NCBI RefSeq assembly: GCF_002844195.1
Contig: NZ_PEND01000004.1
Coordinates: 434,001-498,000 of the forward strand
Direction: 5' to 3'
Length of the DNA stretch: 64,000 nucleotides
Source of the DNA: Halegenticoccus soli
GTDB taxonomy: Archaea > Halobacteriota > Halobacteria > Halobacteriales > Haloferacaceae
In this document: positions 1-64,000 of the stretch, piece by piece
How the letters are laid out: every line of letters begins with the position of its first letter
How positions within the stretch are numbered: the stretch's first letter is position 1
Notes under the pieces: generated by a model
What the model saw: only the letters and a program-made list of their open reading frames with translations
Told to the model about the DNA's origin: nothing
Database searches by the model: none
Position numbers and translations under genes: made by a program

Positions 1-63
1 GATACGCGCGCCCAGGGCACGGATTGAAAACGTTTTGACCCCGCCGGTCACACCTCCGGTGAG

Positions 64-765
64 ATGTACATCGTCATCGTCGGCGCCGGCAACATCGGCG
101 AGCCTCTCATCGAGATCGCCACCGCCGGCGGCAACGAGGTCGTCGTCATCGAACGCGACGAGCGGAAGGCCGAACGGGCGGCCGCGGAGTACGACTGCCT
201 CGTCCTCAACGACGACGCGACGGTGAGGGACACGCTCATCGACGCCGGGGCCGACCGCGCCGACGCCCTCATCTCGACGACGGACCAGGACGCCACGAAC
301 ATCATGGTCTGTCTGCTCGGCAGCGAACTCGAGATCCCCCACATCGTGTCCGTCGTCCACAACCCCGACCACATGGACCTGTTCCGCCGGATCGGGGTGA
401 ACACGATGGAGAACCCCCAGCGGCTCATCGCCGAGTACCTCTACCGGGCGGTCAAGCGCCCCTCCATCGTCGACTACATGCGCATCGGCGAGAAGGCCGA
501 GGTGTTCGAGATCCGCGTCGGCGACGACGCGCCCGTCGTCGGCATGACGATCCAGGAGGCGGCGCACGAGGGGCTCTTTCGGGACAGGATCCTCATCGTC
601 GCGGTCGAGCGCGCGGGCGAGACCGAACCGATCATGCCGCGCGGCGACACCGAGATCCGCGCCGGCGACCTGCTCACCGTCTACTCCGAGGAGGGCGCGA
701 CGCCGGCCGTGACCGACATCTTCGGTCACTTCGAGGACCACAGCCAGGCACAGGAACCGCGCTGA
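64..765 (+). CDS. trkA: TrkA-type K+ uptake regulatory protein (one RCK unit)
   Basis: Cytoplasmic NAD(H)-binding regulator of the TrkH potassium channel encoded next. The 233-residue protein begins with a Rossmann fold: GAGNIG at residues 7-12 and an acidic residue ending strand 2 (VVIERDE). The RCK_N domain spans about 1-120. An RCK_C domain follows at about 140-220 (EVFEIRVGDDAPVVGMTIQEA). It has one RCK_N/RCK_C pair, about half the length of the second TrkA in this window. The stop codon is one base before the trkH start at 767, so the two are surely co-transcribed. A weak AT-rich element (about 23-38) lies 27 bases before the start and may be the TATA box. Confidence 0.93.
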   Translation: MYIVIVGAGNIGEPLIEIATAGGNEVVVIERDERKAERAAAEYDCLVLNDDATVRDTLIDAGADRADALISTTDQDATNIMVCLLGSELEIPHIVSVVHNPDHMDLFRRIGVNTMENPQRLIAEYLYRAVKRPSIVDYMRIGEKAEVFEIRVGDDAPVVGMTIQEAAHEGLFRDRILIVAVERAGETEPIMPRGDTEIRAGDLLTVYSEEGATPAVTDIFGHFEDHSQAQEPR

Positions 766-766
766 G

Positions 767-2452
767 ATGTCTCGCCACGTCTCGCGTCGCCGCGGTCGGC
801 GCAGCACCGTCGCGGGGGTCCCGGCGGACCTGGCGACGATCGCGCGCGACGTCGGGTCCCTGCTCGCCATGCAGGCGGCGCTCATGACCGTCACGGTCGG
901 CGTCGCCGCGGTCTTCGGCGAATGGTACGCGGCGCTCGCGTTCCTCGTCGCGGGCGGCCTGACGGCCGGGGTCGGGCTCGGCGCGCGGCGGCTGTTCGCC
1001 GAAGCTCCCAATCCGCGGGCCAAACACGGCATGATCATCGCCGCCGCCGGGTGGCTGTCGACGGCCGCCTTCGGGGCGCTGCCGTTCCTGTTCGCGGCGC
1101 ACTTCGTGCCCACCGAGGCGATGCAGTCGTACGTCCCCGCGGGGGCGGACTACGCGCAGTCGAGCCTGATCTACTTCCGGAACCCGCTCCACGCCCTGTT
1201 CGAGAGCATGAGCGGGTGGACCGGCAGCGGCCTCACCATGGCGGTCCACGAGCCGTCGCTCCCGCGGTCGATCCAGTGGTGGCGCTCTCTCATCCAGTGG
1301 GTGGGCGGCGTCGGCGTGATCGTCCTCACGGTGTCGATACTCGCGCGCCCGGGGAGCGGGAGCTACGCGCTCTACCGGGGCGAGGCCCGCGAGGAGAAGA
1401 TCCACCCGAGCGTCATCTCCACGGTTCGCACCGTCTGGAAGATCTTCGTGCTCTACACGGTTATCTCGGTGGTGGCGCTCTTCGCGGCGATCCGCGCGAG
1501 CGACTACGGGTCGCAGCTCCCGCTCCGGGAGGCGGGGTGGCAGGCGCTCAACCACGCGATGACCGGGCTCGCGACCGGCGGGTTCAGCGTCACCGACAAC
1601 TCCATCGCGACGTACAACTCGCCGCTCGTCGAGGGCGTCCTCCTGCCGATCATGACCCTCGGGGCGATCGCGTTCCCCATCCACTACGTCGTTCTCGAGG
1701 ACAGGAACCTCCGGCTGCTCGCGTCCGACCTCCAGACGCGGTGGCTGTTCATCCTGTTCGCGGTGGGCTCGTTCCTCCTCGCGACGCAGAACGTCGTCGC
1801 GCTTCCCGCGACCGAGGCGGCGTTCACCGGCGGGGCCGACTGGCTCGGACTCCCCTCGCTCGGGCTGGTGACCGTCGCGCAGGCCGACGCGCTGCGCGAC
1901 TCCGTCTTTCAGTTCGTCAGCGCGCTCACCTGCACCGGCTTTCAGTCCTCGCCCATCGGGGAGTGGAGCGCGGGCGGGAAGCTCATCGTCTCCGGCGCGA
2001 TGGTGCTCGGCGGCGCGGCCGGGAGCACCGTCGGCGGGATCAAGATCATCCGCGGGTACACGATCGGGCGGGGGATCGCGTGGCAGTTCTCGCGCGTGTT
2101 CCTCCCGCCGAGCGCCGTCGTCGCGGCGAAGATCGACGGGCGCGTCCTCAACCGCGAGGAGATGGAACGGGAGTTCAGCGAGGCCGCGATCGTGAGCCTC
2201 CTGTGGCTGCTCGTCCTCGTCGCGAGCAGCGTCGTCCTCGTCAACCTCGCCGGCCCGGAGTTCGGCTACGCCGACGCCGTGTTCGAGGTGGCGAGCGCCC
2301 AGGGCAACGTCGGTCTGTCGACCGGCATCACGGGGCCGACGATGAACCCGCTCGCCGAGGGGATGTTCGTCCTGAACATGTGGATCGGGCGCCTGGAGAT
2401 CATTCCCGTGCTCGTGTTCCTCCGATCGGCGCTGTACGGCCTCGAACCGTGA
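767..2452 (+). CDS. trkH: TrkH family potassium uptake channel subunit
   Basis: Integral membrane K+ (possibly Na+/K+) channel subunit of the Trk/Ktr/HKT superfamily, 561 residues. The fold has four M1-P-M2 repeats. The pore loops are visible as MSGWTGSGLTM, MTGLATGGFSV, LTCTGFQSSP with the helix-breaking GGAAGSTVGG, and ASAQGNVGLSTG. The single filter glycine in each loop is the family hallmark. The N-terminus is Arg-rich (SRHVSRRRGRRS) before the first membrane helix. Translation is coupled to the upstream trkA. It ends 75 bases before a convergent second trkH, to which it is only distantly similar. Confidence 0.93.
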   Translation: MSRHVSRRRGRRSTVAGVPADLATIARDVGSLLAMQAALMTVTVGVAAVFGEWYAALAFLVAGGLTAGVGLGARRLFAEAPNPRAKHGMIIAAAGWLSTAAFGALPFLFAAHFVPTEAMQSYVPAGADYAQSSLIYFRNPLHALFESMSGWTGSGLTMAVHEPSLPRSIQWWRSLIQWVGGVGVIVLTVSILARPGSGSYALYRGEAREEKIHPSVISTVRTVWKIFVLYTVISVVALFAAIRASDYGSQLPLREAGWQALNHAMTGLATGGFSVTDNSIATYNSPLVEGVLLPIMTLGAIAFPIHYVVLEDRNLRLLASDLQTRWLFILFAVGSFLLATQNVVALPATEAAFTGGADWLGLPSLGLVTVAQADALRDSVFQFVSALTCTGFQSSPIGEWSAGGKLIVSGAMVLGGAAGSTVGGIKIIRGYTIGRGIAWQFSRVFLPPSAVVAAKIDGRVLNREEMEREFSEAAIVSLLWLLVLVASSVVLVNLAGPEFGYADAVFEVASAQGNVGLSTGITGPTMNPLAEGMFVLNMWIGRLEIIPVLVFLRSALYGLEP

Positions 2453-2527
2453 TGCACCGGCTCTCTCCCGCTCTCTCCGGGTCGAAGGCGGTCGCACTCT
2501 CGCTCCCGTCCGTCGGCCGCGGGGTGC

Positions 2528-4171
2528 TTATCGCCGCCAGTACTCCGGCGTGAGGAGGATCAGCACGGGGATGATCTCCAGCCGTCCGACCCACATCAGG
2601 GCGATCATGAACGCCTTCCCGAGATTCGAAAAGCCGAGGTAGCTCCCCATGGGCCCGACCGACCCGAACCCGGGCCCCACGTTGCCGAGCGTCGCGGCCA
2701 CGGCGCTCATCGACTCCAGCATGGTGAGCCGCTGTCCGACCCGGTCAGCGTCGACGAGCAGGACGGCCGTCGCGACGAAGAATATCACGAAGTACAGGAG
2801 CGTGAAAGCGTAGATGCCGCGGATCGCGCGCTCGTCCAGCGCGCGCCCGCCGAGCCGGACCGGCCGGACGGCCGCGGGGTGGGCGGTCGTGTACAGCTCG
2901 CGCCTGACGGACTTGACGATGACGTACCACCGGACGACCTTGATCGCGCCGCCGGTCGAGCCGGCCGAGCCGCCGATGAACATCGCAAAGAGCAGGAGGT
3001 ACTGGGGTGCCGGCCCCCAGGCGTTGAAATCCAGGCTCGCGTACCCCGTCGTCGTCATGATGGAGACGATCTGGAACGCCGCGTGGCGGACCGCCGGTTC
3101 GAGGTTCGCGACGATCGCCCCGCGGGCGTCGGAGAGGTACTGGGCATCGTACGTCCCGCCCGCCGGCACCTCCGCGACGAAGCCGACGCCCGTGAAAAGC
3201 AGCGCGCTCACGACGGCCGTGAGCGCCGCGAGGACGCCGAGGTAAAAGCGGAACTCCGAGTCGTCGGTCAGGCGCTCGGGATTGCCGGTGACCGCGCGCC
3301 AGATGAGCGCGAAGTTCGTGCCCGCGACGATCATGAAGGGGATGATGATCCACTGGGCGGCCGCCGAGAGGGCTTCGATGCTCCGCGCCTCGGGGGAGAA
3401 TCCGCCGGTCGGCATCGTCGTGAGGGCGTGCGCGACCGCGTTGTACAGGTAGAGGTTCTGATCGACGCCGGCCAGGTACAACCCGTACAGCAGCGCGATT
3501 TCGAGCGCGGTGAACCCCAGGTAGGCGACCCAGAGCGCCCGCGCCGTCTCGGCGATGCGCGGCGTGAGTTTTTCGATTCCGGGGCCGGGAGCCTCCGCGT
3601 CCATCAGCTGTGCGCCCCCGACGGACAGCTCGGGGAGGATTGCGACAGCGAGGACGACGATTCCCATCCCGCCGAGCCACTGGGTGAGCTGTCGCCACAT
3701 CATGACGCTGTACCCGTGTTTGTCGACGCTGATCTCGCCGAGCACCGTCGCCCCCGTCGTCGTGAAACCGCTCATGCTCTCGAACAGGGCGTTGAACGGG
3801 TTCCCGAGCGTCGACGTGGGCGCGACCGGCTCCATGAGTAGCGGCACGCCGTGGGCCGCGACGAGGTACGGGATCGCGCCGACGACCGCCACGGCCAGCC
3901 ACGTCAGCCCGACCATCAGGAACCCCTCCCGTGGACCGAGGTCGGGTTCCGGGCGGAGCCGTTCGAGCGCGACGCCGGAGGCGAGCGTGAGAAGCATCGT
4001 GACCGCGAACGGGACGACCGGCTCCCCGTAGACGAGAGCGACGACCACCGGGAGGAAGAGCGGCACGACCAGGTACTTCAGGACCGTCCCGACGAGGCTG
4101 AGGCTGTCGCGGTAATCGACGCGAAGCTTCGGAAACCCGAGGCTGATCGGCGACTCGACGCCCGACCTCAC
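2528..4171 (-). CDS. trkH: TrkH family potassium uptake channel subunit (second copy)
   Basis: Second K+ channel subunit, 547 residues, on the opposite strand and convergent with the first. Pore-loop motifs are MSGFTTTGATV, LTTMPTGGFSP, IMTTTGYASLD plus GGSAGSTGGAIKV, and AATLGNVGPGFG. The start is GTG at 4171; the first helix begins about residue 25. Its partner trkA lies directly upstream (4264-5601, same strand). The 92-base gap between them contains a TATA-like GCTTAAAG at about 4221-4230 (read on -), so trkH2 may have its own promoter. The sequence differs clearly from the 767-2452 copy, so this is an old paralogue, not a recent duplication. Confidence 0.92.
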   Translation of the reverse strand: MRSGVESPISLGFPKLRVDYRDSLSLVGTVLKYLVVPLFLPVVVALVYGEPVVPFAVTMLLTLASGVALERLRPEPDLGPREGFLMVGLTWLAVAVVGAIPYLVAAHGVPLLMEPVAPTSTLGNPFNALFESMSGFTTTGATVLGEISVDKHGYSVMMWRQLTQWLGGMGIVVLAVAILPELSVGGAQLMDAEAPGPGIEKLTPRIAETARALWVAYLGFTALEIALLYGLYLAGVDQNLYLYNAVAHALTTMPTGGFSPEARSIEALSAAAQWIIIPFMIVAGTNFALIWRAVTGNPERLTDDSEFRFYLGVLAALTAVVSALLFTGVGFVAEVPAGGTYDAQYLSDARGAIVANLEPAVRHAAFQIVSIMTTTGYASLDFNAWGPAPQYLLLFAMFIGGSAGSTGGAIKVVRWYVIVKSVRRELYTTAHPAAVRPVRLGGRALDERAIRGIYAFTLLYFVIFFVATAVLLVDADRVGQRLTMLESMSAVAATLGNVGPGFGSVGPMGSYLGFSNLGKAFMIALMWVGRLEIIPVLILLTPEYWRR

Positions 4172-4263
4172 GGTTCGACACGCTCCTGGCGGTACACATC
4201 CGGGTGTCTTCCGTCGCCGGCTTTAAGCTACTGAATCGGAACGTCCGGCCGGCCGTCCGGTGC

Positions 4264-5601
4264 TCAGAGTCTCTCGGCGACCTCGTCGACGACGGACGCG
4301 TCGGCGAACACGACGACGTGGTCCCCGACCCGAACGACCGTGTCGCCGCGAGGCGTGATGAGCTCCCGATCGCGGGTGATCGCCCCGATGACGACGCCGG
4401 CCGGGAGCGTTCCCACGGATTCCTGAATCGGGCGGTCGACGAGGGCGCTGTCGCGGTCGACTTCGATCTCCAGCACCTCCGCCTTGTCCGTCTCGATGAG
4501 CGCGACGTTCTCCGCGCCCCCGGCGTGGGTGAAGCGGGTGATCTCCTCGGCGACGACCTCCCGGGGGCTGATGCCGACGTTGACGCCGACGGCCTCGAAC
4601 AACTCGACGTAGGCGGTGGTGTCGATGACGGCCACCGTGCGCTCGACGCCGAGCCGCTGGGCGAGAAGCGAGACGAGGAGGTTCTTCTCGTCGGAGTCGA
4701 GCGCGGCGACGAGCATGTCCGCCTCGCCGACGTGCTCGCGCTCCAGGAAGGCGATGTCGGTGGCGTCGCTCTCCATGACGATCGTCCCGGGGAGGTCTTC
4801 GGCGAGTTCGCGGGCCCGGTCGTGATCCTGTTCGATGAGCCGCGGGTGGAAGTCCCGCTCTTCGAGGAGCCTGGCGACGTGGTAGCCGATCTCGCTGCCG
4901 CCGACGACGACCACCTCCTCGGCGGTCCCGGGCGACTCGTCGGGGGCGACGCTGCGCGCGAACTCCTGAACGCTCGTCGGGCTCCCGATGACGACGACGC
5001 GGTCGCCCGGCTGGATGACCGTCTCGCCGCGCGGGATCTCGACGCTCCCGTTCCGCAGGACGGCCGCGAAGGTGAGCGAGTCGAACCGGTCGGCCTCGCG
5101 GACCGTCTGATCCGCCACGGGGCTCTCCGCCGAGATCTCGAACTCCGCCATCTGGACCTTCCCGCCGGCGAACGGGTCCACGTCGCGCGCGGCGGGGAGA
5201 CCGACCACCCGGACGATGGCCTCCGCGGTCAGGAGGTTCGTACAGACCATGAAGTCGATGCCGAACGCCTTCTCGGAGCGCTCCCAGGTCCGGAGGTACT
5301 CGGTGTTCTTGATGCGGGCGATGGTGAACGCGTCGCTGATCGCCTTGGCGGTCGAGCAGGCGACGATGTTCGTCTCGTCGTCGTCCGTGCTCGCGATGAC
5401 CATGTCCGCGCGTTCGATGCCGGCGTTTTCGAGCGTCGAGACGGACGTTCCGTCGCCTTCGACGGCCAGCACGTCGAGCGAGTAGGTCAGATCCTCGACG
5501 CGGTTCGCGTCGCGTTCGACGACGACCACCTCGTGGTCCTCGTCAAGATCGCCAGCGATGCTCTCGCCGACCTGCCCCGCGCCGATGATGATCACGCGCA
5601 T
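4264..5601 (-). CDS. trkA: Trk system K+ transport protein TrkA (two RCK units)
   Basis: Cytosolic gating subunit for TrkH, 445 residues. Two tandem RCK_N/RCK_C units are visible. The first Rossmann motif is GAGQVG at residues 6-11, ending in VVVERD. The second begins near residue 230 with VVVVGGSEIG and ends in LIEQD. I chose the ATG at 5601 (MRVIIIGAGQVG) because this is the family N-terminus. The longer frame back to 5850 adds about 83 residues with no Rossmann character. An alternative ATG five codons upstream (5616) is possible. It is followed by trkH2 on the same strand, forming the second Trk module. Confidence 0.93.
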   Translation of the reverse strand: MRVIIIGAGQVGESIAGDLDEDHEVVVVERDANRVEDLTYSLDVLAVEGDGTSVSTLENAGIERADMVIASTDDDETNIVACSTAKAISDAFTIARIKNTEYLRTWERSEKAFGIDFMVCTNLLTAEAIVRVVGLPAARDVDPFAGGKVQMAEFEISAESPVADQTVREADRFDSLTFAAVLRNGSVEIPRGETVIQPGDRVVVIGSPTSVQEFARSVAPDESPGTAEEVVVVGGSEIGYHVARLLEERDFHPRLIEQDHDRARELAEDLPGTIVMESDATDIAFLEREHVGEADMLVAALDSDEKNLLVSLLAQRLGVERTVAVIDTTAYVELFEAVGVNVGISPREVVAEEITRFTHAGGAENVALIETDKAEVLEIEVDRDSALVDRPIQESVGTLPAGVVIGAITRDRELITPRGDTVVRVGDHVVVFADASVVDEVAERL

Positions 5602-5899
5602 TGGACGACGCACCATCCGTGCATACCCCGCCGTACTAGCGGCGACTGTATCACTATTTCCCTTCGACGGTCGAGGAGCGGGAACGGCCGCCGAGAGCGA
5701 CGGTGTGGCGAGATGGGAGCGACGGTGTGGCGAGACGGTGACGAGACGATCAGGATCGACGGGCGGCGAGAGTTTATCAGCGAGGACGGGACCAACTGCG
5801 GCCGTGCCCTGAGAAATCGGCGCGAGGGGGCACGCGGTCGCACGGCGCACCCCCTCGCGCGCGGTCGGCGCGCCGTCTGTTCGCCTCCGCTTCGCCCCG
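5602..5899. other. Intergenic region with a short tandem repeat
   Basis: About 300 bases lie between the start of trkA2 and the stop of the SRPBCC gene, both on the - strand. A 19-base unit (GAGCGACGGTGTGGCGAGA) occurs twice, at 5695-5713 and 5717-5735. An AT-rich stretch at about 5648-5659 is the only candidate TATA box for trkA2. I see no credible gene here. Confidence 0.5.
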
Positions 5900-6439
5900 T
5901 CAGATCTCGCTCGGGCGCTTGCGGACCGTCAGTTCCACGTCCCGATTTCTGCCTTCGAGATCCGCGACGATCCGCGCGACGATGCGCTCGGCCTCCTCGA
6001 GCACCTTCGGCCTGATCCGGGCGAGCACCCAGTCGAACGAGACGAACGCGGGCAGGTCGACCGCGCCGTCCCGCGCCGAGTCGGCATCGAACACGATCTC
6101 GAAGTACACCCGGCAGCCGGTCTCCGCGTCGGGGGGCGCGTCGGGCGGCAGTTCGGCGAGCGGTTCGATCCGCCAGCGACCGTGCGCGTGGATGTCCTTG
6201 ACGACCCGCCAGTCGATGCAGGCCGGGGGTTCGACGTCTGTCACCTCGGAGTGGGCGGTGTAGGTGAGTTTCCACCACGAAAACCGGAGCGCGTACCTGG
6301 TCCCCGGGGAGCCGTCGCCGTCGCTCCTGACCTCTTCGAGGTACTTCGAGTAGTCCGCGTAGCGCGGAAAGTCGATGAGAAAGTCGTACACCTCGTCGGG
6401 GGGGAGGTACACGACGGTCGAAACTACGATCTCGTCCAC
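5900..6439 (-). CDS. SRPBCC (START/polyketide-cyclase-like) family protein
   Basis: The 179-residue soluble protein has the SRPBCC/START-like pattern. It opens with a beta strand then a helix carrying the usual 'PPDEVYDFLIDFPRYADYSKYLEEV' type sequence. Then come antiparallel strands (TRYALRFSWWKLTYTAHSEVTDVE, CIDWRVVKDIHAHGRWRIEPL) and a long amphipathic C-terminal helix (KVLEEAERIVARIVADLEGR). Such proteins bind hydrophobic ligands in a deep cavity. The substrate cannot be deduced. Similar haloarchaeal proteins are annotated as polyketide cyclase/dehydrase or coenzyme Q-binding. It is transcribed away from the iron-transport gene at 6551. Confidence 0.82.
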   Translation of the reverse strand: MDEIVVSTVVYLPPDEVYDFLIDFPRYADYSKYLEEVRSDGDGSPGTRYALRFSWWKLTYTAHSEVTDVEPPACIDWRVVKDIHAHGRWRIEPLAELPPDAPPDAETGCRVYFEIVFDADSARDGAVDLPAFVSFDWVLARIRPKVLEEAERIVARIVADLEGRNRDVELTVRKRPSEI

Positions 6440-6517
6440 GCGCTCTGATTCGGGGGCGGCCCACTAAGCCTTGCGGGCGATCCGTTCCGACGGATTCGGC
6501 ACGCCTAAAGATCGACG

Positions 6518-6525
6518 GTTTTATG
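6518..6525 (+). promoter_or_regulatory. TATA box for the first iron-binding lipoprotein gene
   Basis: GTTTTATG is centred about 29 bases before the ATG at 6551, the spacing expected for a leaderless haloarchaeal transcript. Confidence 0.6.
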
Positions 6526-6528
6526 TCT

Positions 6529-6544
6529 TTTAGGCCTGCCTAAA
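6529..6544. promoter_or_regulatory. DtxR/IdeR-type iron operator 1
   Basis: TTTAGGCCTGCCTAAA has seven-base inverted arms around a CT centre. It lies between the TATA box and the start codon at 6551, where a bound repressor would block initiation. The core TTAGG-N4-CCTAA matches the operator core of DtxR-family metal-dependent repressors. The same core recurs at 7853-7866 and 12091-12116. A lone half-site CCTAAA lies at 6504-6509. Confidence 0.75.
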
Positions 6545-6550
6545 CGGATA

Positions 6551-7720
6551 ATGCAGCGACGCGAACTACTCGGCATCGGTGCGGGAGCCCTGACGACGGC
6601 GCTCGCCGGCTGTGCCGGCGGCGACGGCGAGTCCGACGGATCGACAGGCGACGGGAACGAGAGCGGCGGAACCGGAACGACCCAGCAGGACGGCTCCGGC
6701 GACGGAGGGGGGTCCTACACCGTCTCCATGGAGCCCGTCGGCGACGTCACGTTCGACGCGGTGCCGGAGAAGTGGCTCGTGTACGAGTCCGGCTACGCGG
6801 ACATGGGTGTGGCCCTCGGGCAGGCCGACGGGCTCCTCGCCGTCGGCAACAAGCCGCGGTACTACACCCGCTATTACGACGAACTCGACGGCGTGAACGT
6901 CGACCTCGGTTCGGTGAACCAGCTGCTCGGCGACAGCTACCAGATCGACAAGGAGCTGTTCTACGAACTCGACGCCGACGTGCACCTCGTCGACCCGAAC
7001 TGGCTCGTCAAGGGATCGTCGTTCGGCCTCGAACAGAAAGACGTCGACGAGATCCGCGAGAACGTCGCCCCGTTCATCGGCAACACGATCTTCCGCCGGA
7101 CGGACTCGTCGTGGCACACCTACCGCTACTACACGATGTACGAGGCGTTCGGGAAGGTCGCCGAGGTGTTCCAGGAGACGGAGCGCTACGAGGCGTTCAA
7201 GTCGTTCCACGACGACTACGTCTCGCGCGTCCAGTCGGAGCTCCCGAACGAGCGCCCGAACGCGCTTCTCACCTTCGCCGACGGCGACCAGCCCGAGGAG
7301 TTCTCCCCGTACCGCCTGACGGACAAGGGGACCAACAAGAAGCAGTTCCGCGACCTGGGCATCGAGGACGCCCTCACCGGCACGGGCGTGAAGGGTCTGT
7401 CGACGAGCGACCGCGGCACCATCGACTACGAGACCATGCTGGAAGTGGATCCCGACGTGCTGCTGGTGCGCGGCCACGAGACCAAGACGGCGGAGGAGTT
7501 CGAGAACACCGTCCTCTCGTTCATGAAGAACCACGACGTGGCGAGCGAGCTCACCGCCGTCAAGAACGACATGGTGTTCCGCGGCGGCCCGATCTACCAG
7601 GGCCCCATCCAGCACCTCTTCACGCTCGAACGCGCCGCGACCGATCTCTTCCCCGACACCTTCTCCGGCGAACTGTTCGACCGAAACGAGGTCGCGAAGA
7701 TCGTCGCCGGCGACGCCTGA
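6551..7720 (+). CDS. Iron/siderophore ABC transporter substrate-binding lipoprotein
   Basis: Extracellular receptor of a FecCD-type ABC importer, 389 residues (peripla_BP_2 family). The N-terminus is a twin-arginine lipoprotein signal: RRELLGIGAGALTTALAGC, with the lipobox cysteine near residue 21. A Gly/Ser/Asp-rich linker follows (about 22-55). The mature domain shows typical SBP strands (VTFDAVPEKWLVY, DADVHLVDPNW, DPDVLLVRG). The permease and ATPase follow at 7925 and 9082. It is paralogous to the receptor at 12115: both share YTVSMEP, VTFDAVPE, DKE-FYE-DADVHL-DPN, RDLGIE and IDYET-LEVDP. Expression is likely repressed by iron through the operator at 6529-6544. The exact ligand (ferric siderophore or haem) is not decided. 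Confidence 0.9.
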   Translation: MQRRELLGIGAGALTTALAGCAGGDGESDGSTGDGNESGGTGTTQQDGSGDGGGSYTVSMEPVGDVTFDAVPEKWLVYESGYADMGVALGQADGLLAVGNKPRYYTRYYDELDGVNVDLGSVNQLLGDSYQIDKELFYELDADVHLVDPNWLVKGSSFGLEQKDVDEIRENVAPFIGNTIFRRTDSSWHTYRYYTMYEAFGKVAEVFQETERYEAFKSFHDDYVSRVQSELPNERPNALLTFADGDQPEEFSPYRLTDKGTNKKQFRDLGIEDALTGTGVKGLSTSDRGTIDYETMLEVDPDVLLVRGHETKTAEEFENTVLSFMKNHDVASELTAVKNDMVFRGGPIYQGPIQHLFTLERAATDLFPDTFSGELFDRNEVAKIVAGDA

Positions 7721-7852
7721 CCGCCCGGCCGACGAACTGCGGACGGCGGACTCTCTCGCGCCGTCCGGCGAAGAGGGAGCCTAGGCGAGGGCGAACGTGT
7801 CCGCCGACGCACGGTCGCTCCGACTTTCAGGAACCGAAGCCCTTTTGCGGAG

Positions 7853-7866
7853 TTAGGTGAACCTAA
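7853..7866. promoter_or_regulatory. DtxR/IdeR-type iron operator 2
   Basis: TTAGGTGAACCTAA is a perfect six-base inverted repeat around GA and has the same core as the sites at 6529 and 12091. It ends five bases before an ATG at 7872, the same geometry as operator 1. That places the transcription start at or near 7872 rather than directly before the permease start. Confidence 0.75.
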
Positions 7867-7871
7867 AACCC

Positions 7872-7922
7872 ATGCAAACGGAACGGCTCCGGGAACCGAC
7901 GTGCCGCCGGGAGGGCCGGTAA
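7872..7922 (+). other. Possible 16-codon leader ORF before the FecCD permease
   Basis: An ATG at 7872 opens a frame of 16 codons (MQTERLREPTCRREGR) ending in TAA at 7920-7922, two bases before the permease GTG at 7925. It sits exactly where a leaderless transcript controlled by operator 2 would begin. It could be a translated, coupled leader peptide. It could also be the displaced N-terminus of the permease, separated by an indel. Confidence 0.35.
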
Positions 7923-7924
7923 CC

Positions 7925-9082
7925 GTGTCGAGCGACACGCGGACGGGGACGGCCGTCGGAACGCGCGCCGGGGGGCGGTTCGGATGGCTGGATCGGTCGC
8001 TCGTCTCGCTCGTCGTCGGAAGCGCTCTCATCGTCCTGGGGGGCGCGCTGGTGCAGGTGAGCTTCGGCGCGTACTCGATGACCATCGGTCAGGCGTGGAA
8101 CGCGGTGTTCGACCCCGCCGTGTGGACGAACCCGCAGGTGCTCCTCGGGTTCTTCGTCGGCGAGGAGGCCACGACGGCGTTCCTGTCGGCGGTCGGCCTG
8201 TCGACCGCCTCCGTGGACCTGTCGAAGGAATCGCTCATCGTCTGGAACATCCGGCTGCCGCGGGTCGTCGTCGGCGTCCTCGTCGGGATGAACCTCGCCG
8301 TCTCCGGCGCGATCTTCCAGGCGGTCACGCGCAACGAACTGGCGAGTCCGTACATCCTCGGCGTGAGTTCGGGCGCGGGGCTGGTGATCCTCCTCACGCT
8401 GGTCGTGTTCAGCGGCATGACGGCGTTCCTCCCGCTCTTTGCGGCGCTCGGCGGCACCGTCGCCTTCCTCATCGTCTACGGCATCGCCTGGAAGAACGGG
8501 ACCAGCCCCGTCCGACTCGTCCTCGCGGGCGTCATCGTCTCGACCGTGTTCGGCTCGCTCCAGACGGGGCTGTACCTGCTCGCGGACGACATCAGCGTCG
8601 TCCAGAGCGCCATCGCGTGGACGACCGGCTCGCTCACGGGCACGGACTGGGAGCAGGTTCGGATGGCGCTGCCGTGGACGGTCCTGTCGATGCTCCTCTC
8701 GCTCGTCGCCTCGCGCCAGCTGAACGTGCTGCTCCTCGGCGAGAAGACGGCGAAGTCGCTCGGCATGTCCGTCGAGCGCGTCCGCTTCGCGCTGTCGGGG
8801 ATCGCGATCCTCGCCGCCAGCGCCGCCATCGCGGTCGCCGGGATCGTCGGCTTCGTCGGCCTCATCGTCCCGCACATGGTGCGAAACATCGTCGGCAGCG
8901 ACTACAAGCGGCTCGTGATCGGCTGTATCTTCGCCGGTCCCGCCTTGCTCGTCGCCGCCGACGTCGGGGCGCGGCTCGCGCTCAGCCCGGCGCAGATCCC
9001 GGTCGGCATCGTCACCGGGCTCGTCGGCGGCCCGTACTTCCTGTACCTGATGCGGAAGAAAGAGCGGCTGGGGGAGATCTGA
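7925..9082 (+). CDS. FecCD-family iron ABC transporter permease
   Basis: Membrane-spanning subunit of the ferric-siderophore/haem/cobalamin-type importer. It is about 385 residues with some ten hydrophobic helices. Family signatures include NIRLPRVVVGVLVGMNLAVSGAIFQ, NELASPYILGVSSGAG and the C-terminal GFVGLIVPHMVRNIVG coupling region that contacts the ATPase. The GTG at 7925 is preceded at nine bases by GGGAGGG (7909-7915), a good Shine-Dalgarno. An in-frame GTG at 7901 is the alternative start. The stop overlaps the ATPase start by one base (TGATG), so they form one operon behind operator 2. Confidence 0.91.
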   Translation: MSSDTRTGTAVGTRAGGRFGWLDRSLVSLVVGSALIVLGGALVQVSFGAYSMTIGQAWNAVFDPAVWTNPQVLLGFFVGEEATTAFLSAVGLSTASVDLSKESLIVWNIRLPRVVVGVLVGMNLAVSGAIFQAVTRNELASPYILGVSSGAGLVILLTLVVFSGMTAFLPLFAALGGTVAFLIVYGIAWKNGTSPVRLVLAGVIVSTVFGSLQTGLYLLADDISVVQSAIAWTTGSLTGTDWEQVRMALPWTVLSMLLSLVASRQLNVLLLGEKTAKSLGMSVERVRFALSGIAILAASAAIAVAGIVGFVGLIVPHMVRNIVGSDYKRLVIGCIFAGPALLVAADVGARLALSPAQIPVGIVTGLVGGPYFLYLMRKKERLGEI

Positions 9083-10056
9083 TGACTGGCGTCGAACCAC
9101 CCGAGGGAACGGGGATGGACGAACCGGCGGGCGACGGGACGGAAGCGACGAAGGCGGGAGCGGAGCGGACGGACGCGGAGACCGAACCGGCGGAATCCGG
9201 GGACGAACAGGCCGGTTCCGAGGTCGAGGTGGCGGCCGCGGCCCGCAACGGCCGCGGGACGACCGCCTGCGAGCTCTGCGGCGAGGACCTCGCCGTCGGC
9301 TACCCGAGCACCGACGAGCCCGTCGTCGAGTGCGAGTCCGTCGTCGTTCCCGCCGGGGAGATCACGGCGCTCGTCGGGCCGAACGGCTCCGGCAAGAGCA
9401 CCCTCCTGCGGGCGCTGTCGAACCAGCTCGAACCCGAGCGCGGGAGCGTCGTCCTCGACGGTCAGGACGTTCAGGGGCTCGGGACGAAAGAGCTCGCCCG
9501 AAAGCTCGGCCTGCTCTCTCAGGAGAACGAGGCACCGGGGAGCCTCACCGTCGAAGACCTCGTCTACCACGGGCGGTACCCGCACCGCGGCTTCTTCGAA
9601 TCCGTCGACGAGGACGACGCCGCCGCGGTCGAGAACGCGCTGAACCTGGCGGGCGTGACGCACCTGCGCGACGCCGACGTGGGGAACCTGAGCGGCGGGC
9701 AGAAGCAGCTCGCGTGGATCGCCATGGTGCTCGCCCAGGAGACCGACGTGCTGCTCCTCGACGAGCCGACGACGTTCCTCGATCTGCACCACCAGCTCCG
9801 CGTCATGGAGGTCGTCCGGACGCTGAAGGAAGAGCGCGACGTGACCGTCGCGGTGGTGCTCCACGACATCGGGCAGGCCGCCCGGTTCGCCGACAACCTC
9901 ATCGCCATGAAGGACGGCGAACTCTACGACTGGGGGCCGCCGCGGAAGGTCGTGACGGAGGAGCTGCTCCGGGACGTGTTCCGCGTCGACGCGAGCGTCG
10001 ACTCCGAGAGCCCCACCGGTCCGCACATCTCGCCGCACCGCGCGATAGATGAGTAG
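9082..10056 (+). CDS. Iron ABC transporter ATP-binding protein (FepC/HmuV-like)
   Basis: ATPase of the FecCD importer, 324 residues. Walker A is GPNGSGKST, the ABC signature is LSGGQKQLA, Walker B is VLLLDEPTTFLDL and the switch His is in VVLHD. An unusual N-terminal extension of about 65 residues, rich in Glu/Ala/Thr/Gly, precedes the ABC domain, which is otherwise of normal length (about 255). It also holds a CELC pair near residues 66-69. The start codon overlaps the permease stop. The extension is likely a disordered acidic halophilic tail; a later in-frame start cannot be excluded. Confidence 0.91.
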   Translation: MTGVEPPEGTGMDEPAGDGTEATKAGAERTDAETEPAESGDEQAGSEVEVAAAARNGRGTTACELCGEDLAVGYPSTDEPVVECESVVVPAGEITALVGPNGSGKSTLLRALSNQLEPERGSVVLDGQDVQGLGTKELARKLGLLSQENEAPGSLTVEDLVYHGRYPHRGFFESVDEDDAAAVENALNLAGVTHLRDADVGNLSGGQKQLAWIAMVLAQETDVLLLDEPTTFLDLHHQLRVMEVVRTLKEERDVTVAVVLHDIGQAARFADNLIAMKDGELYDWGPPRKVVTEELLRDVFRVDASVDSESPTGPHISPHRAIDE

Positions 10057-10106
10057 CGACGGGAGGGGCGGATCGGCGATCGATACGCCCCGGTGGAGGG
10101 CGGCCG

Positions 10107-12043
10107 GTGGCTGACGGTTTCCGGGAGGAGAACCCGTTCGACGCGTACCGCGAGCGCGTCGACCGACCGCTCGTCAGGCTGTTCCGCGAGTACGGGTCGG
10201 CCGAGTGGCCGTGGTTCGTCGCGGGCGTGCTGTCGAACCTGTTCGGACGCGCGGCGAGCCTCGTGCCGCCCGTCGTCCTCGGCGCGGCCATCGACGGGGT
10301 GTTCGGCGGCGGCGACTACGACCTGCTTTTCCTCCCCGACGCGTGGGTGCCGGCCGGGGACGCGGAGCGGTTCTGGTTCTCCGCGGCGCTCATCGCCGGG
10401 GCGTTCGTCGCAGCCGCGCTCTTCACCTGGATCTGGGGCGTGACGATGAACTTCTTCGCGCACAACGTCATGCACGCCGTTCGGGTCGACACCTTCGAGA
10501 AGATGCAGTCGCTCGATATGACGTTCTTCGACGACAAACAGACCGGCGAGGTGATGAGCGTCCTCAACAACGACGCGTCGAACCTCGAAGTGTTCCTCGA
10601 CAACGCGCTGAGCGACGCGATCCGCATCGCGTGACCGTCGTCGGCGTCGCCGTCATCCTCTTTTCGCTCAACGCCGGCCTCGCGGTCGTCGCGCTCGTCG
10701 CGGTGCCGCTCCTCGTCGCCTTCACGCTCTGGTTCATGCGCGCGGTCGAACCGCGGTACGCGGCGGTCCGGTCGAGCGTCGGCCGGCTCAACACCCGCCT
10801 CGAAAACAGCCTGAGCGGCATCGAACTCGTCAAGACGACGAACGCCGAGGAGTACGAGAACCGGCGCGTCCGCGCGGCGTCGGAGGAGTACCACCGCACG
10901 AACATGGACGTGCTGAAGCTCAGCTACTTCTACCGCCCGGGGATGGAACTCCTCGCGGGACTTTCGTTCGCCGCGACGTTCGTCGCGGGCGGGTTGTGGC
11001 TGTTCACCGGCGCGCCGCCCGGTCCGCTCGCGGGAACGGGGGCTGAAGGCCTCGAAGTCGGCGTTTTCGTGACCTTCGTCCTGCTCACCCAGCGGTTCGT
11101 CGCGCCGCTGGCGCAGGTGAGCAACATCGTCGACTGGTACGAGAACGCGAAGGCGTCGGGCGAGCGCGTCTTCGGCCTGATGGACGTCCCCGCCCGGATA
11201 TCGGACGATCCCGACGCGGCCGAGTTGACCGAGGTCCGCGGCGACGTGGCGTACGACGGCGTCTCCTTCGCTTACGAGGAGGACGGCGAGCGCGTGCTCT
11301 CCGATCTCACCTTCTCGGCGGCAGCGGGCGACACGGTCGCGCTCGTCGGACCGACCGGTGCGGGAAAGTCGACCGCGCTGAAGCTCCTGCTCCGGCTGTA
11401 CGACGTGACCGAGGGGGAGATCCGCGTCGACGGCCGCGACGTGCGCGACGTGCGCCTGGCGAGCCTCAGGGACGCCGTCGGCTACGTCGGGCAGGAGACG
11501 TTCCTCTTCGACGGGACGATCGCCGAGAACGTCCGCTACGGACGGTTCGACGCGTCCGACGAGGAGGTGGTCCGTGCGGCGACGGCGGCCGAGGCGCACG
11601 ACTTCATCACAACTCTTCCCGACGGCTACGACACGCGCGTCGGCGAGCGGGGGGTGAAGCTCTCCGGCGGCCAGCGCCAGCGCATCAGCATCGCCCGGAC
11701 CGTGCTGCAGGACCCGGCGATCCTCGTGCTCGACGAGGCGACCTCGGCGGTCGACACCGAGACCGAACTGCTCATCCAGCGGAGCCTCGACCGGCTGGCC
11801 GCCGACCGGACGACGTTCGTGATCGCCCACCGCCTCTCGACGGTCAGGGACGCCGACCTGATCCTCGTTCTCGACCGGGGCCGCATCGTCGAGCGGGGCA
11901 CCCACGAGGAGCTGCTCGCGCGGGACGGCCTCTACGCGAAACTCTGGGGCGTCCAGGCCGGAACCATCGAGGAGCTGCCTCGGGCGTTCGTCGAGCGCGC
12001 GAAGCGGCGGGGGGCGAACGGGGGCGCAGCCGACGGCGGGTGA
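10107..12043 (+). pseudogene. ABC exporter (membrane + ATPase halves), broken by a one-base frameshift
   Basis: An ABCB-type half-exporter of about 646 residues is split into two frames. The first (GTG at 10107, stop TGA at 10632-10634) gives 175 residues of the membrane domain, ending DNALSDAIRIA. The second frame continues without a gap from 10631 (VTVVGVAVILFSLNAGLAVV) through Walker A GPTGAGKST, signature LSGGQRQRI, Walker B ILVLDEATSAVD and H-switch IAHRLS. Restoring one G (GCGTG to GCGGTG) rejoins the frames inside a single membrane helix. It may be a sequencing error, a real mutation, or -1 frameshifting. The gene lies between the iron importer and the second receptor, so export of a siderophore or metal is possible but unproven. 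Confidence 0.85.
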
Positions 12044-12084
12044 ACCCCGGCGACGACCGCCCAACGCGGTCGAGAATCCGAAGC

Positions 12085-12092
12085 GGTTATAT
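12085..12092 (+). promoter_or_regulatory. TATA box for the second iron-binding lipoprotein gene
   Basis: GGTTATAT is centred about 27 bases before the ATG at 12115, as for a leaderless mRNA, and directly abuts the operator palindrome. Confidence 0.6.
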
Positions 12093-12116
12093 GTTTTTAG
12101 GCTAGCCTAAAAACAT
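12091..12116. promoter_or_regulatory. DtxR/IdeR-type iron operator 3 (perfect 26-bp palindrome)
   Basis: This is a perfect 26-base palindrome centred on TTAGGCTAGCCTAA. It runs into the first two bases of the start codon at 12115-12117. Of the three operators it has the longest symmetry and would cover both the transcription and translation start of a leaderless message. Confidence 0.8.
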
Positions 12117-13329
12117 GGTCGAGAGGAACACAGATCCGACGCGCAGAGGATTTCTGGAGGGAGGTGCCGCCGTCGCGGGCGGGCTGGCGTTCGCCGGGTG
12201 CCTCGGCGGCGACGGATCGACGCCGGACGGATCCGGCTCGGACGGGGGTTCGGACCACGGGTCCGGGAACGGGGACGGATCCGGAGGTTCCTACACGGTC
12301 TCGATGGAGCCGATGGGGGAGGTGACGTTCGACGCCGTGCCCGAGACGTGGGTGTCGTACAAGACCGGGTACGGCGACGTCGGAATCGCCCTCGGACTGG
12401 CCGACGGCCTCGTCGGCATGGACACCGCGTACGACGAGCTGGAGTTCATGAAGCGGCGCTTTTACGACCAGCTCCCGGGCTTCGAGCTGGACGCCTCGGG
12501 GATCACGAACATCCGCGCCGACGGCGAGAACATCGACAAGGAGGTGTTCTACGAGATGGACGCCGACGTCCACCTGATGGACCCGAACCTCCCGCTCGTC
12601 TACTTCGAGTGGGACGAGGCCGACGTGCGGGAGATCGCGGAGAACGTCGGCCCCTTCTTCGGGAACTTCAACCGCCGCGAGCGCGACGACTCGTGGGGCG
12701 AGCCGTACAAGTTCTACACGCTGTACGAGGCGTTCGAGAAGGTCGCGCGTGTGTTCAAGCGCGAGGACCGGTACGAGGCGTTCGCCGAGATCCACGACGA
12801 GGTCCAGTCGGAGATCGAAGCGGCCCTCCCGCCGGAGGGCGAGCGGCCGAGCATCGGGCTGCTCAACGGCGGTTCCGACCCGGCGAAGGGGGAGTTCTAC
12901 GCGATGGACCCGACCGCGAAGGGCTACGAGATGAAGCAGTACCGCGACCTCGGGATCGAGAACGCCTTCGAGGGCGTCGAGACGGGCCAGTACGGCCTGA
13001 TCGACTACGAGACGCTGCTCGAAGTAGATCCGGAGATCGTCATCTTCCACTGGGGCGTCACGTACGGGCGGAAGGAGTTCAACCAGCGGTTCATCGATCC
13101 GCTGGTGAACCACGAGGTCGGAAAGGAGCTGACCGCGGTGAAGGAGGACAACCTCTACCCCGGGGGCACCGCCGAGCAGGGGCCGGTCATCAACCTCTTC
13201 CAGACCGAGATGCTCGCCCAGCAGCAGTACCCGGAGCAGTTCGGCGAGTTCCCCGGGCTCGGCGAGACGCCCGAGGAGACGCTGTTCGACCGCGAGCGCG
13301 TCGCGAACGTCGTCGCGGGCGAGTTCTGA
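12115..13329 (+). CDS. Second iron/siderophore ABC substrate-binding lipoprotein
   Basis: A 404-residue paralogue of the receptor at 6551. The Tat lipoprotein signal is RRGFLEGGAAVAGGLAFAGC, with the lipobox Cys near residue 26. A Gly/Ser/Asp linker follows, then the SBP domain beginning YTVSMEPMGEVTFDAVPE. It has no permease or ATPase of its own, so it probably feeds the FecCD importer at 7925-10056 with a different ligand or affinity. It has its own promoter and operator (12085-12116) and is likely iron-repressed. The FAD oxidoreductase starts 72 bases downstream. Confidence 0.9.
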   Translation: MVERNTDPTRRGFLEGGAAVAGGLAFAGCLGGDGSTPDGSGSDGGSDHGSGNGDGSGGSYTVSMEPMGEVTFDAVPETWVSYKTGYGDVGIALGLADGLVGMDTAYDELEFMKRRFYDQLPGFELDASGITNIRADGENIDKEVFYEMDADVHLMDPNLPLVYFEWDEADVREIAENVGPFFGNFNRRERDDSWGEPYKFYTLYEAFEKVARVFKREDRYEAFAEIHDEVQSEIEAALPPEGERPSIGLLNGGSDPAKGEFYAMDPTAKGYEMKQYRDLGIENAFEGVETGQYGLIDYETLLEVDPEIVIFHWGVTYGRKEFNQRFIDPLVNHEVGKELTAVKEDNLYPGGTAEQGPVINLFQTEMLAQQQYPEQFGEFPGLGETPEETLFDRERVANVVAGEF

Positions 13330-13401
13330 CCGCCCGGCGACGTCGCCCTCCGCGACGCGAAACCGCGAAGTAAAACGTCCCCCGCGTTCGATTCACGAAC
13401 C

Positions 13402-14382
13402 ATGACTCCGAACCCCGCGGACGATCCGTCGGACGCCGAAGCCGGAGACGCCGATATCGACGCCGACTCCGGAAGGACCGAGACCGAATCGGCTGAAGCC
13501 GAACCGGTGGAAGACGAATCGGTCGACGCCGACCGGGCCGACGCCGAACGGATCGACGCCGATCCGACCGGCTACGACGCCGGGGGCCGTCGGGACGTGC
13601 TCGTCGTCGGCGGCGGCGTCGCGGGACTCACCGCGGGCGTCTTCACCGCCCGGGCGGGCCTGGACACGCTCGTCGTCAACGCCGGCGAGTCGATCCTCCG
13701 GCGGAACGCCCACCTGGAGAACTTCCCCGGCTTCCCGGCCGGCGTCAACGCCCGGCTCTTCGCCGACATGCTCGAAGCGCAGGCGACCGGAAACGGCTGC
13801 GATCTGCTCCGCGGGGAGGTCACGTCCGTCCGTCGCGAGGAGGTGAAAGGGGAGGCAGCGAGAGACGGGTTCGTCGCCGAGGTCGAACTCGACGGGGACG
13901 CCGCGGACGGCGGGGAGCGGACGACCGTCGCCGCGAGGTACGTCGTCGCCGCCTCGTGGTCCGACGCGTCGTACCTCGACGGGCTCGGCGTCGACGTCCG
14001 CGACGCGGGGAGCAAGCGGTACGTCGGCGAGGACGGCCTCGGCCGGACGAACGTCGAGGGGCTGTACGTCGCCGGCCGGCTCGCCGAGCGGTACCACCAG
14101 GCCGTGATCGCGGCGGGCCACGGCGCGCAGACGGCGATCACGCTCGTCCACGACTCCGACGTGCCGTTCTACAACGACTGGGTGACGCCCGAGGGCTACT
14201 TCACGGGCCGCGGGCGGGAGGTTCCGCCGGGCTGCGAGGAGATCGACGACCGGGAGCGGCGCGCCCGCGAGCGGGCGTCGATGGCGGCGATGCGGGAGTA
14301 CTTCTCCGAGCCGCACCCCGACAGACAGCGGACGCACCCCAGCCTGGTCGACGACGAACTCGGCCGGGTGCCCGAAGAGTGA
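13402..14382 (+). CDS. Thioredoxin-reductase-like FAD oxidoreductase lacking the NADPH domain
   Basis: A 326-residue flavoprotein. After an acidic Asp/Glu/Ala-rich N-terminal tail (about 1-60) comes the FAD Rossmann motif GGGVAGLTAG (about 67-76), then ENFPGFPAGV. The second FAD motif NVEGLYVAGRL appears only about 150 residues later. In thioredoxin reductases the gap is about 265, so the NADPH domain and its CxxC disulfide are missing. A C-terminal extension of about 75 residues carries charged helices. It follows the iron receptor, so a ferric-siderophore or ferredoxin-linked reductive release role is conceivable; the sequence does not prove it. A TATA-like AAGTAAAAC (about 13368-13376) precedes it. 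Confidence 0.8.
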   Translation: MTPNPADDPSDAEAGDADIDADSGRTETESAEAEPVEDESVDADRADAERIDADPTGYDAGGRRDVLVVGGGVAGLTAGVFTARAGLDTLVVNAGESILRRNAHLENFPGFPAGVNARLFADMLEAQATGNGCDLLRGEVTSVRREEVKGEAARDGFVAEVELDGDAADGGERTTVAARYVVAASWSDASYLDGLGVDVRDAGSKRYVGEDGLGRTNVEGLYVAGRLAERYHQAVIAAGHGAQTAITLVHDSDVPFYNDWVTPEGYFTGRGREVPPGCEEIDDRERRARERASMAAMREYFSEPHPDRQRTHPSLVDDELGRVPEE

Positions 14383-14489
14383 AGTGAGACGGGTCGAGGG
14401 GGCGGCCGCGTCCAGGATCGAACTGTCGCCGAGCCCCGGACCGAGCAGCGAACACAAGAGTTGTAATCCATGACGCGCGAGAGGTGGCC

Positions 14490-16382
14490 ATGAGCACGGA
14501 CGACGGGGTCGGTCCCCTCCCGCGGTCCGCGAACGCGACGCTCCTCGCCGTGGTCGGCGTCACCCTCCTCGCCCTCCTCGCCCGCGTCGTCGGCCTCGGC
14601 TCCCGGATCATGCACTGGGACGAGGGCCGCGTCGGATACTGGATCCTCCGGTACCACGAGACGGGCGAGTTCTACTACCGGCCGATCATCCACGGCCCGT
14701 TCCTCCCGATCGTCAACGACTACGTCTTCGCCGTCCTGCCCCCCACGGACTTCTCCGCCCGGCTCGTCGTCGCGGTCGTGGGCGGGCTCCTGCCGCTTTC
14801 GGCGTGGCTGTTCCGCGACCGGCTCCGCGACGCCGAGGTCGTCGCGCTGGCGCTGTTTCTGGCCGCCGATCCACTGCTCGTCTACTACTCTCGGTTCATG
14901 CGAAACGACGTCCTCGTCGCCGCCTTCTCGTTCGCGGCGCTCGCGTTCTTCGTCCGGGGCGTCGACGCCCGCAATCCGTGGTATCTCGCGCCCGCGGGCG
15001 CGTCCCTGGGTCTCGCGTTCACGACGAAGGAGAACGCGATCCTCTACGTGCTGTGTTACCTCGGGGCCGCCGCGCTGCTCTTCGACCACCGACTGCTCCG
15101 GGCCGCGAGCGACGGACGATCGCCCCGGAGCGCGCTGGACGGCTACTACCGCGACGCCCGGCGGGGGCTCTGCCGGTGGAGCGGGGATCTGCGGACCGCG
15201 CTGTTCCGCCTCGGCGGCCACGTCCTCGGCGCGTTCGCGGCGTTCCTCGCGGTGGTCGTCTTCTTCTACGCCCCGCGCCCCGACCTCTGGGGCGTCTTCT
15301 CGGATCCGAGCGCCGCGCCGGCCGTGTTCGGCTCGGCCACGTTCGGCGCGTGGGGGGAGTTCTACGACCTGTGGGCCGCAGGCGGCCACCAGTCGCACGA
15401 CTACCTGCCGTACCTGTTCGATCTGCTGGAGACGATCGCCTACGGCGCGGGCGTCCTCGTCGTGTTCGCCGTCCTCGGCTTCGTCGTCGACGGGTACGCC
15501 TCGGACGGGGGGTCGCGCGACCTCGTCGCGTTCGCCGGGTACTGGGGGGCCGCGAGCGTCGTCGGGTACCCCGTCGCCACCGACATCCAGGCGCCCTGGG
15601 CCGCGGTGCACGTGGTCGTCCCCCTGACGATCCCGGCGGCGGTCGGCGCGGCCTACGTCTACCGGACGGCTCGCGCGTCGCTCGCCGTCGAAGACGCCGT
15701 CGGAGCCGGCCTGGCGGCGGTCGTCCTGCTCGCCGCGGGCGCGGGCGTCGTCGGCGCGAACGCGGCGTACATGGACAGCGCGTCGGTGGGCGACAAGGAG
15801 GTCCTCCAGTGGGCGCAGCCCGGAAACGACCTGAAGGACACCGTCGGGACGGTCTGCGCCGTCTCCCGGGAGAACCGCGGAACGGACGTGCTCTTTTACG
15901 GGACGCGGAGCCTCCACAACGCCGACGAGGTCCTGTTCTACGTCGAGAACGAGTCGAGCACGCGCGACCCGCCGCCGGGCGGACCGGACTGGCACAGCCG
16001 GCTTCCGCTCCCGTGGTACCTGGAGGCCTGCGACGCCGAGGTGATGAGCACGCCCCCGGACGCCGACCCGCGGGCGGTCGCGGCGGACGCCCCGCCGGTC
16101 GTCTTCGCCTACGAGTGGGACCGAGCGGACCTCGAACCGCACCTCGACGGCTACGCCGTCTACGAGCACGACTTCAAACTCTGGAGCGAGCGCGTCGTGG
16201 TCTTCGTGGACGAGTCGGCGCTGGACGACGGCGCTCGCCGCGGGAACTCCCCGGGCGACGGTCGCGACGGCCGAGTCGGTGATTCGACTGGGAACTCGAC
16301 CGACGAGTCGACGGGCGACTCGGCAGACGACTCGACCCGCGATTCGACCGCCGACCCCTCCGGCAACTCGACCGGCGGCTGA
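14490..16382 (+). CDS. Agl23-type membrane protein (N-glycosylation/flippase-associated)
   Basis: Multi-spanning membrane protein of the TIGR03663 family, annotated as flippase activity-associated protein Agl23, about 630 residues. It has the GT-C-like first loop with HWDEGRVGYWILRYHETGEF, in which D/E residues usually bind metal or lipid-phosphate sugar. About ten to twelve hydrophobic helices extend to residue ~430, and a C-terminal extracytoplasmic domain follows. The last approximately 45 residues are a Ser/Thr/Asp/Gly tail with NST glycosylation sequons (GNSTDES, GNSTGG). I start at ATG 14490; an in-frame GTG lies two codons upstream (14484). Confidence 0.82.
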   Translation: MSTDDGVGPLPRSANATLLAVVGVTLLALLARVVGLGSRIMHWDEGRVGYWILRYHETGEFYYRPIIHGPFLPIVNDYVFAVLPPTDFSARLVVAVVGGLLPLSAWLFRDRLRDAEVVALALFLAADPLLVYYSRFMRNDVLVAAFSFAALAFFVRGVDARNPWYLAPAGASLGLAFTTKENAILYVLCYLGAAALLFDHRLLRAASDGRSPRSALDGYYRDARRGLCRWSGDLRTALFRLGGHVLGAFAAFLAVVVFFYAPRPDLWGVFSDPSAAPAVFGSATFGAWGEFYDLWAAGGHQSHDYLPYLFDLLETIAYGAGVLVVFAVLGFVVDGYASDGGSRDLVAFAGYWGAASVVGYPVATDIQAPWAAVHVVVPLTIPAAVGAAYVYRTARASLAVEDAVGAGLAAVVLLAAGAGVVGANAAYMDSASVGDKEVLQWAQPGNDLKDTVGTVCAVSRENRGTDVLFYGTRSLHNADEVLFYVENESSTRDPPPGGPDWHSRLPLPWYLEACDAEVMSTPPDADPRAVAADAPPVVFAYEWDRADLEPHLDGYAVYEHDFKLWSERVVVFVDESALDDGARRGNSPGDGRDGRVGDSTGNSTDESTGDSADDSTRDSTADPSGNSTGG

Positions 16383-16426
16383 CCCCGGAATACACGTCTG
16401 TGCCTATCGGTTCGGAGGGAGTGGCA

Positions 16427-16435
16427 AATTTTATG
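16427..16435 (+). promoter_or_regulatory. TATA box for purK
   Basis: AATTTTATG is centred about 30 bases before the GTG start at 16461, compatible with a leaderless or near-leaderless purK transcript. Confidence 0.55.
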
Positions 16436-16460
16436 CAGGCACGTCCAGTACCGGTCGACC

Positions 16461-17651
16461 GTGACAGTCACCGTACCCGGTCCGACGCTCGGCGTCGTCG
16501 GCGGCGGCCAGCTCGGCCGCATGCTCGCGGAGGCGGCCGCGCCGCTCGGCGTCGAGGTCGTCGTACTCGACCCCACGCCGGACTGTCCGGCCGCGCCGGT
16601 CGCCCGCGCGCAGGTCGAGGGGGACTTCGACGACCCGGCGGCCGTCCGCGAGCTCGCCGACCGCGCCGACGTGCTGACGTTCGAAATCGAACTCGCCGAC
16701 CCGGACCTCCTCGCGGCGGCGAGCGCCGAGGCCGGCGTGCCGGTCCACCCCTCGCCGGACACCCTGCGGACTATCCAGGACAAGCTCGTCCAGAAGGAGG
16801 CGCTCGCCGACGCCGGCGTCCCGGTGCCGCCGCTCCGCCGCGTCGACGACGCGGACGACCTCCGCGACGCCCTGGCCGAGTTCGGGAGCGTGATGCTGAA
16901 GGCCCGAACCGGCGGCTACGACGGCCGCGGGAACGTGCCCGTCCGATCGGAGGCCGACGTCGAGGACGCGCTCCGCGCGGTCGGCGGAGGCGGGGCGGCG
17001 AGCGGCGGCGCGGACGCGATGGCCGAAGCGTTCGTCGACTTCGACCGCGAGCTCTCCGTCATCGGGGTCAAGGGCCGCGACGAGGTCCGGACGTTCCCCG
17101 TCGGCGAGAACGTCCACGAGGAGGAGATCCTCCGCGAGACGGTCGTTCCGGCGCGGACGACCCCCGAGATCGCGGAGCGCGCCGACGAGGTCGCCCGCCG
17201 GGTGCTCGACCGCCTCGACGGTCGGGGCGTCTACGGGATCGAGCTGTTCGAAGCGAGCGGCGAGATCCTCGTCAACGAGATCGCGCCCAGGCCGCACAAC
17301 TCGGGCCACTGGACCATCGAGGGCGCGCTGACCTCGCAGTTCGAACAGCACGCGAGGGCCGTCCTCGGGTGGCCGCTCGGCGCGACGGCGCTGCGCGCGC
17401 CGACCGTCAGCGCGAACGTCCTGGGAACGGTGGACGAGCCGACGACCGCCGAGCTCCGGGGCGTCGAGCCGGTCCTCGAAGCCGAGGGCGTCGCGCTGCA
17501 CTGGTACGGCAAGCGCGAGGTGCGGCCGCTGCGGAAGATGGGACACCTCACCGGCGTGGCGACCGGCGCGGACGGCGACGGCTCCGAGGCCGCGGAGGCG
17601 CTCCTCTCCCGACTGCGCGACCTGCGGGACGGACTCGCGTTCGCCGAGTGA
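16461..17651 (+). CDS. purK: 5-(carboxyamino)imidazole ribonucleotide synthase (PurK)
   Basis: ATP-grasp enzyme converting AIR, ATP and bicarbonate to N5-CAIR in purine biosynthesis, 396 residues. The N-terminal pre-ATP-grasp domain has GVVGGGQLGRMLAEAA. The central domain has QDKLVQKEAL and KARTGGYDGRGNVPV. The metal/ATP site is YGIELFEASGEILVNEIAPRPHNSGHWTIEG. The GTG start follows a TATA box (16427-16435). It is followed after 106 bases by purE, the next enzyme of the pathway. Confidence 0.96.
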   Translation: MTVTVPGPTLGVVGGGQLGRMLAEAAAPLGVEVVVLDPTPDCPAAPVARAQVEGDFDDPAAVRELADRADVLTFEIELADPDLLAAASAEAGVPVHPSPDTLRTIQDKLVQKEALADAGVPVPPLRRVDDADDLRDALAEFGSVMLKARTGGYDGRGNVPVRSEADVEDALRAVGGGGAASGGADAMAEAFVDFDRELSVIGVKGRDEVRTFPVGENVHEEEILRETVVPARTTPEIAERADEVARRVLDRLDGRGVYGIELFEASGEILVNEIAPRPHNSGHWTIEGALTSQFEQHARAVLGWPLGATALRAPTVSANVLGTVDEPTTAELRGVEPVLEAEGVALHWYGKREVRPLRKMGHLTGVATGADGDGSEAAEALLSRLRDLRDGLAFAE

Positions 17652-17757
17652 GCGGCGGGAACCGGGGGAAAGAGGGCCGACCGACGGGACGCGAGAGACG
17701 GAAACGGCACCGACGAGCGAAAAGCGGACGAGAGATCGACGACGAACGAGAGACCAC

Positions 17758-18387
17758 ATGACCGACACAGACACCGACACCATCGACGGGCTCATCGACC
17801 GACTCGAAGCGGAGGCGGCGCAGGACAGGGACCCCGAGACGACACCCGAGGTCGGGATCATCATGGGGTCCGACTCGGACCTCGACGTGATGGCCGGCGC
17901 GTACGAGGCGCTCTCCGAACTGGGGTTCGACGAGCAGACCGACTTCGGGAACCCGCCGGAGGCGCGGTTCACCTTCGAGAGCTACGTCGTCTCCGCCCAC
18001 CGGACGCCGGAGCTGATGTACGCGTACGGGGAGACGGCCGCGGACCGCGGGCTGGACGTGATCATCGCGGGCGCGGGCGGCAAGTCGGCCGACCTGCCGA
18101 ACGTGACCGCCTCGATCGCCTACCCGCTCCCCGTCATCGGGGTGCCGGTGCAGGAGAAGTCCGTCGACTCGGTCATCGGGATGCCGACGGGCGCGCCGAT
18201 CGTCGCGGTCGACGCCGGCAAGTCGTTCAACGCCGCGCTGTCCGCCGTCCAGATCCTCGCCCGCCGCCACGACGAACTGACGGAGCGATTACTCGCGTAC
18301 CACGAGGGCCTGAAAGCGGACGTCGGCTCCGCGTCGCGCGACCTCCACGACCTGGGAATCGACGGGTTCCGGCGCCGGTCCGAGTGA
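17758..18387 (+). CDS. purE: N5-carboxyaminoimidazole ribonucleotide mutase (PurE)
   Basis: Converts N5-CAIR to CAIR, paired with PurK immediately upstream. The 209-residue protein shows GIIMGSDSDLDVM at the start of the catalytic domain, SAHRTPE and the loop IIAGAGGKSADLPNVTAS, with PVIGVPVQ further on. It is longer than bacterial PurE (about 160-170). It has a Thr/Asp/Glu-rich N-terminal extension of about 30 residues and an insert (EQTDFGNPPEARFTFE) before the SAHRTPE loop. The presence of PurK indicates a class I (mutase) PurE. Confidence 0.95.
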   Translation: MTDTDTDTIDGLIDRLEAEAAQDRDPETTPEVGIIMGSDSDLDVMAGAYEALSELGFDEQTDFGNPPEARFTFESYVVSAHRTPELMYAYGETAADRGLDVIIAGAGGKSADLPNVTASIAYPLPVIGVPVQEKSVDSVIGMPTGAPIVAVDAGKSFNAALSAVQILARRHDELTERLLAYHEGLKADVGSASRDLHDLGIDGFRRRSE

Positions 18388-18508
18388 CGGCTTCCGGGAC
18401 CGATCTGTCGGACGAGCTGCTGGGCGAGACGGTGTCCGATCGGTCCGGACCGGTGGCTCCGAAAGCGCTTGAGGGCGTCGTTTTCGCCCGAGCGAGCAAC
18501 AATCAACG

Positions 18509-18515
18509 CTTATAG
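18509..18515 (+). promoter_or_regulatory. Promoter (TATA box) of the nuo operon
   Basis: CTTATAG lies 41-47 bases before the nuoA start at 18556, predicting a transcription start near 18538 and a short leader. No other strong TATA appears before the downstream nuo genes, which mostly overlap, so this probably drives the whole cluster. Confidence 0.55.
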
Positions 18516-18555
18516 GGGAGCGCCTCTAACCGGCGCACGTTACGGAGACCAGGGT

Positions 18556-18969
18556 ATGAATCCATGGATAGCTATCGGGGCACTGGCAGTCGTCGGCGTC
18601 GGCATTCCGCTGGGGATGATGGCGGCGTCGGCGATTCTACGGCCGAGTGTTCCGGAACAAGGGAAAAGCGCCATCTACGAGAGCGGCGAGATCCCGACGG
18701 GAACGGCGCGCATCCAGTTCAACATCCAGTACTACATGGTTGCGCTGCTGTTCGTCGTCTTCGACATCGAGACGGTCCTCATCTTCCCGTGGACGGTCAT
18801 CTATCGCTCCGCGCTGGAGCAGGGCGTCAGCCTCGGAGCGGTGCTGGCGCCGATGCTCGTCTTCATCGGAATCCTCGTCGTCGGTCTCGTCTGGGCATGG
18901 CGGAACGGTGCGGTCAAGTGGGTGAAGAGCCCGCGCGCCTCGCGCCGTAAGACGGAGAGACAATCATGA
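18556..18969 (+). CDS. nuoA: NADH-quinone oxidoreductase subunit A-like
   Basis: Small membrane subunit of the Complex I-like proton pump, 137 residues with three hydrophobic helices. The conserved loop YESGEIPTGTARIQFNIQYY and the FVVFDIETVLIFPW motif are diagnostic. I chose ATG 18556 (MNPWIAIG). The frame extends 29 codons upstream but that part covers the likely transcription start. The last codons overlap nuoB by four bases (ATGA). Confidence 0.94.
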   Translation: MNPWIAIGALAVVGVGIPLGMMAASAILRPSVPEQGKSAIYESGEIPTGTARIQFNIQYYMVALLFVVFDIETVLIFPWTVIYRSALEQGVSLGAVLAPMLVFIGILVVGLVWAWRNGAVKWVKSPRASRRKTERQS

Positions 18970-19679
18970 GTAGCGACCAACCATTCGTCACTGACGACAC
19001 GCAAGTACTGACCGAGACGCGCGACGCTCGGATGACCGGCGAAGCGCCGGGCGCGACGGACGATCGGTTCAACTCTAAGCTTCGCGAAGCGTTCGGCTCC
19101 TCGCCGTTCATCCTCACGAAGTTCGACAAGTTCATGAACTGGGTCCGCGGCTCGTCGATGTTCATGCTGCAGTTCGGGATCGCCTGCTGCAGCATCGAGA
19201 TGATGCACACGTACGCGGTCAAACACGACCTCGACCGCTTCGGCGCGGGCGTGCCGCGCGCGTCGCCGCGGCAGGCGGACGTGATCATCGTCCCCGGGAC
19301 GATCGTCTCGAAGTTCGCCCCGCGGATGAAGCGCGTCTACGACCAGATGCCCGAGCCCAAGTTCGTCGTCGGCATGGGCAACTGCACCATCTCCGGCGGG
19401 CCGTTCCAACAGGGGTACAACGTGATCAAGGGGGCCGAGGAGGTCATCCCCGTCGACATCCACATCCCCGGCTGCCCACCCCGCCCCGAGGCGCTCATCT
19501 ACGGCGTCGCCAAGCTCCAGGAGCGGATCGCCAACGGGGAGAGCGCGCCGGTCGTCGTCAAGCCCTACGAACTCGAACAGTTCGGTGACCTCGACCGCGA
19601 CGAGATCGTCGACCAGCTCGCGGCGCAGATCGACGAGGACGACCTCGTGATGCGGTACAACTGGGCTGATTCGCCATGA
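18966..19679 (+). CDS. nuoB: NADH-quinone oxidoreductase subunit B
   Basis: Peripheral-arm subunit carrying the terminal iron-sulfur cluster N2 next to the quinone site, 237 residues. Cluster ligands are visible in FGIACCSIEMMHTY (paired Cys), MGNCTISGGPF and HIPGCPPRPEAL. It has a haloarchaeal N-terminal extension of about 45 residues before the core. The start overlaps nuoA and the stop overlaps nuoCD by four bases each, so it is translationally coupled. Confidence 0.96.
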   Translation: MSSDQPFVTDDTQVLTETRDARMTGEAPGATDDRFNSKLREAFGSSPFILTKFDKFMNWVRGSSMFMLQFGIACCSIEMMHTYAVKHDLDRFGAGVPRASPRQADVIIVPGTIVSKFAPRMKRVYDQMPEPKFVVGMGNCTISGGPFQQGYNVIKGAEEVIPVDIHIPGCPPRPEALIYGVAKLQERIANGESAPVVVKPYELEQFGDLDRDEIVDQLAAQIDEDDLVMRYNWADSP

Positions 19680-21340
19680 GTCTGGAGCAACCACGGGACG
19701 CCGCGGCCGTCGAGCGGACCCTCGGCGACGAGCTCGAGACGCTGCTCGGCGACCGCGTCCTCGGTCGCGAGGAGCACGTGAACGCGCCGGGGTTCGTGAT
19801 CCGCCCCGGCGACGTCCAGGACGTGCTGTTCCGCCTGCGCGACGAGGCCGGCTTCGACCACCTCTCCTGCGTGACCGCCCAGGAGTACGAGGACCGCTAC
19901 GAGTCGATCTACCACCTCAAGAAGTACGCCGACCCGACTCAGGAAGTGAGCGTCGTCGTCCCGACCGACAAGGAAAACCCCGTGAGCCAGTCGGCCGAAC
20001 CCGTGTATCGCACGGCCGACTGGCACGAGCGCGAGGCGTACGATCTGGTGGGAATCAAATACGAGGGCCACCCGGACCTCCGGCGGATCCTCCTGCCCGA
20101 AACCTGGCAGGGCCATCCGCTCTCGCTCGACTACGACCAGGACCGCCCCCAGGTCGTCCCCCTGCGCGAGCACGCCAACCCCCTCCACGAGGACCACGCC
20201 GACGAGCAGGACGCGGACACGATGTACATCAACGTCGGCCCGCACCACCCCGCGACCCACGGCGTGCTCCACCTCAAGTGCATCCTCGACGGCGAGCAGG
20301 TCGTCGACGTCGAGTCGGACATCGGCTACCTGCACCGGTGCGAGGAGCAGATGGCCCAGCAGGGCACCTACCGCTACCAGATCATGCCCTACCCCGACCG
20401 CTGGGATTACATCTCGGCGGGGCTGCTGAACGAGTGGGCGTACGCGCGCGCCGCCGAGGACCTCGCGGACATCGACGTGCCCGAGTACGCGCAGGTCGTC
20501 CGCACGATGGGGGCCGAACTGTGCCGCATCGCCGCGCACATGCTGGCCGTGGGGACGTTCGCGCTGGACGTGTACGGCGACTTCACCGCGATCTTCATGT
20601 ACGCGATACGCGACCGCGAGAAGGCCCAGAACATCCTCGAGGATCTCACCGGCCAGCGGCTGATGTTCAACTACTTCCGGCTCGGCGGCGTCGTCTGGGA
20701 TCTCCCAGAACCCAGAGAAGAGTTCTTCGAGAAGATCCGCGACTTCCTCGACGACCTGCCGGAGGCGCTCGAGGAGTACCACGACCTCATCACCGGCAAC
20801 GAGATCCTCCAGGCGCGCACCATCGACACGGGCGTGCTCCCGCCGGACGTCGCGAAGAGCTACGGCGCGACTGGCCCCGTCGCGCGCGGGTCCGGAATCG
20901 ACTACGACCTGCGGCGGGACGATCCGTACGGGTACTACGACGAGCTCGACTGGGACGTGGCCGTCGAGGACGGCTGCGACAACTTCGCGCGGCTGCTCGT
21001 CCGCCTCCGCGAGGTCGAGGAGTCGGCGAAGATCATCGACCAGTGCGTCGACCTGCTCGAAGACTGGCCCGAGGACGAGCGCACCATCCAGTCGAACGTG
21101 CCCCGGACGCTCCGGCCCGACGACGACAAAGAGATCTACCGGGCGGTGGAGTCGGCGAAGGGCGAACTCGGGATCTACATCCGCGCCGACGGCACCGACA
21201 AGCCCGCGCGGTTCAAGATCCGCAGCCCGTGCTTCTCGAACCTCCAGACGCTGCCGGAGATGTCCAACGGCGAGTACGTGCCTGACCTGATCGCGAGCCT
21301 CGGGAGCCTCGACATCGTGCTCGGGGAGGTCGATCGGTGA
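19676..21340 (+). CDS. nuoCD: NADH-quinone oxidoreductase fused subunits C and D
   Basis: A fusion of NuoC and NuoD, 554 residues, normal in haloarchaea. The NuoC part (about 1-165) has YRTADWHEREAYDLVGIKYEGHPDLRRILLPE. The NuoD part (about 180-554) contains NVGPHHPATHGVLHLK, the quinone-site loop, and DIGYLHRCEEQM. It also carries IDTGVLPPDVAKSYGATGPVARGSG and the C-terminal LGSLDIVLGEVDR. It forms the quinone-binding interface with NuoB in the peripheral arm. It is overlapped by nuoB upstream and nuoH downstream. Confidence 0.96.
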   Translation: MSLEQPRDAAAVERTLGDELETLLGDRVLGREEHVNAPGFVIRPGDVQDVLFRLRDEAGFDHLSCVTAQEYEDRYESIYHLKKYADPTQEVSVVVPTDKENPVSQSAEPVYRTADWHEREAYDLVGIKYEGHPDLRRILLPETWQGHPLSLDYDQDRPQVVPLREHANPLHEDHADEQDADTMYINVGPHHPATHGVLHLKCILDGEQVVDVESDIGYLHRCEEQMAQQGTYRYQIMPYPDRWDYISAGLLNEWAYARAAEDLADIDVPEYAQVVRTMGAELCRIAAHMLAVGTFALDVYGDFTAIFMYAIRDREKAQNILEDLTGQRLMFNYFRLGGVVWDLPEPREEFFEKIRDFLDDLPEALEEYHDLITGNEILQARTIDTGVLPPDVAKSYGATGPVARGSGIDYDLRRDDPYGYYDELDWDVAVEDGCDNFARLLVRLREVEESAKIIDQCVDLLEDWPEDERTIQSNVPRTLRPDDDKEIYRAVESAKGELGIYIRADGTDKPARFKIRSPCFSNLQTLPEMSNGEYVPDLIASLGSLDIVLGEVDR

Positions 21341-22434
21341 TGGTCCCGCTGCAGGCGCAAGGACAGGGGCAGGCGCAAGCGCAGCCGCAGCTGCTGCCCG
21401 AGACGCTCGTCGATCTGCTCGGCCTCGGCGGGTTCGGCGTCCTCGGGGAGATCGTCGCCGCGCTCATCGCCGCGTTCATCGTGGGCAACATCATGCTCAC
21501 GATGACCGCGGTGGCCGGGCCGTGGGCCAAGCGGAAGATCACCGCGGCGTTCACGGACCGCATCGCGGTCAACCGCGTGGGGCCGTTCGGCCTGCTCATC
21601 ATCGTGGCCGACGCGGTGCGGCTCCTCTCGAAGGAGCTCATCGTCCCGGAGGGCGTCGACCGCCCCGCGTGGGACCTCGCGCCGATCGTCCTGCCGTTCT
21701 CGGCGCTGCTCGGCTTCGCGGTCATCCCGATGGGCAACGGCATCCAGCTGGCCGACCCCGAAACCGGCCTCGTGTTCGCCTTCGCGGTCGCCTCCATCGC
21801 GTCGCTCGGCGTCGTGATGGGCGGGTACGCGTCGAACAACAAGTACTCGCTCCTCGGCGGCCTGCGGGCGGTCGCACAGAACATCGCCTACGAGATCCCG
21901 CTCATCGTGACGGCGGCGTCCGTCGTCATCTTCACCGGCACGCTCCGGATGAGCGAGATCGTCGCCGCGCAGTCGGCGCCGCTGTTCTCGGTCGCGGGCG
22001 TGACGATCCCCTCGTGGTTCGCGTTCGTCAACCCGTTCGCGTTCGCGCTGTTCCTGCTCGCGAACCTGGCCGAGATCGGCCGGAACCCGTTCGACATCCC
22101 GGAGGCGCCGACCGAGATCGTCGCGGGGTACCAGACGGAGTACTCCAGCGTCTACTTCGTCCTGTTCTACCTCGGGGAGTTCCTGCACATCTTCCTGGGC
22201 GGGGCGCTCATCGCGACGCTGTTCCTCGGCGGTCCGGCCGGACCGGTGCTGCCGGGCTTCGTCTGGTTCGTGATCAAGATCTGGGCCGTCTTCCTGTTCA
22301 CCCAGTGGGCGCGCTCCGCCGTTCCGCGGTTCCGGATCGACCAGCTCATCGAGATCGGCTGGAAGGGGATGCTCGTGCTCTCCTTCGCGAACCTGGTTCT
22401 CACGGCCATCATCGTGGGAGTGATCGCAGCATGA
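21340..22434 (+). CDS. nuoH: NADH-quinone oxidoreductase subunit H
   Basis: Membrane-arm subunit forming the quinone chamber, 364 residues with about eight hydrophobic helices. The motifs NRVGPFGLLIIVADAVRLLSKE and NPFDIPEAPTEIVAGYQTEYSS are hallmarks of NuoH/ND1. It starts at ATG 21340, overlapping the nuoCD stop (GTGATG); an adjacent GTG at 21337 is also in frame. The Gln-rich N-terminus (QAQGQGQAQAQPQ) is unusual but lies before the first helix. It overlaps nuoI by four bases. Confidence 0.95.
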   Translation: MVPLQAQGQGQAQAQPQLLPETLVDLLGLGGFGVLGEIVAALIAAFIVGNIMLTMTAVAGPWAKRKITAAFTDRIAVNRVGPFGLLIIVADAVRLLSKELIVPEGVDRPAWDLAPIVLPFSALLGFAVIPMGNGIQLADPETGLVFAFAVASIASLGVVMGGYASNNKYSLLGGLRAVAQNIAYEIPLIVTAASVVIFTGTLRMSEIVAAQSAPLFSVAGVTIPSWFAFVNPFAFALFLLANLAEIGRNPFDIPEAPTEIVAGYQTEYSSVYFVLFYLGEFLHIFLGGALIATLFLGGPAGPVLPGFVWFVIKIWAVFLFTQWARSAVPRFRIDQLIEIGWKGMLVLSFANLVLTAIIVGVIAA

Positions 22435-22892
22435 TCGGAGTACTCAAATCGATGGCGACGACGATGAAGCACGCCCTGGACGGGACGACGTTCACGGTCG
22501 AGTACCCGGACGTCGCGCCCGAGGTGAGCCCGCGGTTCCGCGGGGTCCACAAGTTCAGCCAGGAGCGCTGCATCTGGTGCCGCCAGTGCGAGAACGTCTG
22601 TCCGAACGACACGATCCAGATCGTGATGGACGACAAGCGCAACGGCGAGCAGTACAACCTCCACATCGGCCAGTGCATCTACTGCCGCCTGTGCGAGGAG
22701 GTCTGCCCGGTGGACGCGATTTTGCTCACGCAGAACTTCGAGTTCACCGCCGATACGAAACACGAGTTCGTGTACAACAAAGAACAGCTGAAGAACGTCC
22801 CCTGGTACAAGGACATCGACCCGCTCAACTCCCGCAACCCCGACCGCGGCGCGTGGATCGGAGAAGGAGAGGGCGAGGTCGACTACCAGTAA
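22431..22892 (+). CDS. nuoI: NADH-quinone oxidoreductase subunit I (2 x 4Fe-4S)
   Basis: Peripheral ferredoxin-like subunit, 153 residues. It carries two complete tetracluster motifs, CIWCRQCENVCP and CIYCRLCEEVCP, for clusters N6a and N6b. The ATG at 22431 overlaps the nuoH stop. As usual in haloarchaea, no NuoE, F or G genes accompany the cluster, so the electron donor is probably not NADH through a classical N-module. The next nuo gene is displaced by an inserted methyltransferase gene. Confidence 0.95.
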   Translation: MIGVLKSMATTMKHALDGTTFTVEYPDVAPEVSPRFRGVHKFSQERCIWCRQCENVCPNDTIQIVMDDKRNGEQYNLHIGQCIYCRLCEEVCPVDAILLTQNFEFTADTKHEFVYNKEQLKNVPWYKDIDPLNSRNPDRGAWIGEGEGEVDYQ

Positions 22893-22976
22893 CAGTAACG
22901 CCGCGGCCGGGTCGACGCCCGGGTCGGCCCGCGCGGGGCGTCCCGCGATCGACCCCGACGCCGTAACACGATTCAC

Positions 22977-23813
22977 ATGTCCGAGGACACGAACCGCGCA
23001 GACGGTCCGACCGTCGACCCGGAGACGGCGGCGGCGTTCGGCCGCTGGCTGCTCCGCGCGACCGAGTACGACGACCCGTCGAGACTCGACGCTCGCGTCC
23101 GCCTCCGGGAGCGGTTCGGCACTCGGACGAGGGGCTGGTACGAGTGGGTGTTCGATCGGTTCGACCTCCCCGAGCGCGCCCGCGTCCTCGAAATCGGCTG
23201 CGGTCCGGGCCACCTGTGGCGGACGAACCGCGATCGGATCCCACCGGGCTGGGCGTGCGTTCTGACCGACTTTTCGACGCCCATGGTCGCGGCGGCCCGG
23301 GACGCGCTCGGCGGCTCTCGGACGTTCGACTTCGGCGTCGCCGACGCGGAGGCGGTGCCGTGCGACGACGGGCTGTTCGACGCGGTCGTGGCCAACCACG
23401 TGCTCTACCACGTACCGGACCTCGACGCCGCGCTGGCCGAGTTCCGGCGCGTGCTGCGCCCCGGCGGCAGGCTGTACGCCTCGACCGCCGGGGCCGACGA
23501 CCTACGGGAGCTGTACGACCTCCTCTCTCCGTTCGCCGACGCCGCGCTCGAAGCGCCGTCGGGGTTCACGCTCGAAGGCGGTGCCGAGCGCCTCCGGGCC
23601 CGGTTCGACGCGGTGGCGACCTACCGTCACACGGAGACGCTCCGCATCTCGGCGGCCGACCCGCTCGTCGACTACGTCGACTCCCGCCCGGAGTTCGGCG
23701 ACGCGTCGCGGGAGGCGGTGGCGGCGTTCGTCGGCGAGCACCTCGCGGACGAGGGCCCCATCGAGGCGACGAAGCGCGCCGGACTGTTCGTCGCGGAGGT
23801 GGCCGCAGAATGA
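22977..23813 (+). CDS. Class I SAM-dependent methyltransferase inserted in the nuo operon
   Basis: The 278-residue protein shows a Methyltransf_11 core: motif I VLEIGCGPGHLW (about residues 70-81), a TDFSTPM acidic loop, VADAEAVPCDDGLFDAVVANHVLYHVPDLDAAL (motifs II-III), and LRPGGRLYAS. The substrate is unknown. It lies on the same strand between nuoI (84-base gap) and nuoJ1, where known haloarchaeal clusters (for example that of Haloferax volcanii) go directly from nuoI to nuoJ. Codon usage is like its neighbours. It could act on a quinone or cofactor, or be a passenger. Confidence 0.88.
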   Translation: MSEDTNRADGPTVDPETAAAFGRWLLRATEYDDPSRLDARVRLRERFGTRTRGWYEWVFDRFDLPERARVLEIGCGPGHLWRTNRDRIPPGWACVLTDFSTPMVAAARDALGGSRTFDFGVADAEAVPCDDGLFDAVVANHVLYHVPDLDAALAEFRRVLRPGGRLYASTAGADDLRELYDLLSPFADAALEAPSGFTLEGGAERLRARFDAVATYRHTETLRISAADPLVDYVDSRPEFGDASREAVAAFVGEHLADEGPIEATKRAGLFVAEVAAE

Positions 23814-23936
23814 CCGGTTTCGGCGGTCGGTCGGCGCGGCGTCGCGGGAGCGAAGATCCCGAAAGCACAGACGCGAGAGGGGCCGCATGGGCCTATCTCG
23901 AAACCTTCAAACCGATTCCTCGTGGAGAAGAAAACA

Positions 23937-24197
23937 ATGGTTTATGAGACCATCGCGTTCGCGCTGTTCGCCCTCATCACCGTGGGCTGCAGCCTCGGCG
24001 TCGTCCTCGCGCGGGACGTGTGGCACTCCGCACTCCTGCTCGGGGGCGCGCTGTTGAGCGTCGCGGTGCACTACGTGATGCTGCAGGCCGAGTTCCTCGC
24101 AGCGATGCAGATCCTCGTCTACGTGGGCGGGGTCCTCATTCTCATCACGTTCGCCGTGATGCTCACGCGCACGAATCCGGAGGTGAATAGCACATGA
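23937..24197 (+). CDS. nuoJ1: NADH-quinone oxidoreductase subunit J, N-terminal part
   Basis: First half of a split NuoJ, 86 residues with three helices (MVYETIAFALFALITVG through ILVYVGGVLILITFAVMLT). The NuoJ motif AEFLAAMQILVYVGGVLIL contains the pi-bulge helix region. The ATG at 23937 has GTGGAG about ten bases upstream. A GTG at 23922 is in frame but overlaps this Shine-Dalgarno. The end overlaps nuoJ2 by four bases. Splitting of NuoJ into two genes is standard in haloarchaea. Confidence 0.92.
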   Translation: MVYETIAFALFALITVGCSLGVVLARDVWHSALLLGGALLSVAVHYVMLQAEFLAAMQILVYVGGVLILITFAVMLTRTNPEVNST

Positions 24198-24601
24198 CCG
24201 ACGGACCGGACGCCGGTTCGAACCTGCTGCCCGGCCTCGCAGCCGTCGGGTTGTTCCTCGTGATGGTGCTCGCGTTCGCGGGGGCGTCGTTCCCCGCGCC
24301 GCAGGGCTTCGGCGGCGACGCCAACGTCACCGCGAGCATCGGGTACGCGATGTTCGACATCGGGAACCTCGGCGACGTCGGCGCGGAGGGCTTCCTCGCG
24401 GCGTTCCTCATCGTCGCCATCGTCCTCGACGTGGCGATCGACGGCGCGGTGTTCCTCGCGAAGCGCGAGGAGGGCGGCAGCGTCGTCACCGCGCTGACCG
24501 ACGGCGGCCGCGACCTGCTCGACCGGTCGCGCGAGGGCCCGAACGCTCCGCGCTCCGAGCGCGGACGGGACGCGCCCCGCCGCGAGGGGGGTGACGAGTG
24601 A
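24194..24601 (+). CDS. nuoJ2: NADH-quinone oxidoreductase subunit J, C-terminal part
   Basis: Second half of NuoJ, 135 residues. It has one helix near the N-terminus (LLPGLAAVGLFLVMVLAFAGA), the motif ASIGYAMFDIGNL, and a second helix (FLAAFLIVAIVLDVAIDGAVFLAKRE). A charged hydrophilic tail of about 40 residues (RSREGPNAPRSERGRDAPRREGGDE) follows. The stop overlaps the nuoK start. Confidence 0.9.
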   Translation: MTDGPDAGSNLLPGLAAVGLFLVMVLAFAGASFPAPQGFGGDANVTASIGYAMFDIGNLGDVGAEGFLAAFLIVAIVLDVAIDGAVFLAKREEGGSVVTALTDGGRDLLDRSREGPNAPRSERGRDAPRREGGDE

Positions 24602-24903
24602 TGGTGCCGGCGCAGTGGTACCTCATGCTCTCGGCGGCGATCTTCTGCATCGGGCTGTTCGGCATCCTGACCCGGCGCAACGCGCTCCTGTTTCTGATGT
24701 CGGTCGAGTTGATGCTCAACGCGGCGAACGTCAACTTCATCGCCTTCTCCCTGCAGTGGGGGAACGTCACCGGCCAGACGTTCGCGCTCTTCACGATGGC
24801 GCTCGCGGCCGCCGAGGTCGCGATCGGGATCGGCATCATCCTCGTGCTGTACCGCAACTTCAGGGACACCGACGTGACCAAGGCGACGACGATGAGGTGG
24901 TAA
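24601..24903 (+). CDS. nuoK: NADH-quinone oxidoreductase subunit K
   Basis: Small membrane subunit with three helices, 100 residues, of usual family length. It keeps the two functional glutamates in LFLMSVELMLNAANVNF and MALAAAEVAIGIGIILVLYR. It starts at ATG 24601, sharing the nuoJ2 stop (GTGATG); the GTG three bases earlier is also in frame. nuoL begins four bases after its stop. Confidence 0.95.
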   Translation: MVPAQWYLMLSAAIFCIGLFGILTRRNALLFLMSVELMLNAANVNFIAFSLQWGNVTGQTFALFTMALAAAEVAIGIGIILVLYRNFRDTDVTKATTMRW

Positions 24904-24906
24904 GAT

Positions 24907-26939
<2,033 letters not shown>

Positions 26940-26943
<4 letters not shown>

Positions 26944-28472
26944 TCATCGAAGCACTCATCGCGTACACGTTCGTCGCCGCGCTGGCGACGTTCCTCGCCC
27001 CCGACGAGCGGGCCGGACAGGTGGCGTTCCTGCTCAGCCTGGTTCCGGTCGTCGGGAGCCTCTACATGTGGGGACAGTACGACGCGACGGGCAACGCCCT
27101 GCTCGGGGGCGACCTCGCGTTCGAGACGACGATCGAGTGGCTGCGCGTCGCCGGGTACACGCTGTCGTGGCACGTCGGCGTCGACGGCATCAGCATGCCG
27201 CTCATCGTGCTGACGACGGTTCTCACGACGCTGTCCATCGTCAGCGCGTGGACGCCCATCACCGACCGCGCCTCGCAGTTCTACGGCCTCATGCTGTTCA
27301 TGGAGGCGAACCTCCTCGGCGTGTTCACCGCGCTCGACTTCTTCCTGTGGTTCGTCTTCTGGGAGGCCGTGCTCGTCCCGATGTACTTCCTCATCGGGGT
27401 CTGGGGCGGCCCGCGGCGCAAGTACGCCGCGATCAAGTTCTTCGTCTACACGAACGTCGCGTCGCTCGTGATGTTCATCGGCTTCATCGCGCTCGTGTTC
27501 GGCCTGGGCGATTCGGTCTCGTCGCTCAGCTTGCCCGAGATCGCGCAGGCGCTCCGCCAGGAGGGCACCCTCGGGCAGTTCGGCGCGCTCACGCCCGAGG
27601 CGCTGCGCGCCGTCGCCTTCGCGGCGATGTTCTTCGGGTTCGGCGTGAAGGTGCCGATCGTCCCAGTCCACACGTGGCTGCCGGACGCCCACGTCGAGGC
27701 CCCGACCCCGGTGTCCGTGATGCTGGCCGGCGTCCTCCTGAAGATGGGGACGTACGCGCTGCTCCGGTTCAACTTCACGATGCTGCCGGACGTGGCGCAG
27801 ACGTACGCGGTCCCCATCGCGGCCATCGCGGTGATAAGCGTCATCTACGGCGCGTTCCTCGCGATGGCCCAGCAGGACCTGAAACGCATCGTCGCGTACT
27901 CCTCCGTGTCGTCGATGGGGTACGTGATCCTCGGCCTCATCGCATACACCGAGTACGGCGTCGGCGGCGCGACCTTCCAGATGGTCGCCCACGGCCTCAT
28001 CTCGGGGCTGCTGTTCATGACGGTCGGCGTCATCTACAACGCCACGCACACCCGGATGGTCGGCGACATGTCCGGCCTCGCCGACCGGATGCCGATCACG
28101 TCGGGGATCCTCGTCGCCGGCGCGTTCGGCTACATGGGCCTGCCGCTCATGGCCGGCTTCGCCGCGGAGTTCTTCATCTTCGTCGGCTCGTTCGAGTCGG
28201 CGGTGCTCCCGTTCGCGCCCGTCTTCACGGCGGCCGCGATGTTCGGCATCGTCATCGTGGCGGGGTACTTCCTCTTCGCGATGCAGCGGACGCTGTTCGG
28301 CCCGTTCCGGCTCGAAACGGACTACGAGATCACGTCCGCGCCGGTACACGACACGCTGCCGCTCGCGGTGCTGCTCCTCTGTATCATCGCGCTCGGCGTC
28401 GCGCCGGAGCTGTTCTTCGGCATGATCACCGACGCGGTCACTCCGATCCTTAACGCGGGAGGTGGATTCTGA
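26940..28472 (+). CDS. nuoM: NADH-quinone oxidoreductase subunit M
   Basis: Second antiporter-like subunit, 510 residues and about fourteen helices. Motifs are WHVGVDGISMPLIVLTT, FFLWFVFWEAVLVPMYFLIG with the essential Glu, KVPIVPVHTWLPDAHVEAPTPVSVMLAGVLLKMGTYAL, and KRIVAYSSVSSMGYVILG. It starts at ATG 26940, overlapping the nuoL stop. A TTG three codons earlier is in frame but unlikely. It overlaps nuoN by one base. Confidence 0.96.
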
Positions 28473-29986
28473 TGTTGCTCCAGACGCAGCTTCCGCAGTG
28501 GACGGCGCTCGGACCCGCCCTCATCCTGGCGATCACGGCGCTCGTCCTCTTCGTCATCGACAGCGTCGACCCCGATTCGACCGACAGCGCCCTGCTCGCC
28601 GGCGTCTCCGTCGTCGGCACGCTCGCCGCGCTCGGCGTGGCCGCCTGGTTCCTCGCGGCCGGGACCGGGCAGGTCGGCACCGGCGGCGAGATCACCCTGT
28701 TCCGCGACGCGCTCGTCGTCGACGGGATGAGCCTGTTCTTCACGGCCATCTTCACGAGCGTCGCGGCGATGGTGTTCGTCGCCAGCTACGACTACCTCAA
28801 GGACCGGCCCGACCAGGCGGAGTTCTACTCGCTCGTGCTCCTCGCCACGACGGGCATGGCGCTGCTCGCGAGCTCGAACAGCCTCGCGACGGCGTTCATC
28901 AGCCTCGAACTCACCTCGTTGCCCTCGTACGCGCTCGTCGCGTACCTCAAGCGCAACCGCGGCAGCGTCGAGGCGGGGCTGAAGTACTTCCTCATCGGCG
29001 CGCTCTCGTCGTCGGTGTTCGTCTTCGGCATCAGCCTCGTGTACGCGGTCACCGGCTCGCTGCTCTTCTCGGACGTCGCGTCCGCGCTGGGCGACCTCGA
29101 TCAGAGCTTCCGGGGCGTCGCCGGCATCGGCGTGCTGATGATCGCCGGCGGCTTCGCGTTCAAGACCGCCTCCGTCCCGTTCCACTTCTGGGCGCCGGAG
29201 GCGTACGAGGGCGCGCCCGCGCCCGTGAGCGCCTTCCTGTCGTCGGCGTCGAAGGCCGCCGGGTTCGCCGTGGCGTTCCGCGTGTTCGTCGAGGCGTTCC
29301 CCATCGCCACCGCCGTCGACCTCGGCATCGACTGGGTGCTCGCCTTCGGGATCCTCGCGGTCGTGACGATGACGCTCGGCAACTTCGCCGCGGCGACCCA
29401 GGAGAACGTAAAGCGGATGCTGGCGTACTCCAGCATCGGCCACGCCGGCTACGTGCTCATCGGCCTCGCGGCGCTGTCGGCCGGCGCGGCGACGAACGGC
29501 GACGTGCTCGGCGCGAGCATGGCGCACCTGCTCGTCTACGGATTCATGAACACCGGCGCGTTCCTGTTCGTCGCGCTCGTCGAACACTGGGGCGTCGGGC
29601 GGACCTTCGAGGACTACAACGGCCTCGCCGAGCGGGCCCCGATGGCCTGCGCGGCCATGACGGTGTTCATGTTCAGCCTCGCGGGCCTGCCGCCGTTCGG
29701 CGGGTTCTTCTCGAAGTACTTCCTGTTCGCCAGCGCCATCGGCGCGGGCTTCTGGTGGCTCGCCGCGTTCGGCGCGCTCAACAGCGCCCTGTCGCTGTTC
29801 TACTACTCCCGCGTCGTCAAGGCGATGTGGATCGAGGAGTCGGACGGGTCGTTCGAGCTCACGAGCCGGCCGATCGGCCTGTACGCGGCCATCATGGTCG
29901 CCGCGGTCGGGACGCTCGTGCTCCTGCCGGGCTTCGGTCCGGTGATCGAGACGGCCCAGACCGTCGCCGCCGCGCTGTTCGGCTGA
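28472..29986 (+). CDS. nuoN: NADH-quinone oxidoreductase subunit N
   Basis: Third antiporter-like subunit, 504 residues. Motifs are LVVDGMSLFFTAIFTSVAAMVFVASYDYL, FISLELTSLPSYALVAY, the amphipathic FHFWAPEAYEGAPAPVSAFLSSASKAAGFA, and KRMLAYSSIGHAGYVLIGL. It is the last gene of the nuo cluster. The following gene is convergent, 39 bases away, with no obvious hairpin terminator. Confidence 0.95.
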   Translation: MLLQTQLPQWTALGPALILAITALVLFVIDSVDPDSTDSALLAGVSVVGTLAALGVAAWFLAAGTGQVGTGGEITLFRDALVVDGMSLFFTAIFTSVAAMVFVASYDYLKDRPDQAEFYSLVLLATTGMALLASSNSLATAFISLELTSLPSYALVAYLKRNRGSVEAGLKYFLIGALSSSVFVFGISLVYAVTGSLLFSDVASALGDLDQSFRGVAGIGVLMIAGGFAFKTASVPFHFWAPEAYEGAPAPVSAFLSSASKAAGFAVAFRVFVEAFPIATAVDLGIDWVLAFGILAVVTMTLGNFAAATQENVKRMLAYSSIGHAGYVLIGLAALSAGAATNGDVLGASMAHLLVYGFMNTGAFLFVALVEHWGVGRTFEDYNGLAERAPMACAAMTVFMFSLAGLPPFGGFFSKYFLFASAIGAGFWWLAAFGALNSALSLFYYSRVVKAMWIEESDGSFELTSRPIGLYAAIMVAAVGTLVLLPGFGPVIETAQTVAAALFG

Positions 29987-30025
29987 ACCGCCGGTTCTCC
30001 TCCTCGTTTCCGCTCGGACGGACGC

Positions 30026-30403
30026 TCAGTCGATCATCTCGACGAGCGCCGACGCCACCTCGTCGGAGCGGCGCATCGTCAGCCCGTCGGTCGTGACGAA
30101 CACCCCGGCGTCGTCGCTGGTGATCCGCGTGACGTACCCGTTCTCGAACGACCGTACGGTGTGTTCGTACTCGCCCAGTTCCGACCCCCGGTAGGCGGTC
30201 TGCGCGCGGAAGCCCAGCGTCTCGTGCTCGACGAAGCCCGCGAGGTCCGCGTCCGCCTCCAGATCGGATCGGAGGTAGACCTGCTCGTACGCTTCGGGGG
30301 TGAAGTACGTGATGCTCCGGAGGCTGTCGCCGACGATCGTCCGACACGCCCGCTGGAGGCTGTCGGCGAACTCGTCGCTAACGAGGTCGTCCCGTTCGTC
30401 CAT
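30026..30403 (-). CDS. Conserved haloarchaeal small protein of unknown function
   Basis: A soluble acidic protein of 125 residues. It begins MDERDDLVSDEFADSLQRACRTIVGDSLRSITYF and has alternating strands (EHETLGFRAQTAYRGSE, EHTVRSFENGYVTRITSDDAGVFVTTDGL) and a C-terminal helix. Similar proteins occur widely in haloarchaea; I do not know a function. I use ATG 30403. The frame extends 13 codons further, past the probable TATA box (AATTATGC, about 30430-30437 on -). It is divergent from the DHH gene. Confidence 0.75.
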   Translation of the reverse strand: MDERDDLVSDEFADSLQRACRTIVGDSLRSITYFTPEAYEQVYLRSDLEADADLAGFVEHETLGFRAQTAYRGSELGEYEHTVRSFENGYVTRITSDDAGVFVTTDGLTMRRSDEVASALVEMID

Positions 30404-30520
30404 AGATGACACACGACACGAACCACGTCGGCATAATTCCATCGGCCCGCATCGGTCAAATCGGACGCCGACACGGTCACGCGGACGTGACGGTAGGGTT
30501 TTCCGTCGCGGGGGCCACGA

Positions 30521-30534
30521 TTACCGTATGGTAA
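30521..30534. promoter_or_regulatory. Inverted repeat across the start codon of the DHH gene
   Basis: TTACC-GTAT-GGTAA overlaps the ATG at 30528-30530. Five-base arms over four bases may be an operator or chance; no protein can be assigned. Confidence 0.3.
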
Positions 30535-31994
30535 ACCGGCTGGTGCTCGGCTGCGGGCCAGTTGGGCGCGACATCGTCGAGCACGCCGTCGAGCAACCCG
30601 GCGACGTGCGCGTGCTCACGCGGGAACGAAGCTGGGTTACCGCCCTTCGGGAGGAGGGGATCAACGCGATCGAGGGCGACCCGACCGACCCCGGAAACTA
30701 CCCCGAATCGGCGGAGGTGATCGTCCTGGCGAGCGAACGTCCGGACCGGAACCTCGCGGCGGGGCGAGTCGCTCGCGAGCACTTCCCCCGCGCCCTCGTC
30801 GTCGCCTACACCGGCGTCGGCGCGGACGAGGAGGCGAAGGCCGGCCTCGCGGGCATCGCGGACCGCATCGTCGACCCCGAGGCGGCGCTCGTCGACGCGT
30901 TTCTCGGAGCCGTCGTTCGGAGCCCGGCCGTCGAGTTGCGCCGACTGTTCGGCGTGCTGCGCGACCTCGACGGTCCCCTCGCCGTCGTCACGCACGACAA
31001 CCCGGACCCGGACGCCATCGCCAGCGCGCTCGCGCTCGCCCGCCTCGCGGGATCGGTCGGCGTCGACGCCGACGTCTGTTACTTCGGCGAGATCTCCCAC
31101 CAGCAGAACCGCGCGCTCGTCAACCTCCTCGATCTGGACCTCAGGAACCTCGAACGCGGCGACGCGCTCGACGAGTACGGCGGGATCGCGCTCGTCGACC
31201 ACTCGCGGCCCGGGGTGAACGACGGACTGTCCGGCGACACGCTCGTGGACGTGGTGATCGACCACCACCCGCCGCGCGCGCCGGTGGAGGCGCGGTTCGT
31301 CGACCTCCGGAGCGACGTGGGCGCGACGAGCACGCTCCTCACCGACTACTACGAGCGGCTCGGGATCGATCCGGACCCGACGGTCGCGACGGCGCTCCTG
31401 TACGGCATCCGCGTCGACACGAAGGACTTCGCCCGCGAGGTCTCGGCGACCGACTTCGAAGCCGCCGCGTTCCTGCTCCCGCACGCGGACGTCGGCGTGC
31501 TCGAACGGGTCGAAACCCCCAGCGTCGGTGCGGAGGTGTTCGAGACGATGGCGCGGGCCATCCGCAACCGCGAGATGCAGGGGTCGGCGCTCGCCACCTG
31601 CGTCGGCCGGATACGGGACCGCGACGCGCTCGCCCAGGCGGCCGACATGCTGCTCGACATGGAGGGCGTGAAGACCGCGCTCGTCTACGGGTTCATGGAG
31701 GGGATGGTGTACGTCTCCGCGCGCGCACGCGGGACGACGATCGACCTCGGCGAGGCCCTGCGGGACGCGTTCGACCAGATCGGCAGCGCCGGCGGCCACG
31801 CCGACATGGCGGGGGCGCAGATCCCGCTCGGTATCCTGGGCGACGTCGAGGACGACTCCGCGGAGTCGCTCGCGGAGATCGTCCGGGACATCATCACCGG
31901 TCGGTTCTTCGAGACCATCCGGACCGCCCCGAGCGCCCCCGACCGGGAGACGAGCGAGGAGCTCGCCTTCGAGTACCCCATCGACGGCGAGTGA
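30528..31994 (+). CDS. TrkA_N-like plus DHH/DHHA1 phosphoesterase
   Basis: A 488-residue two-part protein. Residues about 1-130 form a Rossmann-like TrkA_N domain (LVLGCGPVGRDIVEHA, ending VRVLTRE). The rest is a RecJ/NrnA-type DHH phosphoesterase: VVTHDNPDPDAIASALALARL (motif I), ALVDHSRPG, VVIDHHPPRAPVEA (the DHH motif), and a C-terminal DHHA1 domain with GSAGGHADMAGAQIP. Family members hydrolyse short oligonucleotides, pAp or cyclic dinucleotides with Mn2+. The Rossmann domain may sense a nucleotide. I start at ATG 30528; the long upstream frame (to 30300) is antisense to the neighbouring gene. Confidence 0.88.
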   Translation: MVNRLVLGCGPVGRDIVEHAVEQPGDVRVLTRERSWVTALREEGINAIEGDPTDPGNYPESAEVIVLASERPDRNLAAGRVAREHFPRALVVAYTGVGADEEAKAGLAGIADRIVDPEAALVDAFLGAVVRSPAVELRRLFGVLRDLDGPLAVVTHDNPDPDAIASALALARLAGSVGVDADVCYFGEISHQQNRALVNLLDLDLRNLERGDALDEYGGIALVDHSRPGVNDGLSGDTLVDVVIDHHPPRAPVEARFVDLRSDVGATSTLLTDYYERLGIDPDPTVATALLYGIRVDTKDFAREVSATDFEAAAFLLPHADVGVLERVETPSVGAEVFETMARAIRNREMQGSALATCVGRIRDRDALAQAADMLLDMEGVKTALVYGFMEGMVYVSARARGTTIDLGEALRDAFDQIGSAGGHADMAGAQIPLGILGDVEDDSAESLAEIVRDIITGRFFETIRTAPSAPDRETSEELAFEYPIDGE

Positions 31995-32070
31995 ATCGAG
32001 TTCGACGCCTTCCTTCCGGCGGTTCGCCTGGCGGAGCGACGATCGTCCGCCCGAACGAACAGTCAGCACG

Positions 32071-32077
32071 CTTTTAG
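32071..32077 (+). promoter_or_regulatory. TATA box for the CBS-ParB gene
   Basis: CTTTTAG is centred 27 bases before the ATG at 32101, predicting a leaderless transcript. Confidence 0.55.
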
Positions 32078-32100
32078 CCGCCGTCGACGTACCGCCCGCC

Positions 32101-32883
32101 ATGAGCGGGAAGGCCACCGTGAAAGAGTACATGACCAAGGACGTGGCGACCGTCTCCCCCGACGACACCGTCGCCACCGTGGCCCGGCGCATCGCCGAGA
32201 GCGACGGTCACAACGGCTTTCCCGTCTGTCAGGGCCGCAAGGTCGAGGGGTTCGTCACCGCGCGGGACCTGCTTCTCGCCGACGACGACGCGCCCATCTT
32301 CACCGTGATGACCGACGACATCATCGTCGCCCACCCGGAGATGAAAGTGACGGACGCGGCGCGGGTCATCCTCCGGTCCGGCATCCAGAAGCTCCCGGTC
32401 GTCGACGACGCCGGCAACCTCGTCGGGATCATCAGCAACACCGACGTGGTCCGGAGCCAGATCGAGCGCGTCACGCCCGAGAAGGTGGGGAAGCTCATGC
32501 GGACGCTCGAACAGATCCACGACACCCGGGTGACCCAGGAGCGCCGGAAGGTCGATCTCGACCGGCTGATCCCCACGCAGGGGCGCGTCTACGCCGACGA
32601 ACTGGAGGGCCGACGGTACGAACTCGAACGGGGGCTGGCGGAGCCGCTCGTCGTCATCGACAACGCCGGGACGCTGCTGCTCGCCGACGGCCACCACCGC
32701 GTGATGGCGGCGCACAGCCTCGGCGTCGAGGAAATGGACGCCTACGTCATCGTCGTCGAGGAGGGCGTCGAGCTCGGCATGCAGCGCACCGCCGAAAAGG
32801 AGGGGCTGAACTCCATCGGGGACATCGCCGTGGTCGACTACGCCCGCCACCCGCTCGTGGAGACGATCGAGCGGTTGCAGTAG
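32101..32883 (+). CDS. CBS-domain protein with ParB/Srx-like domain (possible free-serine kinase)
   Basis: A 260-residue fusion. Two CBS motifs come first (residues about 8-60, VKEYMTKDVATVSPDDTVATVARRI; about 65-125, MTDDIIVAHPEMKVTDAARVILRSGIQKLPVVDDAGNLVGIISNTDVV). A ParB/sulfiredoxin-like domain follows at about 145-240: VDLDRLIPTQGRVYADELEGR, then LLLADGHHRVMAAHSLG. Such proteins are often labelled ParB. The archaeal free-serine kinase SerK and staphylococcal SbnI have this fold, so phosphorylation of serine for cysteine synthesis is a reasonable guess. CBS domains would add adenylate sensing. DNA partitioning is unlikely because there is no HTH. Confidence 0.75.
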   Translation: MSGKATVKEYMTKDVATVSPDDTVATVARRIAESDGHNGFPVCQGRKVEGFVTARDLLLADDDAPIFTVMTDDIIVAHPEMKVTDAARVILRSGIQKLPVVDDAGNLVGIISNTDVVRSQIERVTPEKVGKLMRTLEQIHDTRVTQERRKVDLDRLIPTQGRVYADELEGRRYELERGLAEPLVVIDNAGTLLLADGHHRVMAAHSLGVEEMDAYVIVVEEGVELGMQRTAEKEGLNSIGDIAVVDYARHPLVETIERLQ

Positions 32884-32979
32884 CCGAGTCGCCGCCGGCT
32901 TCGGTCCGCGGCGCGCGGAGGCGGGCCGGGCGTCGAATCGGCGCGCCGGATCGGAGCGTCGGATCGACGGGTCGCCGGC

Positions 32980-33210
32980 TCACGGCTCCGCATCGTACGC
33001 TTCGCGCCAGGCGGCCGCCAGCGCCGACGCCTCCTCGCGGGTCGCCGCGGTCTCGCGCCTGTACAGCGCCCCCTCCGGGGCCTGAAACAGCCTGTCGAGG
33101 CGGACGACCCACGTCCCGCCTGGCAGTTCGCGCAGCCGAATCGTCGCGTTGCCGTCGGACCGTTCCCACTCCGCGCGAGCGCCGCGGACGTCCCGCTCCG
33201 TCCAGCTCAC
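32980..33210 (-). CDS. Small conserved haloarchaeal protein
   Basis: A 76-residue protein starting at GTG 33210 (VSWTERDVRGARAEWERSDGN). It has a strand-rich centre (ATIRLRELPGGTWVVRLDRLFQAPEGALYRRE) and a C-terminal helix (REEASALAAAWREAYDAEP). It looks like a small globular alpha-beta domain known only from haloarchaea; no function is known to me. The frame continues upstream to 33333, but that part is Arg/Ser-rich and lacks halophilic acidity, so I prefer the GTG. Confidence 0.65.
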   Translation of the reverse strand: MSWTERDVRGARAEWERSDGNATIRLRELPGGTWVVRLDRLFQAPEGALYRRETAATREEASALAAAWREAYDAEP

Positions 33211-33378
33211 GCCGCCGCGTTGGGCGGCCGTCGTCAAGGAGCTGTCCGCTCGGGGCTCGTTCCGGCGGTCGGCGAATCGCCCGTCCCCGGATCGACGCGG
33301 TCGTCTCGCCGACGAGCGACGTGGAGGGGCCACGCTGCCGAGCGACGCCGACGGAGCGTCGTCAAAACCGGGCCGGCC

Positions 33379-33519
33379 TCACGCCCCCGAGAGCGGACCG
33401 GTCGTCGTCCCGCAGGACGGGCACACCGGGTAGCCGAGACGGTCGTAGTCGATCGCCGTCGCCTTGTCCGTCGCGCCGCAGGCGGAACACCTGAAGTACG
33501 ACTCCCCTTCGAGTTCCAT
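33379..33519 (-). CDS. Small zinc-ribbon protein (46 residues)
   Basis: A 46-codon reading frame, MELEGESYFRCSACGATDKA to SCGTTTGPLSGA, with two Cys knuckles: CSAC at residues 11-14 and CPSC at 33-36. The spacing is that of a rubredoxin-like or zinc-ribbon fold. Such tiny CxxC proteins are numerous in haloarchaea, and several affect biofilm or stress behaviour, but this one cannot be assigned. Base composition is like that of neighbouring genes, and the frame ends cleanly. The upstream region is AT-richer (TTAGTTAATAACC at about 33545-33557), a plausible TATA at about 30 bases from the start. Confidence 0.72.
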   Translation of the reverse strand: MELEGESYFRCSACGATDKATAIDYDRLGYPVCPSCGTTTGPLSGA

Positions 33520-33687
33520 GCGCCGACGGTCGCGGCGTCGGACCTTAGTTAATAACCGACAAAGGAGCCGTCCGGCGTCAGTTAACGACTGTCAAAATCG
33601 ATCGAACCGGGCGCGAAACCGGGGAACGGAGGCGCGGCGAGCGGCGGGGCTCTCACCGCCCGCCGTTTCGAGGCGGCGGACGGGGTC

Positions 33688-34482
33688 TCAGTCGCGGAGT
33701 TCGAGCAGCCGCGCGCCGCAGCCGTCGCAGTCGTAGACGATCACCTCGGCGACGTGGCAGCAGGATTCGACCGTCTCGCGCTCGAACGTCGGCGTCCCGT
33801 CGCAGGTCGGACAGAAGGGCAGGAACACGCGGAGCCCGGCGAGGAGCCGTCCCTGCGTCGCCCTGCCGAGCGAGTCCCACTCGGGGATCCGCTCTCGGAG
33901 CAGCGGCGCGGCACCGAGATCGGCGAGCAGGGCCTCCCGCGAGCGCCACCGGGCCGCCTCGCTGCCCCCGTCGGTGACCGCACAGCCGTCCGACCGGATC
34001 TCGATGCCCGGTTTGGTGAGCCCGAGAAGCTCCCCCGCCCGCCGCTCGGGGGCCTCGAGCGCGTCGTCGACGGCCCGCCGCCACTCGCGCTCGAACGCCG
34101 GCGCGACGCGCAGATCGTCCCCCGCCGGTTCCACCGCCCCGACGGCGGTGAGCCGCTCCTCCACGTCGATCTCCGACGGATCGACCGCGTCGACGTCGGC
34201 GGCGGAGGCGGCCGGGTCCTTGCCGAACCACCGCAGGACGCGCGCGGGGAAGTACCGCTTCGTCAGCGCCGGCGTTCCGGGGACGAGATACCCCCGCAGG
34301 TAGATCGCGACCGCGGCGACGAGGGCGAAGGCGACGCCCGCGGCCGGCGAAACGAGTCCGAGCGCGACCGCCCCGACGGCCGTCAGCCCGAGGTTGACGA
34401 TCGTACACGGCAGGCAGCGGTTCTCGCCGGTGTACTCCGGCCGTCGAAGCCGTCCGACCTCGCTTCGGATTGTTTCGATCAT
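33688..34482 (-). CDS. Membrane protein with C-terminal zinc ribbon, unknown function
   Basis: A 264-residue protein starting at ATG 34482 (MIETIRSEVGRLRRPEYTGENRCLPCTIVNLG). Residues about 25-75 form two hydrophobic helices after a CLPC pair. A positively charged YLVPGTPALTKRYFP segment follows. The long acidic cytoplasmic part ends in four paired cysteines (CPTCDG, ESCC, CDGCGARLLEL) arranged as a zinc ribbon. The TGENRCxPC start is typical of a haloarchaeal family without known role. The 41-codon upstream extension to 34605 covers an AT-rich probable promoter and was rejected. Confidence 0.72.
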   Translation of the reverse strand: MIETIRSEVGRLRRPEYTGENRCLPCTIVNLGLTAVGAVALGLVSPAAGVAFALVAAVAIYLRGYLVPGTPALTKRYFPARVLRWFGKDPAASAADVDAVDPSEIDVEERLTAVGAVEPAGDDLRVAPAFEREWRRAVDDALEAPERRAGELLGLTKPGIEIRSDGCAVTDGGSEAARWRSREALLADLGAAPLLRERIPEWDSLGRATQGRLLAGLRVFLPFCPTCDGTPTFERETVESCCHVAEVIVYDCDGCGARLLELRD

Positions 34483-34638
34483 TCGTTCGTTCAAATCGGT
34501 ACATCCGTAATAAATTCTCGCGTCGGCGCGGTCCTCCGGTACCTCGTCGGGGAGGCCGTCCGGAACCGGCCGGTTCCTGACGGCTCCGGACGGCTCCGGC
34601 CGCACCCCGCCACCCGCCGCTCGCCGACAGCGACGCTC

Positions 34639-35979
34639 TCAGTCTCGCACGGCGGCGAGGGGGTCGACGAACCCGGAGCCGTAGTACGCCTTGTCGTAGC
34701 CCGCGGGAACCTCGGCCGCGCGTTCGAGCGCCGATTCGACCTGGTTCGCGTTGTAGCCGGGGTTGACCGACTTCACGAGCGCGGCGGCGCCGGCGACCTG
34801 CGGCGCGGCCATGCTCGTTCCGGCGGCCCAGCTGTAGTCGTACGCCACCCTCGCGACGGTTCCGTCGTCGTCGAATTCGGCCTCGGCGACGGTGCTGAGC
34901 ACGAGGTCGAGGTACCACGGGAGTTCGGACCCGATCGCGTCCAGGTACGCGTCGCCGCCGGGGGCCGCGAGGTCTATGGCGTTCGTCCCGTAGTTCGTGT
35001 AGAAGGCGGGGCTGTGGGCGGGTTCCTCGTCAGCCCCGGCGGCCGCGGCGTCCCACTCGAAGCCGATCGGGCCGGTCGCGCTGACGCTCAGCGCCTGCGC
35101 GGCCTCGTTCGGCAGGCTGACGAGGTTCTTGTCGTGCTGGAGATCGGCGGCGTCGTTGCCGGCGGCGACGACGAGCAGCGTCCCCTCGCGGTTCGCGTAG
35201 GTAGTCGTCCGGTTGAGCGCCTTGCCGTAGAACGAGCCGAGCTCCCGCCGCGGGAGCGGGTACGCGCCCAGGCTCATGTTGGCGACGTCGCAGTCGATCT
35301 CGGCGCTGTAGACGATCGCCGCGAGCACGTCGCCGAAGGTCGCGCCGCCCTCGCGGGAGAACACCCGGCAGTCGACGATCTCCGCCCCCGGCGCGGTTCC
35401 GACGACGCCGGCCCCGTTGCGGTCGTCGGCCGCGACGATCCCGGCGACGTGCGTGCCGTGGTACCCGGCGAACGGGCCGCCCGCGTCGTAGCCGTCGCCG
35501 GTGAAGTCCCGCGAGAGGTCGAGGTTCACCGCGCGTTCGAGGTCCGGGTGACCGGCCGCGACGCCCGAGTCGATGATCGACACGCGCGTTCCCTCGCCCC
35601 GGGTGATCTCGTGGACCTCGGGAATGCGCTGGACCTGTTTGTCCCACTGGAGGTCGTAGAGGGGTTCGTCGGTCGCGCCCCCGGCGGGAACGGCGTCGTT
35701 CGCGTCGGGGTCGTCGAGCCGCAGTTCGAGGTCGGGTTCGAACGACCGGAAGTCCCTCTTCACCGCGCTCGCCCGACCCTCGACGACGGCGAGGTCGACC
35801 GCCGAGAGGTCGTGGATCACCTCGTAGTCGCCGCGCCCCCCGTTCCGGCGGGACGCGCCGCTGGTGTCGACGACGAACCGGTCGGTGCGCTCCGCGGCGG
35901 CGACCGTCGATCCCGCCGCGATTCCCCCGATCACTCCGCCGCTCACCCTGAGAAACGTTCGCCTGGTCTGTCGAGGCAT
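34639..35979 (-). CDS. Tat-exported subtilisin-like serine protease (S8)
   Basis: Secreted halolysin-type protease, 446 residues. The start at ATG 35979 gives the Tat signal MPRQTRRTFLRVSGGVIGGIAAGSTVAAA. A prodomain of about 80 residues follows. The catalytic triad is Asp in VSIIDSGVAAGHPD, His in YHGTHVAGIVAA and Ser in AGTSMAAPQVAGAAAL; the oxyanion Asn is in VVAAGND. It lacks the C-terminal module found in the other large proteases at 48-58 kb. A TATA element (GATTATAC on -, about 36001-36010) sits 27 bases upstream, so the mRNA is leaderless. Confidence 0.92.
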   Translation of the reverse strand: MPRQTRRTFLRVSGGVIGGIAAGSTVAAAERTDRFVVDTSGASRRNGGRGDYEVIHDLSAVDLAVVEGRASAVKRDFRSFEPDLELRLDDPDANDAVPAGGATDEPLYDLQWDKQVQRIPEVHEITRGEGTRVSIIDSGVAAGHPDLERAVNLDLSRDFTGDGYDAGGPFAGYHGTHVAGIVAADDRNGAGVVGTAPGAEIVDCRVFSREGGATFGDVLAAIVYSAEIDCDVANMSLGAYPLPRRELGSFYGKALNRTTTYANREGTLLVVAAGNDAADLQHDKNLVSLPNEAAQALSVSATGPIGFEWDAAAAGADEEPAHSPAFYTNYGTNAIDLAAPGGDAYLDAIGSELPWYLDLVLSTVAEAEFDDDGTVARVAYDYSWAAGTSMAAPQVAGAAALVKSVNPGYNANQVESALERAAEVPAGYDKAYYGSGFVDPLAAVRD

Positions 35980-36000
35980 ACGATACGACAGCGCGTTCAC

Positions 36001-36010
36001 AGTATAATCT
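36001..36010 (-). promoter_or_regulatory. TATA box of the 446-residue subtilase gene
   Basis: AGATTATACT (read on -) is centred 26-27 bases before the ATG at 35979. The surrounding 36000-36065 stretch is markedly AT-richer than the genome. Confidence 0.6.
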
Positions 36011-36183
36011 TTGCGGAGTGTGTTCTTCTCTGAAACTATTATTTCGGTAACTGTAGTTTATCGGCTTCTGCTTCGGAGGGAAGCGTCGCCCGTCGGGAGG
36101 CGTCACGAACGAGCTGTCCGCCGGCGGACGTCGCGAGGTCGACGTCCGCTAGCTATTTCCCCCGCGGGGAGAAATCGGCGCGC

Positions 36184-37359
36184 ATGACTCCGTTCGAGCG
36201 CCGAACGCGCGAGTGCCAGGCTCGGATGGCGGACCTCGGCGGCGAGGGTGCCGCCTCGTCCGCCGCACATCCCGGCGACGATCGCCCCGCGGCGTCGGAT
36301 CGGGACGGCGCGGCCGACCTGCTCGTGCTGTTTCCGAGTCCGAACCTGTTTTACCTGACGGGCTTCAGCGAGTCGCCCGGCGAGCGACACCTCCTGCTCT
36401 TCGTCCCGCCGGCGGGCGACCCGACGTTCCTCGTGCCGGAACTGTACGGCGAGCAGGTGAGAGAGGAGTCGTGGGTCGAGGACGTCCGGACGTGGGGCGA
36501 CGACGGGGATCCGATCGACCACGTGCGGGAGGCGGTCCGCGACCTGGGGATCGACGACGGCCGCGTTCTCGTCGACGACACGCTGTGGGCGCGCTTCACG
36601 CAGGACCTCCGGCGGACGTTCCCGGAGGCGACGTTCGGGCTCGCGAGCGAGGTGCTCGCGCCGCTGCGCCGCCGGAAGGACGAGGCGGAACTCGACGCAA
36701 TCCGGCGCGCCGGCCGGATCGCGGACCAGGTCGTCACGGAGATCCGGGCGCTCGGCGGTGGGGCGATCGGGATGACCGAGGCCGAACTCGCGGCGGAGAT
36801 CGAGCGCCGCCTCGCCGACGCGGGCGGCGAGGCCGTCCCCTTCGAGGTGATCGTCGGCTCCGGGCCGAACGGCGCGAAACCCCACCACACCCACGGCGAC
36901 CGCGTCGTCCGGTCGGGCGACCCCGTCGTCCTCGACTTCGGGACGCGGGTGGACGAGTACCCGAGCGACCAGACCCGGACGGTCGTCTTCGAGGGCGATC
37001 CCCCGGCGGAGTTCCGGCGGGCGCACGACGCGGTCCGGGAGGCGCAGGACGCCGCCGTGGCGGCCGTCGAACCGGGCGCGACCGCCGGCGAGGTCGACGC
37101 CGCCGCCCGGGAGGTCATCGAGGCGGCGGGGTACGGCGACCGCTTCATCCACCGGACCGGCCACGGCGTCGGCCTCGACGTGCACGAGGAGCCGTACGTC
37201 GTCGCCGGGAGCGACGTCGAACTCGAGCCGGGGATGGTGTTCAGCGTCGAACCCGGGGTGTACCTCCCCGGCGAGTTCGGCGTCCGCATCGAGGACCTCG
37301 TCGCCGTCACCGAAGACGGGTGCGAGCGGCTGAACGGCAGCGACCGCGGGTGGACGTAG
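36184..37359 (+). CDS. M24 family aminopeptidase P / Xaa-Pro dipeptidase-like
   Basis: Cytosolic metallopeptidase cleaving N-terminal residues before proline, 391 residues. The N-terminal creatinase-like domain spans about 1-150. The pita-bread catalytic domain shows the five metal ligands: two Asp in VVLDFGTRVDEYPSDQTRTVVF, His in HRTGHGVGLDVHEEPYV, Glu in VFSVEPGVYLPGEFG, and Glu in VRIEDLVAVTEDG. A TATA-like GCTATTTCC lies about 30 bases upstream. It is divergent from the subtilase. Confidence 0.92.
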   Translation: MTPFERRTRECQARMADLGGEGAASSAAHPGDDRPAASDRDGAADLLVLFPSPNLFYLTGFSESPGERHLLLFVPPAGDPTFLVPELYGEQVREESWVEDVRTWGDDGDPIDHVREAVRDLGIDDGRVLVDDTLWARFTQDLRRTFPEATFGLASEVLAPLRRRKDEAELDAIRRAGRIADQVVTEIRALGGGAIGMTEAELAAEIERRLADAGGEAVPFEVIVGSGPNGAKPHHTHGDRVVRSGDPVVLDFGTRVDEYPSDQTRTVVFEGDPPAEFRRAHDAVREAQDAAVAAVEPGATAGEVDAAAREVIEAAGYGDRFIHRTGHGVGLDVHEEPYVVAGSDVELEPGMVFSVEPGVYLPGEFGVRIEDLVAVTEDGCERLNGSDRGWT

Positions 37360-37393
37360 CGCCTCCGCTCTCGACGCGGCCGGGGTTCCGCGC

Positions 37394-37765
37394 CTACCCG
37401 GGGAACCCGGTCAGCGACCAGTCCGTCTCCCCCGTGTCGGCGAACTCGGGGGCGCTCACGAGGACGAACGCGCTTTCTGTGTCCCCGTTTCGGATCTGGC
37501 GGGTGGCGTCCGAGGAGATCCAGACCGCGTCGCCCGCGTTCATCGGCACGTCCTCGCCGTCCACGGTCACCGTGGCCTCGCCCTCGATGAGGATGTACAC
37601 CTCCTCGTGCTTGTTGTCGCTGTGGTCGTGCTTCCGCCCGATCCAACCCGGCTTACAGCGCGCGATGGTGACGCCGACCTGCTCGGTGTCGAGCGGCTCC
37701 CTGAGGAAGTGCATCGCGTCCCCCACGCGCTCGACCTCCTGATAGTTGACTTTCGAATACGTCAT
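37394..37765 (-). CDS. Cupin-domain protein
   Basis: A 123-residue single-domain cupin. Motif 1 is KPGWIGRKHDHSDNKHEEVYILIEGEATV, with the His/His/Glu metal ligands. Motif 2 is PMNAGDAVWISSDATRQIRNGD; the usual His is less clear, with the Arg/Asn-containing segment in its place. It probably binds a small ligand or metal; the reaction is unknown. A TATA box (CTTATTATC on -, about 37787-37795) is about 27 bases upstream, indicating a leaderless transcript. It is convergent with the M24 gene. Confidence 0.85.
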   Translation of the reverse strand: MTYSKVNYQEVERVGDAMHFLREPLDTEQVGVTIARCKPGWIGRKHDHSDNKHEEVYILIEGEATVTVDGEDVPMNAGDAVWISSDATRQIRNGDTESAFVLVSAPEFADTGETDWSLTGFPG

Positions 37766-37865
37766 GTGGACCGCTTCGTCCGGTGGCGATAATAAGATTT
37801 GTTGAGTTTTACCAAGGTATCCGTCGGCGCGAGCGCCGACATCGTCCGGGACGACCCGCGGACGC

Positions 37866-38174
37866 TCAGTCGGTCCGCAGCGCGCGTCCGAGGCCCGCGG
37901 CGGCGGCGAACGTGAGCCCCGTCCCGACGATCCCGGCGAGAAGCGTGCCGAGGTACGGGCCGACGCCGGAGACGGAGTACTCGGGGAACGCGCCGGGGTT
38001 GATCGTCGTCTCAGCGGCCGTCGCGCCGGTCGCCTCCGCCGCGTTGTCGAGCGGTTCCGCGTACCCGACCGCGTCCGCCCCCCAGGCGAACGCGGGCGAG
38101 AGCGCGACGAGTACGAGAACGCCGAGCAGCGCCCTCCGGGACCACCCGCGCCGGGCGAACGAGACGCCGGTCAT
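37866..38174 (-). CDS. PDGLE-domain (CbiN-like) protein partnering CbiM
   Basis: A 102-residue membrane protein with two helices. The first is after the N-terminus (RRALLGVLVLVALSPAFAWGA). The second is at the C-terminus (YLGTLLAGIVGTGLTFAAAAGLGRAL). The intervening extracytoplasmic loop AVGYAEPLDNAAEATGA resembles PDGLE/CbiN accessory subunits of cobalt/nickel ECF transporters. ATG 38174 overlaps the cbiM stop by four bases, so the two are one operon. No CbiQ or CbiO gene follows. Confidence 0.8.
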   Translation of the reverse strand: MTGVSFARRGWSRRALLGVLVLVALSPAFAWGADAVGYAEPLDNAAEATGATAAETTINPGAFPEYSVSGVGPYLGTLLAGIVGTGLTFAAAAGLGRALRTD

Positions 38175-38809
38175 GCGCGGACGCCCTCGACCGCGTCGAC
38201 CCGATCGTCCCCGCCGGCCGTCGAGAGGAAGCGGACGGCGGCCAGCGTGCCCAGCCCCTCGCCGATGCCCAGCAGGAGGTGTCCGCCGGCCATGACGGAC
38301 GCGACGGTCAGGAGTTCGTAGCCGAACGCCGGCGAGAGCCCGAGTTGCAGTCCGGCCGAGAGCGCCGCGGCGGTGACGCCGATCCACCCGGCCGCGACGA
38401 CGGCGAGCGGTTCGCTCCGGTCGGCGAGCGCCCGGTACACCGCGTATCCGACGTACGCCTCGACGACCGCCATGTTCCAGACGTTCGCGCCGAGCGCGAA
38501 CAGCCCCCCGTCCCCGAACGCGAGCGCCTGCACGACGACGACGACCGCGACGCTCAGCGCGCCCAGGTGGGGGCCGAGAACGATCGCCGCGAACGCCCCG
38601 CCGACGAAGTGGGCGCTCGTCCCGCCGGGGATCGGCCAGTTCAGAAGCTGCGCGGCGAACACTCCCGCCGAGACGACGCTGAAGAGGCGGAGGCGCGATT
38701 CGGTCAGCGTCCCGCGCGCTCGTCGGACCGCGAACGCGGCCCACGCCGCAGCGAGTGCGAGGAACAGCGCTGCCATCCACGGGTGCAGGAATCCGTCCGG
38801 TGTGTGCAT
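38171..38809 (-). CDS. cbiM: Cobalt/nickel ECF transporter substrate-binding subunit CbiM
   Basis: Energy-coupling-factor S component for Co2+ or Ni2+, 212 residues. The free N-terminus MHTPDGFLHP is the conserved metal-binding start, in which His2 and the terminal amine coordinate the metal. A second site lies in NWPIPGGTSAHFVGGAF. About six to seven helices are present. A TATA element (GGTAAAACTATC on -, about 38833-38844) sits 27-30 bases upstream. The normal T and A subunits (CbiQ, CbiO) are not adjacent, so this module must use distant partners or act alone. Confidence 0.9.
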   Translation of the reverse strand: MHTPDGFLHPWMAALFLALAAAWAAFAVRRARGTLTESRLRLFSVVSAGVFAAQLLNWPIPGGTSAHFVGGAFAAIVLGPHLGALSVAVVVVVQALAFGDGGLFALGANVWNMAVVEAYVGYAVYRALADRSEPLAVVAAGWIGVTAAALSAGLQLGLSPAFGYELLTVASVMAGGHLLLGIGEGLGTLAAVRFLSTAGGDDRVDAVEGVRA

Positions 38810-39039
38810 GTGCGAACCACGTCTCGCCGTCCCACGATAGTTTTACCGACTCCGTCACTCCGCGCTCCGCCTGAAGGACGCCAGGGGCGACCAAACGCGG
38901 GCGCGACGGGAACCGACTCGGCGAACGACGCCGAGCTCGCTCCGGCCGGATTAACAACACTGATGTTCCTGGTATGAGTGATTACTAAAATAGTAGGGGA
39001 AAATAATAACTTATGTAGGAGCGTTCCATAGCGGACGGC
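38810..39039. promoter_or_regulatory. Divergent control region between cbiM and znuA
   Basis: 230 bases without genes. The cbiM TATA lies at about 38833-38844. The right half (38950-39030) is AT-rich and holds an inverted repeat TACTA-AAA-TAGTA at 38983-38995. An ATAATAACTTATG stretch at about 39003-39015 is the znuA TATA, 27 bases before the ATG at 39040. The palindrome lies just upstream of that TATA and is a candidate site for a metal-responsive regulator. Confidence 0.55.
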
Positions 39040-40162
39040 ATGGAACGAACGCGGAGAGACGCGCTGAAGCTCGGTGCGGGGACGATCGCGGCGGGGCTCG
39101 CCGGCTGTCTGGGATCGAGCGGTGAGATCCCCGGGGGCGGGGGATCCCGCGAAACCCCGGAAGCGCAGGCGTCGTTTTTCGTGCTGTACGACCTCGCCCG
39201 CCACGTGGCGGGCGGCGCGGCGACCGTCGAGAGCATCGTCCCGTTCGGGCAGCACAGCCACGGGTGGGAGCCGCCCGCGGACGTCCAGCGGACGGTGTTC
39301 GAGTCGGACGCGTTCGTTTACATGGGCGAGGGGTTCCAGCCGTGGGCCGACGACGTCGTCGAGAACCTCGAACGCGACGCGCCCGACGTGACCGTCGTCG
39401 AAGCGCGTCGCGGCATCGACCTCATCGAGGTCGCGGGGGAGGGCCACGACCACGGTCACGACCACTCCGGCGCGAGTGACCACGGCGACGAGGGCGGAAA
39501 CGGGACCGACGACAAACACGACGAGCACGGTCACGAAGCGAACGGAGGCGGCGGCGATCACGGTGGTCACGACGATCACGAAGACCACGGCAATCATGGC
39601 GACGAGCACGGCGACGATCACGGCGCTGAGGATCCGCACTTCTGGCTGGACCCGCGGCGGACGAAGCGCGCCGTGGCGAACGTCCGCGACGGATTCGTCG
39701 AGGCGGACGGCGACCGCGAGGAGACGTACGCGGACAACGCGGACGCCTACCGGGAGAAGCTCGACGACCTCGATGCGACCTTCGAGTCGGTGCTGTCGGA
39801 CCGGAGCCGCGACGTGGTGCTCGTCGCCGGGCACAACGCGTTCCAGTACCTCGGCCACCGGTACGGATTCGAGGTGCACGCGCTGACGGGGCTCGCTCCG
39901 GACTCGGAACCGAGCCCGAAGGACGTCAGGATGGCCCAGGGGGTCATCGAGGAACACGGCATCGAGCACGTCCTCGCCCCGGCGCTGGAGTCGGACCGGG
40001 CGGCGAAGCAGCTGGTCGCGGAGACCGACGCGAAGGAGGTACTGCCGATCACGCCGCTCGCCGGGCTGACCGAGGAGTGGCGGCGGAAGGACTGGGGGGT
40101 ATCTGGAGATCATGGGGGAGGTCAACCTCCCGTCGCTCCGGAAGGCGCTGGGGGCGGCGTGA
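39040..40162 (+). CDS. ZnuA-type metal-binding lipoprotein, 3' end shifted by one base
   Basis: Zn2+ (or Mn2+) ABC receptor of the SBP_bac_9 family. The Tat lipoprotein signal is RRDALKLGAGTIAAGLAGC. A ligand His lies in PFGQHSHGWEPP. The large His/Asp/Gly-rich loop at about residues 130-200 (GHDHGHDHSG onward) is the zinc loop. DPHFWLDP and VAGHNAFQYLGHRYG carry further ligands. After EEWRRKDWG the frame breaks at a run of six G (40094-40099). Reading it as five G gives YLEIMGEVNLPSLRKALGAA and a stop at 40160-40162, the normal ZnuA end. As sequenced, translation would run on into the next gene. No ZnuB or ZnuC is adjacent. Confidence 0.85.
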
Positions 40163-41361
40163 CGGCGAACGAGTCCGACTCGGCGGCGGCCGAAGACCCG
40201 CCCGGCGCGAACGCGGGCGACGCGGTCGGAACTGGCACGGCCGAGACCGACGCCGAGACCCTCGACGTGGCGGTGGTCGGCGCGGGCGCGGGGGTCGTCC
40301 TCCGCGACCTCGGGATCGACCGGTTCGCCCTGCTCGAACGCGACGAGGTCGGCGCGTCGTTCCGGCGGTGGCCCGGCGAGATGCGGTTCATCACGCCGTC
40401 GTTCCCGAGCAACAGCTTCGGGGCGCGCGACCTCAACGCGGTCACGCTCGACACCTCGCCTGCGTTCGCGCTCAACCGCGAGCACCCGACGGGCGACGAG
40501 TACGCCGAGTACCTCGAAGCGGTCGTCGAGTTCCGCGACGTGCCCGCGCGGACGGGGATCGACGTGCGCGACGTGGTGCCCGACGGCGACGGGTTCGCGC
40601 TCGAAACCTCCGCGGGGACGATCCGGAGCCGCTTCGTGATCTGGGCCGCGGGCCAGTTCCGGTACCCGAGGCGGTCGCCGTTTCCCGGGGCGGCCGCCTG
40701 CGTCCACAACGTCGATGTCGACTCGTGGCGGGCGTACGCGGACGCCTGCGACGACGAGCGCGCGGTTGTGATCGGCGGGGCCGAGAGCGGAATCGACGCG
40801 GCGCTGGCGCTGTCCGAGCGCGGCCTGCGCGTCGCCGTGATCGACGAGACCGGCCCCTGGCGGCTCCGGTCGCCCGATCCGAGCGAGGTCCTCTCTCCGT
40901 ACACGGCGGAGCGGCTGAACCGGGCGCTCGACGACGGCGCGGCGATCGACCTCGTCGCGGGGAAGCGTGCGACGCGGGTCGAGCGGACGGGGGAGGGGTA
41001 CGCGGTCCACACGGACGACGACGGGCGGTTCGTCACCGGGAATCGCCCCGTTCTGGCGACCGGTTTCGAGGGGAGCGTCGGACTCGTCGAGCGCCTGTTC
41101 GAGATCGAAGGCGGCTACCCGGCGCTCACGGACAGGGACGAGTCGACCGAGACGCGGGGGCTCTTTCTCGTCGGCCCCCACGTCCGTCACGACGGCCAGC
41201 AGTTCTGCTTCATCTACAAGTTCAGACAGCGGTTCGCCGTCGTGGCCGACGCGATCGCGGAACGACTCGGCGTCGACCGATCGCCGCTCTCGGAGTACCG
41301 GGAGAAGGGTATGTTCCTCGACGATCTGTCCTGTTGCGACCCGGAGCTCTGCGACTGCTGA
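40159..41361 (+). CDS. FAD/NAD(P)-binding oxidoreductase with shortened FAD motif
   Basis: A 400-residue flavoprotein of the monooxygenase/TrkA-like FAD family. It starts at GTG 40159, overlapping the restored znuA stop (GTGA). An acidic tail (about 1-35) precedes VAVVGAGAGVVLRDLG. The FAD loop is four to five residues shorter than the usual GxGxxG spacing: the first Gly to the strand-2 acidic residue is about 20 rather than about 24. The second motif VVIGGAESGIDAALAL (NADPH) is intact. The C-terminus is Cys-rich (DDLSCCDPELCDC). Its position between the zinc receptor and a FeoB-like permease suggests a redox role in metal uptake. Confidence 0.78.
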   Translation: MTANESDSAAAEDPPGANAGDAVGTGTAETDAETLDVAVVGAGAGVVLRDLGIDRFALLERDEVGASFRRWPGEMRFITPSFPSNSFGARDLNAVTLDTSPAFALNREHPTGDEYAEYLEAVVEFRDVPARTGIDVRDVVPDGDGFALETSAGTIRSRFVIWAAGQFRYPRRSPFPGAAACVHNVDVDSWRAYADACDDERAVVIGGAESGIDAALALSERGLRVAVIDETGPWRLRSPDPSEVLSPYTAERLNRALDDGAAIDLVAGKRATRVERTGEGYAVHTDDDGRFVTGNRPVLATGFEGSVGLVERLFEIEGGYPALTDRDESTETRGLFLVGPHVRHDGQQFCFIYKFRQRFAVVADAIAERLGVDRSPLSEYREKGMFLDDLSCCDPELCDC

Positions 41362-41363
41362 GC

Positions 41364-43097
41364 ATGGACGGTCGACGCGACGTAGTCGTGATCGGCGAGG
41401 AGGGCGTCGGGAAGTCCTCGCTCGTGGCCTCGCTCGCCGGCGGCGGTCCGACGAGCGGGAACTTCCGGGGAACAACCGTCCGGAGCGAGGCGTACCCTGC
41501 GGGCAAGTACAGGTTCGTCGACACGCCGGGAATCGCGCTCGGGGCCGACACCGCGACGACTCGGGAGGCAGTTCGCCGGCTCGACGGGACGGACCTCGCG
41601 CTCCTCGTCGTTCCGGCAACCGACGTCGACCGCCACCTGCGCGAGCTGCTCCCGCTCGTCGAGGGGAAGACGGGCGCGGTCGTCGTAACCTTCTGGGACA
41701 GGGTCGACGACGGCGCGGACGCCCGCGAGGCGATCGACAGACTGCGCGACGATCTCGGGGTGCCGATCGCGCCGGTCGACGCCCGTTCGGTCGACCGGAT
41801 CGACGGCGGACTCGGCCGCGTCGATGGCGGCGCGGAAGTCGTCGGTGTCGGCCGCGGCCGTCAACGAGACCGCCGCGGCGGTCGAGGAAGCGCCGACCGC
41901 GTCGTCCGCGCCCTCGAACGCGCCGAGCCGTTTCCGGGTCGCGTCGGGGCGCACGTCGGGTGGCGGATCGAACCCCCGGAGACGGCGCTCGAACGCCCGT
42001 ACCTCGGTCCGCCGCTCTGCGCCTCGGTTCTCCTGCTCCCGGCCGTCGCGGCCGTTCTCTTCGCGAACGACGTCGCCGCGGGCCTCGATACGGTAGTCGG
42101 GAACGCGCTCCGACCGGCGGTCGAGAGCGCGTCGGGACTCCCGAATCCGCTGAGCGCGGTGCTGGCCGGCGACTACGGCCTCCTCGCCATGGGGCCGTTC
42201 CTGTTCGTCTGGGCGGGCCCGACGATGCTCGTCTTCGCCGCGTTTATGGGGGCGTACAAGGCGAGCGGGTTGCTCGCGCGGCTCACCGCCGTCCTCGATC
42301 CCTACACCCGTCTCGTCGGTCTGACCGGACACGATCTCGTCCGCGTCGTCACGGGCTTCGGGTGCAACGTGCCCGCGGTCGTCGGCACCCGGAGCTGCTC
42401 GGACTGCACGCGGTGTACGACCGTCTCCGCGATCGCCTTCGGATCGGCGTGCTCTTATCAGTTTCCGGCAACCCTCGCGGTGTTCGCCGCCGTCGGGGAG
42501 CCGTGGCTCGTCGTCCCCTACCTGCTCGTGCTCGCCGTCACGACGCTGATCTACCTCCGGCTGATCGCCCCGGCGGAGGCGCGACGCGCGCCGTCGGCCG
42601 CCGGGAGGCGGGCGTTCCTGACGCGACCGAGCGCCCGGGCGCTCGGCCGCGAAGCGTGGGATTCGATCCGGAGCTTCTTCTGCACCGCGCTCCCCGTCTT
42701 CGCCTGCATCTGCGTCGTCGCGGCGCTCCTCGACTGGATCGGCGCCATCGACGCGCTCGGCGGCGCGCTCGCCCCCGCCGCGGGGGCCTTCGGCCTCCCG
42801 CCGGAGGTGGCGCTCGTCGTCGTGCTGGCGTCCGTCAGAAAGGACGGCATCGCGCTGCTCGCCGCCGACGGCGGCGGCACGCTCGCGGGGGTCTCGCCTC
42901 TCGGCGTGCTCGTCGCCGTCTACCTCGCGGGCACCTTCCTCCCGTGTCTCGTCACGGCGTTCGCCGTGGCGAAGGAGGTGTCGCCGCGGTACGCCGCGAC
43001 GCTCCTGTGCCGTCAGGCGCTCGCGGCGCTCGCCTTCTCGTTCGTCATCGCCCGCGGCGGAGAGGCGCTGTCCGCGGCCGCCGGGGCGGTTCCGTGA
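41364..43097 (+). CDS. FeoB-like GTPase/metal permease with short G domain
   Basis: A 577-residue FeoB-family protein starting two bases after the FAD gene. The G domain has G1 EEGVGKSS, G2 FRGTT and G3 VDTPGI, but no clear NKxD (TFWDRVDD instead). The membrane part has about ten helices with the gate motif GFGCNVPAVVGTRSCSDCTRC, near-diagnostic of FeoB, and FGSACSYQFPATLAVF. It is shorter than classical FeoB, and the helical GDI domain is reduced. Residues about 147-180 are Arg/Gly-rich and better explained in another frame (see findings). It probably transports Fe2+ or Zn2+ with the neighbouring receptor; the metal is not proven. Confidence 0.8.
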   Translation: MDGRRDVVVIGEEGVGKSSLVASLAGGGPTSGNFRGTTVRSEAYPAGKYRFVDTPGIALGADTATTREAVRRLDGTDLALLVVPATDVDRHLRELLPLVEGKTGAVVVTFWDRVDDGADAREAIDRLRDDLGVPIAPVDARSVDRIDGGLGRVDGGAEVVGVGRGRQRDRRGGRGSADRVVRALERAEPFPGRVGAHVGWRIEPPETALERPYLGPPLCASVLLLPAVAAVLFANDVAAGLDTVVGNALRPAVESASGLPNPLSAVLAGDYGLLAMGPFLFVWAGPTMLVFAAFMGAYKASGLLARLTAVLDPYTRLVGLTGHDLVRVVTGFGCNVPAVVGTRSCSDCTRCTTVSAIAFGSACSYQFPATLAVFAAVGEPWLVVPYLLVLAVTTLIYLRLIAPAEARRAPSAAGRRAFLTRPSARALGREAWDSIRSFFCTALPVFACICVVAALLDWIGAIDALGGALAPAAGAFGLPPEVALVVVLASVRKDGIALLAADGGGTLAGVSPLGVLVAVYLAGTFLPCLVTAFAVAKEVSPRYAATLLCRQALAALAFSFVIARGGEALSAAAGAVP

Positions 43098-43160
43098 CGC
43101 CGAGTGGGTCTCTGTCGTCGGTAGCCACCGGACGCGGGTTTGGCGGCGGCGGCGCGACGC

Positions 43161-43841
43161 CTACTCGAACAGCCCGGTCGCGTCCCGTTTCGAATCGCGC
43201 TTTTCGGCGTACGCGAGGGTGTAGTAGTCCCTGTCAGCGAGGGCATCGGGGTCGTCGGTGACGACCGTCTCGCCCTGCCGCATGAACAGCCGACGGCCGA
43301 ACGTCACGTCGTAGCCCGCGTCCGCCAGCTTCTCGCCCGTCGCGGGCGCGTCCGTCACTTTGAACAGGAGCATCCGTTCCGGTCCGATCGGGGCCTTGCC
43401 GCCCGCCGCCTCCCGGAGCGTCAGTTCGCTCCCGGCCTCGATTTCGACGCCGAGCGCGGTCGCGAACGCCGTCACGGCGCTGACGCCGGGGACGACTTCC
43501 ACCTCGACGTCCGGGTGGAACGCCGAGAGCGTCCGCCGGAGGTGTCCGAACGTCGAGTACACGTTCGGATCGCCGAGGGTGACGAACGCGACCTCCCCCT
43601 CGCGGGCCTCGGGTGCGACGACCTCGGCCGCCTCCTTCCACGCGCTGCGGAGCTCGTCCGGGTCGCGCGTCATCGGGAAGTCGAGGTCGCCGATCTTCTC
43701 CTCGGGGACGTGTTCGAGCGCCACCGACCGCGACAGCCGACCCGGCGAGTACACCACGTCGGCCGCGCGGAGCACCTCTCGACCGTGCAGCGTGAGCAAG
43801 TCGGCCTCGCCGGGACCGAGTCCGACGCCGTACAGGGTCAT
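43161..43841 (-). CDS. cbiL: Precorrin-2/cobalt-factor II C20-methyltransferase
   Basis: SAM-dependent tetrapyrrole methyltransferase of cobalamin synthesis, 226 residues. It opens with the diagnostic [50 protein letters not shown] and [18 protein letters not shown] form the SAM and substrate loops. FKVTDAP is near the end. It is the last gene of the - strand operon with mog and two cobW genes. The other corrin-ring genes are not in the window. It is convergent with the FeoB-like gene 63 bases away. Confidence 0.92.
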
Positions 43842-43868
43842 CGCTTCCGTCTCCGCGGCGAACGAACG

Positions 43869-44474
43869 TCAATCACGCGCTCTCCCCTCCCCGTCCGCGT
43901 CTTCGTGGAGGTGCCTCGTCGCGAGTCCGGCGAGGTGGGGCGCCTCCTCGACGATGATCGCCTCCGTCGCCAGGCGGACCGCGTTCGCGCTGCCCGGGAG
44001 GACGAACACCGGCGCGCCCCGGGCGATTCCCGCGACGGCGCGCGTCGCGACGGCGCGCGTGCCGATCTCGTCGTACGAGAGCCGCCTGAACAGCTCGCCG
44101 AAGCCGGGGAGCGTCCTCTCGAAGAGCCCCGAGACGGCCTCGACGGTCACGTCGTCGGCCGTGACGCCGGTTCCCCCGGTCGTGATGACCGCGTCGACGT
44201 CAGGGCGGGCTATCGCCCGCTGGACGGCCGTCCGGACGCGCGCGTAGTCGTCGGGGACGAGCTTCCGGACGGCCGCCGCGTGGCCGCGCTCGCGCAGGAT
44301 CGCCTCGATGGCGTCCCCGCTCTCGTCCGCGGGACCGTCGTCCGCGCCGTCTCGGCTGCGCGAGGACGAGACGGTGACGACCGCCGCGTAGAGCGGGTCG
44401 ATCACGTCGTGCCCGTGGTCGTCGAGCGAGCGCCGGTCCTCGATCGGGACGGCGGGCGTCGGTCGCTCCGTCAT
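43869..44474 (-). CDS. MoaB/Mog-family molybdopterin biosynthesis protein
   Basis: A 201-residue protein of the MoCF_biosynth family, which adenylylates molybdopterin. The motif [46 protein letters not shown] contains the Gly-rich loop and the catalytic Asp. [15 protein letters not shown] is the C-terminal substrate loop. An N-terminal tail of about 20 residues precedes [16 protein letters not shown] 44474 overlaps the upstream cobW1 stop by four bases, so it is translationally coupled to a metallochaperone GTPase. The cbiL gene follows 27 bases later. Confidence 0.9.
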
Positions 44475-45766
44475 CGGTTCGCGGCCTCCGGCGCGAGTCC
44501 CGAGGAGATCGAAACCAGTTCCTCGGCCGGCGACGCCGGGAACGGATTCTCGAACTGATCCCAGTCGGCGCTCATTTCCTCGTCGGTCAGGAGGCACTCG
44601 TCGAGCGTAGCGACGAGCGCGTCCGCGTCCAGGTCCCGTCCGATGAACACGAGCTTGATCTCGCGGTCGCCCCACGTCTCGTCCCAGTGCACGTCGGGCT
44701 GGGCCCGGCGGTAGGCGTCGCGCTGGCGTTCGGGCAGGCTCGCCACCCAGCGGCCGTTGACGTCGACGCGCACCTGCGCGCCCGCCTGACCCAGGTTCAG
44801 CGCCTGCCGCTCGCGGCCGGCGACCCACACGAGCCCCTTCGAGCGGAGCGGGCCCGTTGGGAAGCCGGACAGCCACTCGACGAACCGCTCCGGGTGGAAG
44901 GGCCGGTGCCGCTCGTACACGAACGAGTCGACGCCGTACTCCTCTGGCGGATGGAGGTGGTCGTGGTCGTGATCGTGACCGTGTTCATATCCGTCGCTGA
45001 GGCCGTGACCCGTGTCCCCCTCCGCGCCGCGTTCCTCGTCGGCCTCGTGCCGTTCGAGCGCCCGCTTCCAGCCGGCCGACTTGCGCGCGATCTCGGCGTC
45101 GAACCGACCCGTGTCGATGATCAGCTCGGGGTCGACCTCCCCGAACGTCGTCCACGCGAGGCGGGCGTTCGGCTGGAGCGACCGCAGGAGCCGCCCGACC
45201 TCCGCCGCGTCCTCGTCCCCGACGAGGTCGCGCTTATTGACGAGGAGTACGTCACAGAACTCCACCTGTTCGACCAGCAGGTCGGACAGCGGGCGCGTCC
45301 CGTCACCGTCGGGACCGACCCGCTCGGGGTCGCGGGAGGCGAACGCCCGGAGGAACCGCGGCGCGTCCACCACCGTCACGGTCGTGTCGAGGCGGTACCG
45401 GTCCGCCGCCGGACCGCGGCCGGCGAACACCTGCGCGATCGGCGCGGGCTCGCCGATTCCGGACGCCTCGACGAGGAGGTAGTCGAACTCGTACTCCCGG
45501 GCGAGCCGGACGACTTCGTTCCGGAGCTCGCCCCGCAGGCCGCAGCAGATGCACCCGTTCGAGAGCGCGGCCACGGCGCTCTCCCCGCCCGAGAGCGTCG
45601 TCCGCCGCTCGACGAGGTCGGCGTCGACGTTCACCTCGCCCATGTCGTTCACCGCGACCGCGACGTCGCGGCCGTCGTCCGCCGAGAGGAGGCGGTTGAG
45701 CGTCGTCGTCTTCCCCACGCCGAGGCTCCCGCTCAGTATCGTCACCGGAATGCGTTCGCCGGTCAT
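44471..45766 (-). CDS. COG0523 (CobW/ZNG1-type) GTPase metallochaperone 1
   Basis: P-loop GTPase of the G3E family, 431 residues. Walker A is SGSLGVGKTTTLNRLL. The signature metal site is SNGCICCGLRGEL (CxCC). VEASGIGEP is switch II-like, and LLVNKRDLV is the base-specificity motif. An insert near residue 265 is His-rich (HGHDHDHDHLHPP), a likely metal buffer. The CobW_C domain follows, with SFVYERHRPFHPERF. Family members deliver Zn2+, Co2+ or Ni2+ to target proteins. It is tandem with a paralogue upstream, overlapping by four bases. Confidence 0.92.
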   Translation of the reverse strand: MTGERIPVTILSGSLGVGKTTTLNRLLSADDGRDVAVAVNDMGEVNVDADLVERRTTLSGGESAVAALSNGCICCGLRGELRNEVVRLAREYEFDYLLVEASGIGEPAPIAQVFAGRGPAADRYRLDTTVTVVDAPRFLRAFASRDPERVGPDGDGTRPLSDLLVEQVEFCDVLLVNKRDLVGDEDAAEVGRLLRSLQPNARLAWTTFGEVDPELIIDTGRFDAEIARKSAGWKRALERHEADEERGAEGDTGHGLSDGYEHGHDHDHDHLHPPEEYGVDSFVYERHRPFHPERFVEWLSGFPTGPLRSKGLVWVAGRERQALNLGQAGAQVRVDVNGRWVASLPERQRDAYRRAQPDVHWDETWGDREIKLVFIGRDLDADALVATLDECLLTDEEMSADWDQFENPFPASPAEELVSISSGLAPEAANR

Positions 45767-47013
45767 AGTTCGATCGAACCCGTCCGGTCGTCCGCGTCCG
45801 CGAGCGCCATCTCCCGCTGACCCTCCGGTGAAAATGGATCGGGGAACGCCCCCCAGTCGGCGTCCATCTCCTCGTCGGTCAGGAGACAGTCGTCGAGCGC
45901 GGACGCGAGCCCCTTTTCGTCCACGTCCCGGCCGATGAACACGAGTTGGACGCCCCTGTCGCCCCACTCGTCGTCCCAGTCCTCCTCGATACCCGGCCGC
46001 GCGGCGAAGTACCGCTTTTGTTCTTCCGGGGGGAGCGTGGCGAGCCAGGTGCCGGCGGGACCCGCTCGGACCGACTGCCCGGCCTTGTCGAGCCCCATGG
46101 CGACGTCCTCGCGGCCCGCCGCCCAGAAGAACCCCTTCGCGCGAATCACGCCGTCCGGCAGGTCGCGGAGGAGGTCGGCGATCCGCTCCGGGTGGAACGG
46201 TCGGTCGCGGTCGTAGACGAAGGAGACGACGCCGTGCTCCGCCGCGGCGTCCTCGTGGTGGTGACCCTCCTGGAGCTCGCGCTTCCAGCCGGCCGACTGG
46301 CTCGCGCGGGCGAAGTCGAACCGCCCCGTGCCGAGGATCTCGTCCGGGTCGACCGCGCCGTGCTCCGCGCGGAGGATCTTCGCGCGCGACTGCAGCGCCC
46401 GGAGGGTCGCCTCGATCGTCTCCAGCTCCTCGTCGGGGACGAGATCGCACTTGTTGAGCACGAGCACGTCGCAGAACTCGATCTGGTCCACGAAAACCTC
46501 CTCCGGGACGCGCGCGTCGTCTGGGGCCACCGCCGCGTCAGTCAGCGCCCGCCCCGAGTCGAATCCGCGCCAGAAGCTGTGAGCGTCGACGACGCTCACC
46601 ATCGTGTCCAGTTCGTAGACGCCGGTCGGGTCGAACTCGGCGTCCTCGAACCCGCGCGCGAACGTCTGTGCGACCGGGATCGGCTCGCTGATGCCCGACG
46701 ACTCGACGAGGAGGTAATCGAAGTCGCGCCGCTCCGCCAGCCGGCCGACTTCGTCGAGCATGTCGCCGCGGAGTCGACAGCAGATGCACCCGTTCGAGAG
46801 CTCGATGATCTCCTCGTCCTCCTGGGAGAGCTCCGACTCGCGCTCGACGAGGTCGGCGTCGACGTTCACCTCGCCCATGTCGTTGACGACGACGGCCGCG
46901 TCGAGCCGACGCTCCGCGTTCAGCACGTGGTTCAGGAGGGTCGTTTTACCGGCTCCGAGAGCGCCGCTCAGGACCGTAACCGGGGTCGGATCGGTGCTGG
47001 ATCGCATGCTCAT
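45763..47013 (-). CDS. COG0523 (CobW/ZNG1-type) GTPase metallochaperone 2
   Basis: Paralogue of the preceding GTPase, 416 residues. Walker A is SGALGAGKTTLLNHVL, the CxCC site is SNGCICCRLRGDM, VESSGISEP corresponds to switch II, and VLNKCDLV binds the base. The His insert is short (QEGHHHEDAAAEHG). CobW_C ends with the same LVFIGRD and CLLTDEEMDADW signature as the sister protein. It is the first gene of the cobW2-cobW1-mog-cbiL operon. The start is ATG 47013 or 47007. A TATA element (TTATTAAATA on -, 47031-47040) lies 27 bases upstream next to the palindrome at 47037-47050. Confidence 0.92.
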   Translation of the reverse strand: MSMRSSTDPTPVTVLSGALGAGKTTLLNHVLNAERRLDAAVVVNDMGEVNVDADLVERESELSQEDEEIIELSNGCICCRLRGDMLDEVGRLAERRDFDYLLVESSGISEPIPVAQTFARGFEDAEFDPTGVYELDTMVSVVDAHSFWRGFDSGRALTDAAVAPDDARVPEEVFVDQIEFCDVLVLNKCDLVPDEELETIEATLRALQSRAKILRAEHGAVDPDEILGTGRFDFARASQSAGWKRELQEGHHHEDAAAEHGVVSFVYDRDRPFHPERIADLLRDLPDGVIRAKGFFWAAGREDVAMGLDKAGQSVRAGPAGTWLATLPPEEQKRYFAARPGIEEDWDDEWGDRGVQLVFIGRDVDEKGLASALDDCLLTDEEMDADWGAFPDPFSPEGQREMALADADDRTGSIEL

Positions 47014-47336
47014 TGTTATAGATGAAGAAATATTTAATAATAATTATTATCCAGTTGGCCCTTCAGGACATTTTTCTGGTGTGATATATGTGATAATCAT
47101 TATTTATCCTTCGAATCGCGCGTCGCCGAGAAATATCGGGAGAAAATCATTTCGGCGCGCCCTCCGAGAGTCGTCCGCCCGAATCGCGGTTGTGATCGAG
47201 GGCCGGCGTCGGGATACCGTGGCGAGGTCGTCGTGAATTTCTCGAACCGGAGATAGTGCCGACGCCGGACATAGTGTCAATTAACCAAGTGTTTTTGGTC
47301 GTGGAGTTCCTTCTCTTCTCCGCGTCGTGTCTAACC
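47014..47336. promoter_or_regulatory. AT-rich divergent control region upstream of the cobW operon
   Basis: 323 bases without genes between cobW2 (-) and the DUF7282 gene (+). 47015-47110 is strikingly AT-rich against a very GC-rich background. It contains a perfect 14-base palindrome ATAATAATTATTAT (47037-47050), overlapping or next to the cobW2 TATA box, and a second inverted repeat ATAAT-C-ATTAT (47093-47103). A and T-rich palindromes of this kind are typical of metal-regulator operators. The right half is ordinary sequence, with a possible TATA near 47285-47300. Confidence 0.55.
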
Positions 47337-48314
47337 ATGAACAAGAGTAACGATAGTCGAGACGGTCGCGGTACGGAAGGAACCGGAACGGTCGACGAGC
47401 CCGTCGACTTCGGCCTCTCGCGGCGGGGGTTCCTCTCCGCGTCGGCGGTCGGCGTCGGCGCGCTCGGGCTGTCAGCCGTCGCTTCCCCCGCGGCGGCGCA
47501 GGGGGGTGACGGCAACGGCGAATCGGAGCCGTTCTCCGTCGTCGAGTTCACGAACCAACCGCTCGACGGACGATCCGTCGTCGTGGACGCCGCCCTGCTC
47601 TCCGAGGGCGGCTTCGTCACGATCCACGACGCCGGCCTGTTCGAGGGCGACGCGATCGGGAGCGTCGTCGGCGTCTCGGAGTTCCTCGACCCCGGCGTCC
47701 ACTACCTCGTGGAGGTGGAACTGACCGACGGCGCCGACCTGAGCGAGGGCCAGCCGCTCGTCGCGATGCCGCACCTCGACACCAACGGGAACGAGCGGTA
47801 CGACTTCGTCGAGACGGAGGGTCAGGAGGACGGCCCGTACGTCGAAGCCGGCCAGGCCGTCGTCGACCTCGCGCTGGTCGGCGCCGACGAGGACGGGACG
47901 GACCAGTTTGCGACGCTGGAGTTCTCGAACCAGCCCACGAACGGGTCGTCCGTCGTCGTGGACGCGGTCGCCCTGTCGGACGGCGGGTTCGTCGCCGTCC
48001 ACGACGCGAGCCTCCTCGAAGGGGACGTGATCGGGAGCGTCGTCGGCGTCTCGGAGTTCCTCGAACCGGGAATCCACTCCGGGGTGCAGGTGCCGCTGTT
48101 CGACGTGCCGGGCGCGAACTTCGGGACGCAGACGCTCGAAGGGACGCAGCCGCTCATCCCCATGCCGCACCTCGACACCAACGGGAACGAGCGGTACGAC
48201 TTCGTCGAGACGGAGGGCCAGGAGGACGGTCCATACGTCGAGGCCGGCCAGGCCGTCGTCGACCTCGGATTCGCGACGGTCGCCGGCGGCGACGGCGGAA
48301 ACGGCGGTTCCTGA
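47337..48314 (+). CDS. Tat-exported protein with two DUF7282-type repeats
   Basis: A 325-residue secreted protein. The Tat signal is SRRGFLSASAVGVGALGLSAVASPAAA (about residues 24-50). Two homologous repeats of about 125-130 residues follow, each beginning with a strand (VVEFTNQPLDGRSVVVDAA, TLEFSNQPTNGSSVVVDAV). Each contains EGGFVTIHDA or DGGFVAVHDA, then GDAIGSVVGVSEFL or GDVIGSVVGVSEFL, and ends MPHLDTNGNERYDFVETEG. The fold is probably a cell-surface beta-sandwich; the function is unknown. Start ATG 47337 was chosen because it yields a proper Tat n-region. The two repeats carry a 106-base near-identical stretch. Confidence 0.82.
   Translation: MNKSNDSRDGRGTEGTGTVDEPVDFGLSRRGFLSASAVGVGALGLSAVASPAAAQGGDGNGESEPFSVVEFTNQPLDGRSVVVDAALLSEGGFVTIHDAGLFEGDAIGSVVGVSEFLDPGVHYLVEVELTDGADLSEGQPLVAMPHLDTNGNERYDFVETEGQEDGPYVEAGQAVVDLALVGADEDGTDQFATLEFSNQPTNGSSVVVDAVALSDGGFVAVHDASLLEGDVIGSVVGVSEFLEPGIHSGVQVPLFDVPGANFGTQTLEGTQPLIPMPHLDTNGNERYDFVETEGQEDGPYVEAGQAVVDLGFATVAGGDGGNGGS
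47766..47871 (+). repeat. Direct repeat copy 1 (106 bp) in the DUF7282-type gene
   Basis: 96% identical (four differences in 106 bases by eye) to 48162-48267, offset 396 bases, which is 132 codons in frame. It encodes the C-terminal part of repeat 1. Confidence 0.85.
48162..48267 (+). repeat. Direct repeat copy 2 (106 bp) in the DUF7282-type gene
   Basis: Second copy of the unit at 47766-47871. The flanking parts of the two protein repeats have diverged much more, which suggests recent gene conversion or slippage confined to this segment. Confidence 0.85.
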
Positions 48315-48419
48315 ACGCCGATCGCTCGCGCTCGCGTTTCGCTCGGGTCGAGGGGTCCCCGGTCGACGACGCCCGGCACGTCGCTCGGCGGCACTCGCGG
48401 CGCGCCGGTCGTCGGGAAC

Positions 48420-50405
48420 CTATTCGTTCCCGTGCTCCCGAATTCTCCCGACGAGCCGGCGCGCCGCGTTTCTGAACCGGTACAGCGCGCCGCCGGTACC
48501 GGCGATCCCGACCGCGCCGAGCGCCCCGGAGTTGGCGCCGAGGACGACGTTCTCCTCGGTCGTCTCGGGCGCGGGCGTCCAGGTCTCGCCGCCGTCGAGG
48601 CTGTACTCGACCGGTCCGAAGGTGTACCGCCTCGAGGCGTCGAACCCGGAGGGTGCCTCGGCGAAGTACGTCAGCGTGTCGCCGCGGACGGGGCGGTCGA
48701 ACTCGACGCGCGTCGTTCCGCCCGCGGTTTCGGTGCTCACGCCCCCGCCGACGACCGTCCACTCGCTCGGCAGCCGATCGCGGACGCGGACGGGACGATC
48801 CGCCGCGACCGCGACGTCGACGCGGTTCGTCTGCCCGGCGACGAACGCCGACCCGTCGTCCTCGCGCTCCGCGATCACGTCCGCGCGCCGCCCGGTTTCG
48901 AACGGGACGTGCTCGTGGCGGATCGCGTAGACGCCCGAGTTGATGTCCGAGGCGAACGTGACGCCGCCGCGCTCGACGGCCGCCCACGTGAACGGCGCGG
49001 CGGTGTTCAGCCCCTCCATCTTCGACTCCTCCGGGACGTCCCGGTGCGGCAGGTAGTAGCCCTCCTCGTCGAGTTCCCAGCGGTCCCCCGTGCGGTCGAT
49101 CCGGAGGTAGCGCACGCCGCCGTGGTAGTGGGCGAGGTGGACCCACCCGCCCGCGGCCACGTCGAAGTTGTGCGGGCTGAGCGTGAAGTCGTCGAACGTC
49201 GCCTCCGACCGCCACTCCCAGACGTCGAGTTCGGCGAGGTTCGGCGACCCGTCGTAGCCGTCGTCGAGGCCGTCGGCGTCGAGGAGGTGGATCGTCCCGG
49301 TCGTCCCGTCGGCCCGACTCGGCGTCTCCTGGCCCGCCACGACGATCCGCTTGTCGCGGGTGAGCGCCGGTGCCGGTTCGGCGTAGTGGGCCGCGCCCAT
49401 TTCGAACCGACCGATCTCCTCGACGTCCGTCGGATCCGAGAGGTCCAGCACGCGCAGACCCGCGTCCCAGTACGACAGGTAGCCGTACGGCCTCCCCGTC
49501 CGCGGGTCGTCCTGGACGACGATGTCGTGGACGTACGCGAGGCCGCCGTCGAGGTCCCCGTCGGCCAGATTCCCGTCCGGCGTCCACTTGTTGACGGGGA
49601 CCAACGCGCCCGTCGTCCGGTCGAACTCCAGCACGTACAACCCCGCGGTTCCGTCGTTCAGGTCCTTCACCGCGAAGACGTACTCGCCGCCGTCGATCCG
49701 GTGGTAGCAGGCGTTGTGCACGCCGGTCGTCCAGCCGTCGTACGAGCCGACGACGCGGGGGGCGTCGGGGTCCGAAACGTCGACGGCGACGACGGCCCCG
49801 GCGCTCGGGCTCGCGGACTCGCCCTCGACCCCCGGCGTCGGGTCCGTCTCCTCGAACAGCGCCGTGTAGGGCTGTTTCGACAGGAAGACGTAGTCGCCGT
49901 CGTCGCTGACTTTGACGTCCATCACCGCCGACGCGGGGTTGTCGTTTCGGACGAACGAGCGAACCCGGAGCTCGGCGTCCCTGAGCTCAGAAAGCGTCCG
50001 CGCGCCGTTGAACTCGCTCACGTCGAGGATCGCCATCCCGCGGTCGTTCGTCGGGTCGTCCGACGAGAAGATCCCGACGTAGGCGTAGTCGCCGACCGCC
50101 CGGATCTCCGTGATCGCCCCGTAGTGCGGTTCGTCGGGGCGCCCCGACTCGCTCGACGGGCCCGCGCCGCCGAGGCTGTGGTAGTCGAGGAGCTCCGTTC
50201 CCTCGGCGCGCCGGTGCTGGTTCGGGTCCGAGTGGTCGTGGTCGCCTCCGCCGGCCGATGCGTCGCCGTCGTCGCCGAACCGGTGCGCGCTCGCCGTCCC
50301 CGCCCCGAGGGTCGCAGCGCCGCCGGCGACGGCGGCCGCGCGGACGAACCCGCGCCTGCTCACCCGCCGTCGAGCCCCCGCCCCGGATCGGCGGTCGGCG
50401 CTCAC
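48420..50405 (-). CDS. Tat-exported LVIVD-type beta-propeller protein with shared C-terminal module
   Basis: A 661-residue secreted protein. The Tat signal is SRRGFVRAAAVAGGAATLGAGTASA. A His/Asp-rich linker (GGGDHDHSDPNQHRR) follows. A propeller of repeated blades runs from about 80 to 510 (VGDYAYVGIFSSDD, MDVKVSDDGDYVFLSKQ, GYLSYWDAGLRVLDLSDPTDVEEIGRF), as in LVIVD proteins. Residues about 535-640 form the module REDDGSAFVAGQTNRVDVAV to YTFGPVEYSLDGGETWTP. It ends in a hydrophobic stretch and basic tail (ALGAVGIAGTGGALYRFRNAARRLVGRIRE), a probable membrane anchor. The GTG start at 50405 overlaps the M14 gene stop by four bases. Confidence 0.82.
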   Translation of the reverse strand: MSADRRSGAGARRRVSRRGFVRAAAVAGGAATLGAGTASAHRFGDDGDASAGGGDHDHSDPNQHRRAEGTELLDYHSLGGAGPSSESGRPDEPHYGAITEIRAVGDYAYVGIFSSDDPTNDRGMAILDVSEFNGARTLSELRDAELRVRSFVRNDNPASAVMDVKVSDDGDYVFLSKQPYTALFEETDPTPGVEGESASPSAGAVVAVDVSDPDAPRVVGSYDGWTTGVHNACYHRIDGGEYVFAVKDLNDGTAGLYVLEFDRTTGALVPVNKWTPDGNLADGDLDGGLAYVHDIVVQDDPRTGRPYGYLSYWDAGLRVLDLSDPTDVEEIGRFEMGAAHYAEPAPALTRDKRIVVAGQETPSRADGTTGTIHLLDADGLDDGYDGSPNLAELDVWEWRSEATFDDFTLSPHNFDVAAGGWVHLAHYHGGVRYLRIDRTGDRWELDEEGYYLPHRDVPEESKMEGLNTAAPFTWAAVERGGVTFASDINSGVYAIRHEHVPFETGRRADVIAEREDDGSAFVAGQTNRVDVAVAADRPVRVRDRLPSEWTVVGGGVSTETAGGTTRVEFDRPVRGDTLTYFAEAPSGFDASRRYTFGPVEYSLDGGETWTPAPETTEENVVLGANSGALGAVGIAGTGGALYRFRNAARRLVGRIREHGNE

Positions 50406-53400
50406 GTGCTCACCCCGGCGACCGCGTTCTCGTCCTCCGTCCCGTCGACGGGTGTCCACCGGTCGCCGTCGACGGAGACCTCGACCGGGCCGAACTCGTA
50501 CACGTTCGTCTCGGTCAGCCCCTCCGGGGTCTCGACGAGATACGAGTACCGCGCCGTCTCGTCGGCCGCCGCCGTCCCGAAGTAGACGTACTGGACGTCG
50601 CCCGCGTCCTCGATGCGCGTCACGTCGTCGGAGTGCTCGGTCAGGACGGTCCACTCCGCCGGCACGGCGTCGCGGACGGCCGCGTCCAGCGACGGCGTCA
50701 CGGCCAGCTCGACGCGGTTCGTCTGTCCGCCGGTGAACGTCGAGCCGTCGTCCTCGCGGGAGCCGTCGACCGTGAACGGCGGCTCTTCGCCCTCGACTTC
50801 GAACGGGCCGCCGCCGAACGCGCGCTCGCCGTCCGCGGTCCGGCGCACCTGCCGGAACCCGAGCGCGTTCGTCAGCGCCAGGTAGCCGAGGAACGACGTC
50901 GTGTAGTCGAGCAGGCCGAACGGGTGGAGGTTCGCCTGCGACGCGGGCGGCAGGAGGCCCCCGATCACGTGAATGCCGGTGCCGTCGCTCTCGCTCCGGG
51001 TGAGGGATCCGGCGGAGACCGCCCCGCCCGTCGTGGCGGCGATCGACGGCACCGCGTCGCCGGACGCCGCCGCGAGCCTGAACGCCTCCTCGTCGACGAC
51101 CGACATCGGGGCCTCGTTGCCCGTCGAGTAGCCGAGGGGCGCGATCTTCCAGAGCGCCTTCTGGACCGGCCGGGCGTCTTCGAGCAGCGGGTGGTCCAGG
51201 TCCTTCTCCCCGAGGTGGGCGACGTAGAACCGCTCTTCGGTCACGTCCCCGGGTGAGACCGCGTTCGCGAGGTCGTTCTCCATCGCCCCGAGGAGCCGGA
51301 CGCCGGCGTCCGTCAGCACGAGGTTCCCGCCGTCCCCGACGAAGGCGTCGAGGGCCGCGACGTACTCGCCGTCGTGCGCGGCGTCGTCGTGGATCAGGAC
51401 CGCGTTGTCGTAGTCGGAGAGCGCGCCCGCCTTCACCTCGTCGACGGTGACTGGATCGACCGCCCCGCCGTCGGCCACGGCGTCGGCGTAGTCCTCGAAG
51501 AAGCGCAGCGGCGTCACCTCGTAGGGCCGCTGTTCGTACCCGAGCGCCTCCTCGGGGTCGGGGTGGGGTCCGGAGGACGCGAGCGTGGCGACCCGCACGT
51601 CGACCTGTTCGGCGGCGTCGATCAGGTTCTCGACGCGGACGGTCCACGTCCCGGCCTCGGGCTCGCGGACGGTCCACTCGGGACCGCTGCAGCACCGCCC
51701 TCCGGCGGCGTGCTCCCCCGCGTCGGGGTCGAACGCTCTCGCCACGTCGCCGCTCGGCGCGACGAGTTCCGTCCGCAGGAGCGCCTCGTGGGCGTGGACG
51801 TGGACCGAGAGGGTGTGGAGCCCCCCGGCGACCTCGAACGCCGTCGAGAGCGCTCCGAGGGCCTCGACGCGCTCGGACTGCACCGACGCGCTCGTCGTCG
51901 TCTCGGTCTCCGCGCCGGGGAACGTCGCCTCGATCTCGTACTCCGAGGCCGCGTTCGCCCAGGTCTCGACGACGAACGCGTACTCGCCCTCCGCGTCGAG
52001 GCTCGTCGCGATCGTCTCGGGGTTGTTCGCCGTCTCGGCCGCCGCGATCCGGTCGCCCGCGGGGTCCTCCAGGTAGAATTCGAGGTCCTGCCCGTCGGGC
52101 GTCCACGACAGCGACGCCTCGACGCGGGTCGGCGGCTCGGCGAACTGATCCGTGTGGAACGTGTGCTCCGCTCGCTCCTCGGCCCCCGTGACGCCGGGGC
52201 CGATGAGCCCGCCGTAGGTGAACGTCGGCCCGTCGCTCGACGCGAACGAGAGGTCCTCCGAGGAGCGGGTGAGCGAGTCGGTGACGACGTAGGCGGTCGA
52301 TTCGCCGCCCGTCTCGACGGCGGCCTCGAACTCGTCGTCGGTGTTCGGCGTGTCGCTGTTCCGCACCGCGAAGTCGGCGATGGTCCGGACGGCCGTCACG
52401 TAGCCCGTCACCTGCATCTCGACGAGTTCGGGGTTGAAGGCGTTCGACCCCGTCATGTGCGAGTAGGCCATCTCGAAGTCCATCGTCGTCATCCCGAGCC
52501 CGCCGAGCTCCTCGGGGTGGGCCATCCAGTCGCCCATCGCCCCCGAGACGGTGTAGCCGATGGTGTCCCAGATGGTGCTGTAGTCGTACGCCTGCTCCGG
52601 GAGCGTGCCGAAGCCGAGCGGTGCGGGGTTGAATCCGCCGGTGATCTCCTCCTGGAAGTCCGCGGCGGTCACCCACGTCGAGAGCGCCTCCTCCAGCGTC
52701 TCGTCGATGACGCGGTTCATCCCGTACAGCTCGTGGAGCGCGCGGACGTCGAACTGGTCCTGGCTTATGAGCCCCAGCACGAACTCCTTCGAGTTGAGCA
52801 TCCCGTGGAGGTCCGCGCCGTAGTTCAGGTTCTCGTAGCCGCGGAAGTGCTCGACGATCGCCAGCGCGTCCGTCACTCGTTCGAGGGATCGGTCGGCGGG
52901 GTCGTCCGGCTCGCCCGGGTAGTGGGCGGGGGAGATCCAGCCCACGGTCGGGTACTGCCGGTTGGTGTCGTACACCCCCGCGTTCCCCCGCTCGTAGAAG
53001 GGGACGACGGGGACGCCCTCGTCCGGGCCGAGCAGCTGCCACCCGCTCTCGTACTGGGGGTGCTTTGCGACCCAGCCGTCGGGGTTCGTGTAGCAGAAGA
53101 TCAGCACGACGTCGTCGAGCAGCCGCTCGATCTCGGGATCCTCGCCCCGGAGCAGGCGCTCGACGTACCGCGAGCCGGCCTCCGCGCCGGCGCGTTCGAG
53201 CCCGTGCAGCGAGAGGCTGTAGAACACCTTCTCCTTCTCGCGGAAGGCGTCGGCGTCGTCGACGTCGTTCGTCACCTCGGCGACGTAGACGCCCTTCGGA
53301 TCGGGCCGCGCGGAGAGCTCGTTGTAGTGCCCGGGGCTCCTCCCGATGGAGTACACCCGGAGGCGGTCGCCGTGCTCCGATTCGAGGCGCTTCAGCCCGT

Positions 53401-53872
53401 CGATCAGCTGCTCGTAGTCGACGAAGTCGACGCTCCGCTCCGGTTCGGGGAACACCCCGAAGGGGTAGTAGCCGAGCCGCCAGAACGGGTTCGAACCGGG
53501 CGAGTGCGACAGCTCCTCCGCGGTCGGGATGTCGGCGGCCGCCTCCGCTTCGGTCGCCGTCAACCGGGCGTACCCGGCCGGGCGGGGCTCGGTCGTCGTC
53601 ACCGCGTTCGGAACCAGGGCTTCGAACTCCGAGAGCCCCGACTCGTCGGCGAAGGTGACGAGCGTCGGCACGGCGAAGTCCGCGGGCGTGTGGTTGACGA
53701 CATACTCGTACTCCGCCGTCATCCGCTCTGAGGACACGTCCGCCGCGGCGTTTCCGGGGAGCGCGAGCGCCCCGGCGGTCGCCGCCGCGAGGCGGACGAA
53801 GTCGCGCCTGTCAATGTCTACCTCGGAGAACCGGTCTGTGCGTCCGTCTGTGTCGTTCGGTCCGTGTGTCAT
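50402..53872 (-). CDS. Tat-exported M14 zinc carboxypeptidase, multidomain
   Basis: An 1156-residue secreted peptidase. The Tat signal is DRRDFVRLAAATAGALALPGNAAA. The M14 catalytic domain (about 155-500) has YSLSLHGLERAGAEA (HxxE zinc ligands), a third His in NYGADLHGM, and a catalytic Glu candidate in MDFEMAYSHMTG. A PPC-like beta domain (VEASLSWTPDGQDLEFYLEDPAGD) follows. A long region after residue ~700 resembles a class I glutamine-amidotransferase-like or ThuA fold (AALDAFVGDGGNLVLTDAG). The last approximately 115 residues are the module REDDGSTFTGGQTNRVELAV to YEFGPVEVSVDGDRW. It overlaps the propeller gene and is 57 bases after the 472-residue subtilase gene, so an operon is likely. 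Confidence 0.86.
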   Translation of the reverse strand: MTHGPNDTDGRTDRFSEVDIDRRDFVRLAAATAGALALPGNAAADVSSERMTAEYEYVVNHTPADFAVPTLVTFADESGLSEFEALVPNAVTTTEPRPAGYARLTATEAEAAADIPTAEELSHSPGSNPFWRLGYYPFGVFPEPERSVDFVDYEQLIDGLKRLESEHGDRLRVYSIGRSPGHYNELSARPDPKGVYVAEVTNDVDDADAFREKEKVFYSLSLHGLERAGAEAGSRYVERLLRGEDPEIERLLDDVVLIFCYTNPDGWVAKHPQYESGWQLLGPDEGVPVVPFYERGNAGVYDTNRQYPTVGWISPAHYPGEPDDPADRSLERVTDALAIVEHFRGYENLNYGADLHGMLNSKEFVLGLISQDQFDVRALHELYGMNRVIDETLEEALSTWVTAADFQEEITGGFNPAPLGFGTLPEQAYDYSTIWDTIGYTVSGAMGDWMAHPEELGGLGMTTMDFEMAYSHMTGSNAFNPELVEMQVTGYVTAVRTIADFAVRNSDTPNTDDEFEAAVETGGESTAYVVTDSLTRSSEDLSFASSDGPTFTYGGLIGPGVTGAEERAEHTFHTDQFAEPPTRVEASLSWTPDGQDLEFYLEDPAGDRIAAAETANNPETIATSLDAEGEYAFVVETWANAASEYEIEATFPGAETETTTSASVQSERVEALGALSTAFEVAGGLHTLSVHVHAHEALLRTELVAPSGDVARAFDPDAGEHAAGGRCCSGPEWTVREPEAGTWTVRVENLIDAAEQVDVRVATLASSGPHPDPEEALGYEQRPYEVTPLRFFEDYADAVADGGAVDPVTVDEVKAGALSDYDNAVLIHDDAAHDGEYVAALDAFVGDGGNLVLTDAGVRLLGAMENDLANAVSPGDVTEERFYVAHLGEKDLDHPLLEDARPVQKALWKIAPLGYSTGNEAPMSVVDEEAFRLAAASGDAVPSIAATTGGAVSAGSLTRSESDGTGIHVIGGLLPPASQANLHPFGLLDYTTSFLGYLALTNALGFRQVRRTADGERAFGGGPFEVEGEEPPFTVDGSREDDGSTFTGGQTNRVELAVTPSLDAAVRDAVPAEWTVLTEHSDDVTRIEDAGDVQYVYFGTAAADETARYSYLVETPEGLTETNVYEFGPVEVSVDGDRWTPVDGTEDENAVAGVST
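50578..50677. repeat. Module repeat copy 1 (100 bp, in M14 gene)
   Basis: 95% identical (five differences by eye) to 55748-55847. It encodes, on the - strand, VPAEWTVLTEHSDDV and GDVQYVYF of the shared C-terminal module. Confidence 0.85.
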
Positions 53873-53929
53873 CCTTCCGAAATGGGTGTCGGGTGTGGTC
53901 GCGTTCGCGCGTCGTTCGTGCGGGCGGGT

Positions 53930-55348
53930 TCAGTCCGCGAGCGTCACGTCGTCGAAGCCGGCGAGGTTCCCCGCCTCCGCGCGCTCGACGGCGCCGACGG
54001 CGTCCACGAAGCCGGCGCCGACGCTGGCGGGCTCGTACTCGTCGCGGGCGTCGTACGCCTCGGCCTCGACCGTGTTGAGCACGTCGAGGGGGTCGGGGAA
54101 CGATCCGTGCGACTGCCGGTAGGCGTCGACGACGAGCGTCGCGATTCCGCTCGCGTGCGGGCAGGCCATGCTCGTTCCGCTTATCGTCGCGTAGTAGAGG
54201 CGGCCGTCGTCGGCGCTCTGCGCCTGCAGCGGGTCGTCCGGCGACATCGTGCTCACGATGTCGCTGCCCGGCGCGCCGACGCCCGGCCGGTAGACCCCGA
54301 GGGGATCGCTCCGCTCGCCGGTCGCGTAATACTCCTCCAGGTTGCGGTAGGCGGTCTCGCGGTCGTGGTTGCTCCCGTCGTTCCGGCCGCGCGAGGAGAA
54401 GTCGGTGACGGACTTGTCGTCCCGCGTCGCCGCGACGCCGAGGACGTGCGGGGCCTTCGCGTAGTCGTTGAGGGTCCCGTAGTCGGGACCGGAGTTGCCG
54501 GCGGCGAACACCGGGAGGATGCCCGCCTCCATCGCGTGCCACGTCGCGACGTTGAGCGCGCCGTCGGGGTCGAAGTCCTCGCCGCTCGACGCGCCGTAGG
54601 AGTTCGAGACGACCTGGTACGTCCCCCCGTCGCCGTTCGCGAGCACGTGGTCGTACGCCGCGACGGCCTTCAGGATCGTGATCGTCAGGCCGGTCGAGTA
54701 GCTCGTGAGCGTCGCGTCGGGGGCCATCCCCCGGAACCGCCCGTCGCTCGCGCTCCCGTCGCCGCCGATCGTGCCGGAGCAGTGGGTCCCGTGGCCGATG
54801 TCGTCGGTGTCGAGCGGGCCGGCCTCGACCCACAGCGTCGGATCGCCGAGGGGGTTGCCCGCCCACTGGTAGTTCGCGTCGATCGCCTCTGCGAGGTCCG
54901 GGTGGTCGCCGTCGACGCCGCTGTCGATGACGACCGCGTGCGCCGACTCGCCGGTGTAGCCGTAGTCCGACTGGACCGTCTCGACGCCGGTCACCTCGCG
55001 GCCGTCGTCGTTGAAGTACTCCAGTTCGTCGTTTGCCTGCACCCGGCGGACCTCGGGCCACCCGGCGACGGTTTCGATCTGCGGGCCGGTGAGCTTCGCG
55101 TAGCCGATCGGCAGCACCTCGAACGCGAGGTACCCCTCGTCGAGGTCGAGCTCGCCGAGCCTGTCCACGTCGTCGTTGGACGCGAAGACGACGAGCGCCT
55201 CCTGGAGCGCGTCGCTCGCGGTGTCGAGGGTGTCGTCGACTACGCCGGAGAGCGTCGCGGCGCTCGCGGGGCCGGCCAGGGGGACGAGCGAGGCCGCGCC
55301 GGTCGCTTTGAGTACGGTTCGTCTCGTGAACTGCGTGCGGTCTGTCAT
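53930..55348 (-). CDS. Tat-exported subtilisin-like serine protease (S8), 472 residues
   Basis: Secreted protease. The Tat signal is TRRTVLKATGAASLVPLAGPASA. An inhibitor-I9-like prodomain spans about 45-115. The catalytic domain has Asp in AVVIDSGVDGDHPD, His in GHGTHCSGTIGG, oxyanion Asn in FAAGNSGPDYG, and Ser in SGTSMACPHASGIATL. An insert of about 35 residues (DRETAYRNLEEYYATGERSDPLG) sits after SSRGRNDG. It ends soon after the catalytic domain (AGNLAGFDDVTLAD) and is the only large protease of this block without the shared C-terminal module. Confidence 0.92.
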   Translation of the reverse strand: MTDRTQFTRRTVLKATGAASLVPLAGPASAATLSGVVDDTLDTASDALQEALVVFASNDDVDRLGELDLDEGYLAFEVLPIGYAKLTGPQIETVAGWPEVRRVQANDELEYFNDDGREVTGVETVQSDYGYTGESAHAVVIDSGVDGDHPDLAEAIDANYQWAGNPLGDPTLWVEAGPLDTDDIGHGTHCSGTIGGDGSASDGRFRGMAPDATLTSYSTGLTITILKAVAAYDHVLANGDGGTYQVVSNSYGASSGEDFDPDGALNVATWHAMEAGILPVFAAGNSGPDYGTLNDYAKAPHVLGVAATRDDKSVTDFSSRGRNDGSNHDRETAYRNLEEYYATGERSDPLGVYRPGVGAPGSDIVSTMSPDDPLQAQSADDGRLYYATISGTSMACPHASGIATLVVDAYRQSHGSFPDPLDVLNTVEAEAYDARDEYEPASVGAGFVDAVGAVERAEAGNLAGFDDVTLAD

Positions 55349-55571
55349 TCGTGTGGTGTGTGGGTTTTCGGTTGCGCGTCGGTGCGATCCGCGGTGCGGT
55401 TCGCGGTGCGACGCGGTTCGATTCGCCGCGCGGGCCGGCCCGCGCGGTCGGGTCGTGCGGTCGAGTCGCCGGTGGCGGAGCGCCGTCGGGGGCGGAGCGC
55501 ATCGGTCGATCCGTTCCCCGCCCGATCTGCCGACTCGTCATCGCCGACGACGGCCGGCGGCGTGGCCGCGA
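55349..55571. other. Intergenic region between the two subtilases
   Basis: 223 bases, unusually GC-rich, with short imperfect repeats of GCGGTGCG and CGCGGTTCG. No convincing TATA box or gene is seen. It may be simply the 3' end of the larger subtilase transcript plus a weak promoter for the smaller. Confidence 0.4.
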
Positions 55572-58361
55572 CTACGTGCTCTGGCCGAGCACGACGTTCG
55601 CGTCGCTCGTGCCGTCGAGCTGGACCCAGGTCTCGCCGCCGTCGGCCGAGGCCGCGAGCGGGCCGAAGACGTACTCGCCGCTCTCCTCGATCGAGTCCGG
55701 AGCCTCGGCGAAGTAGGTCGCCGAAAGCGCGTCGGCGGGTCCCGCCTCGAAGTAGACGTACTGGACGTCGCCCGCGTCCTCGACGCGCGAGACGTCGTCT
55801 GAGTGCTCGGTCAGGACGGTCCACTCCGCCGGCACGACGTCGCGGACCTCGACGGCCTCGGTCGCCTCGACGGAGACGTCGATCCGGTTCGTCTGCCCGC
55901 CGGTGAAGACGGAGGCGTCGTCCTCGCGGGTCCCGGACGCCAGGAATCCCCGCGTCTCCTCGACGGTCAGGTCGAGGTGGACCTGCACGTCGTAGCCGTT
56001 GACCACGCCGGGCACGTCGACCAGCTTCGCGACGACGGCGTACGCGCCGCCCTCGGTCGCGAAGGAGAGCGAGCCCTCCCCGGCGAGCGCCCGGGTCCGC
56101 GCGACGACGTTCGGCTCGCCGTGTTCCGCCGGCGCTTCGAGGTCGTAGACGAACAGGTCGACGTGCGGGTCGCCCTCGGCGGCCCCTTTGTTCGCGCCGG
56201 AGAGGTGGCTGACCGAGACGTCGACGCCGTAGACGCCGGCGTCGGCCTCGACGTAGCCCGCGACGGCCCGCTCGTCCTCGGGGACGTTCAGGCCGACGAC
56301 GCCGCGGGTCGCCTCGCCGATCGGAAGCGCCCGCGAGACGGCGTCGACCGCCGCGCCGGGGTTCACCCGACCGTACCCCTCGTAGGGGTCGCGGGCGCCG
56401 AAGTCGTACGTCGGGGCGTGGGCGCGGTGGTACGGCGCGGCGGTGAACGCCGTCTCCGTCGCCGTGGCGAGGAGCACCTGCTTGAACCGGAGCGCGTCCT
56501 CGAGGCCGGCCTCGGCGGGCTCGGGCAGCGCGACGCTCGCCGGCGCGTCCTCCTCCATCGCCTGCGCGAGGAGGTTCGCCGCGCCCGCGACGTAGGGCGC
56601 GGCCATGCTCGTGCCGGCCTTGCCCGTGTAGTCGCGGATCGGCGGCTGCTCGCCCTCGGGCGCGTCCGGGTCGCCGTTCTCGGCGGCGCGCGCGAGGTCC
56701 GTCACCGTGCCGCCCGGCGCGGTCACGTCGGGCTTCCTGTACGCCGTCTCCGTGTCCTCGTCGTACGCCGCGAGGCCGCCGCTGGAGTAGGAGGCGATCC
56801 CGTCGAGCGGGCCGGTGGCGACGACCGACACGGCCTCGTCGGCGAGCGCCGGGCCGCCGGAGTTGGCCGGGGTCGCGCTGTTGCCCGCCGACGCCGACAA
56901 CAGAATGCCCGCCGAGGCGATGTCCTTCACGAGCGAGGGGTCGGAGGCGAGCAGGCCGCCCGCCGCGCCGAGCGGCGCGCCGCCGACGTAGCCCCACGAC
57001 ATGTTGACCGTCCGGAGGTTGAACCGCGAGGCGAACTCGTCGGCGTAATCCGCGAGGTCCTGCGTCGCGCCGCTGAGCCCCTGGAGGCCGACGATCCCGG
57101 CGTTCGGAGCCAGCCCCGCGTGGACGCTCGCGTCGCCGTCCGCGGTTCGGTCGCCGACGGTCTCGTCCTCGCGGTAGAACGCGCCGACGCTCACGGTCTC
57201 GACGCGGGCGGCGGTCAGGATCTCCCCGTCGTACGGCGTGACGTGGACGGCGTACGTCGCCTCGCCCGACTCGTGGACGGTCGGCGCGTCGACGACGTTG
57301 TTGTCCCACTCGCTCGTGTCGTCGACCCCGACGGTGGAGGCCGCCAGCTCCTCGCCGTCGGGGCCCTCGATGCTGATCTCGATGAAGTCGCCGTACGCCG
57401 AGGCGTAGACGCCCGTGTCGGCCCGCGCGGTCACCTCGTAGGTCAGCGCGTCGCCGAGCGCGAGCGTCGTCCGCGGGTCGTCCTCCGTCACGGTCGACGG
57501 GTCGATCGCGCTCGCCCGGCCGCTGCCGGCCATGATCGACGAGACGTGCGTCCCGTGGCCGTTGCCGTCCCTGGGCTCGTCGTACCCGCCGTAACGGTCG
57601 CTCTCGCTGTACCAGCCGACGGTCTTGACCGCGTCCGGTCGGACCGTCCCGCCGGTTCCGTCGAACACGTCGCCCGAGAACTCGGTCACGGAGCCCTCGT
57701 ACCGGTAGTAGCTCGCGGCGATCTCGTAGCCCGTCGCCAGCGAGGCGTACGTCTCGACGACGAACGCGTACGTCTCGCCGCCTTCGACGTCGACCTGCAG
57801 GGTCTCCGGCATCTCGGCGGTGGCGGACGTGGCGACCCGCTCGCCCGTGTCGTCCTCGACGTAGAACTCCAGGTCGTTCACGTCGCCGACCGACCACGAC
57901 AGCTCCGCCCGCACCTCGTCGGCGGACGCGGGGGCGGTGAACTCGTGGCGGCGCACGTCCGGCGTCGCGAACGTCCCCGGGCCGATCGTCCCGGAGAACG
58001 ACTCGGACTCGTCGAGTTCGGTCCGGTCGACGGCGTCCGCCGTATCCCTCGTCAGCACCAGTTCGCCCCCGCGGGTGACGGCGCGGACCCCGTTCCACGG
58101 CCCGAGGTCGGGGTGCCGCGAATCGACCCCGGTGTCGGTGAGCGCGACCGTCCGATCGATTCGGCCGCGGTAGCCGCGATCCCACGCGTGTCGCGCCTCC
58201 CGGACGCGCCAGTTCAGGAACGCCTCGTCCGTCGTCGCCGCACCCTGTGCCCCGCCCGGCACGCCGACGCCGAGGAGCCCCGCCCCGGCGACGGCTCCGG
58301 TCGCCCGAAGGAACGTCCGACGGGAGGTCCCGTCGGGCGCGTCTCTGTCATCCTTTCGCAT
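55572..58361 (-). CDS. Tat-exported large subtilisin-like protease (S8) with shared C-terminal module
   Basis: A 929-residue secreted protease. The Tat signal is SRRTFLRATGAVAGAGLLGVGVPGGAQGA. Triad: Asp in ALTDTGVDSRHPDLG, His in GHGTHVSSIMAG, Ser in GKAGTSMAAPYVAGAANLL; Asn in ASAGNSATP. Between Asp and His sits an insert of about 120 residues with a PPC-like domain (VRAELSWSVGDVNDLEFYVEDDTGE). A second beta insert follows His. After the catalytic domain comes another beta domain (about 680-800). The module REDDASVFTGGQTNRIDVSV to YVFGPLAASADGGETW forms the last approximately 115 residues. There is no obvious prodomain. The upstream palindrome at 58401-58416 may regulate it. Confidence 0.88.
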   Translation of the reverse strand: MRKDDRDAPDGTSRRTFLRATGAVAGAGLLGVGVPGGAQGAATTDEAFLNWRVREARHAWDRGYRGRIDRTVALTDTGVDSRHPDLGPWNGVRAVTRGGELVLTRDTADAVDRTELDESESFSGTIGPGTFATPDVRRHEFTAPASADEVRAELSWSVGDVNDLEFYVEDDTGERVATSATAEMPETLQVDVEGGETYAFVVETYASLATGYEIAASYYRYEGSVTEFSGDVFDGTGGTVRPDAVKTVGWYSESDRYGGYDEPRDGNGHGTHVSSIMAGSGRASAIDPSTVTEDDPRTTLALGDALTYEVTARADTGVYASAYGDFIEISIEGPDGEELAASTVGVDDTSEWDNNVVDAPTVHESGEATYAVHVTPYDGEILTAARVETVSVGAFYREDETVGDRTADGDASVHAGLAPNAGIVGLQGLSGATQDLADYADEFASRFNLRTVNMSWGYVGGAPLGAAGGLLASDPSLVKDIASAGILLSASAGNSATPANSGGPALADEAVSVVATGPLDGIASYSSGGLAAYDEDTETAYRKPDVTAPGGTVTDLARAAENGDPDAPEGEQPPIRDYTGKAGTSMAAPYVAGAANLLAQAMEEDAPASVALPEPAEAGLEDALRFKQVLLATATETAFTAAPYHRAHAPTYDFGARDPYEGYGRVNPGAAVDAVSRALPIGEATRGVVGLNVPEDERAVAGYVEADAGVYGVDVSVSHLSGANKGAAEGDPHVDLFVYDLEAPAEHGEPNVVARTRALAGEGSLSFATEGGAYAVVAKLVDVPGVVNGYDVQVHLDLTVEETRGFLASGTREDDASVFTGGQTNRIDVSVEATEAVEVRDVVPAEWTVLTEHSDDVSRVEDAGDVQYVYFEAGPADALSATYFAEAPDSIEESGEYVFGPLAASADGGETWVQLDGTSDANVVLGQST
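55748..55847. repeat. Module repeat copy 2 (100 bp, in large subtilase gene)
   Basis: Second copy of 50578-50677, encoding the same part of the C-terminal module on the - strand. Sequence identity falls off sharply on both sides. Confidence 0.85.
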
Positions 58362-58400
58362 TGCGTCCTACAAAATTGAATCACCGTAGAAAAGTCGATT

Positions 58401-58416
58401 ACCTAACCGGTTAGGT
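58401..58416. promoter_or_regulatory. Perfect 16-bp palindrome upstream of the large subtilase
   Basis: ACCTAACCGGTTAGGT is a perfect palindrome 40-55 bases before the ATG at 58361. It lies upstream of the likely TATA/BRE (CTTTTCTAC on -, about 58386-58394), a position where archaeal activators bind. The half-site order differs from the iron operators. Confidence 0.5.
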
Positions 58417-58457
58417 TCGGAGAACGTATCGATCGAGGACTAGTCCGCGCGGCGAAC

Positions 58458-58472
58458 GGGGCCTTTGGCCCC
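58458..58472. terminator. GC-rich hairpin downstream of the Bat-like gene
   Basis: GGGGCC-TTT-GGCCCC forms a perfect 6-bp stem 77 bases after the stop of the Bat-like gene. There is no U-run, so a role in termination is uncertain. Confidence 0.3.
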
Positions 58473-58548
58473 GGGACACCCGGGTTCCCGTCGCACCCGC
58501 CGCTGTCCGAGTCAGGCTCCGGGCCGTCCGCGGCGCGACCGGGGTGCG

Positions 58549-60534
58549 CTACTCCTCGGGTTCGGCGTCGCCCTCGAAGAACGCGCGCAGCAGCTTGTTC
58601 TGGACGCGGCGGATGTGCTCGTGGAACGTCGGCGCGGAGATGTCGAGCGAGTCGGCGATCTCCTCGGCGGTGCTGCCCCGCGGCCACTCGAAGTAGCCGG
58701 CGAGGTACGCCGTCTCGAGCACCTCCCGCTGGCGCTCCGTGAGGGCGTCGTCGAGCGCGTTCCGGAACTCCAACCCGCGGGCGCTCGTGCGCTCGCGCTC
58801 GCGCTGGGCGAGAAGCTCCGCGCTCGGGTACCGCCCCCGGACGGCCTCGATGACCGTCCGGACGTCCGCCCGCTGGGGGAGTTCGATGCGGGTTTCGCCC
58901 GCGCCGCCCTCGGCGGAGGCGCGGCGGAGGACGCCCCCGTGGTCGGCCACCAGCGAGGCGATAGACGCGTCGGGCGTCGTCACTCTGACGACGCTCGCCC
59001 CGTCGTACTCGGCGACGAGCGCCGCCTCGCCGCCCCGCTCGCGCGCGAGATCGATCACCGCCTCTGCCGGGCCGCCCTCCACGGAGAGGAACTCGGCCAG
59101 CGAGCCGTCGGCCCGCTCGACGGCGCCCTCCAGCGACACGGCGCAGTTGGCCGCAGCCGAGGCCTCGACGAAGAACGGGCCGACGTCCGGGAAGCCCACG
59201 CTCAGCTCGATGACGGCGTCGCTCACGAGCGCGCGTCGCTGTTCGACCGCGCTGATCGCGTAGGCGATCGTCTCGCCGAGCTCCGCCAGCACCGCCCGTT
59301 CGGTCTCGTCGAAGGCGTTCGGCCGCGGCGCGTACACGCAGAGGACGCCGTACGTCGCGTCGCGGTACTCGAGGGGGATCGCGGCCGCCGATCGGTAGCC
59401 GCGTTCGAGCGCCGCCTCGCGCCACGGTTCGGACGCCGGGTCGTCCGCGATGTTCTGCGCGACGAGGACGGCCCTCTTCTCGATCGCGGTCGCGGCCGTC
59501 ACGCTGCCGTTCCCGACGGGTTCGACGACCGACCGCTCGTCGAGGTATCCCTCCTCGACGCCCGCCCACGCGCGCGGGTCGACCCGCTCGCCGGTGAAGT
59601 CGAGTTCGCCGATCCACGCGAACCGGTACAGCCCCTCGTCGGCGAGGTGCTCGCAGACCGCCCGTTCGATCTCCTCGCGCGTGGACGCTCGGACGAGCGC
59701 CTCGTTCACGTCGCGGATGACCGCGTTGATGTGGTTCAGCGTCTCCAGCCGCTCGGCCTGCCGTTCGAGCGCGCGCTCGCGGCGCTTGCGCTCCGTGATG
59801 TCGCGGCCGATCCCGCAGATGGCGATCGGTTCGCCGGCCTCGTCCCTGAGGAGCGACCCCGTGAACTCGTAGGGGATGCGCTCGCCGTCCGTGGTGAGTA
59901 TGTCGGCCTGCGTCTGCGCCTGCCCCTCCGACACGGCCCGGGCGATCGCCGCCGTGATCGGTTCCGCGTCCTCCCGCGCGACGAAGTCCGTCGGCGACAT
60001 CCCGGCGATGGCGTCGTCGCCGTACCCCGTGACCGCCGTCAGGCGCTCGTTCCAGCGGAGGAAGTTCCCCTCCAGGTCGAACACGAAGAAGATGTCCGTC
60101 AGCGTGTCCAGGGCAGACCCCACGAGGTCGGTCTCGCCGGGGAGGGTGCGCTCCGACGCGTAGGAGTCGACGGTGTGGCGGAGCACCGCGGCGAGTTCGA
60201 GCGCGACGTCGTCGGCGTCGCTCCCGCCCCGACGGACGCAGCGGTCTGCGCCGGCGTCGAGCGCCCTCGCGGCCTCATCGCCCGTGCGGTGAAGCACCGC
60301 GACTGTCAGCGACGACCGGCGGTCGCGGAGCGATTCGACGGTCGCGAGCCCGGCGGCGTCCAGCAGTTCGTCGCCGACGACGACGGCGTCCGTCCCGGAA
60401 TTCAACCGCTCGACCGCCTCCGTCGCCGTCCCGACGGACGTCACGTCGAGCCCGTGATCGCGCGCGAGAGACGCACCGAGCCGGTCGAGCCACTCGTCCT
60501 CGCCGACGACCAACACGTCGAGGGGCTCCTGCAT
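58549..60534 (-). CDS. Bacterio-opsin-activator-like regulator (receiver-like, PAS, GAF, HTH_10)
   Basis: A 661-residue cytosolic transcription regulator. Domains: receiver-like (about 5-115), PAS (about 130-245, with FFVFDLEGNFLRWNERLTAVTGY and ICGIGRDITERKRRE), GAF (about 275-420), bacterioopsin-activator GAF-like domain (about 430-590), and HTH_10 (about 605-655, TERQREVLETAYLAGYFEWPRGSTAEEIADSL). The receiver has AVVVGDELLDAAG, where the phosphoacceptor Asp appears replaced by Gly, so it is probably not phosphorylated. ATG 60534 fits a TATA (GCTTAAG, about 60557-60563) 27 bases upstream. It likely senses redox, light or small molecules and regulates genes nearby. Confidence 0.9.
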   Translation of the reverse strand: MQEPLDVLVVGEDEWLDRLGASLARDHGLDVTSVGTATEAVERLNSGTDAVVVGDELLDAAGLATVESLRDRRSSLTVAVLHRTGDEAARALDAGADRCVRRGGSDADDVALELAAVLRHTVDSYASERTLPGETDLVGSALDTLTDIFFVFDLEGNFLRWNERLTAVTGYGDDAIAGMSPTDFVAREDAEPITAAIARAVSEGQAQTQADILTTDGERIPYEFTGSLLRDEAGEPIAICGIGRDITERKRRERALERQAERLETLNHINAVIRDVNEALVRASTREEIERAVCEHLADEGLYRFAWIGELDFTGERVDPRAWAGVEEGYLDERSVVEPVGNGSVTAATAIEKRAVLVAQNIADDPASEPWREAALERGYRSAAAIPLEYRDATYGVLCVYAPRPNAFDETERAVLAELGETIAYAISAVEQRRALVSDAVIELSVGFPDVGPFFVEASAAANCAVSLEGAVERADGSLAEFLSVEGGPAEAVIDLARERGGEAALVAEYDGASVVRVTTPDASIASLVADHGGVLRRASAEGGAGETRIELPQRADVRTVIEAVRGRYPSAELLAQRERERTSARGLEFRNALDDALTERQREVLETAYLAGYFEWPRGSTAEEIADSLDISAPTFHEHIRRVQNKLLRAFFEGDAEPEE

Positions 60535-60752
60535 CACCTCCGCATTCGTCCGGAAGGCCTTAAGCGCGTTTCTCTCCCGATCGCCGTTCGGGGCCGCGAC
60601 TCGAACCGGACCGGAGCCGAGGTCGGACCGGAATACAAGCGAAAGTACAAGCGAAACTGGGCCGAAACCGGAACTCGACGCGCACCGGAACCGGAACCGA
60701 CGCCGGGACGCCCGTCCGCCCGCAGTCCATCCCGCGGCGGTTCCCGTCCCCG
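60535..60752. other. Intergenic region with CCGGAA repeats
   Basis: 218 bases between the Bat-like gene start and the P-loop gene stop. Apart from the Bat TATA (about 60557-60563) it holds simple repeats: CGGAAC units around 60690-60705 and paired ACAAGCGAAA around 60636-60655. No gene is seen. Confidence 0.4.
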
Positions 60753-61829
60753 TCAGTCCTCCGCCGCGTCCGCCGCGCCGATCAGCGCGTCGACGTCGGC
60801 GTGCTCGAACAGCAGGTCGCGCAGCAGGGTGACGGTGTGCTCGTCGCGGGTCCGACCGCCGCGGACGACCCCCTCGGCGCGCTCGATGGTGGTGAGGGTG
60901 TCCGCGTTGACGAGCAGGACGGGGACGCCCTTCTCCTCGGCGCGGCCGAGCACCGCGCTCGGCGGGCGGAGGCCGCCCGTGAGAATGAGACACTTCACGC
61001 CGGGCGCTTCGAGCGCGGCCGTGTGGATCTCCGAGCGGTCGCCGCCGGTGATGACCGCGGCGTCCTTGGTGCGCCGGAAGTACCGGAGCGCCGAGTCGCC
61101 GCTCATCGCGCCGACGAGGAAGCGCTCGACGAACGCGTCCGTCGGCGCGTCGGTCGCCACCTCCGCGCCGAGTTCGTCCGCGAGCCCCTCGATCGTGACG
61201 CCCGCGAGCTCCCGCTTGCGCGGCAGGACGCCGAGGACGGTGACGCCGCGGTTTTCGAGGAACGGGACCACGTCCGTCTCGAGCTCGTCGAACGCCGCGT
61301 CCGCGACGCGGTTGAACATGACGCCGGCGAGCCGGTCGCCGAAGTCGTCGGCCGCTGCGAGCACCTCGTCGACGTCCGCGGGCTTCCCGTAGTCGGCGAC
61401 GAGCAGCACGTCGGCGTCGAGCAGTTCGGCGACCGCGGGGTCGTCGAGGTCGATGATGCCGCCGGTTGTGTAGCGCCCCGCGCCCTCGACGAGCATGAGG
61501 TCGCTGTCGTCTGCGAGCTGGTCGTAGTACTCGCGGACGATCTCGGCGAGCTCCTGGCCGTCCTCCTGGCCGCGGATCGCGCCGTCGACGAACGTCGGCG
61601 AGTAGACGATGGGCTCCATCTGGTGCATCTCGGCGTCGAGCCCGAGCAGCTCCCGCGCGAGCATCGGGTCCCGGTCGAGCGTCTTGCCGACGTTGCTCTG
61701 CAGGCGCGTCCCCTTCGGCTTCATGTAGCCGACGTCGAGGCCGCGCTCCTGCGCGAGCAGGCCGAGCGCGATCGTGACGGCGGTCTTTCCGGTGCTGTCC
61801 TGGATCGATGTGACGAGTAGCGTGTTCAT
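60753..61829 (-). CDS. P-loop NTPase plus DRTGG-domain protein (Pta/BioD-like)
   Basis: A 358-residue two-domain protein. Residues about 1-210 form a dethiobiotin-synthetase-like P-loop domain (LLVTSIQDSTGKTAVTIALGLL, then DLMLVEGAGRYTTGG). Residues about 215-340 are a DRTGG domain (LVGAMSGDSALRYFRRTKDAAVITGGDRSEI). The pair is the N-terminal part of bacterial long phosphotransacetylases, but the catalytic PTA_PTB domain is absent. It lies 20 bases after the acetyl-CoA synthetase gene, so both are probably co-transcribed. The DRTGG part may sense an acyl-CoA or nucleotide to regulate the synthetase. Confidence 0.85.
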   Translation of the reverse strand: MNTLLVTSIQDSTGKTAVTIALGLLAQERGLDVGYMKPKGTRLQSNVGKTLDRDPMLARELLGLDAEMHQMEPIVYSPTFVDGAIRGQEDGQELAEIVREYYDQLADDSDLMLVEGAGRYTTGGIIDLDDPAVAELLDADVLLVADYGKPADVDEVLAAADDFGDRLAGVMFNRVADAAFDELETDVVPFLENRGVTVLGVLPRKRELAGVTIEGLADELGAEVATDAPTDAFVERFLVGAMSGDSALRYFRRTKDAAVITGGDRSEIHTAALEAPGVKCLILTGGLRPPSAVLGRAEEKGVPVLLVNADTLTTIERAEGVVRGGRTRDEHTVTLLRDLLFEHADVDALIGAADAAED

Positions 61830-61849
61830 GGCTTGTCGGGGGGGTGTGT

Positions 61850-63943
61850 TCAGAGTTCGTCGGGGTCGACGGTCAGTCTGACGTCGACGGCCTTCACGCC
61901 GTCGGACGTCGCGACGAGCGGGTTGACGTCCAGTTCGAGGATCGCCGGGAAGTCCGTGACGAGCTGCGACAGGCGTTGGATCGTCTCGACGATGCCGCCG
62001 CGGTCGACCGGGTCGCGGCCGCGCGCGCCCCTGAGGAGCGGCGCCGTCTTGATCTCCTCCGTCATCTCCGTCGCCTCGCGTTCGGAGACGGGCGCGACCC
62101 TGAACGTGGTGTCCTCGAGGATCTCGACGAAGATGCCGCCGAGACCGAACATGAGGAGCGGCCCGAACTGCGGGTCGCGGTTCACGCCGACGATGGTCTC
62201 GACGCCCGAGTCGAGGTCGACCATCTCCTGCACCTGCACGCCGAGGATGGTCGCGTCCGGCTGGTAGTTGCGCGCCCGCGTCACGAGGTCCTCGTAGGCG
62301 TCGTACACGTCCTCGTCCGCGACGCCGACCTTGACGCCGCCGATGTCCGACTTGTGCAGGATGTCCGGGCTCACGATCTTCATCACGACGTCGCCGTCGA
62401 CGTCGGCCGCCGCCTCCTCGGCCGCCGTCGGCGAGTCGACGATGGCGCCCGCGGGCGTCTCGATGCCGTAGGCGTCGAGCAGCCCCATCGCCTCGACGCC
62501 GAGGCGGTTGTCGTCGCGGCCTCTCACGCTCTCGAGTACCTCGCGGGCGCGCTCGCGGTCGACGTCGAACGCCGTCGGCGCCTCGTACTCGCGCTCGCTG
62601 ATCCCGCGGTACCGCCGCAGCGCGTCGAGCGCCCCGACGGCCCGCGCGGGGTCGAAATAGTTCGGAATCCCCGCCTCCCCGAGGATCTCGGCCGCGGGGG
62701 CGACCCGCTCGCCGCCCATGAAGCAGGCCGCGACGGGCTTGCCGTGCTTTTCGCGCATCTCGACCGTCGCCTCCGCGAGGTCCTCGTAGTCGAGGACCGC
62801 CGTCGGACACGAGAGCACGAGCGCCATGCCGACGTTCCCGTCGCCGAGGGCGACGTCGAGCGCGTCTCGGAACCGGTCGATGTCGGCGTCGCCGACGATG
62901 TCGACCGGGTTGTAGATGTTCCCCTCCTCGGGGAGTTTCTCCTCGAAGGCCGCGAGGGTCTCCTCGGAGAAGGAGGCCATCGAGAGGCCGGACTCGCCGA
63001 CCGCGTCGGTCGACATCACGCCCGGTCCGCCGGCGTTCGTGATGACGGCGACGTCGTCGCCGTCGGGCAGCGGCTGGTTGGCGAGCATCTGCGCCGCGTC
63101 GAAGAGCTCCTGGACTGACTCGGCGCGGATGACGCCCGCCTGGTCGAGGCCCGCCTCGTAGGCCTGCTCACTTCCGGCGATCGTGCCGGTGTGCGAGGAG
63201 GCGGCCTGCGCCCCGGCGTCCGTGCGACCCGACTTGACGAGGACGATCGGCGTGTCCCCCGTCACCTCGCGGGCGGCGTCGATGAACTCCCGGCCGTGCT
63301 CGATCCCCTCGAGGTACCCGATGACGACGTCCGTGTCGGGGTCGTCGCCCCACTCCCGGACGAAGTCGGACTCGTCGAGGACGGCCTTGTTGCCCAGCGA
63401 GACGACGTCCTTGAAGCCGATCCCCTCGTCGTTCGCCCAGTCGAGGACGGCCGTGATGAACGCGCCCGACTGGCTCATGAACGACATCGACCCCGGCTCG
63501 GCGTTCTCGGGGCCGAACGTGGCGTTCATGCCGTTCGGCGTGCTCATGATTCCGAGGCTGTTCGGCCCGACGAGGTCGAGGTCGTACTCCGCCGCGACGT
63601 CGGTGAGCTCCCGCTCGCGGTTCGCGCCCTCGCTGCCGGTCTCGCCGAAGCCGGCCGTGATGACGACGGCGCTCCCCACGCCCGCCTCGCCGGCCTCGCG
63701 GACGGCGTCGACGGCGATGTGCGGGGGAACGACGACGACCGCGAGGTCGGCGTCCGCGTCGGCGACTTCGGGGACGCACGGCAACCCGAGCACCTCGTTG
63801 TAGTTGGGGTTGACCGGCACGACCTCGCCATCGAAGTCGGTGACGAGATTGTCCATGATGGCGCGGCCGACGGACCCCTCGCGCTCCGTCGCGCCGATGA
63901 CGGCGATCCGCTCCGGCGCGAATAACTCGGCTAGCTCTCCCAT
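61850..63943 (-). CDS. acd: Acetate-CoA ligase (ADP-forming), fused alpha-beta subunits
   Basis: Archaeal ADP-forming acetyl-CoA synthetase making acetate and ATP from acetyl-CoA, 697 residues. The CoA-binding domain (about 10-100) opens with PERIAVIGATEREGSVGRAIM. The succinyl-CoA-ligase-like domain has the phospho-His loop ASSHTGTIAGSEQAYEAG. The C-terminal ATP-grasp (beta) domain includes VVMKIVSPDILHKSDIGGVKVG and a Glu/Asp pair in LELDVNPLVA. Start ATG 63943 (MGELAELF). A TATA (TTTTATGC on -, about 63968-63975) 28 bases upstream supports it; the frame extends 18 codons further but would precede transcription. Confidence 0.95.
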   Translation of the reverse strand: MGELAELFAPERIAVIGATEREGSVGRAIMDNLVTDFDGEVVPVNPNYNEVLGLPCVPEVADADADLAVVVVPPHIAVDAVREAGEAGVGSAVVITAGFGETGSEGANRERELTDVAAEYDLDLVGPNSLGIMSTPNGMNATFGPENAEPGSMSFMSQSGAFITAVLDWANDEGIGFKDVVSLGNKAVLDESDFVREWGDDPDTDVVIGYLEGIEHGREFIDAAREVTGDTPIVLVKSGRTDAGAQAASSHTGTIAGSEQAYEAGLDQAGVIRAESVQELFDAAQMLANQPLPDGDDVAVITNAGGPGVMSTDAVGESGLSMASFSEETLAAFEEKLPEEGNIYNPVDIVGDADIDRFRDALDVALGDGNVGMALVLSCPTAVLDYEDLAEATVEMREKHGKPVAACFMGGERVAPAAEILGEAGIPNYFDPARAVGALDALRRYRGISEREYEAPTAFDVDRERAREVLESVRGRDDNRLGVEAMGLLDAYGIETPAGAIVDSPTAAEEAAADVDGDVVMKIVSPDILHKSDIGGVKVGVADEDVYDAYEDLVTRARNYQPDATILGVQVQEMVDLDSGVETIVGVNRDPQFGPLLMFGLGGIFVEILEDTTFRVAPVSEREATEMTEEIKTAPLLRGARGRDPVDRGGIVETIQRLSQLVTDFPAILELDVNPLVATSDGVKAVDVRLTVDPDEL

Positions 63944-63967
63944 CGGACGAGAGTTGCCGCCGTCTCC

Positions 63968-63975
63968 GCATAAAA
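63968..63975 (-). promoter_or_regulatory. TATA box of the acetyl-CoA synthetase gene
   Basis: TTTTATGC (read on -) is centred about 28 bases before the ATG at 63943, consistent with a leaderless transcript of acd and the P-loop gene. Confidence 0.6.
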
Positions 63976-64000
63976 CTGGGCATGTGCGGCGTCTCACGGC

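Follow-up and report, generated by a model that had tools for sequence, protein, structure and literature searches.

Results

The locus

The window, by which we mean the whole 64-kb stretch of DNA that was analyzed, spans C4:434001-498000 of a 4.6-Mb haloarchaeal genome (G000). Three genes on its forward strand encode a znuA-type metal-binding lipoprotein (39040..40162), a flavoprotein of the 3D1C/Pyr_redox_3 family (40159..41361), and a FeoB-like membrane GTPase/permease of 577 aa (41364..43097). The initial annotation read them as a candidate metal uptake unit. All three genes are present, but the znuA and flavoprotein genes form, as assembled, a single 773-aa ORF (39040-41361). Likewise, the tight spacing that it described holds for the flavoprotein stop (41361) and the permease ATG (41364), which are separated by two bases, but the overlap of znuA and the flavoprotein gene (GTG 40159/TGA 40160) exists only without an extra G in the znuA frame. 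About 1.4 kb downstream of the permease, on the opposite strand, we found a tandem pair of ZigA-like COG0523 GTPases (the first at 45763..47013, the second at 44471..45745), each with cobW and CobW_C domains. The NCBIfam ZigA family (NF038288) is the best family match for both, with 433 and 363 bits, respectively, below its cut-off of 600. A CbiM gene also adjoins the locus in the window.

Residues 44-346 of the 773-aa frame match ZnuA (PF01297, 199 bits), and by eye the receptor has a lipoprotein-like start and the His-rich loop that had been noted before. In the sister species Halegenticoccus tardaugens, znuA is intact and separate (L004:7702-8853, ending in LRSLRKALGAE and a stop), and the flavoprotein gene follows two bases on. 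A homopolymer at 40094..40099 (forward strand) has six Gs in the window versus five in H. tardaugens, and at this +1 shift the znuA frame departs and enters that of the flavoprotein. The extra G may be a sequencing error or a real mutation. Because the junction coincides with this homopolymer and the genes are separate in the sister species, a true znuA–flavoprotein fusion protein is unlikely. Relative to H. tardaugens and to the alignment of relatives, the window flavoprotein gene also carries a 15-base in-frame deletion (about 40277-40299, forward strand) inside the FAD-binding fingerprint; five residues of the GAGxAGxG (GxGxxG) motif, present in 36 of the 42 aligned sequences, are gone. Given the frame shift and this deletion, the copy in the window may be barely functional or nonfunctional. 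That it is degenerating and no longer functions, a reading compatible with a zinc-related module in the relatives, nevertheless seems unlikely to us: the two lesions speak for it, as do remnants of the flavoprotein and permease in other genomes (L181 and L182; L185 also holds such remnants), but the permease frame is whole, an extra G in a homopolymer may reflect a sequencing error, and a dN/dS of about 0.31-0.35 against H. tardaugens indicates that the three genes have still been constrained since the split. One control gene gave 0.17, so selection may be weaker on the window genes.

The absence of ZnuB and ZnuC that had been remarked on is true locally, with neither gene next to the window znuA, but two complete znuABC sets lie elsewhere in the genome, at C1 (about 507280-510136) and C5 (about 415196-417908). 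The annotation had held that distant znuBC genes co-regulated with this receptor would speak against its model; znuBC genes were found elsewhere, but co-regulation with the receptor was not seen. Its central proposal, that the ZnuA-type receptor hands metal to a GTP-dependent permease, was not supported. Among the loci examined, znuA lies directly upstream of the other two genes without znuBC only in the two Halegenticoccus genomes, and the three-gene linkage, whose lack of conservation the annotation had also counted against its model, is not kept outside the genus. On the same ground we reject ZnuA-to-FeoB hand-over as the ancestral design.

Linkage across genomes

A permease search gave 52 named loci, of which 39 are haloarchaeal, 12 thaumarchaeal (Nitrosopumilaceae), and one planctomycete. 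Fifty of the 52 also have a flavoprotein gene of this family in the neighborhood, and the distance between it and the permease gene is less than 300 bases in 23 loci and 0.8-3.4 kb in 27; the loci without one nearby are L011 and L021, the latter having ~930 bases, with cobW, upstream of the permease. The conserved unit is the flavoprotein and the FeoB-like permease, not the trio, and this linkage gives good support to the earlier idea that these two proteins act together.

The counts of other neighbors are lower bounds because many contigs are short. In haloarchaeal loci we found cobW/COG0523 in 28/39 (134-206 bases from the feo-like gene in 16 loci), a second FAD protein in 27/39, and an 85-aa protein in 18/39. 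There, znuA is within reach in 6/39 and znuB in 4/39, and most pairs have no znuA near; znuA, znuC, and znuB are contiguous in L016, L023, and L025. All 12 thaumarchaeal loci hold a 280-aa protein, which by eye has a zinc-ribbon-like Cys pattern at its end in three of the four examined, and these loci also hold NikR-like (4/12), znuA (3/12), and znuB (3/12) genes. COG0523 genes number 3-5 per genome where the permease is present (17 genomes) and 0-4 where it is absent (15 genomes); with so few copies, we estimate that chance would place one within 10 kb a few percent of the time. A subset of COG0523 is linked to zinc in a passage of PMC2770081, and the linkage to zinc-associated neighbors gives good support to the zinc reading of the annotation.

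Plasmid records with homologues number 539 for the flavoprotein and 531 for the permease, and are listed mostly under Klebsiella. We examined four bacterial plasmid regions. In Paenibacillus, COG0523, a Cys-poor rpsN, the flavoprotein, and the FeoB-like gene stand in a row, with rpmG three genes on. The Paracoccus stretch carries aztABCD, a repressor, COG0523, the flavoprotein, and cysS, and no FeoB-like gene among its annotations. In Acaryochloris, the pair accompanies zigA and Fur-family genes on pREC2; pREC1 is alike but carries the flavoprotein alone. On the archaeal plasmid pHG2 of Haloferax gibbonsii, the order is nickel-responsive regulator, cobW, flavoprotein, S14, permease, and hisI, with other genes between. 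The genes around the pair are those that make up Zur regulons in bacteria (COG0523, znuABC, and Cys-minus ribosomal proteins), although the members here are archaeal; a passage of PMC2770081 describes the archaeal genomes then known as having no recognizable Zur.

In 9 of 16 Natrialbaceae-type regions, the stretch separating cobW from the permease contains the inverted repeat ATAATA-N5-TATTAT or a close variant (near form). Eleven loci (238 kb), including some of those regions, contain four near-form matches in total. The sole match in the 64-kb window, ATAATAATTATTATTAA (47034..47050), is just before the cobW pair and is suggestive of a possible operator for it; the pattern has no match before the window znuA. 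A shared operator for the whole module was only partly found.

A cysteine-poor S14 paralogue

Ribosomal protein paralogues that have lost their cysteines are established markers of zinc-starvation regulons in bacteria. One such ORF sits between the flavoprotein and permease genes in L016, with CRMTGR...CRQSFRE where the canonical S14 has CRRCGR...CRQCFRE, and the L019 copy is S14 by Pfam (PF00253). Cys-poor S14 occurs in 12 of the 52 loci. Each of the 12 genomes chosen for this module S14 has one four-Cys S14 elsewhere; the module copies have two Cys (one has a single Cys), and one genome carries an additional Cys-poor S14. Cys-minus S14 is absent from the present genome and its congener (G001), where only the four-Cys form was found; of the zinc-linked neighbors typical of the family, the present genome has only COG0523 and znuA at the locus.

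We also searched an unchosen sample of 391 genomes of the class for the permease and S14. The permease is present in 49, a second S14 in 50, and both in 30, the last two counts (50/391 by two S14 matches, and the overlap) having been made by eye. A second S14 therefore accompanies the permease in 30/49 genomes, versus 20/342 genomes without the permease (Fisher p 4e-19, relatedness not corrected). Among the best second-S14 matches (≥95 bits), 14/17 are less than 100 bases from the permease. We examined 20 further second-S14 regions, of which 15 come from genomes where the permease search had no match and five from genomes with the permease elsewhere. All encode a Cys-poor form; cobW is nearby in 13, and the other seven have no cobW within the stretch covered. 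The flavoprotein and permease remnants of L181, L182, and L185 belong to these 20 regions. A review table places rpsN2, rpmE2, and rpmG2 within Zur-regulated sets, and according to PMC8305020 about 20% of the genomes carry two distantly related S14 paralogues. The zinc link is not in that passage on haloarchaeal rps14b, which here is tied to the module and is without zinc ligands.

NikR-like, nickel ABC, and CbiM genes lie near some permease copies, and the cargo may therefore be nickel or cobalt. A permease within a zinc-starvation module could more generally import Fe, Mn, Co, or Ni to replace zinc in cambialistic enzymes, which its FeoB-related fold and gate and, in the window, the CbiM gene next door would suit. 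We regard this as unlikely because an extra CxxC in the permease gate and the steady zinc-specific neighbors (znuABC, aztABCD, ZigA-like, and Cys-minus S14) fit zinc more simply.

The flavoprotein

The 39040-41361 frame matches Pyr_redox_3 (PF13738) with 273 bits, and the flavoprotein does end, as annotated, in a Cys cluster (SCCDPELCDC). In window numbering, C350, C398, and C400 are conserved throughout the flavoprotein sequences used (42/42). For the conserved-residue counts, some split or broken loci were omitted, as were frames shorter than 340 aa (flavoprotein) or 500 aa (permease), and the loci's proteins were aligned in hand-picked sets of 30 (permease) and 26.

A profile of the flavoprotein family aligned with PDB 3d1c over its whole length, including the cysteines of the tail (E 3e-110), with the Bdr/YpdA enzymes as the next profile matches; the predicted fold of the H. 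tardaugens flavoprotein is likewise nearest to 3d1c and then to Bdr/YpdA. The 3D1C entry, a structure-only record for a putative flavin monooxygenase of S. aureus, shares the full length and the C-terminal SCC..CxC. Its title comes without a tested function, and the window copy, unlike 3D1C, is without part of the FAD fingerprint. Bdr/YpdA, the bacillithiol disulfide reductase, is more distant: two relatives score 74 and 79 bits versus the TIGR04018 cut-off of 339.9, and the best matches stop before the CxC tail. From the similarity to 3d1c and Bdr/YpdA and from the conserved cysteines, a role as a disulfide reductase or in thiol–metal handling is a fair guess. A pair that imports no metal, acting instead as a membrane thiol/disulfide redox system that shields cysteine proteins without zinc, would agree with the invariant CxC tail and with bacillithiol disulfide reductases as the nearest characterized folds after 3d1c. 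However, the permease keeps FeoB-type Gate repeats and three shared gate cysteines, and a GTPase gate would be unneeded in such a system, making it a very unlikely explanation.

The permease

The 577-aa protein matches FeoB_N (PF02421, 42.9 bits) and Gate (PF07670, 51.7 bits), both over cut-off. The FeoB-type gate and reduced G domain of the initial annotation thus stand, but the protein is not FeoB proper. With FeoB it shares an N-terminal G domain, P loop, DTPG, two Gate repeats, and three gate cysteines; it differs in being shorter, in lacking FeoB_C, in having RKD rather than RR[DE], in an extra RSCSxC (CxxC) in the gate, and in its zinc-gene neighbors. FeoB_C (PF07664) is absent from the window protein and three relatives tested and present in the canonical haloarchaeal FeoB L169. 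The G4 motif is TxWD where FeoB has NxxD, and T109, W111, and D112 are invariant in 30 sequences. C334, C345, C348, C363, and C528 are common to the 30 permease sequences; the canonical haloarchaeal FeoB rows (two, L169 and L171, the L170 row having been set aside as in the wrong frame) have cysteines at the places of C334, C363, and C528, lack the C345/C348 pair, and carry N in G4 where the permease family has T. In an order-wide sample of 59 genomes, the feoB cut-off was exceeded in only two, neither of them the present genome. An AlphaFold model of the permease has a mean pLDDT of 80, and its best listed PDB matches by Foldseek are FeoB G domains only; the membrane part is therefore without a close solved relative among the matches listed.

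An ordinary ferrous iron FeoB lying by chance near metal genes, for which the Gate and FeoB_N matches and the Foldseek result would speak, is less likely still, with plain FeoB rejected on a score of 110.3 bits versus the feoB equivalog cut-off of 315.65 (TIGR00437), on the missing FeoB_C, and on the altered G4, and with the permease linked to zinc genes. We infer that the permease derives from FeoB but imports zinc, and that its partner serves in redox or metal handover; zinc is suggested by the gene neighborhood.

Discussion

On balance, these comparisons make it more likely than not that the locus represents, in Halegenticoccus, a zinc-starvation module with a FeoB-derived zinc importer and a flavoprotein partner. 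In such a module, zinc shortage would induce the FeoB-derived, GTPase-gated membrane protein, and zinc would pass its cysteine-lined gate into the cytosol. The flavoprotein, with its invariant C-terminal CxC (CC...CxC in haloarchaea), could then take over the metal; alternatively, it may use NAD(P)H to keep the thiols of the importer and of the receiving proteins reduced. ZigA-like COG0523 GTPases would hand the metal onward, and the zinc-binding ribosomal protein would, in many relatives, give way to a zinc-free S14. The local ZnuA would be an added receptor, more likely for the ZnuBC encoded elsewhere than as a direct feed to the FeoB-like gate.

We advance a broader proposal tentatively, as one that is quite possibly right: that a FeoB-family GTPase-gated zinc importer (marked by the gate CxxC and the TxWD G4) is partnered by an NAD(P)H-using flavoprotein, which would take over the thiol ligands of the incoming zinc or keep them in reduced form, in haloarchaea, Nitrosopumilaceae, and several bacterial phyla, and that together with the zinc-free S14 this constitutes an archaeal zinc-sparing response. 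Our sequence comparisons suggest a previously undescribed route of zinc into the cell. The flavoprotein and FeoB-like pair is not described in zinc starvation in the passages of the open-licence PMC literature consulted (PMC9164220, PMC10957091, PMC2770081, PMC8305020, PMC6336718, PMC6103462, PMC5786701, PMC10174544, and PMC8226487). Current annotations call the permease kind an iron transporter or a nucleoside-recognition protein, and the flavoprotein an oxidoreductase or monooxygenase. Hundreds of enterobacterial plasmids also carry homologues of the two proteins.

If this reading is true, a whole FeoB subfamily shifts from iron to zinc. Archaea would then have a zinc-sparing response in which S14 is exchangeable, and 3D1C, a solved and unexplained structure from S. 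aureus, would receive a context.

Genes neighbouring the flavoprotein and FeoB-like permease

A second FAD/NAD(P)-binding protein recurs near the module, in L016 (3628-4920) and 26 other haloarchaeal loci. It carries a NAD_binding_9 domain and matches Lys/Orn monooxygenases weakly, and we ask whether it could act in metallophore synthesis. An 85-aa protein (L008:8038-8295, - strand) is found in 18 haloarchaeal loci including L008, frequently adjoining cobW or the Cys-minus S14 gene; searches of Pfam and NCBIfam returned zero matches for it. A 280-aa protein gene (L038:9141-9983) adjoins the FeoB-like gene in all 12 thaumarchaeal loci; the protein has zero Pfam matches, and in L038 its C-terminal end shows a zinc-ribbon-like Cys pattern. 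Within the window, a CbiM-type cobalt/nickel uptake gene (38171-38809) is divergent from znuA, and a tetrapyrrole methylase gene (43161-43841) lies in the vicinity.

Plasmid-borne homologues

Among the matches listed, the plasmid records with homologues of the flavoprotein and permease number about 500 for Klebsiella and 20 for Escherichia; for many of these the permease match falls under two feature names, a nucleoside-recognition or ferrous iron protein and an oxidoreductase. On Haloferax gibbonsii pHG2, the permease is followed by hisI (L166:12515-12892), possibly a spare copy of a zinc enzyme.

Retention of the Cys-minus S14 paralogue

The Cys-minus S14 paralogue lies within or close to the module in L016 (9769-9951) and 11 other named loci. 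In two further regions, L181 (7650-8375) and L182 (7681-8406), it stands intact, flanked by flavoprotein and permease remnants; here S14 and cobW are retained and the flavoprotein/permease pair is gone. We suggest that the module's Cys-minus S14 may account for the second haloarchaeal S14 described in PMC8305020.

Follow-up and report, generated by a model that had tools for sequence, protein, structure and literature searches.

Sequence analysis of a conserved haloarchaeal locus of Tat-signal peptidases and an LVIVD propeller that carries an undescribed domain family

Attachment of proteins to the haloarchaeal cell surface is known mainly to proceed through archaeosortase A (ArtA) lipidation, by way of lipoproteins, or by transmembrane anchors. 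In the type IX secretion system (T9SS) of Bacteroidota, the C-terminal domain (CTD) is one Ig-like domain borne at the C terminus of unrelated secreted peptidases and other cargo. Three characterised proteins are also relevant to the locus described here. HVO_0405, an archaeosortase A substrate with an LVIVD domain, is processed at the haloarchaeal surface (PMC7157517). The C-terminal extension of halolysin SptA serves stability and substrate binding (PMC3158780), and the isopeptide bond of a characterised CLIPPER domain (formerly DUF11) confers thermal and proteolytic resistance (PMC12617251).

The locus lies in a 64,000-nucleotide stretch of Halegenticoccus soli DNA, hereafter the window. 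Inspection of the open reading frames gave four consecutive minus-strand genes in the order S8a-S8b-M14-propeller (Table 1), with the strands, lengths and N-terminal Tat signals that a sequence-only reading of this DNA had given them; the signals are of the RR type, and a lipobox is absent from all four proteins. The intergenic gaps are 223 bp (S8a-S8b) and 57 bp (S8b-M14), and the GTG start of the propeller gene overlaps the M14 stop as GTGA. Pfam searches assigned S8a and S8b to S8 (the two matches having E-values of 9e-31 and 3e-33), M14 to the M14 family (7e-12), and the propeller to LVIVD (31.4 bits, cut-off 20.2), the last scoring under the cut-off for choice-of-anchor B (TIGR04312; 24.5 bits, cut-off 100). 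Catalytic residues were located in S8a (D76/H269/S585) and S8b (D142/H186/S393), as was the HxxE...H zinc site of M14 (H223 and E226, within HGLE at 223, and H356). The middle domain of M14 (residues 652-1032; 50777-51919, minus strand) is conserved, lacks a Pfam match, and is also present in M14 paralogues that lack the module described below.

Table 1. Positions in the window of the genes, domains and other features discussed in the text.
Feature	Coordinates	Strand	Description
S8a	55572..58361	-	929 aa; Tat signal; subtilase; PPC-like insert; C-terminal module
S8b	53930..55348	-	472 aa; Tat signal; subtilase; no module, no PPC insert
M14	50402..53872	-	1156 aa; Tat signal; zinc carboxypeptidase; PPC-like domain, middle domain, C-terminal module
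Propeller	48420..50405	-	661 aa; Tat signal; LVIVD beta-propeller; module and hydrophobic C-terminal tail
Module copy 1	55575..55946	-	S8a residues 806-929
Module copy 2	50405..50776	-	M14 residues 1033-1156
Module copy 3	48528..48884	-	Propeller residues 508-626
Propeller tail	48423..48527	-	Residues 627-661; weakly hydrophobic Gly/Ala-rich stretch, then Arg-rich end
PPC-like domain of S8a	57696..58055	-	Residues 103-222, between catalytic Asp and His
PPC-like domain of M14	51920..52273	-	Residues 534-651, after the catalytic domain
Putative gene-conversion tract, S8a side	55749..55844	-	Matches its M14 counterpart at 91/96 nt
Putative gene-conversion tract, M14 side	50579..50674	-	Counterpart of the S8a tract
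Regulator	58549..60534	-	661 aa; receiver-like/PAS/GAF/BAT/HTH_10; upstream of S8a, same strand; absent from the sequence-only reading
Palindrome CCTAACCGGTTAGG	58402..58415		Perfect, 14-bp; S8a upstream region

Several other genes of the window were recorded. A Tat-signal protein with two DUF7282 domains (47256-48314, plus strand) is convergent to the block, and a further Tat-type subtilase of 453 aa, without the module, is encoded at 34639-36000 (minus strand). The 773-aa open reading frame at 39040-41361 (plus strand) looks by eye like a metal-binding solute-binding protein joined to a flavin-type oxidoreductase, a possible gene fusion. No peptide transporter was seen adjoining the block.

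A module of about 120 aa is common to S8a, M14 and the propeller, and BLASTP confirmed that the 472-residue subtilase lacks it. The pairwise identities are 56% for S8a and M14 (E 3e-34), 48% for S8a and the propeller (E 4e-23), and 42% for M14 and the propeller (E 2e-18), values that place the likeness beyond chance. The module had been described as the end of all three proteins, which holds for S8a and M14 but not for the propeller, where a 35-residue tail follows it. A fourth copy in the same genome belongs to a metallophosphoesterase encoded elsewhere, beside a PhoD phosphatase. Conservation reaches about 95% or higher at, among other positions, R7, D9, D10, F14, T15, G17, Q18 and T19, as well as D36, P39, W42, G95, P96 and V119 (Arg7 and Asp36 are conserved at 96% among 128 modules), and the terminal strand keeps the pattern NxVxGxxT. 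The module has no family match in Pfam or NCBIfam and no sequence match among PDB chains, and a description of it was not found in the open-access literature that was searched. It is thus a sizeable, unannotated and so far undescribed domain family.

An AlphaFold2 model of the module, built with 39 sequences, is a confident beta-sandwich (mean pLDDT 93, pTM 0.86). Its best Foldseek match is 9ifr, a CLIPPER structure (E 5e-6, TM 0.63, 14% identity), and further matches are integrin, cohesin and alpha-2-macroglobulin receptor-binding domains. By hhalign, the module profile is colinear with haloarchaeal DUF11 over 105 columns (probability 86%, pairwise P 6e-7) and aligns over 79 columns with tandem DUF11/bMG10-like domains of other archaea (probability 96%). 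Nevertheless, Pfam PF01345 (DUF11) was not matched above its cut-off: the S8a module gave 0 families, and 2 of 36 modules gave weak DUF11 matches under the Pfam thresholds (best E 0.009). A conserved lysine is also missing, Lys reaching at most 10% in any column of the 128 modules; without this counterpart a CLIPPER-type isopeptide cross-link in the module is ruled out. Because the fold and profile match and the lysine does not, we regard the module as a divergent relative of the DUF11/CLIPPER fold that is not a member by covalent bond. As modelled, it is a beta-sandwich of Ig-like type, specific to haloarchaea and akin to surface domains of the DUF11/CLIPPER kind. Tandem DUF11/bMG10-like repeats, distant relatives of the module, were seen at a locus where a neighbouring gene ends in an EF-hand/dockerin-like region.

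Within Halobacteria, 40 of 394 species (21 of 87 genera) carry the module, a single genome holding at most 11 copies. When all loci are pooled, 160 genes (129 distinct), all from Halobacteria, bear exactly one copy each. One conserved module pattern, scanned against 84,980 species, returned haloarchaea only, with no Haloferax locus among them, and the phylum-wide profile search gave outside Halobacteria only weak matches of 24-41 bits, the one examined being tandem DUF11/bMG10-like. A scan of viral contigs gave no relative, and a viral origin was therefore set aside. The partners are S8a (43), the propeller (23), S8b in a PPC-containing form (22), M14 (20), S15 X-Pro dipeptidyl peptidases (10), and phosphoesterases of the purple-acid or calcineurin-like kind (6); judged by these families they are a scavenging set of peptidases and phosphoesterases. 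S8b lacks the module in Halegenticoccus, though its relatives in other genomes have both module and PPC insert. An RR motif is present in at least 105 of the 117 module proteins with a usable N terminus, and a lipobox in none. The tail beyond the module measures 0-6 residues; longer ones are found in most propellers (31-61) and in a small number of outlying S8a proteins (12-41). Plasmid-borne module proteins were also found, annotated merely as S8 or M14 peptidases. Among other arrangements, a 269-aa Tat-type protein (L107:4810-5616) consists of a short region without a family match plus the module; five loci hold tandem duplicated S8a or M14 genes with the module in both copies; and at two loci (and a third) from MAGs of Halobacteriales, several LVIVD propellers stand in tandem, the majority of them bearing the module.

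The block recurs in other genera and families, having been seen in Halegenticoccus, Natronococcus, Haladaptatus, Halocatena and several further families. S8b, M14 or the propeller lies within four genes of S8a at no fewer than 25 of 39 distinct S8a loci, and a relative of the HTH_10 regulator, in several genera, at no fewer than 14 of the 39, both figures being lower bounds because contig ends truncate part of the loci. The order is regulator-S8a-S8b-M14 in the sister species Halegenticoccus tardaugens, propeller-regulator-S8a-S8b-M14 in Natronococcus amylolyticus, S8a-S8b-propeller-M14 in genome G294, and regulator-S8a-S8b-S8b-propeller in G345; S8a stands together with M14 in G401 and Halocatena, and S8a-M14 is on a plasmid in Haladaptatus halobius. 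Half of what the sequence-only reading had named as counter-evidence is present: the module occurs on unrelated secreted proteins (S15 peptidases, phosphoesterases), but its neighbourhood is conserved. The block is accordingly a genuine conserved locus, and the domain family that it carries is undescribed. Haloarchaea have many HTH_10 regulators, and the regulator's role at the block is for this reason inferred from adjacency. Half-sites of the palindrome CCTAACCGGTTAGG are shared with H. tardaugens, whereas no other genus has them paired; a search for an operator before S8a thus gave the palindrome in Halegenticoccus only.

The modules of neighbouring genes appear to have exchanged sequence. 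S8a and M14 module DNA is 95% identical in a 96-nt tract and 65% identical outside it (Fisher p 7e-10, which is indicative, the tract having been picked after looking and neighbouring bases not being independent). The M14 orthologue of H. tardaugens has 74% identity in the tract, and in N. amylolyticus the S8a and M14 modules are 97% identical over a 20-codon stretch. Gene conversion between S8a and M14 modules is our reading of these high-identity tracts. In a module tree, partner labels change 21 times, where 7 is the minimum and shuffled labels average 75, and at several points M14 modules cluster with those of S8a or the propeller, although single forks are unsure given the short alignment. 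Modules would thus mostly follow partner class, with repeated swaps that chiefly involve M14 modules. Such exchange suggests that modules within a locus can stand in for each other, which would be expected if they shared a single ligand.

S8a and M14 share a second, PPC-like domain of about 119 aa (39% identity, E 3e-16 by BLASTP, aligning S8a 103-218 with M14 534-651) that is absent from the sequence-only reading. Residues 582-635 of M14 match the PPC family weakly, below the Pfam cut-off (E 0.017), and the shared insert aligns weakly to the C-terminal domain of 9ues.

The predicted propeller model is all-beta and propeller-like, though a PDB sequence search gave marginal matches and a fold search generic propellers at low TM. 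Across 12 propellers with 41-51% identity to that of the block, nine histidine residues do not vary, and a metal-binding or enzymatic propeller is therefore possible. In most propellers that have the module, a candidate membrane tail follows it, and it is this tail, not the module, that is the candidate membrane anchor. PGF-CTERM, the mark of ArtA substrates (PGF motif, transmembrane helix and basic end), gave no family match, and the tails lack PGF.

We propose that the block would be a regulated extracellular-proteolysis locus. The S8a and S8b endopeptidases and the M14 carboxypeptidase, presumably exported folded by Tat, would break external protein down into peptides and amino acids, probably for nutrition, and M14 and the exported LVIVD propeller probably share one mRNA. 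The module would hold these exo-hydrolases and the propellers on the cell surface, at the S-layer, a surface glycan or another module carrier, with one common ligand for the interchangeable modules of neighbours. Most likely it is a non-catalytic, portable domain that serves in retention or interaction, and to this we give an even chance. A surface-attachment or recognition role, as first suggested, fits the C-terminal placement on exported proteins only and the adhesin/cohesin-like predicted fold. Against the proposal stand the lack of the module from S8b in Halegenticoccus, although relatives of S8b have it, and the lack of a visible peptide transporter beside the block. Note that retention is not demonstrably needed, because module-lacking M14 paralogues end after the middle domain without an alternative anchor. 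For the same reason, the module as a stand-in for another C-terminal anchor was rejected. A folding, stability or substrate-binding role would, moreover, yield an identical distribution, and the SptA extension does exactly that (PMC3158780). The module may accordingly be an ordinary accessory domain with no sorting role that helps Tat-folded enzymes survive or grip substrates at high salt, as the SptA precedent, the resistance conferred by the CLIPPER isopeptide (PMC12617251) and the preponderance of peptidases among carriers would suggest. We consider this possible but rather unlikely, since LVIVD propellers and phosphoesterases, which have no substrate in common with proteases, bear the module too, since it lacks the conserved lysine and hence the CLIPPER cross-link, and since it occurs in S8a and M14 beside a PPC-like domain.

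The sequence-only reading had instead made the propeller a scaffold or receptor. Applied to the proteins as analysed here, modules would pair with one another or with the propeller, and the propeller, anchored by its tail, would gather endo- and exopeptidases into a surface complex. The tails of most module propellers, the overlap of the propeller and M14 genes, and the clustering of M14 with propeller modules in G294, G401 and Halocatena are consistent with this. We nevertheless judge it improbable, because a propeller of this family is absent from 13 of 36 good module-bearing genomes and from H. tardaugens, which has three module enzymes, and because Natronococcus propellers have the module without a tail. 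In G341, moreover, S8b and a propeller with a similar hydrophobic tail are adjacent and a second LVIVD gene is present, yet the module is nowhere in the genome, so the subtilase-propeller pairing is independent of the module. This co-occurrence rules out the propeller as universal receptor. Least probable, and in our view very much so, is that the module works like the T9SS CTD, as a genuine signal for export or sorting at the C terminus that dedicated machinery recognises and may cleave. The near-strict C-terminal place, single copy, conserved terminal strand, unrelated cargo that includes peptidases, and the like use of the Ig-like CTD would all suit such a signal; against it, module proteins already have Tat signals, T9SS sorting families are unmatched, no candidate gene for such machinery recurs at every locus, and residues follow the module in most propellers. 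A more far-reaching reading, which we regard as doubtful, would have the module serve haloarchaea as a sorting or docking domain at the C terminus, bound by a dedicated putative receptor. Tat-exported exo-enzymes would then have a common surface address, in a non-covalent, enzyme-gathering system unlike archaeosortase lipidation.

The analysis names a sizeable unannotated domain family. If retention is indeed its role, a portable C-terminal domain that unrelated exported hydrolases share, and that neighbours exchange by gene conversion, would hold enzymes to the archaeal surface in a different manner, and the module could be used as a tag for enzyme display at high salt.

Comparison with known systems places the module closest to DUF11/CLIPPER (PF01345), with which it shares a CnaA-like beta-sandwich and a D-x-V-P motif. 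DUF11/CLIPPER domains form tandem stalk repeats, whereas the module is single and C-terminal, and the Lys-Asn isopeptide bond with catalytic Asp found in CLIPPER (though not universally in the family) has no lysine counterpart in the module. The type IX secretion CTD is likewise a single C-terminal Ig-like domain on unrelated secreted cargo; it differs in having no sequence match, its sorting families being absent among the module matches, and the module carriers are archaeal, have Tat signals and lack known machinery. Halolysin SptA, like S8a, is a haloarchaeal subtilase with a C-terminal non-catalytic beta domain (PMC3158780), but its extension is of a different family and the module sits on several enzyme classes; it is the PPC-like insert of S8a and M14 that may be of the SptA extension/PPC type. 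HVO_0405 and the block propeller are both LVIVD proteins, and the latter, without PGF-CTERM, has the module and a weakly hydrophobic tail in its place.
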